NCBI GenBank assembly: GCA_938049325.1
Contig: CALICC010000059.1
Location: 1 to 36,074, forward strand
DNA: 36,074 nt
Origin: an uncultured Ilumatobacter sp.
GTDB lineage: Bacteria > Actinomycetota > Acidimicrobiia > Acidimicrobiales > Ilumatobacteraceae
Reading direction: 5' to 3'
Shown here: piece by piece, positions 1 to 36,074 of the stretch
Position numbering within the stretch: position 1 is the first letter of the stretch
Layout: each line of letters begins with the position of its first letter
Program-made: the position numbers and the translations under genes
The notes under the pieces: model-generated
Told to the model about the DNA's origin: nothing
The model's input: only the letters and a program-made list of their open reading frames with translations
The model's database searches: none

Positions 1-15
1 GTGGTGTAGTAATTT

Positions 16-1173
16 ATGTCGGGCGAAGGGCTCACCGGCGCCGCGTACGGCCAGGGTGTGATCCTCCTCGATGGCTCCGACAGCCGGTTCCGATGGGAGG
101 TGGTCGACGGCGCACGCGACCCGGGCCTCGTGCCATTCGATGCCATGCCGCGCGTCGAGACCACCGACTACGTCTTCAACGCGAACGACAGCTTCTGGGT
201 TCCGAGTGCCGAGACCACGATTTCCGGCGACTACTCGATCCTGCACGGTGAACAGAACGTCGCGCAGTCGATGCGGACCCGTCAGAATGCCGAGGTCCTC
301 GCTGCCGCGAACACGCTCGGTCTCGCCGGCCCTGACGGCAACTTCAGCGCCGCTGAAGTCCAGCAGGCCGCGTTCGACAACACCGCCCAAACCGCGACGC
401 TGCTGCTCGAACCGACGGTTGCCGCGTGTCGCTCCACGCCGATCATCGAAGTCGTCGAAACCATCGGAGAGGATGGCGTGGTCGACCTGCCAGCGGCGGC
501 CGTCGACCTCACCGCCGCGTGTGATGTGCTCGCGGCATGGGATGCGCGCTTCGACCTCGACAGCTCGGGCGCCCTGCTCTGGCGCGAAGTGATGGCCCGC
601 TTCGGCGGCTCCGACTTCGACGACGCCGGCCGCCTGTTCGGCACCCAATTCGCCGCCGACGCTCCCGTGACTTCTCCAGCCGGATTCACGGCCGATCCGA
701 CCGCGATCCTGCAAGCTCTCGCACGCGGCGTGCAGACGCTGGAGAAGGCCGGATTCGACGTTGACTCGACGTTGGGTACGGCACAATTCACTGAACGTTC
801 CGGCGACCGCATTCCGATCCACGGCGGCACCGGCCGCGATGGTACGACCAACATCGTCACATGGTCAGGCCGAGGCTCGTCGAGTGAACCAGCTCCGACC
901 CGAGGCGATCCCGTGGCTCAGGACGGCGCACTGCGCGGCAACGGCCACCCGATCAACTACGGCACGAGCTTCGCGATGATCGTCGACTACTCGAACGGTG
1001 CTCCCGAAGCGTCGGCGTTGCTCACGTACGGCCAAACCGGCCTGCGTGACCTCGACATCTTCTCGGCGCAGACTCAGCGCTTCAGCGACAAGAACTGGCG
1101 CACGGTCTTGTTCACCGAACAAGACATCCTCGACGACCCGGCCATGACCGAAGTCGTCGTCCGCCAACCCTGA
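16..1173 (+). CDS. Penicillin acylase (Ntn-hydrolase S45) family protein, C-terminal portion only; 5' part missing or disrupted
   Basis: Translation has motifs typical of the beta chain of acylase-family enzymes (LLDGSDSRFRWE, TDYVFNANDSFW, NYGTSFAMIVDY, SAQTQRFSDKNWRTVLFTEQDI). No alpha chain or N-terminal nucleophile is visible. In-frame TAG TAA lie directly upstream of the ATG. Confidence 0.6.
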   Translation: MSGEGLTGAAYGQGVILLDGSDSRFRWEVVDGARDPGLVPFDAMPRVETTDYVFNANDSFWVPSAETTISGDYSILHGEQNVAQSMRTRQNAEVLAAANTLGLAGPDGNFSAAEVQQAAFDNTAQTATLLLEPTVAACRSTPIIEVVETIGEDGVVDLPAAAVDLTAACDVLAAWDARFDLDSSGALLWREVMARFGGSDFDDAGRLFGTQFAADAPVTSPAGFTADPTAILQALARGVQTLEKAGFDVDSTLGTAQFTERSGDRIPIHGGTGRDGTTNIVTWSGRGSSSEPAPTRGDPVAQDGALRGNGHPINYGTSFAMIVDYSNGAPEASALLTYGQTGLRDLDIFSAQTQRFSDKNWRTVLFTEQDILDDPAMTEVVVRQP

Positions 1174-1208
1174 GTAGCGCGGGTGCCGGAACCAAAAGGA
1201 CCCAGGGC
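1168..1208. repeat. Dispersed 41-nt intergenic repeat, copy 1 (contains the stop codon of the acylase ORF)
   Basis: ccctgagtagcgcgggtgccggaaccaaaaggacccagggc; one mismatch to 18457-18497. Confidence 0.85.
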
Positions 1209-1228
1209 GGTCGATTCGTTCTGACGGG

Positions 1229-3586
1229 CTATTCGAACCAGCCGAAGACGTCGACCGACAGATGCGTCGCGGCTTCGGAGAAGTACGACACGGTGCCGCC
1301 CGTACCGGTGGGGACGATGCCGAGTGCGCCTCGGGTCTGATTGGCGCCCGCAGCGTTGACGCTCGACACCATCGGCACGATGCCGCCCGGGAAGCCAGTG
1401 ACGAAGCCGCGGTCGCCCGTACGGATCATGGTGAGGTTCTGAGCAACCGCCGATGCCGACGCCGGGACGCTGATCGGATCAAGCGTGCGGACGTCGCCAG
1501 CGCTGAACGCATCGAACCCGAGGTTCAGACGCGTGTCGACCTCGCGAGCCGGAGCCACGAGGTGGAACAGACCGGCCGTGCCCTGTGCTGCTGAACTGCT
1601 GGTCATGTAACCGGCGACGTCGACGGTCACGTCGCGCACGCGCTCGAGATACAGATCGACCGAACCGTTCGCAACCGATGTGACGACGAGGTTCGCCCGC
1701 ACATCGGTGCCAGGGTTGACGTTGAGGTTCGAAGCGTCCGGTCGCGTTGCACCATTCGGGGTCACCGTGACGAAGCCTGCGCCCGGTCCGGCCGACTGGA
1801 TGCCGGTCACGATCAGCACGACCGCTTCGAGATCTGCGGGCATGTCAAACAGCGGCCCGTCGAGCGTCGCTGTGACCACGTCGCCCGCACCGTCAGTGAC
1901 ACGTTGGAAGTCGTTCAAGTCGCCAGGAGCCGAGCGCGTGTCGACCAATCGGAACGGATCAACGGTTTCGAGGCGACCACGACGCACCGGGTCGGGTGCA
2001 CCGAAGTAGAACCCGGCGACGTCGACGATGATGTCGGTGGTCGCCAAAGCGAAGAGGAGCACGTTGCCGTCGGCATCGACCGGCACGATCGACGCATTGG
2101 CAACCACATCACCGACGTCGGCATTGGCCGTTGCCGTGGCGGGTCGTTGCGTGCGCGGCTGCCACGCCGTGACGAACGCTCCCGCCGCCTGCGGCCGAGC
2201 GAGCGTGATGTTGACGAGCGCCGCTTCGGCGCCCGCCGGTGCCTCGAGATCGACCAGACGCGTGGTGCCGCCACGCAGCGGTGCACTCGGCGTGAGATCG
2301 CGAGTGTCGAATCGCCGCTCGATCGAAGGCAACGGTTCGTAGCGCAGCGGACCCGAGTCGGCGGCGCCCGCCGGCGTGTTGTGCGTGACCTTGTGTACTT
2401 GCCCGTTTTGCTGGACGTACCAGAGTTCGGGTCCGTTCGGTCCCGTCACGAACGTCATGTCGGTCGGCGCGGAGGCGGTCAAGAAGACCTCGGCGTCGGC
2501 CAGGTTGGACTCACCGCGGAACACCCACGTGGTCCCCGTCGCTCCGTCCGACACGAGGTAGCCGCCGTCGTATTGAGCTGGCCAGAACCCGTTGGGGATG
2601 AACGCGCCACCGGTGACGAAACCACCGGATGCCCGGCCGTAGTCGGAGATCGGGTCGACGAGACCTCCCGTGGGACCGGGGCATGGCACGGTCTGACCTT
2701 GCGGGCAACGGCCTTCGCGGATCGGCCAGCCGTAGTTCGCTCCGATCTGGCCTTCGTTGACTTCTTCGAGCGTGTTCTGACCGACGTCGTTGATGAAGAA
2801 TCGGGTCGCACTCGTGTTGGGGTCGAACGCGAAGCGGTACGGGTTGCGCAATCCGTACGAGAAGATCTCGCGACACGTCGTGGTCGGTGTGGACGCGTTG
2901 TTGCCGCGCAGACGGCAGTCGGCGGTTCCCGGTCCACTGAACGGATTGCCCGGTGCGGCGAGACCACTCGATGGGCTCACACGCAGGATCTTGCCGTTCA
3001 GCAACGACAGGTCTTGGCCTGCATCGTTGCTTCCGCCGGATCCCGAGTTGCCACGCGGGTCACGCCCGGCGTCGCCCGTCGCGATGTACAGGAAGCCGTC
3101 GTTGCCGATCTCGATGTCACCACCATTGTGGTTGGTGTTGATCGCAGAGATCAGGTCGACGAGCACTCGCTCCGAACCGAGCACGAGACCTGACTCGTTC
3201 ATCACGAAACGGCTCACCCGGTTGTGGCAACCACCCGGCGCCGTGGACGTGATGGTGCGATAGATGTACACGAAGCCGTTCGTGACGAACGCCGGATCGG
3301 CTGTGAACCCGAGGAGGCCCCGTTCGCCACCCCGGCACACGTCCAGGTTGGCCATCGTCGTGACGTCGGATGACCCGTCGCGATCATCGATTCTCAGCAG
3401 CCGACCGTTCTGCTCGAGCACCACGACACGTCCGTCAGGCAGTGCCTCGACGGTGGTCAGCGTGCCCACGTTGGTCACCACGGTGTCAGAGAACCCCGCC
3501 GGTGCGGCCGTTGCGACCGAAGGCCCAGCGCCGACGGTGACGACAGCCGAAGCAGCAACGGCAAGAGCAGAGATCAGAGCGCGCAT
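1229..3586 (-). CDS. Secreted PQQ-dependent sugar dehydrogenase (glucose/sorbosone dehydrogenase family) with C-terminal beta-rich extension
   Basis: Signal peptide MRALISALAVAASAVV; EALPDGRVVVLEQNGRLLRID, GGERGLLGFTADPAF, NHNGGDIEIGNDGFLYIATGDAG, YGLRNPYRFAFDP, DVGQNTLEEVNEG. Start chosen at the internal ATG before the signal peptide. Confidence 0.85.
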   Translation of the reverse strand: MRALISALAVAASAVVTVGAGPSVATAAPAGFSDTVVTNVGTLTTVEALPDGRVVVLEQNGRLLRIDDRDGSSDVTTMANLDVCRGGERGLLGFTADPAFVTNGFVYIYRTITSTAPGGCHNRVSRFVMNESGLVLGSERVLVDLISAINTNHNGGDIEIGNDGFLYIATGDAGRDPRGNSGSGGSNDAGQDLSLLNGKILRVSPSSGLAAPGNPFSGPGTADCRLRGNNASTPTTTCREIFSYGLRNPYRFAFDPNTSATRFFINDVGQNTLEEVNEGQIGANYGWPIREGRCPQGQTVPCPGPTGGLVDPISDYGRASGGFVTGGAFIPNGFWPAQYDGGYLVSDGATGTTWVFRGESNLADAEVFLTASAPTDMTFVTGPNGPELWYVQQNGQVHKVTHNTPAGAADSGPLRYEPLPSIERRFDTRDLTPSAPLRGGTTRLVDLEAPAGAEAALVNITLARPQAAGAFVTAWQPRTQRPATATANADVGDVVANASIVPVDADGNVLLFALATTDIIVDVAGFYFGAPDPVRRGRLETVDPFRLVDTRSAPGDLNDFQRVTDGAGDVVTATLDGPLFDMPADLEAVVLIVTGIQSAGPGAGFVTVTPNGATRPDASNLNVNPGTDVRANLVVTSVANGSVDLYLERVRDVTVDVAGYMTSSSAAQGTAGLFHLVAPAREVDTRLNLGFDAFSAGDVRTLDPISVPASASAVAQNLTMIRTGDRGFVTGFPGGIVPMVSSVNAAGANQTRGALGIVPTGTGGTVSYFSEAATHLSVDVFGWFE

Positions 3587-3651
3587 GGCCGAATACCGTA
3601 CCTTTGCGCTGCACCCCGTCACCTTCACGTGCTGCGACCCACCCTCAGCCC

Positions 3652-3690
3652 GTTCACGCGGCGTTCACAATCGGGCAACAGGTCCGCAAC
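3652..3690 (+). promoter_or_regulatory. Candidate OmpR-family (PhoP/GlnR-like) operator upstream of glnII
   Basis: Four hexamers in exact 11-bp register: GTTCAC (3652), GTTCAC (3663), GGCAAC (3674), CGCAAC (3685), located 96-134 bp upstream of the glnII start. Confidence 0.4.
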
Positions 3691-3785
3691 TGGGCCGTGG
3701 CACCCTTTCGGCTCCAACCGGCTCGCCGATAGCGTCGGCGCTGCCCCTATTCCCCGAACACCAACGAGAAGACCGAGGACACACC

Positions 3786-4793
3786 GTGGCTATCAAGGCT
3801 GAGTACATCTGGATCGACGGAGCGGAGCCGTCACCACAGCTCCGTTCGAAGACAAAGATCCTCGACGAGCCCACCGACGACTACCCGGTCTGGGGCTTCG
3901 ACGGATCGTCGACCAACCAGGCAACCGGCGACAAGAGCGACTGCGTGCTCAAGCCGGTCCGGGCCTTCCCCGACCCGATCCGCGGTGGCGACAACGTGCT
4001 CGTCATGTGCGAGGTCATGCTCGTCGACGGCAAGGCGCACCCGACCAACACCCGCGCCGCTGCTGCTCGCACGGCGAAGAAGTACAAGAAGCACGAGTCG
4101 CTGTTCGGTATCGAGCAGGAATACACGATGCTTCGTCCGAACGGAAATCCTCTGGGCTTCCCCGACGACGGGTTCCCCGCACCGCAGGGTCCGTACTACT
4201 GCGGCGTCGGCGAGATCGCCATCACCGGCCGCCAGATCGCCGAAGACCACATGGATGCGTGCCTCGCAGCCGGTATCGGCATCTCCGGCATCAACGCCGA
4301 AGTCATGCCCGGCCAGTGGGAATTTCAAGTCGGTCCGCGCGGCCTGCTCGAAGTCTCCGACGAACTGTGGGTCGCCCGCTGGCTGCTCCACCGCATCGCC
4401 GAGGACTACGGCGTCGTGATCAGCATCGACGCCAAGCCGGTCAAGGGTGACTGGAACGGCGCGGGTGCACACACCAACTTCTCCACCAAGGAGATGCGCG
4501 AAGACGGCGGCATGAAGCACATCGAGGCTGGCTGCAAGGCACTCGGCAAGAAGGCTGCGCTCCACATCGCCAACTACGGCGACGGCGTCGAGGACCGCCT
4601 CACCGGCGCTCACGAAACCCAGCGCTACGACCAGTTCAGCTACGGCGTGTCGGACCGCGGCGCATCGATCCGCATCCCGTGGCAGTGCTCGGTCGACGGA
4701 AAGGGCTACCTCGAAGATCGTCGTCCGAACGGCAACATGGACCCGTACATCGTTGCTCGCCTCATGACCGACACGATCTGTTCAGCAATGTGA
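3786..4793 (+). CDS. glnII: Glutamine synthetase type II (eukaryotic-type GSII)
   Basis: GTG start; KAEYIWIDGAEPSPQLRSKTKIL, VWGFDGSSTNQATGDKSDC, FGIEQEYT, GINAEVMPGQWEFQVGP, GAGAHTNFST; about 335 aa, typical GSII size. Confidence 0.95.
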   Translation: MAIKAEYIWIDGAEPSPQLRSKTKILDEPTDDYPVWGFDGSSTNQATGDKSDCVLKPVRAFPDPIRGGDNVLVMCEVMLVDGKAHPTNTRAAAARTAKKYKKHESLFGIEQEYTMLRPNGNPLGFPDDGFPAPQGPYYCGVGEIAITGRQIAEDHMDACLAAGIGISGINAEVMPGQWEFQVGPRGLLEVSDELWVARWLLHRIAEDYGVVISIDAKPVKGDWNGAGAHTNFSTKEMREDGGMKHIEAGCKALGKKAALHIANYGDGVEDRLTGAHETQRYDQFSYGVSDRGASIRIPWQCSVDGKGYLEDRRPNGNMDPYIVARLMTDTICSAM

Positions 4794-4796
4794 CCA

Positions 4797-4829
4797 GTCG
4801 GGTCGGGTTGCTGAGCAATCTGACCCGAC
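4797..4829 (+). other. Long hairpin (15-bp stem with two G-U pairs, 3-nt loop) 3 nt after the glnII stop
   Basis: GTCGGGTCGGGTTGC-TGA-GCAATCTGACCCGAC. Confidence 0.75.
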
Positions 4830-4860
4830 GCTCGGTTGATTCCTGAGATCAGCAACGTTG

Positions 4861-4906
4861 CTGGCGGGGTGGAGAGGTGACTCTCCGCTCCGCCAGTTCC
4901 CTTTTT
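4861..4906 (+). terminator. Intrinsic terminator/attenuator-like hairpin between glnII and glnA
   Basis: CTGGCGGGGTGGAGAG-GTGA-CTCTCCGCTCCGCCAG (16-bp stem with two G-U pairs, GNRA-type GUGA loop) followed by TTCCCTTTTT. Confidence 0.8.
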
Positions 4907-4931
4907 CACCCCCAGATGGGAGACTTGAACC

Positions 4932-6272
4932 GTGAGTATTGAGCAGCAAAGGGCCTACGTCCTCCGGTCGGTCGAAGAACGCGGCGTACGGCTGATTCGG
5001 CTGTGGTTCACCGACGTGCTCGGCAACCTCAAGAGCATGGCGATTTCGCCTCCCGAGCTCGACAACGCGCTGAGCGACGGCATGACCTTCGACGGTTCAT
5101 CGATCGACGGGTTCAGCCGAGTCCAAGAATCCGATGTCCTCGCGATTCCCGACCCCGACACGTACGAGTTGCTGCCCTGGGGAGACCCGGCAGCACCAGA
5201 GGCGCGCATCTTCTGCGACGTGCACCACCTCGATGGCACACCGTTCGAGGGTGATCCTCGCCAGATTCTGCGCCGTCACGTTCAGGCCGCCCACGAGGCC
5301 GGTCTGACGTTCTACGTCGCACCCGATATCGAGTTCTTCTACTTCGAGCCGCCCATCGACGGCCAAGAGCCCGTGCCGATCGACCAGGGCGGCTTCTTCG
5401 ACCTCACCACGAACGACGTCACCGGCGACCTACGCAAGAACACCATCCGGACGCTCGAAACCATGGGCATCCCCGTCGAGTACAGCTTCCACGAAGACGC
5501 ACCGGGTCAGCAGGAAATCGACTTGCGCCATACCGATGCACTCACCATGGCTGATTCGGTCATGACCTTCCGGCTGGCGGTGCGCGAGCTCGCTGCACGC
5601 AACGGTGTTCACGCCACGTTCATGCCCAAGCCGGTCGAAGGCCTCCAAGGTTCCGGAATGCACCTCCACATGTCACTGTTCAACGGCGACGACAACGCCT
5701 TCTACGACGAGAGTGACGGCTACGACCTCAGCGACACCGCAAAGGCGTTCATGGCGGGCCTGCTGCGTCACGCTCACGAGATCACGGCAGTCACGAACCA
5801 AACGGTCAACAGCTACAAGCGCCTCGTGCCGAACTTCGAAGCGCCGGTGCACATCAGCTGGGCACGCAACAATCGCAGCGGACTCATCCGAGTTCCGATC
5901 GCCAAGGCCAGCAACCCGCTTGCCACCCGCATCGAGTACCGGTCACCCGACCCAGCGTGCAACCCGTACCTCGCCTTCAGTCTCATCCTGGCTGCGGGCA
6001 TGCGCGGCATCAACGAGGGGTATGAACTTCCGGAAGAGGCCGACGCCAACCTCTTCGAAATCGAAGACGACGTGCTCGAGAAACTCGGCATCAACCAGTT
6101 GCCCCATTCTCTGCACGAAGCACTCGAAACCATGGAGAAGTCGACCCTCGTCCGCGAGGCGCTCGGCGAACACGTCTTCGAATGGTTCCTGCGAAACAAG
6201 CAATCCGAATGGCGTGGCTACAAGACTCAGGTCACACCGTTCGAACGCGATCGGTACCTGAAGGCGCTCTGA
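4932..6272 (+). CDS. glnA: Glutamine synthetase type I (GSI-alpha/GlnA2-like, 446 aa)
   Basis: VRLIRLWFTDVLGNLKSMAI, FDGSSIDGFSRVQESD, GSGMHLHMSLF, NSYKRLVPNFEAPVHISWARNNRS, RIEYRSPDPACNPYLAFS. Confidence 0.95.
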   Translation: MSIEQQRAYVLRSVEERGVRLIRLWFTDVLGNLKSMAISPPELDNALSDGMTFDGSSIDGFSRVQESDVLAIPDPDTYELLPWGDPAAPEARIFCDVHHLDGTPFEGDPRQILRRHVQAAHEAGLTFYVAPDIEFFYFEPPIDGQEPVPIDQGGFFDLTTNDVTGDLRKNTIRTLETMGIPVEYSFHEDAPGQQEIDLRHTDALTMADSVMTFRLAVRELAARNGVHATFMPKPVEGLQGSGMHLHMSLFNGDDNAFYDESDGYDLSDTAKAFMAGLLRHAHEITAVTNQTVNSYKRLVPNFEAPVHISWARNNRSGLIRVPIAKASNPLATRIEYRSPDPACNPYLAFSLILAAGMRGINEGYELPEEADANLFEIEDDVLEKLGINQLPHSLHEALETMEKSTLVREALGEHVFEWFLRNKQSEWRGYKTQVTPFERDRYLKAL

Positions 6273-6278
6273 TCGACC

Positions 6279-6971
6279 ATGGCTGACTCCAACCGCATGC
6301 TCGCCGTCCTCACCCGGTCGATCTCGCCTGAGCTCGCACGCACGCTCGACCTCGCTGGCTACTCGTGGAAGGCGATCGGCTCGATGCTCGAAGCGAGCGA
6401 CGCCGAGTCGGACGACGGTTGGGCTGGCGTCATCATCGACGCTGACGACGACCTCGAGTCGGCGTGGAGCTTTCTGCGCACGCTCCGCAAGCAGTACGCC
6501 GACCCAACACCGACGTTGGTATTGGTGGGCGGATCGCAGCTCCCCGAGCTCGAACACCGTGACGACCTGTTCGACGACTTCTGCCTCGCCCCGTTCCATC
6601 CCGCCGAACTCGAAGCGCGCCTGCGACACCTGCTCCACGCCGAGGTGGAAGTGCAGTCAGCCGATCTCGTCGAGTACGGCGACCTGGCGCTGAACCTCGA
6701 GACCTACCAGGCGTCGATCGGCGGCAAGCCGCTCGACATGACCTACATGGAGTACGAACTCCTCAAGTTCCTCGCGCAGAACCCGGGCAAGGTGTTCACC
6801 CGCGAGATCCTGCTCAGTCGAGTGTGGGGTTATGAGTATTACGGAGGCGCCCGCACCGTCGACGTGCACGTGCGACGACTCCGAGCCAAGCTCGGCGAGC
6901 AGCACGCCGGACTCATCCAAACAGTGCGTTCGGTGGGCTACCGCTTCGGTCAGTCCCGCTGGGACAGCTGA
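6279..6971 (+). CDS. glnR: GlnR-like OmpR-family winged-helix regulator with atypical receiver domain
   Basis: C-terminal LDMTYMEYELLKFLAQNPGKVFTREILLSRVWGYEYYGGARTVDVHVRRLRAKLG...VRSVGYRF is very GlnR-like. Starts 6 nt after the glnA stop. Confidence 0.75.
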   Translation: MADSNRMLAVLTRSISPELARTLDLAGYSWKAIGSMLEASDAESDDGWAGVIIDADDDLESAWSFLRTLRKQYADPTPTLVLVGGSQLPELEHRDDLFDDFCLAPFHPAELEARLRHLLHAEVEVQSADLVEYGDLALNLETYQASIGGKPLDMTYMEYELLKFLAQNPGKVFTREILLSRVWGYEYYGGARTVDVHVRRLRAKLGEQHAGLIQTVRSVGYRFGQSRWDS

Positions 6972-6982
6972 CCTCGTCGCCG

Positions 6983-7717
6983 TTACTGCAAGAAGTTCGC
7001 CACCGTCGTCGTGACGAGTGACGCGAAGATCACCGCGCCGTCATCACCCGGATGCACGCCGTCACGGCGCAGGACACCGTCAGCGGGCGCGACGTCGCTC
7101 CATCGCCCGACCGTGGCATTGCCACGAGCTCTGATCGCACGCTCGATGGCTTCGTTCACCTCAGCGGTGTCTTGGGGACGCGAGTCGAAGTACGTGTTGA
7201 TCCAGATCAACGGAGCGTTGTCGGGGATCGGATCGAGCACTTCGTTGACGGCCGCTTCCATCTGTTCGACGTCGTTGTACTGACTGATGTCGTTGGTGCC
7301 CAACGCAACGACCCACAGCTGCGTCTCAGGACGCTCAACCTCCTGCGCGATGAACGCCGCGATTTCCGAGCCACTCGTGTTGTCGCGCAGCGACACGGCG
7401 GTCCGCTTGTTGTTCTGCGCCACGATGGTGACGGTGTCGAATCCCAGCAGTTCGAATTGCTCCTCGAGCGCTTCGGTCGATCCCACCGTGATCGAGTCGC
7501 CGATCATCACGATCGATTCGACAGCATCGGGCTCGATCGCGCGAACATCGGCGCCGCCACTGATCTGACCAGGGTTCGACCCGAGCCCGATCGTCGGCAG
7601 GGGCGCCTGAACCTCTTCCGCGGAGCCCGGCTGGCCGGATGCCTGCGATGACGTCGATGAGCACGCGGCGAGGCTGAACAGGCCAAAACAGAACAGCAAG
7701 ATCGAACGTGAACGCAT
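6983..7717 (-). CDS. SGNH/GDSL-type hydrolase lipoprotein
   Basis: Lipobox LAAC; block I GDSITVGS; VALGTNDIS; DGVHPGDDG. Confidence 0.85.
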   Translation of the reverse strand: MRSRSILLFCFGLFSLAACSSTSSQASGQPGSAEEVQAPLPTIGLGSNPGQISGGADVRAIEPDAVESIVMIGDSITVGSTEALEEQFELLGFDTVTIVAQNNKRTAVSLRDNTSGSEIAAFIAQEVERPETQLWVVALGTNDISQYNDVEQMEAAVNEVLDPIPDNAPLIWINTYFDSRPQDTAEVNEAIERAIRARGNATVGRWSDVAPADGVLRRDGVHPGDDGAVIFASLVTTTVANFLQ

Positions 7718-7827
7718 CGCACCCAGTCTTGCCAGTTTTGGCGAATCGCGTGCGTCATCCCCTGCGGTTCCCCGTCACATGTCACGGTGGGCCTCGCCGG
7801 TCGGATTCGCACCCAGCCACCAACACC

Positions 7828-9198
7828 TCAGGCGAGGCGTTGGATCTTTCGGGAGAGCACGTCGTGTTCGGTGAGCATCTCTCCGAGGCGGTCGCTGACC
7901 AGCATGGCGTTGCGCACGATGGAGCGGCCGTGAACGATCGTGTCGCGAGCGGCGGCCGGGCCGCACCGCAACCACGCTTCGATCGGGTCGGCCACAGCGC
8001 CTGCAAACGATGGGCCATCCAGCGACCAGACCGTCACGTCACCGACCGCGCCGACCTGCAGCGTGCCGATCTCACCGTCGCGACCGAGGCACCCCGCTCC
8101 GCCGAGCGTGGCGATCTCCAACGCCATGCGCGCCGTGCCAGCGTCAGCGCCGTCGCGCAACTTCGCGAGCAACATGGCTTGGCGAGCCTCGAGCCACATC
8201 GACGCACTGTCAGCAGACGACGACCCGTCGACACCCAGTCCGACGCGCACACCGGCCGCACGAAGATCGACCACCGGCGCCATGCCTGACGCGAGGATCA
8301 TGTTGCTCGACGGGCAGTGCGCCGCACCGACGCCGGCTGCGCCCAGTCGCTTGATCTCGTCGTCGTTGGGCATCACGCAGTGAGCGACCCAGGTTCGATC
8401 GGTACACCAGCCGGTGCGCTCGAGATACTCCATCGGTCGACAGCCGAACGTCGCGAGGCTGAACTCGTCGTCTTCCGCGTTCTCCGCGAAATGCGTGTGC
8501 AACCGAACGTCGAGCCGTTCGGCGAGCTCTGCGGTTCGAACCATCAGATCTTCGGTCACCGAGAACGGCGAGCACGGCGCGAGCGCCACTCGAGTCATCG
8601 CACCGAACGACCGGTCGTGATGGGCTGCGACCGCCGCTTCGCACGCCACCAGGATCGAGTCGTCATCCGACACCACGTCGTCGGGCGGTAGGCCACCGTC
8701 CTTCTCCGACAGCGACATCGACCCGCGCGTCGGGTGGAACCGCATGCCGAGGTCGCGGGCGGCATGGATCTCGGCGCCGAGCAGGTCGCCGGCACCATGA
8801 GGATGGAGGTAGAGGTGATCGGTCGACGTGGTGCATCCCGACAGCGCGAGCTCGGCGAGGCCGACCCACGCCGACACGTAGACCGATTCGGTGTCGATCG
8901 AACGCCAGAGCGGGTACAGCGATTGCAACCACCCAAACAGCGGCTTGTCGGTCATCGGCGGGAACGCCCGCGTGAGGTTCTGGTACAGGTGGTGATGGGT
9001 GTTGACCAAGCCGGGCGTCACGAGGCAGCCCGACGCATCGATCAGCTCGGTTGCCGCAGGCGGAGCACCGTCTCCCACACCGCTCACGAGGCCGTCGGTG
9101 ATCGCCACCCAACCGCCCGCGAGTTCACGTCGAGCATCGTCGAGCGTGGCGACGCATCGAGCGTTGATGATGACGAGATCGTGGGTCACCGGAGACAC
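7828..9198 (-). CDS. Amidohydrolase, 8-oxoguanine deaminase-like
   Basis: VTPGLVNTHHHLYQNLTRAFP, HTHFAENAEDDEF, HCPSSNMILASG, GLGVDGSSSADSASM; metal-dependent deaminase pattern. Confidence 0.85.
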   Translation of the reverse strand: MSPVTHDLVIINARCVATLDDARRELAGGWVAITDGLVSGVGDGAPPAATELIDASGCLVTPGLVNTHHHLYQNLTRAFPPMTDKPLFGWLQSLYPLWRSIDTESVYVSAWVGLAELALSGCTTSTDHLYLHPHGAGDLLGAEIHAARDLGMRFHPTRGSMSLSEKDGGLPPDDVVSDDDSILVACEAAVAAHHDRSFGAMTRVALAPCSPFSVTEDLMVRTAELAERLDVRLHTHFAENAEDDEFSLATFGCRPMEYLERTGWCTDRTWVAHCVMPNDDEIKRLGAAGVGAAHCPSSNMILASGMAPVVDLRAAGVRVGLGVDGSSSADSASMWLEARQAMLLAKLRDGADAGTARMALEIATLGGAGCLGRDGEIGTLQVGAVGDVTVWSLDGPSFAGAVADPIEAWLRCGPAAARDTIVHGRSIVRNAMLVSDRLGEMLTEHDVLSRKIQRLA

Positions 9199-9241
9199 TC
9201 AGCGAACCTAGCCGAGCCGACGCCTGGGTGACCGAGGATGG

Positions 9242-9397
9242 TCAGTCTTCGATGTCGAGCAGTTCGCTGCCGTCGTGGCGGATGACTCCGTCACGACGCA
9301 TCGCCTCACCGAGAATGGCCGACGCAGCAGCACCGGTCATCAACACGCCGACAGGAATCGCGATCATCGCGATGATGAGGGCAATTGCACCAGCCAT
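9242..9397 (-). CDS. Small hydrophobic protein (51 aa), single TM predicted by eye
   Basis: Not in the ORF track because it is below the size cutoff. Translation MAGAIALIIAMIAIPVGVLMTGAAASAILGEAMRRDGVIRHDGSELLDIED*, fitting the gap downstream of ridA. Confidence 0.55.
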   Translation of the reverse strand: MAGAIALIIAMIAIPVGVLMTGAAASAILGEAMRRDGVIRHDGSELLDIED

Positions 9398-9406
9398 GAG
9401 AGCAGC

Positions 9407-9763
9407 CTACTTGGCGGGAAGGTACGCAACCGCTTCGACTTCGACGAGGAAGCCCGCCGGAAGCGACGCCACCGCAACACACGAACGGGCTGGCCGATGG
9501 CGTGCTCCGAACGCTGCCGCGTAGTGCTCGTTGAAGGTGGCGTAGTCCTCCATGTCGGTGAGGAAGCAGGTGGTCTTGACCACGTCACTCAACTTCGCTC
9601 CCATCGAGGCGAGCTGCGCCTCGAGGTTCTTCATTGTCTGGATCGTCTCGCCGGCAACGCCACCGTCGACCACGACGCCGTCTTTCATGCCGCCCTGCCC
9701 GGAGACGTAGATGAAATCACCGGCGCGAACGGCGGGTGTATACGGACCGAGGGGCTTGCTCAT
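9407..9763 (-). CDS. RidA family (YjgF/YER057c/UK114) protein
   Basis: KPLGPYTPAVRAGDFIYVSGQGGM, VVKTTCFLTDMEDYATFNEHYAAAFG, PARSCVAVASLPAGFLVEVEAVAY. Confidence 0.9.
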   Translation of the reverse strand: MSKPLGPYTPAVRAGDFIYVSGQGGMKDGVVVDGGVAGETIQTMKNLEAQLASMGAKLSDVVKTTCFLTDMEDYATFNEHYAAAFGARHRPARSCVAVASLPAGFLVEVEAVAYLPAK

Positions 9764-9782
9764 AGCCCGCAGGGTAGGCCGA

Positions 9783-10727
9783 TCAGCGGCCTCCGTCGAG
9801 TTCGTCGGTCAGTGCGACGAACTCTTCCCACTTGCCCGCTGCCAGCAGCCCGGCTTGGCGAGGCCAGGTGCCCGGCTTGTGGACGGAGAAGCGGGAGCCA
9901 GCGTCGTCGAGCATCGATTGCAGCGTGGCGACATCAGCGTCCGCCAGACCGCGCCATGTGGTGATGCCAACACCCGCGCAGAGTTCGGCGATCTTCGGGC
10001 CGATCCCCTCAACCACGGTCAGGTCGTCGAGCTTGATCTTCTTGCCCACAGCTGCGGCGGCCGCATCCAGGTCGAGCGCTGAAGCATCCGCCGCGTCACC
10101 GTCAGCTGCTCCCGCGTCGTCAGCAGCCGAGGCGTCGGCCTCGGTCTCTGGTGCGGCTTGTGCCTCGGTGGCCGATTCCTCAGTGTCGGTGGCCGACTCT
10201 GCGTCGACAGCGGCCTCGGCCGGCTCGTTGTCCACAGTGACGTCATCGGATGGCGCCGCTTCAGCGTCGGTCGCATCGTCGGCCGATTCCGAGTCGTCGG
10301 GGACACCCATCAGCGGCGCGATCGTGGCAGCGTCGTCGACGTCTTGCGACGCAGCGGCGGCCTCATCAGACTCGTCGACGTCGGGCACGATGCTCGTCGG
10401 CGCATCGTCGCTCGATTCATCGGTCACAGCGTCGTCGCCCACCTCATCGGTCACGCTGTCGGTCACCGGGGCCCCGATGACGCCCGGTGAGTCAGCGTGG
10501 CGCATGTCGGCAACCTGCATACGCAACCGGTCGCGATCGGCGACGATGTGCTCGAGATTGGCGAGCCGGTGCCGCATCCGGTCGACCTCGTCGTGGTCGA
10601 CCGTCGTTGCACGCGCTCGCGCGACCTCACCACGGCACTTCAGCGCGCGCAGGCCCCACCCGACGCACCCGCCGATGAACGCCATGAGGAGGCCCCAGAT
10701 CAGGAATTTGAGCAATGTGTAGAACAC
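9783..10727 (-). CDS. Membrane-anchored protein with acidic Ala-rich linker and C-terminal helix-hairpin-helix domain
   Basis: N-terminal TM MFYTLLKFLIWGLLMAFIGGCVGWGL; low-complexity D/A/E-rich middle; LTVVEGIGPKIAELCAGVGITTWRGLADA HhH motif. Confidence 0.7.
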   Translation of the reverse strand: MFYTLLKFLIWGLLMAFIGGCVGWGLRALKCRGEVARARATTVDHDEVDRMRHRLANLEHIVADRDRLRMQVADMRHADSPGVIGAPVTDSVTDEVGDDAVTDESSDDAPTSIVPDVDESDEAAAASQDVDDAATIAPLMGVPDDSESADDATDAEAAPSDDVTVDNEPAEAAVDAESATDTEESATEAQAAPETEADASAADDAGAADGDAADASALDLDAAAAAVGKKIKLDDLTVVEGIGPKIAELCAGVGITTWRGLADADVATLQSMLDDAGSRFSVHKPGTWPRQAGLLAAGKWEEFVALTDELDGGR

Positions 10728-10775
10728 GTGTTTTTCCTTGCTTCGCTTCGAGTTGTGGACGGATGTTCGTTCGAA

Positions 10776-12446
10776 TCAGGTCTCGGCCGCAGCGACGGTC
10801 ACGACGAACTCGACACGACGACTCGCTGCCTTGTCTTCGGCACCGTCGTCGCCCAGAATCGGTGAGTTGGCCCCTTCGCCTCGCGACGTGAGCGTGGTGG
10901 CATCGAGGCCCTCGTCGACCAGCGCATCGAGCACCGCAGCGGCGCGACCGTCGCTCAGAATCTGGTTGTCATCAGCATCGCCGTCGGTGTCGGTGTGGCC
11001 GACGATCTCGATGTTGACGCCATCGAGTCGGAGCGCTCGGGCCGCAACCTGCTCGGTCACGGCGTTCGCATCGGCGGTGAGCTCGGTCGAGCTCGGTTCG
11101 AACAGGATCGGGTTCAGCGCCACGAACTCGTTGAGTTCGTCCTGCAGCGCTTGGGCGGCGTCGACGTCGGCAACCGGGCGAGCACTCAACTCCGCACTCG
11201 CATCGGCCGATGCTGCAATGTCGTCGAGCGCAACTGTCGCGTCCGCGTCGATCGCCACACCGACGAGGGAAAGGGCACCATCGACGAGCGTCGCTTCTCC
11301 TTCGACGAGGCCCACCGGCATCGCGTCGATGAGCGTGCCAAGGCGTGCAACGTCGTCGTCGAGCACGTCGAGCGCATCGTCGACGACCAACTCGTCGACG
11401 ACGTTCGCCGGATCGACCACGGCTTCGGCGGCTGTGACGATCGCGTCACGCTGCGCCTCAGATTGGACTGTTCCAGACAAGGTGAAACGACCATCGACCA
11501 GCGAGACGATCGTCGTGCTGGCGCCGTCGACGGCGATCTCGAACCCTTCAGGCAGAAGGAGCTGATCGATCGCGTGAACGACGCCGTTCGACGCAACGAT
11601 GTCGAGCTGCGTCGCCGGGTCGGCAACGCCGGCAACCGAACTCGCGCTCGTGAACGTGATGCCACCTTCGGCGTCGGGATCGACGATCACCTCGGACTCA
11701 TCGAGCATGTCGATCGGACCCGCCGCGAAGTCGGCCGCACGAACGTCGCCAGCGGTGACGTGATGCAGGAGCAGTGTGCGGAGACGGTCCGGATCGGAGA
11801 TCAGTTCCTCGAACGCATCGGCGCCGAATTCCTCGAAGGCGGCGTCGAAGGCGGCGTTGGTCGGGGCGAGCACGGTCAATGGACCGTCGCCACCGAGGCC
11901 ATCGGCGCCCAACAGGTCAGCGGACGAGAGCACTCCGGACAAGTCTCTGAACAGCGGGTCTCCGCCGACGATCTCGACCAGAGACTCGAGCGGCGGCTGG
12001 GTGACCGGCGGCTCCGTGGTGGCTGGCTCGGTGGTGGCCGGTTCGGTCGACGGGGGCACGGTGCTGGCCGCAGCCTCCGTCGTTGGAGGTTCGGTGCTCG
12101 GAGGCTCGCTGTCGGCGGGCGCCGTCGTGTCATCGGCGTCCGTGCAGCTTCGGTCAAGCTTGATCGCGCGCACGCCGTGCAACGACTCTGCCCGCTCACG
12201 AACTGCCGCGGGGTCGTCGAGCGCTGCGTCGCAGGTGATGGTGCCGTCTTGACCGCTGAACGAGATCGAAACCCCGTCGACGCCGTCGTCGGCGAGGCGC
12301 TCCGACAGCCTGTCTTCGAGGTCGTTGTGCACTCGCGGGATCGTCACAGCGGCGCCCAGAACGAAAATCACAACAAGAGCTGCCGCGCCGATACCGAGGA
12401 TTCGACCGCGGTATCGTCGGGTGGAAAGCGGAGGCGCCGAATTCAT
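10776..12446 (-). CDS. Cell-envelope protein: TM, BON-like, T/P/E linker, fasciclin (FAS1), BON-like, OmpA C-terminal domain
   Basis: LTVLAPTNAAFDAAF and SNGVVHAIDQLLLP (FAS1); LSGTVQSEAQRDAIV (BON-like); ILFEPSSTELTADA and EIVGHTDTDGDADDNQILSDGRAAAV (OmpA). Start chosen at MNSAPPLSTRRYRGRIL. Confidence 0.8.
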   Translation of the reverse strand: MNSAPPLSTRRYRGRILGIGAAALVVIFVLGAAVTIPRVHNDLEDRLSERLADDGVDGVSISFSGQDGTITCDAALDDPAAVRERAESLHGVRAIKLDRSCTDADDTTAPADSEPPSTEPPTTEAAASTVPPSTEPATTEPATTEPPVTQPPLESLVEIVGGDPLFRDLSGVLSSADLLGADGLGGDGPLTVLAPTNAAFDAAFEEFGADAFEELISDPDRLRTLLLHHVTAGDVRAADFAAGPIDMLDESEVIVDPDAEGGITFTSASSVAGVADPATQLDIVASNGVVHAIDQLLLPEGFEIAVDGASTTIVSLVDGRFTLSGTVQSEAQRDAIVTAAEAVVDPANVVDELVVDDALDVLDDDVARLGTLIDAMPVGLVEGEATLVDGALSLVGVAIDADATVALDDIAASADASAELSARPVADVDAAQALQDELNEFVALNPILFEPSSTELTADANAVTEQVAARALRLDGVNIEIVGHTDTDGDADDNQILSDGRAAAVLDALVDEGLDATTLTSRGEGANSPILGDDGAEDKAASRRVEFVVTVAAAET

Positions 12447-12528
12447 GTGCTCGTACGTTTCCACGTTCGAGTGGGCAGTTCAACGACGCCCCGCAAATAG
12501 TTCCTTCAGATCTGTGAGTCATCGCGCC

Positions 12529-13515
12529 ATGCACAACGTTTCAGAGTCCGCATCCACCCCGGTCAGCCGCCGTACCTTCGTCCTCGGTGCCGCCGCGACG
12601 GGGCTGCTCGCTGCGTGCGGGAGCGACGACGGAGCGGCCCCCGCCGACTCCATCGCTGAGACCACCAACCTCGACGGAACCGCTGACGACACCGCGGACT
12701 CCGCCACACCCCCGGTGTCGCCGGTCGTCGCTGACGAGTTCGCGGGCGACAGCGCCGACCTGCCAGCGGGCAGCTACAACGTCATCCAACGTTTCCCACC
12801 AAACGTGCAAGAGGTCGGCAACGTTCGGCTGCCGTTCTCCTTGAACGGCGGCGAGGCCAACCTCATCTCCGATGGTCCTCTGGTGCTCGGTGCCCAGATC
12901 GTCGATCTCGACGGCAACCCGATCGGCCCGCGTATCGAGGCCGTGCGTCGCGACGTGGCGCCCGCCTCGTACTACGCGTTCCGAACAACGATCGACACCG
13001 CAGGCTTCTACGGCATCCTGATCGACGGCGGACCCGAAACCGGTGCGAACTTTCAGATTCTCGAGGCCGGCGAGGCGCCGATTCCTCACATCGGACAACC
13101 GATGCCCGCGTTCGACACGCCCACGTTCGACGCTCCAGGTGACGTCGACCCGATCTGCACTCGCGACCCGATGTGCGAGTTCCACGATGTGACCCTCACC
13201 GACGCGCTGGCCGCGGGAGGCCCCGTGGCCTACTTCATCGGAACGCCGCAGTTCTGCCAAACCGGTTCGTGCACGCCGGCACTCGAAGCCATCATCGACG
13301 TCGCCGACTCATACGCGGGATCGATGACGTTCGTGCACGCCGAAGTGTTTGCCGACGCAACGGCATCGGCGCTCACTCCCGCGGTGCTCGACCTCGCGAT
13401 TACGTTCGAGCCGGCGCTCTACATCACCTCAGCCGATGGCACGATCGTCGACCGGCTCGACGGCTTGTGGGATGTGTCGGAACTGCGCGAAACCCTCGAC
13501 GCCGCGCTCGCCTAA
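12529..13515 (+). CDS. Tat/lipoprotein-signal thioredoxin-like protein
   Basis: SRRTFVLGAAATGLLAACGS (twin Arg plus lipobox); C-terminal thioredoxin-like region with FCQTGSC and ITFEPALYITSADGTIVDRLDG. Confidence 0.65.
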   Translation: MHNVSESASTPVSRRTFVLGAAATGLLAACGSDDGAAPADSIAETTNLDGTADDTADSATPPVSPVVADEFAGDSADLPAGSYNVIQRFPPNVQEVGNVRLPFSLNGGEANLISDGPLVLGAQIVDLDGNPIGPRIEAVRRDVAPASYYAFRTTIDTAGFYGILIDGGPETGANFQILEAGEAPIPHIGQPMPAFDTPTFDAPGDVDPICTRDPMCEFHDVTLTDALAAGGPVAYFIGTPQFCQTGSCTPALEAIIDVADSYAGSMTFVHAEVFADATASALTPAVLDLAITFEPALYITSADGTIVDRLDGLWDVSELRETLDAALA

Positions 13516-13541
13516 CAAAGTGCGACCTCAGTCAGCTCGAC

Positions 13542-13573
13542 GAGCGGCGATCACGGTTTCGTGCCGCCAGGAA
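13542..13573. repeat. Hairpin-bearing direct repeat, copy A
   Basis: GAGCGGCGATCACGGTTTCGTGCCGCCAGGAA. Confidence 0.8.
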
Positions 13574-13652
13574 CACGACGACAACAGTCAGCTTGCTGAC
13601 GGTGCTCAGGGACGTCGCTCGCAAGGCGCGTAACGGGGAGGTCAGTCTTACT

Positions 13653-13685
13653 GAGCGGCGATCACGGTTTTCGTGTCGCCAGGAA
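13653..13685. repeat. Hairpin-bearing direct repeat, copy B
   Basis: GAGCGGCGATCACGGTTTTCGTGTCGCCAGGAA; differs from copy A by one inserted T and one C/T change. Confidence 0.8.
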
Positions 13686-13756
13686 GCATGAGCCCGAGTT
13701 GCCCCAGGGCAACGAGCGGCGAGGGGTGACGCCGCGAGACGGAAAGCTGGCGCCGC

Positions 13757-14080
13757 TCAGGAGAAGGATTGGCCGCAGCCGCAAGTACGCGATGCGTTGG
13801 GGTTCGTGATGGCGAAACCCGACTGGTCGAGACCGTCTTTGTAGTCGAGCGTTGCGCCTTCGAGCAGCTGTGCCGAGGCGGGGTCGACGACGACCTTGAC
13901 GTTGTCCTGGTATTCCGCGGTGGTGTCGTCGTCAGCGAAGTCCCCGTCGAAGAACATCTCGTAGGAGAAGCCTGAACATCCACCGGGGCGAACGGCGACG
14001 CGGAGCGCGAGATCTGCTGCGCCTTCAGCGTCGAGCAGTTCGCGGACTTTGACGGCGGCGGGGTCGGTGAGCGTGATCAT
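13757..14080 (-). CDS. erpA: Iron-sulfur cluster insertion protein (HesB/IscA/ErpA family)
   Basis: MITLTDPAAVKVRELLDAEG, LRVAVRPGGCSGFSYEMFFD, GFAITNPNASRTCGCGQSF. Confidence 0.9.
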   Translation of the reverse strand: MITLTDPAAVKVRELLDAEGAADLALRVAVRPGGCSGFSYEMFFDGDFADDDTTAEYQDNVKVVVDPASAQLLEGATLDYKDGLDQSGFAITNPNASRTCGCGQSFS

Positions 14081-14120
14081 GTTCGGTTCCTCCTGATGTA
14101 TGGATCCAGTTGGTTCGATT

Positions 14121-14822
14121 TTAGCGTGTCGCGACGGTGACTTGGCATGGGGTGCGGCTGGTAACGGTGCAAAAGTCGCGAACTTCGGCATCGCCCATCT
14201 GTGCAACGAAGCCGGCCACGAGCCCACGATGCAGTCCGCAGACCAGCTCGGGGTGCTCTTGTGCGAGTTCCTTGAACGGGCAGTTCGCGAAGCCGACGAC
14301 CGCGGCGCCGTCGTCGTCGGGCGTCCAGTCGCCTGCCGGCACGCTTGCAACGGCATCGGTCACGAACGGATCGAATCCGAGGCGATCCAGATCGGACACG
14401 AGCGCTTCGAGCGTCGACGGTGCCTTCGCAAACGGACGCGCTCGGAGTTTGCCTTCGTCGTGGCCGACCGCTTCTGCGTCTTGCGCACTGGCCTCGAGGC
14501 GGCGGGCCATCGCGAGCACCATCCGAGCGAGCACCGGCATGGTGGGCGGTTCCAAACCAAGCGACGGCGCGTCGGGCGCGACCGAGTATCGGTGTTGCGG
14601 TCGACCGACGTCGCCGCGTCCGCCGACTTCGACGGCAACGAGGCCGGCGTCACGCATGCGCTCGAGGTGCGGGCGAACGGTGTTGGCGTGCAGGTTGAGT
14701 GACTCGGCGATGTCGGCTGTTGCGAGCGGCCGAGCGGAGCGGGCGAGTTCGAGGTAGATCGCATAGCGCGTGTTGTCGCCGAGTGCTTTGAGCACGTCGA
14801 GATTCACCGGAGCCTGCGTCAC
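14121..14822 (-). CDS. HTH transcriptional regulator, SufR-like (ArsR-type wHTH with C-terminal Cys motif)
   Basis: LKALGDNTRYAIYLELARSARPLATADIAESLNLHANTVRPHLERMRDAGLV, then NCPFKELAQEHPELVCGLHRGLVAGF...FCTVTSRTPCQV; GTG start. Confidence 0.75.
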   Translation of the reverse strand: MTQAPVNLDVLKALGDNTRYAIYLELARSARPLATADIAESLNLHANTVRPHLERMRDAGLVAVEVGGRGDVGRPQHRYSVAPDAPSLGLEPPTMPVLARMVLAMARRLEASAQDAEAVGHDEGKLRARPFAKAPSTLEALVSDLDRLGFDPFVTDAVASVPAGDWTPDDDGAAVVGFANCPFKELAQEHPELVCGLHRGLVAGFVAQMGDAEVRDFCTVTSRTPCQVTVATR

Positions 14823-14863
14823 ACGACGAGATTACACGGGATTCGCCGGTAAAATGATGCCCG

Positions 14864-16102
14864 ATGACTTCCACCGAGCCCACCGATGCTGTCGGCAGCG
14901 GGCCGGTCGGCGCGCCGCCAACTGTCGACGAGGTCATGAGCGTGTTGTCGAACGTGATCGACCCCGAGCTCGGTGCCGACATCGTGTCGCTCGGCATGGT
15001 GCCCTCGGTTGAGGTCGGCACCGACGGCATCGTCACGGTCGAGATCAAACTCACGATCAGCGGCTGCCCGATGCGCGCCGAGATCAAGAAAGAGGTCGAG
15101 AGCCGCGTCGAGCTGCACCCGGGCGTCATCGATACGAAGATCGTGTGGGGCGAAATGAACGCCGACGAACGCACCGAGGTCATGACCAAAGCTCGCTGGA
15201 ACGCACGCGAGAACGCCGCCGAGACAATGGTCCCCGCCAACTGCAACGTGCTGGCCATCGCGTCGGGCAAAGGTGGCGTGGGTAAGAGCTCGGTCACGGT
15301 CAACCTCGCTGCGGCGCTCGCCGCAGCGGGTCACACCGTCGGCGTGCTCGATGCCGACATTTGGGGCTTTTCGGTCCCACGGCTGCTCGGTATCGACACT
15401 CGGCTCGAGGCCGAACACGTCGAAGGTTCCGACAAGCCGCTGATCATCCCCAACGAGCGCCGCGTCGGAGACGGCGTACTCAAGGTTGTGTCGACCGGCT
15501 TCCTCGTCGACGAAGACACGGCGCTGATGTGGCGCGGGCTGATGCTGACCAAAGCGGTCGAGCAGTTTCTTCGCGACGTGCAGTGGGGCGAGCTCGACTA
15601 CCTCCTGATCGACATGCCGCCCGGCACGGGCGACGTGCAGATGGGCCTGGCCCGCATGCTCCCCTCGACCGATCTGATCGTCGTGACCACACCTGCACTC
15701 GCCGCACAAAAAGTTGCGCAGCGCGCCGCTGACATGGCCAAGCGCAGCTTCTTGCGTGTCGTCGGTGTCATCGAGAACATGAGCAGCTTCACCGATCACC
15801 ACGGCGACGAACACGCACTGTTCGGCGTCGGCGGTGGCGAGGCCCTGGCGGCACAGATCGACGCACCACTGCTCGGGCGAGTGCCCATCGAGCCCGCTGT
15901 GTCGGCGGGCGGTGACGCTGGCGAGCCGGTCGCCCTCGACGGCACCGGGCCCGCAGCCGAGGTGTTCCGCAGCATCGCGACGACGATCGCCGACGAATTG
16001 GCGCCCGCGCGGGCGGCCGACGACATCGACATGGCCGGCTGTTCGGCCCGCCTGTTCGACTCGGTGAACAAAGCGTTCGACGCGCTCGACGCTCAGGCCT
16101 GA
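14864..16102 (+). CDS. mrp: Mrp/NBP35 family P-loop ATPase (Fe-S carrier) with N-terminal MIP18 domain
   Basis: VMSVLSNVIDPELGADIVSLGMV (MIP18); ASGKGGVGKSSVTVNLAAAL (deviant Walker A); LDADIWGFSVPRLLG; YLLIDMPPGTGDVQ. Confidence 0.95.
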   Translation: MTSTEPTDAVGSGPVGAPPTVDEVMSVLSNVIDPELGADIVSLGMVPSVEVGTDGIVTVEIKLTISGCPMRAEIKKEVESRVELHPGVIDTKIVWGEMNADERTEVMTKARWNARENAAETMVPANCNVLAIASGKGGVGKSSVTVNLAAALAAAGHTVGVLDADIWGFSVPRLLGIDTRLEAEHVEGSDKPLIIPNERRVGDGVLKVVSTGFLVDEDTALMWRGLMLTKAVEQFLRDVQWGELDYLLIDMPPGTGDVQMGLARMLPSTDLIVVTTPALAAQKVAQRAADMAKRSFLRVVGVIENMSSFTDHHGDEHALFGVGGGEALAAQIDAPLLGRVPIEPAVSAGGDAGEPVALDGTGPAAEVFRSIATTIADELAPARAADDIDMAGCSARLFDSVNKAFDALDAQA

Positions 16103-16205
16103 CGCCCCACCATCGCGAACCATCGTTGAAACCCGCCTGGCGCGTCGAACGCACGTGTGTCTAAAATGGTTGTACACCGCAAGCAACTCAGGGGACACAC
16201 CGATC

Positions 16206-17573
16206 ATGCACCGACTTCGCTATTCCGCCGCCGCGTTGGCGACCATCGCCGTTCTCGCGGCATCGTGTTCGTCGAGCGACTCCGAACTCTCAACCTCCGA
16301 GACCGCACCCGCCACTGCTGCGCCCGCAACCGACGCTGCACCTGACACCGCTGCTGCGCCCGACACCGTCGCCGAGCCGGAGCCGGAGCCCGTCGTCACC
16401 GAAGCGGTCGAAGATGCGCCGCCTCCCACGCTGCCCTACGAGCTGCCCGACTACAGCGAAGAGGCGCTCGCGCAAAACTTCGTGGGTACCGACTACGAGA
16501 TTCCCGAAGAGATCCCTGATGCCCCGATCGGCTCCATCGGCTTCAGCCGCTTTGTGTACTCCCAGACCGCAAACGGTGACATCGTTCCGACGTTCGTCGA
16601 AGGCCCTCCCGGTCGTCAGACCCGCTGCCAGGCTTCCGAACAGGATTGCACCTACCCCGAGCTCAAGGCGCTGTACGACAGTGGCGCCGAGATCCCTGAC
16701 TACCTCGACATGGACCGTGAAACGCTGGGCGAACTCGTTGGCCAGCTGGAACAGGTCAACGAGTTCGTGCACAGCTTCGAAGACATCCACGACGCATGTG
16801 CCCGCGGCTACCGACCGACCACGAACCAAACTTCCAACATGGGCATCCACATGCTCAAGGGTGCGCTCACGAACGAGTTCGATCCCAGCGACCCGAAGAT
16901 GGTCCTGTTCGCTCGCGAGAACGGCACGCAGGCCGGATCCAACATCGGCGATTGCGCCGAGTCGGGTCGCTTCGAGAACGACGAGTTCGCCGACGAGTAC
17001 GTCGCCGTTGGCGCCGTGTTCAACCTGGAGCTCACCGACGAGCACCCGGCCGGATTCGCTGGCAACATCGACAACTGGCACATCCACTACAACACCTGCC
17101 TCGCTCCCACCTCGGGAACCGACTCCGTGGGTACGCAAGAAGATTGCGACAACGCCGGCGGCTCGTTCGTGCCGTTCATCCCGAGCTGGATGATGCACGC
17201 CTACGTCGCCGACGGCTTCGACGCTCAGACCGGCGTGTTCTCGATGTTCAACCCGGCTGTGTGGCCGGTGGCCGAACCTGCCGTCCTGCGTGATGCTCTC
17301 GCTCAGGAGATCGACGGTGCGGTCAACGCGCCGATCCTGAACTTCGACTACGGCAACATCAGCGCAGCGATCGGCGAGCCGATCGTGTTCTCGAACTCCG
17401 ACTCCGTGCCACACACCGTCACCGCTGGTTCAGCGTTGGAGCCATCGAGCAGCTTCGACTCGGGCGTGCTCGGCACCGGTCAGTCGTACGAGCTCAGCTT
17501 CGACGAGGCGGGCGAGTACTCACTGTTCTGCGCACTGCACCCCGACATGACCGCAATCGTCACCGTCGAGTGA
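16206..17573 (+). CDS. Lipoprotein with uncharacterised N-terminal domain and C-terminal cupredoxin domain
   Basis: Lipobox AASCSS; C-terminal type-1 copper pattern VPHTVTAG...YSLFCALHPDM; central NWHIHYNTC. Confidence 0.75.
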   Translation: MHRLRYSAAALATIAVLAASCSSSDSELSTSETAPATAAPATDAAPDTAAAPDTVAEPEPEPVVTEAVEDAPPPTLPYELPDYSEEALAQNFVGTDYEIPEEIPDAPIGSIGFSRFVYSQTANGDIVPTFVEGPPGRQTRCQASEQDCTYPELKALYDSGAEIPDYLDMDRETLGELVGQLEQVNEFVHSFEDIHDACARGYRPTTNQTSNMGIHMLKGALTNEFDPSDPKMVLFARENGTQAGSNIGDCAESGRFENDEFADEYVAVGAVFNLELTDEHPAGFAGNIDNWHIHYNTCLAPTSGTDSVGTQEDCDNAGGSFVPFIPSWMMHAYVADGFDAQTGVFSMFNPAVWPVAEPAVLRDALAQEIDGAVNAPILNFDYGNISAAIGEPIVFSNSDSVPHTVTAGSALEPSSSFDSGVLGTGQSYELSFDEAGEYSLFCALHPDMTAIVTVE

Positions 17574-17592
17574 TCGTCGCCCTGGCTGCGAC

Positions 17593-18384
17593 TCAGAGTT
17601 CGTCGTAGCCAGGGTCACCCGGCATCAAGATGTCGACCATCTTGGTGCCCTCGAACTTGATCTTCGGGAGAATCGTGACCGGGTCGGTGATCGCCGCGCC
17701 CGCCTGCACGACCGCTGACGCGGTCGAGAAGTCACGCAACCACCGCAGGTTCTTGATGGTCGGCGGCATCATCATCAACTCGCCCGCTGCCTGCATTCGC
17801 AAGGCCTCGGCTGGCTGAACCCACAGACTGTCGACGGTCTCCTTGTCGTCATGGAACCCGTCCTGGCCGTCGGGAGCCTCGGTCACGTAGAACCGCGTGT
17901 CGAACCGCCGCTTCTCGCCCATCGGCGTGATCCAGTGGTCGACGTACTGCGTGGTGGCGAGGTCGAGCACCAGATCATCGCGTCGACACAGGTCGACGAG
18001 GCTCAACGAGCCGTCGTGCACCGCGTGGCGATCATTCGCCTTGACGTCGAGCGGGGAGCCGTCGCGCGGGGCGGCGAGCAGGATGCCGGCCTCTTCGAAA
18101 CACTCGCGAATCGCAGCCACCCAATAGGCGAGTCCACCCGACTCCACACCGAGCTGCGCTGATGCATCGGCGTCGTCGAGACCGTCGCAGAACGGCTCGA
18201 GTTCGTCGGCGTGGTCAGCGTCGTCGACGCGTCCGCCGGGGAACACGTACATGCCGGCACCAAACGCTGCGTTGCCGGTGCGCCGCAGCATGAAGACCTC
18301 GAGTCCGATGTCGGCATCGCGCACGAGCATCACGGTCGCCGCGTTGCGAATCGGCACGGAGGTCGGATCGAAGTCTTCGGCCAT
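17593..18384 (-). CDS. NUDIX hydrolase
   Basis: MYVFPGGRVDDAD...AAIRECFEEAGILL NUDIX-box pattern. Start at MAEDFDPTS; the longer ORF runs through the repeats. Confidence 0.85.
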   Translation of the reverse strand: MAEDFDPTSVPIRNAATVMLVRDADIGLEVFMLRRTGNAAFGAGMYVFPGGRVDDADHADELEPFCDGLDDADASAQLGVESGGLAYWVAAIRECFEEAGILLAAPRDGSPLDVKANDRHAVHDGSLSLVDLCRRDDLVLDLATTQYVDHWITPMGEKRRFDTRFYVTEAPDGQDGFHDDKETVDSLWVQPAEALRMQAAGELMMMPPTIKNLRWLRDFSTASAVVQAGAAITDPVTILPKIKFEGTKMVDILMPGDPGYDEL

Positions 18385-18423
18385 CGACGCACCGTACCCA
18401 CCGACGTACGACCGCACGCATTC

Positions 18424-18456
18424 GGTAGCGCGGGTGCCGGAACCAAAGAGACCCAG
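18424..18456. repeat. Dispersed repeat, copy 2 (shorter)
   Basis: ggtagcgcgggtgccggaaccaaagagacccag, directly adjacent to copy 3. Confidence 0.85.
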
Positions 18457-18497
18457 CCCTGGGTAGCGCGGGTGCCGGAACCAAAAGGACCCAGGGC
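18457..18497. repeat. Dispersed repeat, copy 3
   Basis: ccctgggtagcgcgggtgccggaaccaaaaggacccagggc; terminal dyad CCCTGGGT/ACCCAGGG. Confidence 0.9.
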
Positions 18498-18511
18498 TTC
18501 GACGGTTGGCG

Positions 18512-19636
18512 TCAGGCGAGCGCGGTCGCGCTGTCGGCGTCGGTGTCGGCCACGGCGTCAGGATCAGCGGTCGCTTCCGCATCTGCGTCGGGGTCAGGAT
18601 CCGCTCCCTGGCGCTCTGCGCTGCGTACACCGAGCGCCGAGCCCAATGCCGAGAACGCCGTCACCAGCGCCACACGCCAGAGCTCGGTGCCGAAGGTGAG
18701 GTTGATGCCGATGGCGATCACTGCGCCGGCGCCGACGACGATGGCGACGTCACGCCACTGCTTCGACATCACGTACGAGATTGCTGCGCCGACGATCGAC
18801 AAGAACACGATCGCCACGACCGGCCAGTTGTTGTCGAGGAACACGTTGGCGTCGCCCTGGAGACCTTCGACCCACTCGGTGATCGGGTCGGTCGTGGACC
18901 GAGCACGTGTCCGATCCTGGAACGTCGCCTCGAGCGTGCGGTTGCCGAACGCCGTGATGCGCCACGGGTTCTCGACGTCGACCCAGTAGAAGTACCAGAG
19001 CAGGTAGATGCCCGACAGTGCAACGAAGAACGCAGCGATGCGATCGACGTACGCCAGGCTCTTGCGGAGGAACTTCAACAGCCCCGTGTTGGCGAACGCG
19101 AGCGCGACGGTGAGGCCGCTCACCAGCAGCGCCATGCCGGCGCCGTAGGCCACGACGTTGCCGACGCCAGCAACCACGCCGTCACGGCTGCTCGTCGAGA
19201 ACACGGTCGCGATGAACAGGCCGATCGTGCAACCAATGGATGCGACCGCGTAAGCGATTCCGTAGACGAACATCGAGCGAACGGTCTTGTCCTTCTCGCC
19301 CGTCTTCACCGACGGGGTCATGAACGGCGGCTTGTAGCCGAACAACATCGCGATGCCCAGGCCGATCAACGCAACACCGAAGAAGCCGGTGGCGTACTTG
19401 GAGTTCTCCGTGATCCAACTCGTGGAGAAGTGAGCCACTGCACCGGCGATCAGGAAGACCGTCAAGAATCCCGACGACACCGCGGCGCTCACCAGGAGTG
19501 CTCGACGGATCGTCGCCCGCTGCGTTCCGGTGCCGCCCGACGAGATGCCGAGGAAGTACAGCAGGTACGTCGGTAGCAGGATGAACCCACACGGGTTGAC
19601 CGCGGCGACCAGGCCACGGATGAACGACAGACTCAT
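18512..19636 (-). CDS. CcdA-like thiol:disulfide / cytochrome c biogenesis transmembrane protein
   Basis: LVAAVNPCGFILLPTYLLYFLG and YAVASIGCTIGLF; multiple TM segments. Confidence 0.85.
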   Translation of the reverse strand: MSLSFIRGLVAAVNPCGFILLPTYLLYFLGISSGGTGTQRATIRRALLVSAAVSSGFLTVFLIAGAVAHFSTSWITENSKYATGFFGVALIGLGIAMLFGYKPPFMTPSVKTGEKDKTVRSMFVYGIAYAVASIGCTIGLFIATVFSTSSRDGVVAGVGNVVAYGAGMALLVSGLTVALAFANTGLLKFLRKSLAYVDRIAAFFVALSGIYLLWYFYWVDVENPWRITAFGNRTLEATFQDRTRARSTTDPITEWVEGLQGDANVFLDNNWPVVAIVFLSIVGAAISYVMSKQWRDVAIVVGAGAVIAIGINLTFGTELWRVALVTAFSALGSALGVRSAERQGADPDPDADAEATADPDAVADTDADSATALA

Positions 19637-20247
19637 ATGAGCTCCTCTTGTTGTTGCAGCGTCGAGATCTTGTCGCGCAAGCCCTCGAGATCGATCACAC
19701 CGGTTTGCTCGATCACGGTTCCGTCGGACGTGACGAACAACGTGATCGGGAAGTTCGATGCTTCGATGGCATCGGTGAACTCGGCCAGGTCGTCACGGAA
19801 CAGTTCGTACGTGACCCCGCGTTCGTCGGCGAAGCGCTCCATGGCCGGAATCGGATCGATCGTATTCACGCCGATGAACCGGACCTCGTCGCCGAATTCG
19901 GCGTGCGCTTCGGCGAAGTCGGGAAGTTCCTTCGCGCACGGGGCGCACGACGAGAACCAGAAGTTGATGACCAACGGATTGTCGCCGAGCATCGATGCCG
20001 TGGTGATGGCGTTGCCGTCACGATCCGACACCGTGGCGTCGGGCAGCTGGTTGACCAAGCCGTTCGGTCGCAGCCCGATGTCGTCGGCTTCGATGTCACG
20101 GTCGGTCGGATCCTCCAACACCACCGTGTCGTCACCTGCGTCGTCACCTGCGTTGTCGTCGCCGGACAGCGACCACGCGTAGCCACCGATCACGGCCACC
20201 GCGACGACGAGCGACGCGATGAGCAAGCGTGGACGGTTGACATTCAT
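19633..20247 (-). CDS. TlpA-like thioredoxin-family protein, membrane-anchored
   Basis: N-terminal TM; PLVINFWFSSCAPCAKELPDFAEAHAEFGDEVRFIGVNTID; stop overlaps the ccdA start by 4 nt. Confidence 0.9.
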   Translation of the reverse strand: MNVNRPRLLIASLVVAVAVIGGYAWSLSGDDNAGDDAGDDTVVLEDPTDRDIEADDIGLRPNGLVNQLPDATVSDRDGNAITTASMLGDNPLVINFWFSSCAPCAKELPDFAEAHAEFGDEVRFIGVNTIDPIPAMERFADERGVTYELFRDDLAEFTDAIEASNFPITLFVTSDGTVIEQTGVIDLEGLRDKISTLQQQEELI

Positions 20248-20345
20248 TGATCCGAGGGTAATGACCACAACCCTTCAGGTCGCCCCCACACCCCTGAACG
20301 TTCCGAGAACGAGCCGAAAACCGAACTTCAGATCCTTCGAACGAT

Positions 20346-21032
20346 TCAGGGTGACCGCATGAAGTGCACGACCTGGTCGTGAAACACCAGCAGGGCCGCC
20401 ACGAGTTCGAGCGATGCGCCGTTGAACGGCGCGGTCGTGGTCAGTGTGCCCGACCGAAAGAACTCGCCCCGTCCAGCGAACGCGGCCCAGATCTGGCCCG
20501 GAGCTGCCCGGAGTCGCTCGCCGACACCGAGGTCCGCAGACTCGGAGGCGGGGTCGGAGTCAGCGACCCGTGCGGACGTATCGGCGACAGGGCGGCCGTC
20601 ATCGGTCAGCACGAAGTGATCGCCGTCGGCGAGGACCATCGCCCGTGCCATGTCGGCGCCCAGACTGTGCACGGACTCGAACTTCAGGGTGCTGCGACCA
20701 TCGATCTCGACCGTTGTGGCTCCTCGCCGCGCCGCCGATGCCTGGAGCACGGCGATCAGCTTCCCCTGGCCATCGTGCACATGACAGGTGTGTGGAGCGA
20801 GCTTTCCTGCTCCGCTGATCGACCACGCAGCGTTCCCGTCCGGATGCCGGAACTCTGCACGCCGGCGCAGGTTGCGTCCCGTCGACGCCCCTTCGAACAC
20901 GACGGCGTTGGTTGGGCTGATCACACGGTGTTCGAGATCGGCTCCGAGCGACCGCCGTTTCGTCACCCGCGACTCGAGCACGAATTGCCCGAGCAGGTGA
21001 TCGCCACTCGTGCTCTCGGTTGTCGGTTCCAT
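20346..21032 (-). CDS. Hypothetical protein (possible LURP-one/scramblase-like fold, not certain)
   Basis: Long ORF with consistent codon use; no decisive motif recognised. Confidence 0.5.
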   Translation of the reverse strand: MEPTTESTSGDHLLGQFVLESRVTKRRSLGADLEHRVISPTNAVVFEGASTGRNLRRRAEFRHPDGNAAWSISGAGKLAPHTCHVHDGQGKLIAVLQASAARRGATTVEIDGRSTLKFESVHSLGADMARAMVLADGDHFVLTDDGRPVADTSARVADSDPASESADLGVGERLRAAPGQIWAAFAGRGEFFRSGTLTTTAPFNGASLELVAALLVFHDQVVHFMRSP

Positions 21033-21156
21033 GCGTCACCTCTTGGTCGCTTCTCATCATGGCTCGCGGGAGCGCGACACGACCGGGACCGACCCTCGAG
21101 GGCGGCGCGTGCTGGGGGTTGGCACGCGCCGCCCTGACCGAACGCCCCTCAGCGCG

Positions 21157-21693
21157 TCATGCGACGGACACGACAGGCACGGTGTCGACCGGGCCCATCT
21201 CGTCGTAGATGACTTCGGGGCGTGGGTTCTTCGGCGGACGTCCGCAGGGCCGCTTGTTCGCTACGACACGGCCGCCGGAGATGAGCTCGCCACCCCAGAC
21301 GCCCCACGGCTCCTCGCGCTCGATTGCCGAAGCGAGGCAGTCCGCAGCGAGCGGGCACAGCCCGCACATTGCCTTGGCGCGGGCGATGTCGACCACGTTG
21401 TCGGAGAAGAACAGAGCGGTCAGCGTGCCGTTGCCGTCGGCGCAGCGAGCGACCGGAGCACGAGCGGCCAACGAGTCGTCGCACTCATCGGCACCCACGT
21501 CCTCGCCCGGCGGGCGAGGACTGTCTGGGGGCAAAGCGCCTCGATCCGGCAGTGCGCCGTCGAGTTCATCGTTGATCGAAGGGGAAAACATGGTGGGGTC
21601 CTTGGCGTAATCGTGAGTGGTGAGCGTTGACGTCCGGGCTGAATTGACGGGCCGGAGCGGTGTGGCGGTCATGTGGGTCTTGGTGGTGTCCAT
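21157..21693 (-). CDS. WhiB-family Fe-S transcriptional regulator with C-terminal AT-hook-like GRPPKNPRP (paralog A)
   Basis: RCADGNGTLTALFFSD...AKAMCGLCPLAADCLASAIEREEPWGVWGGE...CGRPPKNPRP. WhiB Cys set, GVWGG turn and AT-hook. Confidence 0.9.
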   Translation of the reverse strand: MDTTKTHMTATPLRPVNSARTSTLTTHDYAKDPTMFSPSINDELDGALPDRGALPPDSPRPPGEDVGADECDDSLAARAPVARCADGNGTLTALFFSDNVVDIARAKAMCGLCPLAADCLASAIEREEPWGVWGGELISGGRVVANKRPCGRPPKNPRPEVIYDEMGPVDTVPVVSVA

Positions 21694-21708
21694 GTCATTG
21701 ATTCCTTC

Positions 21709-21750
21709 GTGTCTTGCTGGTGGTGTCTTGCTGGTGGTGTCTTGCTGATG
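21709..21750 (-). repeat. 3 x 14-bp tandem repeat in the 5' leader of whiB paralog A
   Basis: gtgtcttgctggtg x2 plus gtgtcttgctgatg (minus strand CACCAGCAAGACAC). Confidence 0.9.
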
Positions 21751-21765
21751 CAGTCATGTGGCCCC

Positions 21766-21805
21766 GAAAACGCAAAAGCCGCCGGGTTCTGATGAACCCG
21801 GCGGC
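21766..21805 (-). terminator. Intrinsic terminator upstream of whiB paralog A
   Basis: Minus strand GCCGCCGGGTTC-ATCA-GAACCCGGCGGC followed by TTTTGCGTTTTC; perfect 12-bp stem. Confidence 0.9.
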
Positions 21806-21833
21806 CTCGGAGGAGGTGATGACGTTTCGTGAG

Positions 21834-22064
21834 TTACGTCATGCCTTCGAGGCGGCCGGGGGTGAGTCGCTTGGTTGCGTACTTGGAGCCAAAACCCTTG
21901 CTCTGCACGTCACCAAGCCACAGATTCGTGGTGGTCGGCATTGCAATGGCAGCGGTCGGCGCGGTAGCAACGTGCGCGGCCGAGGCAACGGTTGCCACAT
22001 GCGTCAGCGAGCAGGCGCGAGCGACGAGCCGGTCGGTGGCCCGGTTGTGGGTCATGATCGCCAT
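21834..22064 (-). CDS. Small ORF (76 aa), candidate leader ORF of the whiB unit
   Basis: ATG preceded by GAGAGGAGCGACACC (good Shine-Dalgarno); MAIMTHNRATDRLVARACSL...WLGDVQSKGFGSKYATKRLTPGRLEGMT; ends shortly before the terminator. Confidence 0.55.
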   Translation of the reverse strand: MAIMTHNRATDRLVARACSLTHVATVASAAHVATAPTAAIAMPTTTNLWLGDVQSKGFGSKYATKRLTPGRLEGMT

Positions 22065-22356
22065 GGTGTCGCTCCTCTCGCTCAGCTGTTTGATGCGCGC
22101 GACCTCATGGTCGGCGTTCGATTACCAGGCAAACAGGTCGCGACCACTCCGGTCAAGGAGGTTTCGCGATTTCTCGACATTCTTTTCTCGCAGCGCCGTC
22201 TCGACGACCGAATTCGATCCTCAGTCACGCTCGTCTGGGCGGGTCGGAGCCTTCCGGTTCATCGGCCAGCGGTGCCAAGTCGCGGCGACGCTCGGCACCC
22301 GCAGCGGAGAAGAGGTCGGATGACATCGGTCGAATGATGTCACCCCGGGCCTCCGG

Positions 22357-22836
22357 TCAGGCCACCAGGTGTGCGGGGATCGGCACCTCTTCGACTTCGA
22401 CCACGGGGCGCGGGTTCTTCGGCGGGCGGCCACGCTTCGGCCGAACGTCGACGGGGACGCCGTCGATGACGAGCTTGCCGCCCCACACGCCGTACGGCTC
22501 GAGGCGCTCGATGGCACCTTCGAGGCAGGAGGCCCGCAGCCCACACGGTCGGCAGATTGCGCGGGCTCGAGCGATGTCGTGGTCGTCCTCGGAGAAGAAC
22601 AACGACGACAGCGTTCCATGTCCGTCGGCGCAGCGTGCGTAGCTCGTGCCCGTGTCCTGCTCAGCGTCTTCATCGATGCCATCGGCAGCCTCACGAAGGA
22701 TCGGTGCAACAGATTCGAGCGAGACCCTCCGGGTGTAGGTGACGCTGTGCGAGCCGGTGTGGGTCGCTGTGTCGGCGACGGCATCGTCGCGATGCGCAAG
22801 CAGATCGAGGGCGGGGATGCTGGAAGGGAAGAGCAT
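22357..22836 (-). CDS. WhiB-family Fe-S transcriptional regulator with C-terminal AT-hook-like KRGRPPKNPRP (paralog B)
   Basis: RCADGHGTLSSLFFSEDDHDIARARAICRPCGLRASCLEGAIERLEPYGVWGGK...KRGRPPKNPRP. Confidence 0.9.
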   Translation of the reverse strand: MLFPSSIPALDLLAHRDDAVADTATHTGSHSVTYTRRVSLESVAPILREAADGIDEDAEQDTGTSYARCADGHGTLSSLFFSEDDHDIARARAICRPCGLRASCLEGAIERLEPYGVWGGKLVIDGVPVDVRPKRGRPPKNPRPVVEVEEVPIPAHLVA

Positions 22837-22928
22837 GGCGGGCTTCTTTCGGTTCGTGTTCGGAGTTCAGGTGTTCGAGGTGCAGTCGGCGCCAATGGCG
22901 CCGGAGGTGTTGACGGGTGCGTCCTTCG

Positions 22929-22958
22929 GGGTGCCGGACCTCGGCAGGTCCGGCACCC
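22929..22958 (-). other. 13-bp perfect hairpin 3 nt after the stop of the 22962-23303 gene
   Basis: gggtgccggacct-cggc-aggtccggcaccc; no T-tract on either side. Confidence 0.75.
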
Positions 22959-22961
22959 AGA

Positions 22962-23303
22962 TCAAGCGAACGAGCGGTCGTCGTCGCGTCGAGGTCGAGT
23001 CATGACGGCGCTGATCGATCCGAGACCGAGCGCTACCAGCCCGCCGCCGAGCAACAATCGGGTCGAGTCCGGGGCCATTCGTGACAGCGAGCCCGTCTGC
23101 TGGGACTGGACCGATGCGACCGCGACCGGAACGTCGACGCGGTCGTCGGGCGTTGATGCAGCGGCGGGTCCGCTCGGCGCGAGCAGTGCGACGAATCCGA
23201 CGACGGCGACGCCGAGTCCTCCACGACGCCAGTCGCGGCCGCGGGTGGGTGGCTTGGTGGTTCCGGATTGTCGGCGTGTCGGTGTCGTGTGGCAGTTGTT
23301 CAT
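22962..23303 (-). CDS. Small exported/membrane protein (two hydrophobic segments)
   Basis: ATG preceded by GAGGGACCTCCG; LGVAVVGFVALLAPSGPAAAS and LLLGGGLVALGLGSISAVM; followed by RRDDD. Confidence 0.55.
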   Translation of the reverse strand: MNNCHTTPTRRQSGTTKPPTRGRDWRRGGLGVAVVGFVALLAPSGPAAASTPDDRVDVPVAVASVQSQQTGSLSRMAPDSTRLLLGGGLVALGLGSISAVMTRPRRDDDRSFA

Positions 23304-23422
23304 CGGAGGTCCCTCTTCGTGTGGTGTTGCTTCGTCACCGTTCAAGAGTCCGCACCTCGCCGCGACTTGCACTTTTCTTGAAGAAATTCTGAAAGATCGT
23401 GCGTCGTGCCAGAGTGGGGTCC

Positions 23423-24571
23423 GTGCCGGGTCCGATCAGCATCCTTGGTTTGGAGATCGTCGGGATCGAACACACGTCTGTTGAGATTGCCGTCTACATG
23501 GTCGGTTGGATGATCGGATGGCTGTTGCTCTGGCGGCCCCGGCACCTCGCCGCCGCCTCGCCGCCCCCGCCAGGACGTTCATCGCACGATCTGACGGGAA
23601 CTTCCTCGCGACCGCCGATCGCGGTCGTCATACCTGCGCGTGACGAGGCATCTGCGCTGCCGAACCTGCTGCGTCCGCTCGTCGCTCAGCAACGCGCTGG
23701 CGACGAGATCGTGGTCGTCGACGATCACTCCGGCGACGGCACGGCACGCATCGCCGAACTCTTCGACGCCACCGTCATCACGCCGCCGGAGCCGCCGGAA
23801 GGCTGGCTCGGCAAACCGAACGCGTGCTGGCACGGCGCACTCGCGACGAGCGCCCCGCTGCTGGTTTTCCTCGACGCCGACGTCCGCCCGGGGCCGACGC
23901 TGCTCGACGATCTCGCAGGCGCCATCGACGATCACCCCGGCGAACTCGTCTCGATGCAGCCGTGGCACGAGATGGAGACCCTCGGCGAGCAACCGAGCAT
24001 CTTGTGCAACGTGACGGCACTCATGGGTTGCGGAGCGTTCACCGCGTTCGGACAACGGGCAACCGCCACCGTCGCATTCGGACCGGTGATCGCACTCGAG
24101 CGGGCAACCTACGACGCGGTCGGCGGGCACGGCGACCCTGGGGTGCGCGGGATGCACACCGAAGACATCGGCCTCGCTCGCGCAGTCGGAAGCGTCCGCC
24201 TGTTCGTGGGGTCGCAGGCGTCGACCACTTTTCGGATGTACCCCGATGGGTTCGGCGCGCTCGTTCGCGGATGGACCAGGAGTCTGGCCACCGGCGCACG
24301 GTTCACCAGTTGGTGGCTCGCACTCCTCACGCTGCTCTGGGTGTGGTCGTTGGCAGGCGGATGGATCGCAGCACCTGCCGTCTATCCCCTGACCGCGATC
24401 CAAGTGTGGGTGCTCGGTCGACGCGCCGGAACGATCCATCCGATCGCGGCGCTGTGCTTTCCGGTCTTGGTCGTCGTGTTCGTCGCGATCTTCGTCCGAA
24501 GCACCTTTGCGGTGGTGTTTCGTCGTGACGTGACGTGGAAGCGCCGACACGTCGCTGCGAACCAGAACTGA
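23423..24571 (+). CDS. Glycosyltransferase family 2, membrane-associated
   Basis: IAVVIPARDEASALPNLLRPL, IVVVDDHSGDGTA, LVFLDADVRPG, GMHTEDIGLARAVG; C-terminal TM helices. Start (GTG) is uncertain. Confidence 0.85.
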   Translation: MPGPISILGLEIVGIEHTSVEIAVYMVGWMIGWLLLWRPRHLAAASPPPPGRSSHDLTGTSSRPPIAVVIPARDEASALPNLLRPLVAQQRAGDEIVVVDDHSGDGTARIAELFDATVITPPEPPEGWLGKPNACWHGALATSAPLLVFLDADVRPGPTLLDDLAGAIDDHPGELVSMQPWHEMETLGEQPSILCNVTALMGCGAFTAFGQRATATVAFGPVIALERATYDAVGGHGDPGVRGMHTEDIGLARAVGSVRLFVGSQASTTFRMYPDGFGALVRGWTRSLATGARFTSWWLALLTLLWVWSLAGGWIAAPAVYPLTAIQVWVLGRRAGTIHPIAALCFPVLVVVFVAIFVRSTFAVVFRRDVTWKRRHVAANQN

Positions 24572-24583
24572 TTGAATGAAACG

Positions 24584-25528
24584 ATGCGAACAGAGGGATC
24601 CCGCGCACCGGGCCGCCGCAGACGGCCTGTTCGCGCCACACGGCTGATCGTGGCGGCCCTCGTGGCGACCGTGGCGACCGTCGCGACCATGCTCGGCGGC
24701 ACGGCGACGCCAGTCAGCGCTCACGACGACATCGAGGGCTCGACGCCGGCGTCTCGTTCGACGATCGACGAGCCCATCTCGATGGTCGAGATCGACTTCG
24801 GCGAGGTGATCGACGCCGACAACACGAGCTTGTTCGTCGAGTACGGACTGCCCGACAACGAAACCGAGACGATCGAGAGCACCACGACGGTCACCGGGCC
24901 CACCACGGCAATCGCCGAGTTCGACGAGATCACACGCAAAGGCACCTACTTCGTGCGGTATCTCGCACCGGTGCCCGCCGACGGCCACGTGATCGCAGGA
25001 TCGATCTCGTTCAGCTGGGGTGCCCCCACGGCCATCGTCGACACGAACCCCGACATCCGTTTGTCCACACCGGGCTCGCGCGACGTCATCGACGACCCGA
25101 TCACATCTGCCGACATCGAGTTCGAAATCGAGATCACCGACCTGCAGATGGAACTCATCTACGACCAGGGTGACGGCGAAACCTTCGACACGCTGGGCGG
25201 CGAGGTCGAACAGACGGGGCCGACGACGGCGACGTTCCGCTGGGACGAGCTGCCGCAAGAGGGCACCTACTTCATGAGCTACACGGCGTCTGCCGTTGCT
25301 GACGGCGACGAGGTCGCCGGTGCCATTCCGTTCATCTGGGGCAGCGCGAGCGGCACGAGCAGCGGCGGCTTCCCGTGGGTGTTGTTCATTCCCGTCTCGT
25401 TGGTGGCACTCGCGATCGGCGCCTTCTTCAGCCGTCGCCGGATGCTCGTCGACGCCAACGACGACGAGGCGGGCGACGACGCCGTCGACGACTCGGTCGG
25501 CGAAGACCCCGAACTCAGTTCGGTCTAG
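24584..25528 (+). CDS. Tandem CopC-domain protein with signal peptide and C-terminal TM
   Basis: Signal peptide followed by AHDDIEGSTPASRSTIDEPISMVEIDFGEVID; second module RLSTPGSRDVIDDPITSADIEFE; both end GTYF(V/M)xY...ADGxxxAGxIxFxWG. Confidence 0.75.
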   Translation: MRTEGSRAPGRRRRPVRATRLIVAALVATVATVATMLGGTATPVSAHDDIEGSTPASRSTIDEPISMVEIDFGEVIDADNTSLFVEYGLPDNETETIESTTTVTGPTTAIAEFDEITRKGTYFVRYLAPVPADGHVIAGSISFSWGAPTAIVDTNPDIRLSTPGSRDVIDDPITSADIEFEIEITDLQMELIYDQGDGETFDTLGGEVEQTGPTTATFRWDELPQEGTYFMSYTASAVADGDEVAGAIPFIWGSASGTSSGGFPWVLFIPVSLVALAIGAFFSRRRMLVDANDDEAGDDAVDDSVGEDPELSSV

Positions 25529-25547
25529 CGCCCCCTCAGGCGCGCGG

Positions 25548-26522
25548 TCAGAGGTCGATGAGGATCTTGCCGATGGACGCGTTCGACTCCATGTGCCGGT
25601 GCGCATCGGCGATGTCGTCGAACGCGAACCGTGAATCGATCACGGGCCGCATCGCACCGTGCTCGAACAGCGGCAGCATCTCGGCGATGAATCGTTGGCA
25701 CAGGTCGAGCTTGCGTTCGATGGGGCGGCTGCGCAACGTGGTGCCGATCCAGGTGATGCGCTTCATCAGGAGCAAGCCCATCGTGATCGGCGCCTTGCCG
25801 CCGCCCATGAGCCCGACCTGAACAATCGTGCCGTCAACAGCGACCGCGTGCAGGTTGCGATCGGATTCTTCGCCGCCGACCACGTCGAGGACGGTGTCGA
25901 CACCCGCAGGAATCTCCGCCTTCAGCGCCGCGAGCCAATCGGACGGGCTGCGCTCGATCACGAGGTCGGCGCCGAGCTCACGGCACGCATCCATCTTGCC
26001 CGCTGAGCAGGTGACCGCGATCCGGGCGCCGATCGCCTTGGCGATCTGGATCGCTGCGGTTCCCACGCCAGAAGCACCCGCGTGCACGAGAGCCCACCGA
26101 CCGCTGGTGAGACCACCCTGCACCACGAGCGCGTCCCACGCGGTGAGGAACACTTCGGCAATCGCTGCGGCATCGGCCAGTTCGATGTTGTTCGGGATGG
26201 GCAGCGCCTGACGTGCGTGCGTGACCACCTTCTCGGCGTAGCAGCCGCCGGTTTCGATCCCCATCACCCGATCGCCGACCGCCCACTCGGTGACCCCTTC
26301 GCCGAGTGCCGACACAACGCCCGCGTACTCCAGGCCCGGGATCTCGATCGCGAGTCCGCGCGGGTCCGGGTAGGCGCCTTGACGTTGCAGCGTGTCGGCT
26401 CTGTTGAGCGCCGTGTGTGCCACGTCGACCAGGATCTGGTCGGGTCCGGGAACCGGGTCGTCGACCTCTTGGATCGTCAGAACTTCGGGTCCACCATGAT
26501 CATTGAGAACGACAGCGCGCAT
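25548..26522 (-). CDS. Quinone oxidoreductase / zinc-type alcohol dehydrogenase-like MDR family protein
   Basis: MRAVVLNDHGGPEVLTIQEVDDPVPGPDQILVDV, NRADTLQRQGAYP, VHAGASGVGTAAIQIAKAIGARI, DVVGGEE. Confidence 0.9.
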   Translation of the reverse strand: MRAVVLNDHGGPEVLTIQEVDDPVPGPDQILVDVAHTALNRADTLQRQGAYPDPRGLAIEIPGLEYAGVVSALGEGVTEWAVGDRVMGIETGGCYAEKVVTHARQALPIPNNIELADAAAIAEVFLTAWDALVVQGGLTSGRWALVHAGASGVGTAAIQIAKAIGARIAVTCSAGKMDACRELGADLVIERSPSDWLAALKAEIPAGVDTVLDVVGGEESDRNLHAVAVDGTIVQVGLMGGGKAPITMGLLLMKRITWIGTTLRSRPIERKLDLCQRFIAEMLPLFEHGAMRPVIDSRFAFDDIADAHRHMESNASIGKILIDL

Positions 26523-26569
26523 GTCCGGCAACGTAGCGCGAGCGGCCGACCGGGCGGGAGTCAACTCGT

Positions 26570-26619
26570 GTTGCTGACGCCCGAACCCGGAACCTCATAC
26601 GGGTCCGGGCGTCAGCAAC
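26570..26619 (-). terminator. 20-bp stem (1 mismatch) hairpin downstream of orn
   Basis: GTTGCTGACGCCCGAACCCG - 10-nt loop - CGGGTCCGGGCGTCAGCAAC; no T-tract. Confidence 0.6.
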
Positions 26620-26672
26620 CGCGAACGTAGCCACGGCCGTGCGCGCGATGTCGCGAATTTCTATCGGTGAGG

Positions 26673-27257
26673 TCAGACGTCGGTGACGGCGGATGTCGCG
26701 TCAGCGTCGGCCGGCGCGTCAGCGAACACATGCTCGCGGTAGTAGACCAGCTCGCGGACCGACTCGCGGATGTCGTCGAGCGCACGGTGACTGCCTTCGC
26801 CGCGCGGGCGGCTGGCGTCAACACCCGGGTACCAGCGCTTGACGAGTTCCTTGACGCTCGACACGTCGATCGATCGGTAGTGGAGGTACTCCTCGATCTC
26901 GGGCAGGTAGGCGGCGAGGAAACGGCGGTCGGTGCCGATCGAGTTTCCGCACAAGGGCACGGTGCGCGCCTCGGGAACATGTTCTTGGATGAACGCGAGA
27001 GTCTGTTGACCTGCTTCTTCGAGCGTCATCGTGGATGACTTGATCTGATCGAGCAGACCCGACTTCGTGTGCATGTTGATCACGAACGGATCCATTGCCT
27101 CCAACACATCGTCGGGCGCATGGACCACCAGATCGGGGCCCTCGGCGACGATGTTGAGCTCGTCGTCGGTGATCAGGGTCGCAATCTCGACGATCACCTC
27201 GGTCGTGTGATCGAGGCCCGTCATTTCCAAATCCATCCACACCAGCATCAGGGTCAT
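26673..27257 (-). CDS. orn: Oligoribonuclease
   Basis: LVWMDLEMTGLDHTTEVIVEIATLITD, LCGNSIGTDRRFLAAYLPEIEEYLHYRSIDVSSVKEL, HRALDDIRESV; DEDDh exonuclease pattern. Confidence 0.95.
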   Translation of the reverse strand: MTLMLVWMDLEMTGLDHTTEVIVEIATLITDDELNIVAEGPDLVVHAPDDVLEAMDPFVINMHTKSGLLDQIKSSTMTLEEAGQQTLAFIQEHVPEARTVPLCGNSIGTDRRFLAAYLPEIEEYLHYRSIDVSSVKELVKRWYPGVDASRPRGEGSHRALDDIRESVRELVYYREHVFADAPADADATSAVTDV

Positions 27258-27321
27258 CGTAGGCCCGACGCGAGCTCGATGGGGGCTCTGAGCAGGACAG
27301 AAGCGGCTCGCACCAGGCATC

Positions 27322-27930
27322 ATGTCTGGAATGACCGAGTTCGCAGCGATTCTCGACACACCAGGGGTCGAGGAGATCTGCGAGCTGCGCGGGCCGATCG
27401 GGTTCATGGCGTACCACGGGGGCAACCTCGAGTGGATGACCGATGTGATCGCCTCGCGAGCCGCCGAGCGGGCGCACGCGTCGCTCTACGCCGTCATCCA
27501 ACCAACGGGAATGCGTGAGCACCTGGCCTCCACTCGCGTCAGTCCGGCGGAGTCCCCGGAGTTGGCTCGCTTCCTCCAACACGTCGAGATCGTGATCACG
27601 ATCCACGGCTTCGGGCGGCGCGGCATGTTCAGCTCGTTGTTGCTCGGCGGCCAGAACCGCGTCTTCGCCGAGCACGTCGGCCAGGTGCTTCGACGACACC
27701 TCCCCGCCTACGACGTGCTCACCGACCTCGACACGATCCCCACGAAGCTCCGCGGTCAACACGACAAGAACCCGGTGAACCTACCCAGCCAGCAAGGGGT
27801 GCAGATCGAGCTCCCGCCGCGCGTGCGCGGATCCAGCCCCATGTGGTGGGACTGGGAGGGGCCAGACCTCACGCCCCACACCGAAGCGCTGATCGACGCC
27901 CTCGTCGAAGCCGTTACTTCGTGGCAGTAA
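27322..27930 (+). CDS. Poly-gamma-glutamate hydrolase family (PghP/DUF867-like) protein
   Basis: IGFMAYHGGNLEWMTDVIASRAAE, VEIVITIHGFGR, GVQIELPPRVR; start codon uncertain. Confidence 0.65.
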   Translation: MSGMTEFAAILDTPGVEEICELRGPIGFMAYHGGNLEWMTDVIASRAAERAHASLYAVIQPTGMREHLASTRVSPAESPELARFLQHVEIVITIHGFGRRGMFSSLLLGGQNRVFAEHVGQVLRRHLPAYDVLTDLDTIPTKLRGQHDKNPVNLPSQQGVQIELPPRVRGSSPMWWDWEGPDLTPHTEALIDALVEAVTSWQ

Positions 27931-27967
27931 ACCGATCAACCGCCGCGATGTCGACACGCTGCCCGAG

Positions 27968-28999
27968 TCACATCGGGAGACGAATCTCGACGATGCCGCC
28001 GGGTCCGGCGAGCAGGCCGACCGTGCCGCTGTGAGCGGTGACGATGCCTTTGGCGATCGACAGGCCGAGCCCGGCCGTTCCCGTTCGCGTGTCGCGCGCT
28101 TCATCCGCCCGCGTGAACGGCTCGAAGGCTCGGTCGCGGAATTCAGCGGGGAAACCGGACCCTTCGTCGATGACGCGCAGCACAGCCTCACCACCGACCG
28201 CCTCCACCTGCACCAGGACGACCGAGTCGTTGGGTGCGTGCCGGATCGCATTGTCGAGCAGGTTGCGCACGACGCGCGCCAGTTGCGAGCCGTCGGCGTT
28301 GATCGACACTCGGGACTCGGTTTCGAGAAGCAGCTTGACCCGGCGCTGCTCCGCGAGCGGCCGCACGGTTTCCATCGACTCGTCAGCCAGCTCGGTGAGG
28401 TCGAGCATGGTCCGACTGAGTTCGAGCGTGCCGCTGACGAGCCGCGTGTGGAGCTGCAGGTCGTCGACGAGTGACGAGAGCGCCTTCACCTGTCGTTCCA
28501 TGCCGACGAGGTACTTGTCTGGGTCTGGGGCGACGCCGTCGCGGATGGCCTCGACCGCGGCACGCAGCGCCGCGAGTGGGGTGCGTAGATCGTGGGAGAT
28601 CGACGACAGCATGAGCGATCGTTCCTGCTCGACCGTGTCGAGACGATCGACCATCACGTCGAACATCTCGGCTGCCTCACCCAGTTCGTCATTGCGCTGC
28701 ACGCCGGTGCGCGCCGAGAGGTCACCATCGGCCACCTTCATCGCGGCGGAGCAGATGCGCTTGGCATCGCGGGCGACAGGTCGAGCCAACAGCACCGCCA
28801 CCATGGCCGCAGCGAGGACGGCCGGAACCAGCGCCCACATCACGATCCGCAGGTCGTGATCGTTGATGAACATCGTCTGGGCGGCGATCGCGATCATCAT
28901 GATCGCGACACCGAGAACGGCCAGGGTGGCGCCGAGGAACCGGCGTCCCAGCCGGTTCATCCCGTGCGCCTTGTGCTCGAGCGGGGACAGGTCGGTCAT
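27968..28999 (-). CDS. HAMP-type sensor histidine kinase
   Basis: TM segments; SSISHDLRTPLAALRAAVEAI (H box), RVVRNLLDNAIRHAP (N box), GTAGLGLSIAKGIV (G box). Confidence 0.93.
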   Translation of the reverse strand: MTDLSPLEHKAHGMNRLGRRFLGATLAVLGVAIMMIAIAAQTMFINDHDLRIVMWALVPAVLAAAMVAVLLARPVARDAKRICSAAMKVADGDLSARTGVQRNDELGEAAEMFDVMVDRLDTVEQERSLMLSSISHDLRTPLAALRAAVEAIRDGVAPDPDKYLVGMERQVKALSSLVDDLQLHTRLVSGTLELSRTMLDLTELADESMETVRPLAEQRRVKLLLETESRVSINADGSQLARVVRNLLDNAIRHAPNDSVVLVQVEAVGGEAVLRVIDEGSGFPAEFRDRAFEPFTRADEARDTRTGTAGLGLSIAKGIVTAHSGTVGLLAGPGGIVEIRLPM

Positions 29000-29006
29000 C
29001 GGATAC

Positions 29007-29696
29007 TCACGGTTCGAACCGGTAGCCGACACCCCACACCGTGGTGATCCAACGCGGCTTCTCCGGGTCGACCTCGATCTTGTTGCGGATACGACGGACG
29101 TGCACGGTGACGGTTGCTGGGTCTTGCCACTCGGGCGACGACTGCCAGACCTGCTCGAGCAGCTGCGCTCGCGAGAACACTTGACGCGGGGATGCAGCGA
29201 GGAACGCGAGAACGTCGAACTCTTTGGGAGTCAACTCGATGATGTCGTTCCCCATGCGGACCTCGCGTGCGAGGGGATCGATCTCGAGGCCGTCGAACTC
29301 GATGGGTTGCGGGGAGTTCGTTTCGCGACCGTTCGTGCGACGCAACACGCCGTTGACCCGAGCAGCGAGCTCGCGTGGTGAGAACGGCTTGACGACGTAG
29401 TCGTCAGCACCGAGCTCGAGTCCGGACACACGGTCGGACTCCTCGGCTCGGGCGGTCAACATGATCACCGGAATGTTGCTGGTCTGGCGGACGCGGCGCA
29501 AGATGTCGAGACCGTTGACCCCGGGCAGCATCATGTCGAGCACCACGAGGTCAGGTGGCTGCGCCTCGAGGAGTTCGAGTGCGGTTGTGCCGTCGGCAGC
29601 TTCCGCCACGTCGTGGCCGTCACGGCGCAGGTAGCTGACAACGACCTCTCGTACGGTCGGCTCATCGTCGACGACCAAGACTTTTGTTCCCGTCAT
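29007..29696 (-). CDS. OmpR-family response regulator
   Basis: KVLVVDDEPTVREVV, DLVVLDMMLPGVNG, VIMLTARAEE, DDYVVKPFSPREL, winged helix TVHVRRIRNKIE...WGVGYRF. Confidence 0.95.
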   Translation of the reverse strand: MTGTKVLVVDDEPTVREVVVSYLRRDGHDVAEAADGTTALELLEAQPPDLVVLDMMLPGVNGLDILRRVRQTSNIPVIMLTARAEESDRVSGLELGADDYVVKPFSPRELAARVNGVLRRTNGRETNSPQPIEFDGLEIDPLAREVRMGNDIIELTPKEFDVLAFLAASPRQVFSRAQLLEQVWQSSPEWQDPATVTVHVRRIRNKIEVDPEKPRWITTVWGVGYRFEP

Positions 29697-29829
29697 GGGA
29701 GCATCCTCACGTGTCTCGTGAACAAGTTCAACCCGAAGCGATTTCTGTTTCTGGTTTGGCTTCATCGGTTTCGACTTCTGTTCGCAAGATGACTGCCCCC
29801 GTTCTGATCTGCACCTCAGGCTCGTCTCC

Positions 29830-30975
29830 ATGTACAAAAACACTCTCAACTCCCGATTCCTCAACGGCCGCCGTGGCCTCGCTCTCGCCGTTGCCGGCGT
29901 CGTGACGCTCGCGGCATGTGGTTCCGACGACAACGCCACCGAGGACACGCCAATCGACACCGTGGCCGAAGAGGCCGCGCCGGCCGAAGACGATGCCATG
30001 GAAGACGACGCGATGGAAGAAGACGCCATGGAAGACGATGCGATGGAAGACGATGCGATGGAAGAAGACGCCATGGAAGAAGACGCCATGGAGGAAGACG
30101 CCATGGAAGAAGACGCCATGGAAGAAGACGCCATGGAAGAAGACGCCATGGAGGAAGGATCGGTGCCGATCGTGCAACTGCAGTTCGACGGCCTGCCAGT
30201 GCTGGGCGACGCTGCGGTCTACGAAGGCTGGGCAATCGTCGACGGCGCACCCGTCACCACCGGCCGCTTCACCGTCGACGAAGCTGGCACTCAATTCGAC
30301 GACGACGGCAATGAGGTCGACCACTTCGCTGTCGATGCCACCGACGCCACGGCCTTCGTGCTCACCATCGAGCCGACGTTCGACGACGACCCAGCTCCGT
30401 CCGACATTCATCTGCTCGGCGGCGACATCGTCGACGGCACCGCCCGCCTGTCGATCGATCACCCGACGGCGATCACCACCGACTTTGCCGAAGCTGCCGG
30501 ATCGGTCGAGGTCGTCGTGCCGACCGCGCCCGACTCGCCGATCGACACCGCCGGAATCTGGTTCTTCAAAGATGGCGCAGGCAGCCTGACGCTCCCCGAC
30601 CTCCCCGCCGGGTGGGTGTATGAAGGTTGGGCGGTATTCGACGGCATCCCCGTCTCGACCGGCCGCTTCACCGATCCGAACATGGCTGACGACTTCGACG
30701 GCTTCAGCGGTGACGGGTCCGGCCCGGCCACGCCAGGCGAGGACTTCATCCAGAACGCACCCGACGGCCTCGAGTTCCCCCGCTCGGCAGCTGGTGCGAC
30801 GGTCGTCGTGTCGGTCGAACCAATCGACGATGACTCCCCCGCACCGTTCGTGCTCAAGCCGCTCGTGGGCGAACTGCCTGCCGAGGTCGAGCGTCTCGGT
30901 GAGTACCCGTTGAACAACACCGGAACCGACACGTTCCCCACCGGCGTGGCGAACATCGTCCCCGCCGACGCCTGA
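29830..30975 (+). CDS. Lipoprotein with acidic (DAMEx)11 linker and duplicated anti-sigma-K-like C-terminal modules
   Basis: Lipobox LAACGS; DAMEE/D repeats; two related motifs VYEGWAIVDGAPVTTGRFT and VYEGWAVFDGIPVSTGRFT. Confidence 0.75.
   Translation: MYKNTLNSRFLNGRRGLALAVAGVVTLAACGSDDNATEDTPIDTVAEEAAPAEDDAMEDDAMEEDAMEDDAMEDDAMEEDAMEEDAMEEDAMEEDAMEEDAMEEDAMEEGSVPIVQLQFDGLPVLGDAAVYEGWAIVDGAPVTTGRFTVDEAGTQFDDDGNEVDHFAVDATDATAFVLTIEPTFDDDPAPSDIHLLGGDIVDGTARLSIDHPTAITTDFAEAAGSVEVVVPTAPDSPIDTAGIWFFKDGAGSLTLPDLPAGWVYEGWAVFDGIPVSTGRFTDPNMADDFDGFSGDGSGPATPGEDFIQNAPDGLEFPRSAAGATVVVSVEPIDDDSPAPFVLKPLVGELPAEVERLGEYPLNNTGTDTFPTGVANIVPADA
29992..30156 (+). repeat. 11 x 15-bp coding tandem repeat (DAMEE/DAMED)
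   Basis: Consensus GAc GCc ATG GAa GAa; counted by in-frame ATG every 15 bp. Confidence 0.95.
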
Positions 30976-30987
30976 TCCCAGGCTCAC

Positions 30988-31038
30988 CCGTTCTGGTCCA
31001 CACCCCGTTCTGGTCCACACCCCGTTCTGGTCCACACC
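30988..31038 (+). repeat. 3 x 17-bp direct tandem repeat CCGTTCTGGTCCACACC
   Basis: Three consecutive copies starting at 30988, 31005, 31022. Confidence 0.95.
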
Positions 31039-31063
31039 GGCGTCGGAATCCGACGTTGGGTTC

Positions 31064-31114
31064 GACCAGAACAGCTGGACCAGAACGGGTCGGCGCAACG
31101 GTGGACCAGAACGG
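31064..31114 (-). repeat. Three inverted partial copies of the same unit (GACCAGAAC cores)
   Basis: gaccagaac 31064-31072; tggaccagaacggg 31076-31089; gtggaccagaacgg 31101-31114. Confidence 0.9.
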
Positions 31115-31156
31115 TTGGATGAGACGAAGCGAGCGTGGTGCGTTGGAACGGGACGC

Positions 31157-31813
31157 TCAGGGCGCGAGGCGCTCGATCTGCCAGGTGCCGCCGTCGTCGC
31201 GTCGGTAACGAATCCGGTCGTGGAGTCGGCTCGGGCGGCCCTGCCAGAACTCCCACTCGGTCGGCACGAGGCGCCAACCGCCCCAGAAGCCGGGGCGCGG
31301 GACCGGATCACCATCCGCATCAGCCCCGAACTCGGCTTCGACCGCCGCGACACGACCTTCGAGAACGGAGCGGTCGGCGATCACCTCGCTCTGCGGGGAT
31401 GCCCACGCACCGAGCTGGCTGGACCTCGGACGCGAGGCGAAGTACTCGTCGGACTCCTCGCCCGACACTCGCTCGACCGTGCCGCGCACACGAACCTGGC
31501 GATGGAGATCGAGCCAGGCGAACACCGCCGACGCAACAGCGGACGCATCGAGTTGTTGGCTCTTGGCACCGGAGTAGTTCGTGTAGAACGCGAAGCCGCG
31601 TTCGTCGGCACCGCGTACCAAGACGATACGAGCGTCGGGGGCACCGTCGAGGCCAATGGTGCCCAGGGTCATCGCATTGGGCTCGGCGATCTCGGCGTCG
31701 AAGGCCTCATCGTGCCAGCGCTGCCATTGCATCATCGGGTCCGCGTACACGTCGTCAACGTCGAGCCCGGCAGTTTCGTACTGCACCCGTCGATCTCGGA
31801 TCGAGTCGCTCAC
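31157..31813 (-). CDS. pdxH: Pyridoxamine 5'-phosphate oxidase
   Basis: NAMTLGTIGLDGAPDARIVLVRG, FAFYTNYSGAKSQQL, VRVRGTVERVS, YFASRPRSSQLGAWASPQS, FWGGWRLVPTEWEFWQGRPSRLHDRIRY; GTG start. Confidence 0.95.
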   Translation of the reverse strand: MSDSIRDRRVQYETAGLDVDDVYADPMMQWQRWHDEAFDAEIAEPNAMTLGTIGLDGAPDARIVLVRGADERGFAFYTNYSGAKSQQLDASAVASAVFAWLDLHRQVRVRGTVERVSGEESDEYFASRPRSSQLGAWASPQSEVIADRSVLEGRVAAVEAEFGADADGDPVPRPGFWGGWRLVPTEWEFWQGRPSRLHDRIRYRRDDGGTWQIERLAP

Positions 31814-31814
31814 G

Positions 31815-33125
31815 TCACGCCGTTGGAGCGATCGTGGTGATGCCGCGCATGTACGGATCCAGCACTTCGGGCACGGTGACGCTGCCATCTTCGTTGCGGC
31901 AGTTCTCGATGATCGCGGCCCACACTCGCGGCACGGCAAGTGCCGAGCCGTTGAGCGTGTGCGCGAACTCGGTGCCCTTGATGGGTTTGCCGTCGGCGTC
32001 GTGTCGCTTGAGTCGGATGGCGGCGCGACGTGCCTGGTAATCACCCAGCCAGCTCACCGACGACACTTCGAGCCACGCATCGGCGCCCGGGGCGTAGACC
32101 TCGACGTCGAACGTGCGGTGATGGCTCTGGCCCATGTCGCCCGTGCAGATTTCGATCACTCGATACGGCAACTCGAGTTCGGCGATTGCTCGCTCGGAGC
32201 GAGCGACCATGTCGTCGAGCAGGTCGGGCGCCTGCTCCGGAGTGGAGTACGCCATCAACTCGACCTTGTCGAACTCGTGCGCTCTGAGCATGCCCCGCGT
32301 GTCGCGTCCCGCCGAGCCAGCCTCGCGGCGATACGACGAACTGTGCGCCATGAGCCGGATCGGGAGCGCCGTGTCGTCGAGGGTTTCACCTGCGTAGATC
32401 GACGTGAGCGGTGCCTCGGCGGTGGGGCTCGCCCACAGGTCGTCGCGTTCGATCGCGTACGCGTCATCGGCGAACTTCGGGAGCTGACCGGTTGCGGTCA
32501 ATGTGGCGGTGCTCACCAACGACGGCACGCGCATCTCTTCGTGGGCGTCTGCATTGAGGTCGAGGCCGTACTGACACAGTGCTCGAGCCAGCGTGGCGCC
32601 GGCGCCGCGCTGCATCGTGAACATCGCACCCGAGATCTTGGTGGCACGTTCGTTGTCGAGAATGCCGAGTGCGTCGGCGGTTTCCCAGTGCGGCACACGC
32701 TGATGCTCGGGGTAGTCGTCGAGCAGATTGATCGGGCCGATGACGACGGGATTGTCGTCGTCGCTCGCGCCGTCGGGCGTTGCGTCCGACGGCAGGTTCG
32801 GGATGCCGAGCAAGATGTCTCGCAGCGCTTGCGACACTTCGTCGTGTTCGGCGGCGAGCACCTTCTCTCGGCCGCCGTGCTCCTTGCTCTGCGCTTGCAG
32901 CGCTTCGGCTTCGTCGACCTTGCCGTCGCGTCGCAGCCCGCCGACCTCTTTCGAAATCGTGTTGACCTTGGCTCGGATCTCGTCACGTTCTCGAGCGATG
33001 TCGAGCAGCCGGGCATCGAGCCGAGCGGCGTGGTCGACTTCGTCGAGGATCGCAGGCCGCTGGCGGCGAGACAGCGACGCCTTCACGGCATCGAGGTCGG
33101 TTCGCAGGAGGCGTTGATCGATCAC
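31815..33125 (-). CDS. serS: Seryl-tRNA synthetase
   Basis: MIDQRLLRTDLDAVKASLSRR; SSSYRREAGSAGRDTRGMLRAHEFDKVEL; EVSSVSWLGDYQARRAAIRLK; TLNGSALAVPRVWAAIIEN. Confidence 0.97.
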   Translation of the reverse strand: MIDQRLLRTDLDAVKASLSRRQRPAILDEVDHAARLDARLLDIARERDEIRAKVNTISKEVGGLRRDGKVDEAEALQAQSKEHGGREKVLAAEHDEVSQALRDILLGIPNLPSDATPDGASDDDNPVVIGPINLLDDYPEHQRVPHWETADALGILDNERATKISGAMFTMQRGAGATLARALCQYGLDLNADAHEEMRVPSLVSTATLTATGQLPKFADDAYAIERDDLWASPTAEAPLTSIYAGETLDDTALPIRLMAHSSSYRREAGSAGRDTRGMLRAHEFDKVELMAYSTPEQAPDLLDDMVARSERAIAELELPYRVIEICTGDMGQSHHRTFDVEVYAPGADAWLEVSSVSWLGDYQARRAAIRLKRHDADGKPIKGTEFAHTLNGSALAVPRVWAAIIENCRNEDGSVTVPEVLDPYMRGITTIAPTA

Positions 33126-33205
33126 GAAACGCGAGGCTACTGGCGCCACCGGTGCGTGGTCATGCTGCGTTTCGAGCGCCGACCGCTGCGCGGCCGACGA
33201 CCGGC

Positions 33206-34162
33206 TCAGAAGTCGTAGATCGTGTTCAGATCCGGGTACCCGCGGAAGGGCGGAAGCCGGTCGGGGTTCGGGCACTCCTGCTCCTGGCCGATGGCGAGGT
33301 TCCAGGGAAGGATGCACGGGCGAGCATCAAGCGCAGCCATGTGGCGAGAGATCCAGTCGGCGACTCCCCACGAGCCGATCCAGCGCTGGTGCACGCCGTC
33401 GGTGAAGAACCACGACGACGCTCCCGCGGTGTATGTGTTGAGATCCCACAGCTGCAGTTCGGGGTAGGCACCCGATGCGACGATTTCGGCGAGTTCGACA
33501 TTCATCGAGGCGTAGTTCGATCTGACATCGTCTTCTGTCGGAAGCTCGTAGGTGTTGTTGGTGCGATACGTGACCCAGGCAATGGTTTGAAAGCCTTTGG
33601 CTCGAGCAGCGTCGAGAATCATGCGCGACTGCCAGTCGAAGCCCACATGCCAATCGTTGTAACCGGTCGCGATCACGAGCACGTCGGTCGGCGAGGCTCG
33701 GCCCAAGATCTGCACTTCGCTCAAGGCGGTGCGCGGCGTGCGGTTCTCGCGACCATTGCACGACAGGTTCACCAAGCGGCGACACGACTCGAGCCGATGA
33801 TCGGCTTCAAAGCCTCGCAACCCGCCGAGCGCACCGTTCCATCGCACCCCGGCCATTGCCGAGTCACCGACGATCGTGGCCTTGCGGAGCGGCGGGGTCA
33901 GCCGTTGGGCAGTTTGAGATTCGCCCCCGGCCTCTTGAATCGGTTCGTCGATCGAGGAGGTGGCGTCGCGGTCAGCCGGAGCATCGGCCGCCGAGGGCGA
34001 ATCGATCGGCAGATCTGCCGATGGCTCTTCTTGTGCGCTCACTCCGACACCTGCACCAACCAGCGCGAGGGCGCCGGCGGTGAGTGCTGTACCGAATCTG
34101 TGACCCAACTTCACGGCCGAAACGATAGCGAACCGCAGCCAGCGCGAGGGGCCAGCTTGCAA
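33206..34162 (-). CDS. Secreted SGNH-fold hydrolase-like protein
   Basis: KATIVGDSAMAGVRWN (block I-like), VIATGYNDWHVG, FFTDGVHQRWIGS; N-terminal signal sequence. Confidence 0.65.
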   Translation of the reverse strand: MQAGPSRWLRFAIVSAVKLGHRFGTALTAGALALVGAGVGVSAQEEPSADLPIDSPSAADAPADRDATSSIDEPIQEAGGESQTAQRLTPPLRKATIVGDSAMAGVRWNGALGGLRGFEADHRLESCRRLVNLSCNGRENRTPRTALSEVQILGRASPTDVLVIATGYNDWHVGFDWQSRMILDAARAKGFQTIAWVTYRTNNTYELPTEDDVRSNYASMNVELAEIVASGAYPELQLWDLNTYTAGASSWFFTDGVHQRWIGSWGVADWISRHMAALDARPCILPWNLAIGQEQECPNPDRLPPFRGYPDLNTIYDF

Positions 34163-34184
34163 CGTCGCTTGCAGTGGTGGGCGG

Positions 34185-35120
34185 TCACTCTTCGCTTGGG
34201 GCCCGGCTCGCGGCGAACTCGCGCTCGATATCCGCTGTGGTCATCTGGTCGTCGTCGGTGCCGATGATCTCCGCATCGGGGATCACCGCGCCGGGTTGGC
34301 GGCGGTAGTCGTGCTGGCCTTCGTATTCGGTGGCGAAGCGCTTGAAGAAGATGAACACGACGATCGCCCACAGGAAGATGCCGCCCGCCGTCTTCATGAT
34401 CGCTCCGGCCAACTGCTGATCGATCGCCACACTCCAGCCGAAGACTCGCACCGGGATGTCGTAGCTCTTGTAAACCGCGCCTTCGGCGAAGGTGAGCCAC
34501 GCAGCAGGCACGGTCGGGACGACCGACTGCAAGAACAGGTAGATGCACTTGCCGAGCGGCCCGATCTGCAACTCGCGCAGCGGACCGACAACGGGCATCC
34601 ACATCAGCAGCGACAACATCACGACGGCGAAGTGCAACGAATAGTGCAACGGCCCCGACTCGACGGACTCGTTCACCATCAGGGGGATGTGGGTGACCAT
34701 GATGACGAGGTTGAACAACACGCCGGCGATCACCGGCTTGGTCATGAACTTGACCACCTCGTAGAACTTCCCGTTGCCGACGAGCACCCGCATCAGCCAC
34801 GTCGGGGTCGCCAGCAGCGCCAGCGGCGGCAGGAAGTAGCTCAGCATCATGTGCTGCAACATGTGCGCGGAGTACAGGTACTCCTCGGAGATGTCGTGCA
34901 TCGGCCAGTCGGAGGCGACCCACAGCATCAGCATCGCCGCGGCGAACGCTCGCTTGTTCTTCTTGCTCACCGGATCGACCCCGGCCGGCACGGCCTTCGG
35001 GCCGATCACCTTGACCATGTAGACGTACGCACCGACGAGGAACGCGACGAGGAGCCATACCTCTGGGTGCCACTGGAACTTCCAGGGCTGCACGTTCTCG
35101 GTTACCGCCTGTGCGAACAC
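34185..35120 (-). CDS. ctaG: CtaG-type (caa3_CtaG) cytochrome c oxidase assembly protein
   Basis: FQWHPEVWLLVAFLVGAYVYMV, YLYSAHMLQHMMLSYFLPPLALLATP; multiple TM segments; next to oxidase subunits. Confidence 0.88.
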   Translation of the reverse strand: MFAQAVTENVQPWKFQWHPEVWLLVAFLVGAYVYMVKVIGPKAVPAGVDPVSKKNKRAFAAAMLMLWVASDWPMHDISEEYLYSAHMLQHMMLSYFLPPLALLATPTWLMRVLVGNGKFYEVVKFMTKPVIAGVLFNLVIMVTHIPLMVNESVESGPLHYSLHFAVVMLSLLMWMPVVGPLRELQIGPLGKCIYLFLQSVVPTVPAAWLTFAEGAVYKSYDIPVRVFGWSVAIDQQLAGAIMKTAGGIFLWAIVVFIFFKRFATEYEGQHDYRRQPGAVIPDAEIIGTDDDQMTTADIEREFAASRAPSEE

Positions 35121-35176
35121 GGAGTCAGCCTAGGTCAGCAATGAAAACGAGCACCAGCGAGCTCGCGTGACGCGCG

Positions 35177-35563
35177 CTACGCGCTGAAGAAGCGGAAGGT
35201 GGCGAGCGCTGCGAGGTACACGCAGAGTGCCAGCACGAGCCCGGTGTAGAACAACCAACTGAAGATGCGGTCGTCGAACTTCAGGTGCATGAACATGCGC
35301 ACGACGATGGCGAACTTGACGACCATCATGCCGAGCAGTGCGGGCAGGAAGATCGGGCCGAGATCGATATAGCTCGCAGCTACTTCGAGCGCGGTGATCG
35401 CCGCGAGGATCAGCGCGATGACGATGTAGCGCGAATCGCTGGGGTGATCGTGGTGGTCGTCGTCGTGGTCAACCGCGCCGCCGTCGCCGTGACCGGCGGG
35501 TGCGTCGTGGTCGTCGTGAACAACGTCCATCTCGGGCGTCGTAGGTGCGTCAACGTCAGTCAT
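35177..35563 (-). CDS. Cytochrome c oxidase subunit IV-like (caa3 type)
   Basis: His/Asp-rich N-terminus then SRYIVIALILAAITALEVAASYI...VVKFAIVVRMFMHLKFDDRIFSWLF, typical of COX4_pro-like subunits. Confidence 0.8.
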   Translation of the reverse strand: MTDVDAPTTPEMDVVHDDHDAPAGHGDGGAVDHDDDHHDHPSDSRYIVIALILAAITALEVAASYIDLGPIFLPALLGMMVVKFAIVVRMFMHLKFDDRIFSWLFYTGLVLALCVYLAALATFRFFSA

Positions 35564-35575
35564 GTCTGCTCGCAA

Positions 35576-36074
35576 TCAGGCCGGGATCAGGTAGACGAGG
35601 GTGAAGATGATGATCCACACGACGTCGACGAAGTGCCAGTACAGGCCGACCATTTCGACGACTTCGGCTTTGTCACCGGAGATCCGGTTCTTGGCGACCA
35701 TGCCCATCGTGGCGATCAGCATGATGATGCCGACCGAGACGTGCACGCCGTGGAAACCGGTGAGGGTGTAGAAGCTCGAAGCAAACAGGCTCTCGGTGTA
35801 GCCGAGGCCCTCCCGGTAGAAGGTGGTGAATTCGTACACCTGGCCGGCAACGAACAGGCCGCCGAGCGTTGCGGTGACGACGAGCCACAGGTTGGTGTTG
35901 CGGTCGTCTTTGCGGTTGGCCGCCGACACGGCGAGCACCATCGTGAGCGACGACATGAGGAGCACGAAGCTCGACGCCGAGGTGAACGGGATGTCCCAGA
36001 GCTGGTCAGGGCCGACGTCTTCGCTGTGCCGGTTGCGGTACAGCATGTAGGTCGAGATGAGACCACCGAAGAGG
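35576..36074 (-). CDS. ctaE: Cytochrome c oxidase subunit III (5' end outside the window)
   Basis: GLGYTESLFASSFYTLTGFHGVHVSVGIIMLI, VGLYWHFVDVVWIIIFTLVYLIPA. The frame stays open to the window edge (LFGGLISTYMLYRNRHSED). Confidence 0.93.
   Translation of the reverse strand, partial: LFGGLISTYMLYRNRHSEDVGPDQLWDIPFTSASSFVLLMSSLTMVLAVSAANRKDDRNTNLWLVVTATLGGLFVAGQVYEFTTFYREGLGYTESLFASSFYTLTGFHGVHVSVGIIMLIATMGMVAKNRISGDKAEVVEMVGLYWHFVDVVWIIIFTLVYLIPA

Follow-up and report, generated by a model that had tools for sequence, protein, structure and literature searches.

A predicted ribosome-operated attenuator in the leader of a whiB7 gene from Ilumatobacter

The region in front of a whiB gene from an uncultured Ilumatobacter is, with a probability of about 90%, the attenuated 5' leader of whiB7, operated by ribosomes that translate an upstream open reading frame (uORF). 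The window (the whole stretch of DNA analysed, 36,074 nt) is contig C59 of a metagenome-assembled genome (draft of 3.9 Mb, 79% complete). By WhiB protein, it is closest to Ilumatobacter nonamiensis and further Ilumatobacter records, which places it in this genus of the class Acidimicrobiia. The parts of this leader (Table 1) are conserved in relatives, and three of its helices covary: an intrinsic terminator, a hairpin enclosing the uORF stop codon, and an antiterminator. Alignment and folding support an antiterminator that is mutually exclusive with the terminator and could be masked by a ribosome completing the uORF.

A preliminary description of this DNA had proposed ribosome-mediated attenuation of the whiB7 type. 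This part of the description is supported by the identity of the downstream gene as a WhiB7 ortholog, by the conserved leader ORF and terminator, and by a covarying, mutually exclusive antiterminator. The elements it had listed (Shine-Dalgarno sequence, 76-aa ORF, stop hairpin, 12-bp terminator with U-tract, threefold 14-bp repeat and whiB) were all recovered at the same or nearby positions. The present analysis adds a conserved promoter-like block 5' of the ORF (22165-22127), the 5' arm of the terminator as the antiterminator partner, a second whiB gene next to the locus, and the variant AT-hook.

The target gene and its tandem paralog

Two whiB genes are arranged in tandem on the minus strand: the gene behind the leader, referred to as the target, and paralog A (22357-22836). 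Both have the Pfam WhiB domain (PF02467; 46.7 bits for the target, in which the Cys ligands and the turn motif are present). The turn reads EPWGVWGG in the target versus EPYGVWGG in paralog A. No NCBIfam model matched either Wbl protein or the leader peptide. Among solved structures, the best match of the target is WhiB7 from M. tuberculosis (E = 1.4e-18, 70 bits), followed by WhiB3 (2e-5); paralog A reached 44 bits. In a tree of 71 Wbl proteins, computed from a short alignment that leaves some forks open, the leader-bearing WhiB group is placed with WhiB7 from Actinomycetes (97/91), and paralog A falls outside. Sequence comparison thus gives good, if not perfect, support for the target being a WhiB7 ortholog.

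The target had been described as an AT-hook WhiB gene. The assignment to WhiB can be narrowed to WhiB7, but the AT-hook is CGRP where RGRP is standard: GRP is kept and the first Arg is lost. This Arg-to-Cys change (KRPCGRPPK) is common to Ilumatobacter and near relatives. KRPGGRPPK is found in a sister genus, and KRPRGRPPK, with an intact RGRP, in the other members of the family. Paralog A has an intact AT-hook (KRGRPPKNP) and is devoid of an attenuator leader. The tandem arrangement of whiB genes was found again in several relatives.

Architecture and conservation of the leader

Table 1. Features of the whiB7 locus. Positions refer to the window; elements are listed in the direction of transcription.
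Feature	Position	Strand	Characteristics and evidence
Box GAAACCTCC, directly 5' of -35	22157-22165	-	conserved; alignment of 21 leaders
-35 element TTGACC	22151-22156	-	TTGAC kept in 19/21 aligned leaders
-10 element TTGCCT, spacer 18 nt	22127-22132	-	leader alignment; predicted transcription start near 22120
Shine-Dalgarno sequence GAGAGGAG of the leader ORF	22072-22079	-	SD-like sequence in 49/61 relatives' leaders
Leader ORF (uORF), 76 aa	21834-22064	-	variable body, conserved 3' end
Lys-Arg codons AAG CGA	21867-21872	-	12-13 codons 5' of the stop, in 48/61 leaders
Antiterminator 5' strand CCCGGCCGCCTCG	21848-21860	-	within the final 9 uORF codons; 12/13 complementary to 21797-21809; covariation, swap test
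Stop-codon hairpin, 5' arm ATGACGT	21836-21842	-	includes the T of TAA; covariation
Stop-codon hairpin, 3' arm ACGTCAT	21819-21825	-	covariation; swap test 0/5000
Conserved linker ATCACCTCCT	21811-21820	-	presumed likeness to the 16S rRNA 3' end
Antiterminator 3' strand CGAGGCCGCCGGG	21797-21809	-	overlaps the terminator 5' arm; covariation, folding, swap test
Intrinsic terminator, 12 perfect pairs	21778-21805	-	arms 21805-21794 / 21789-21778
Terminator U-tract TTTTGCGTTTTC	21766-21777	-	T-rich tails in relatives too
14-nt repeat (threefold) in the terminator-whiB7 gap	21709-21747	-	sequence only
whiB7 ortholog	21157-21693	-	178 aa; EPWGVWGG motif, AT-hook variant KRPCGRPPK; similarity search and tree

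In the window, the terminator is the only perfect hairpin of at least 12 bp that is followed by a U-tract; 30 Markov-1 windows contained none. As leaders of relatives, we took the regions 5' of the best WhiB matches from a search of the family. A terminator of the same kind, preceded at a distance of 21-36 nt by the stop codon of an ORF, is present in 73 non-redundant family leaders. Because ORF, stop hairpin and terminator recur in front of the orthologous gene in these 73 relatives, the arrangement of the elements is not due to chance. Inspection of orthologous loci for the small ORF and the terminator had been laid down beforehand as a check, and both are present in all of these leaders.

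A covariance model was trained on 61 of the 73 leaders. It detects the leader at freshwater whiB7 loci outside the training set (E = 4e-12 to 2e-7) and finds none at the tandem paralog or at other Wbl loci of the host genome. In a genome-wide scan, a strong match (E < 1e-5) was obtained in 28 of the 37 family genomes, one per genome. In 28 of the 30 loci returned by the scan, an intact WhiB accompanies the leader; the other two are a locus situated at the end of a contig and one whose whiB7 is frameshifted. Where a family genome gave no leader match, a close WhiB7 is in most cases missing as well. The leader is present in two genomes from other families of the order as well. Outside Acidimicrobiia, the model gave weak results (E = 0.8 at the correct position, and 0.8 or weaker for the leaders from Actinomycetes tested). 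No Rfam family matches the leader.

Several loci deserve a remark. L200 (G099:C7) combines a strong leader match with a frameshifted whiB7; neighbouring genes are broken too, so that assembly errors are probable. L070, L072, L078, L092, L095, L100 and L103 are titled Bifidobacterium breve or Acidobacteria bacterium, yet they are whiB7 loci of the Ilumatobacteraceae type, and the titles look wrong. Genome G034 (L183, G034:C6; same genus, 94% complete) has a natural deletion. Promoter and uORF start are retained; the 3' end of the uORF, the terminator and whiB7 have been removed. The promoter is now located 5' of a redoxin gene, which is the one found further down in the window. Switch and whiB7 have thus disappeared together.

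The leader ORF had been considered unusually long. This does not hold up against the family, where reliable leader ORFs (those with a Shine-Dalgarno sequence) have 22-119 aa with a median of 65, nor against Sphaerisporangium, where up to 113 aa are reached. When the 76-aa peptide was used as a query, only two congeners had convincing matches (I. nonamiensis, E = 2e-15; G012, E = 2e-7). A third match, 5' of whiB in G064, had an E-value of 0.13, and the remainder was noise. In the ORF body, 34 of 72 changes between close pairs are synonymous (25% expected), with a crude dN/dS-like ratio of 0.36, the pairs not being independent of each other. Such a pattern fits an ORF that is translated but only weakly constrained. 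At the 3' end of the ORF, the motif CCCGG..CCTCG occurs in differing frames (encoding T-P-G-R-L-E versus P-A-R-H-L-G), and this portion is apparently conserved as RNA. The Lys-Arg codons are always AAG followed by CGN, the third base of the Arg codon being free. The dipeptide is possibly a stalling site, or the codons reflect an RNA constraint. In L094 and L101 (freshwater clade), the uORF starts about 9-12 nt past the -10 element and may be leaderless or nearly so.

Leader peptides are rich in Ala (15%) and Thr (12%). It could be argued from this composition that the leader is an attenuator in the style of trp or his, in which the ORF senses shortage of a particular charged tRNA rather than general failure of translation. 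We consider this rather unlikely: there is no conserved run of a single codon, length and body of the ORF vary freely, and GC-rich codons also predict a high Ala content. Amino-acid-specific sensing is in any case a refinement of attenuation and not an exclusive alternative to it.

The aligned leaders share a predicted promoter 5' of the uORF, composed of GAAACnTCCTTGAC, an 18-nt spacer and a -10 element TTGyCT. The long form of this promoter pattern has a single occurrence in the host genome and in each of four congeners, always at this locus, with 0 matches in reversed controls; 6 of 11 congeneric genomes have no exact match. The block GAAACCTCC-TTGAC is conserved and is a candidate element for autoactivation by WhiB7. 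A WhiB7 regulon defined via this block was considered and dropped: within the genus, the long pattern matches this promoter alone, and a laxer form gives a few scattered extra matches of no clear meaning except for that in G034.

The position of the promoter bears on the question of whether the terminator merely ends an independent 76-aa gene, with whiB7 being transcribed from its own promoter further downstream and no switch being involved. The terminator does follow closely behind the ORF (27 nt from the stop to GGCC). The conserved promoter, however, sits 5' of the ORF, and the peptide body is barely conserved, in contrast to the RNA pairing, which is conserved and covaries (see below). A scan for sigma-70-like promoters came up empty throughout the region, also in the 72 nt that separate the terminator from whiB7. 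This negative is weak because the scan was strict and failed to recover even the conserved promoter 5' of the uORF, the -10 element of which lacks the A. An independent gene, which had already been named as the alternative in the preliminary description, is thus very improbable. By the attenuation reading, uORF and whiB7 would share the promoter 5' of the uORF.

Mutually exclusive helices and the proposed switch

Covariation was analysed for the 61 leaders, as had been recommended, and all three helices covary. For the terminator, 97.1% of cells are paired, and 7 of 13 pairs show changes on both sides. The corresponding values are 88.8% and 5 of 12 pairs for the antiterminator, and 90.2% and 4 of 6 pairs for the stop-codon hairpin. 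When the 61-row alignment was scanned without guidance for standard pairs that covary, pairs of all three helices were among the best. Antiterminator and stop hairpin score above every slid control and above all, or nearly all, of the shuffles. Shuffles are an incomplete control for relatedness, and the stronger argument is that independent states are repeated in several clades. Antiterminator columns 27-98 hold G-C in 24 leaders and A-U in 21; columns 26-99 hold G-C in 53 and A-U in 6. The ORF and the 5' arm of the terminator vary as partners (CCCGGC with GCCGGG, CCCGAC with GTCGGG, CCCAGC with GCTGGG). Because the terminator in many GTCGGG leaders then relies on a G-U pair, the change in the ORF is best explained by the antiterminator. 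A mismatch is retained at this antiterminator position in some leaders (e.g., L163-L170).

Independent of any alignment, the tail of an ORF pairs more stably with the terminator 5' arm of its own leader than with those of other species (-23.0 versus -20.6 kcal/mol; 0/5000 permutations in this swap test). In the RNAalifold consensus of the alignment, the terminator alone is visible, as expected for two mutually exclusive structures. The competition had originally been placed elsewhere, between GGCCGCC near the end of the ORF and the 3' arm of the terminator. This pairing was rejected: it does not covary, being present in 61.8% of cells, which equals shuffles, and the swap test gave 469/5000. 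The conserved partner of the ORF 3' end is the 5' arm.

Behind the stop hairpin follows a linker, (AG)ATCACCTC(CTT), which is near-invariant in 10 of 11 Ilumatobacter-type leaders (L008-L018). Pairing of ATCACCTC with the 3' end of the ORF was also considered; the swap test does not support it, and single folds show a 3-bp helix. We take the linker to match the 3' end of 16S rRNA; a 16S rRNA was sought in the host MAG and not found. It is tempting to speculate that the whiB7 system of Ilumatobacter has been rebuilt as a tandem, in which a WhiB that is free of attenuation and retains its AT-hook stands beside an attenuated WhiB7 that lacks the first Arg of this motif, with the Lys-Arg stall point and the 16S-mimicking linker of the attenuator serving as extra sensors. 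This idea is doubtful, and we attach little weight to it.

Folding with and without a ribosome footprint, likewise recommended at the outset, gave the opposite outcomes predicted for an attenuator. When the 3' arm of the terminator has not yet been made and no ribosome is present, the modelled probability of the antiterminator in the window is 0.99. Once the RNA is complete and a ribosome occupies the stop codon, the terminator has a probability of 0.997 and the antiterminator is gone. The trend is the same in 61/61 leaders. If equilibrium is assumed and no ribosome is present, the terminator prevails in most cases (mean probability 0.92), and read-through would therefore have to depend on the antiterminator folding first. 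Such a dependence on folding order is normal in attenuators.

The switch that we propose would be kinetic and would work as follows. Transcription would begin about 55 nt 5' of the leader ORF, which is presumably translated. Ribosomes that translate to the end of the ORF would mask its 3' portion, leaving CCCGGCCGCCTCG unable to pair; the terminator would then fold, and whiB7 would be off. If translation is blocked or stalled further upstream, the putative signals being ribosome-targeting antibiotics or amino-acid starvation, CCCGGCCGCCTCG would pair with CGAGGCCGCCGGG and enclose the stop-codon hairpin. The antiterminator would sequester the terminator's 5' arm at a time when the 3' arm does not yet exist, and the polymerase would read into whiB7, the product of which presumably has the role of its orthologs.

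Strong conservation of RNA elements, together with the lack of a matching Rfam family, might also be expected if a trans-acting factor or a ligand (an antiterminator protein or a riboswitch) were to read the leader and the ORF were incidental. The stop codon, however, lies within a covarying hairpin, and the stop-terminator spacing stays within 21-36 nt in all leaders, which fits a sensor for ribosomes; a conserved single-stranded pocket was not found. Control by such a factor or ligand is extremely improbable.

Relation to known attenuators

Attenuation of whiB7/wblC by a uORF and a terminator, with an antiterminator that forms when translation fails, is established (PMC11550727, PMC9618640, PMC12421871, PMC4128351). 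For Mycobacterium and Streptomyces, it was described by Burian and Thompson (2018) and by Lee, Lee and Roe (2022), according to the summaries in PMC11550727 and PMC9618640. Our literature search returned no report that pairs whiB7 with Ilumatobacter or with the class Acidimicrobiia; Lee 2022 may already note the breadth of the mechanism. The attenuator studied in mycobacteria and Streptomyces is here extended to Acidimicrobiia, a deep and largely uncultured actinobacterial branch that includes abundant freshwater lineages. This suggests that sensing of ribosome trouble by the whiB7 leader is old, rather than an adaptation that belongs to pathogens or to producers of antibiotics. The family alignment pinpoints the bases of the antiterminator and the nested stop-codon hairpin, so that clear mutational tests are possible.

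With the systems from Mycobacterium and Streptomyces, the leader shares an orthologous regulator, a uORF with a Shine-Dalgarno sequence, a Rho-independent terminator between uORF and whiB7, and a promoter that is predicted to lie 5' of the uORF; an antiterminator is expected to form upon failure of uORF translation. It differs by its taxon (Acidimicrobiia), and it cannot be confidently aligned to the leaders from Actinomycetes tested (E = 0.8 or weaker). Furthermore, the AT-hook in Ilumatobacter lacks the first Arg, and an unregulated tandem whiB paralog adjoins.

The order uORF-terminator-whiB7 is also found in Pseudonocardia and Cellulomonas. In leaders from Sphaerisporangium, Streptosporangium and Pseudonocardia (L119-L136), the uORF ends 17-30 nt before a AGGCCGCGG terminator. 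Before the terminator is made, five Streptosporangiaceae leaders are predicted to fold like that in the window, with a two-part antiterminator stem and the stop-codon hairpin nested within. The arm sequences are different in these three genera, and the fold is less clear-cut in Pseudonocardia. The characterization of the leader as a divergent version of the whiB7 attenuator therefore applies to its sequence but not to its architecture, the same nested composite antiterminator being seen in the Streptosporangiaceae folds.

Ribosome-mediated attenuators also control ilvB1 in M. tuberculosis, with codons for branched-chain amino acids (PMC13236596), and the ABCF resistance genes are5sc and tiaA, with very short ORFs (PMC12421871). 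As proposed for the leader of whiB7, a ribosome on the leader ORF selects between terminator and antiterminator, whereas the regulated genes are different.
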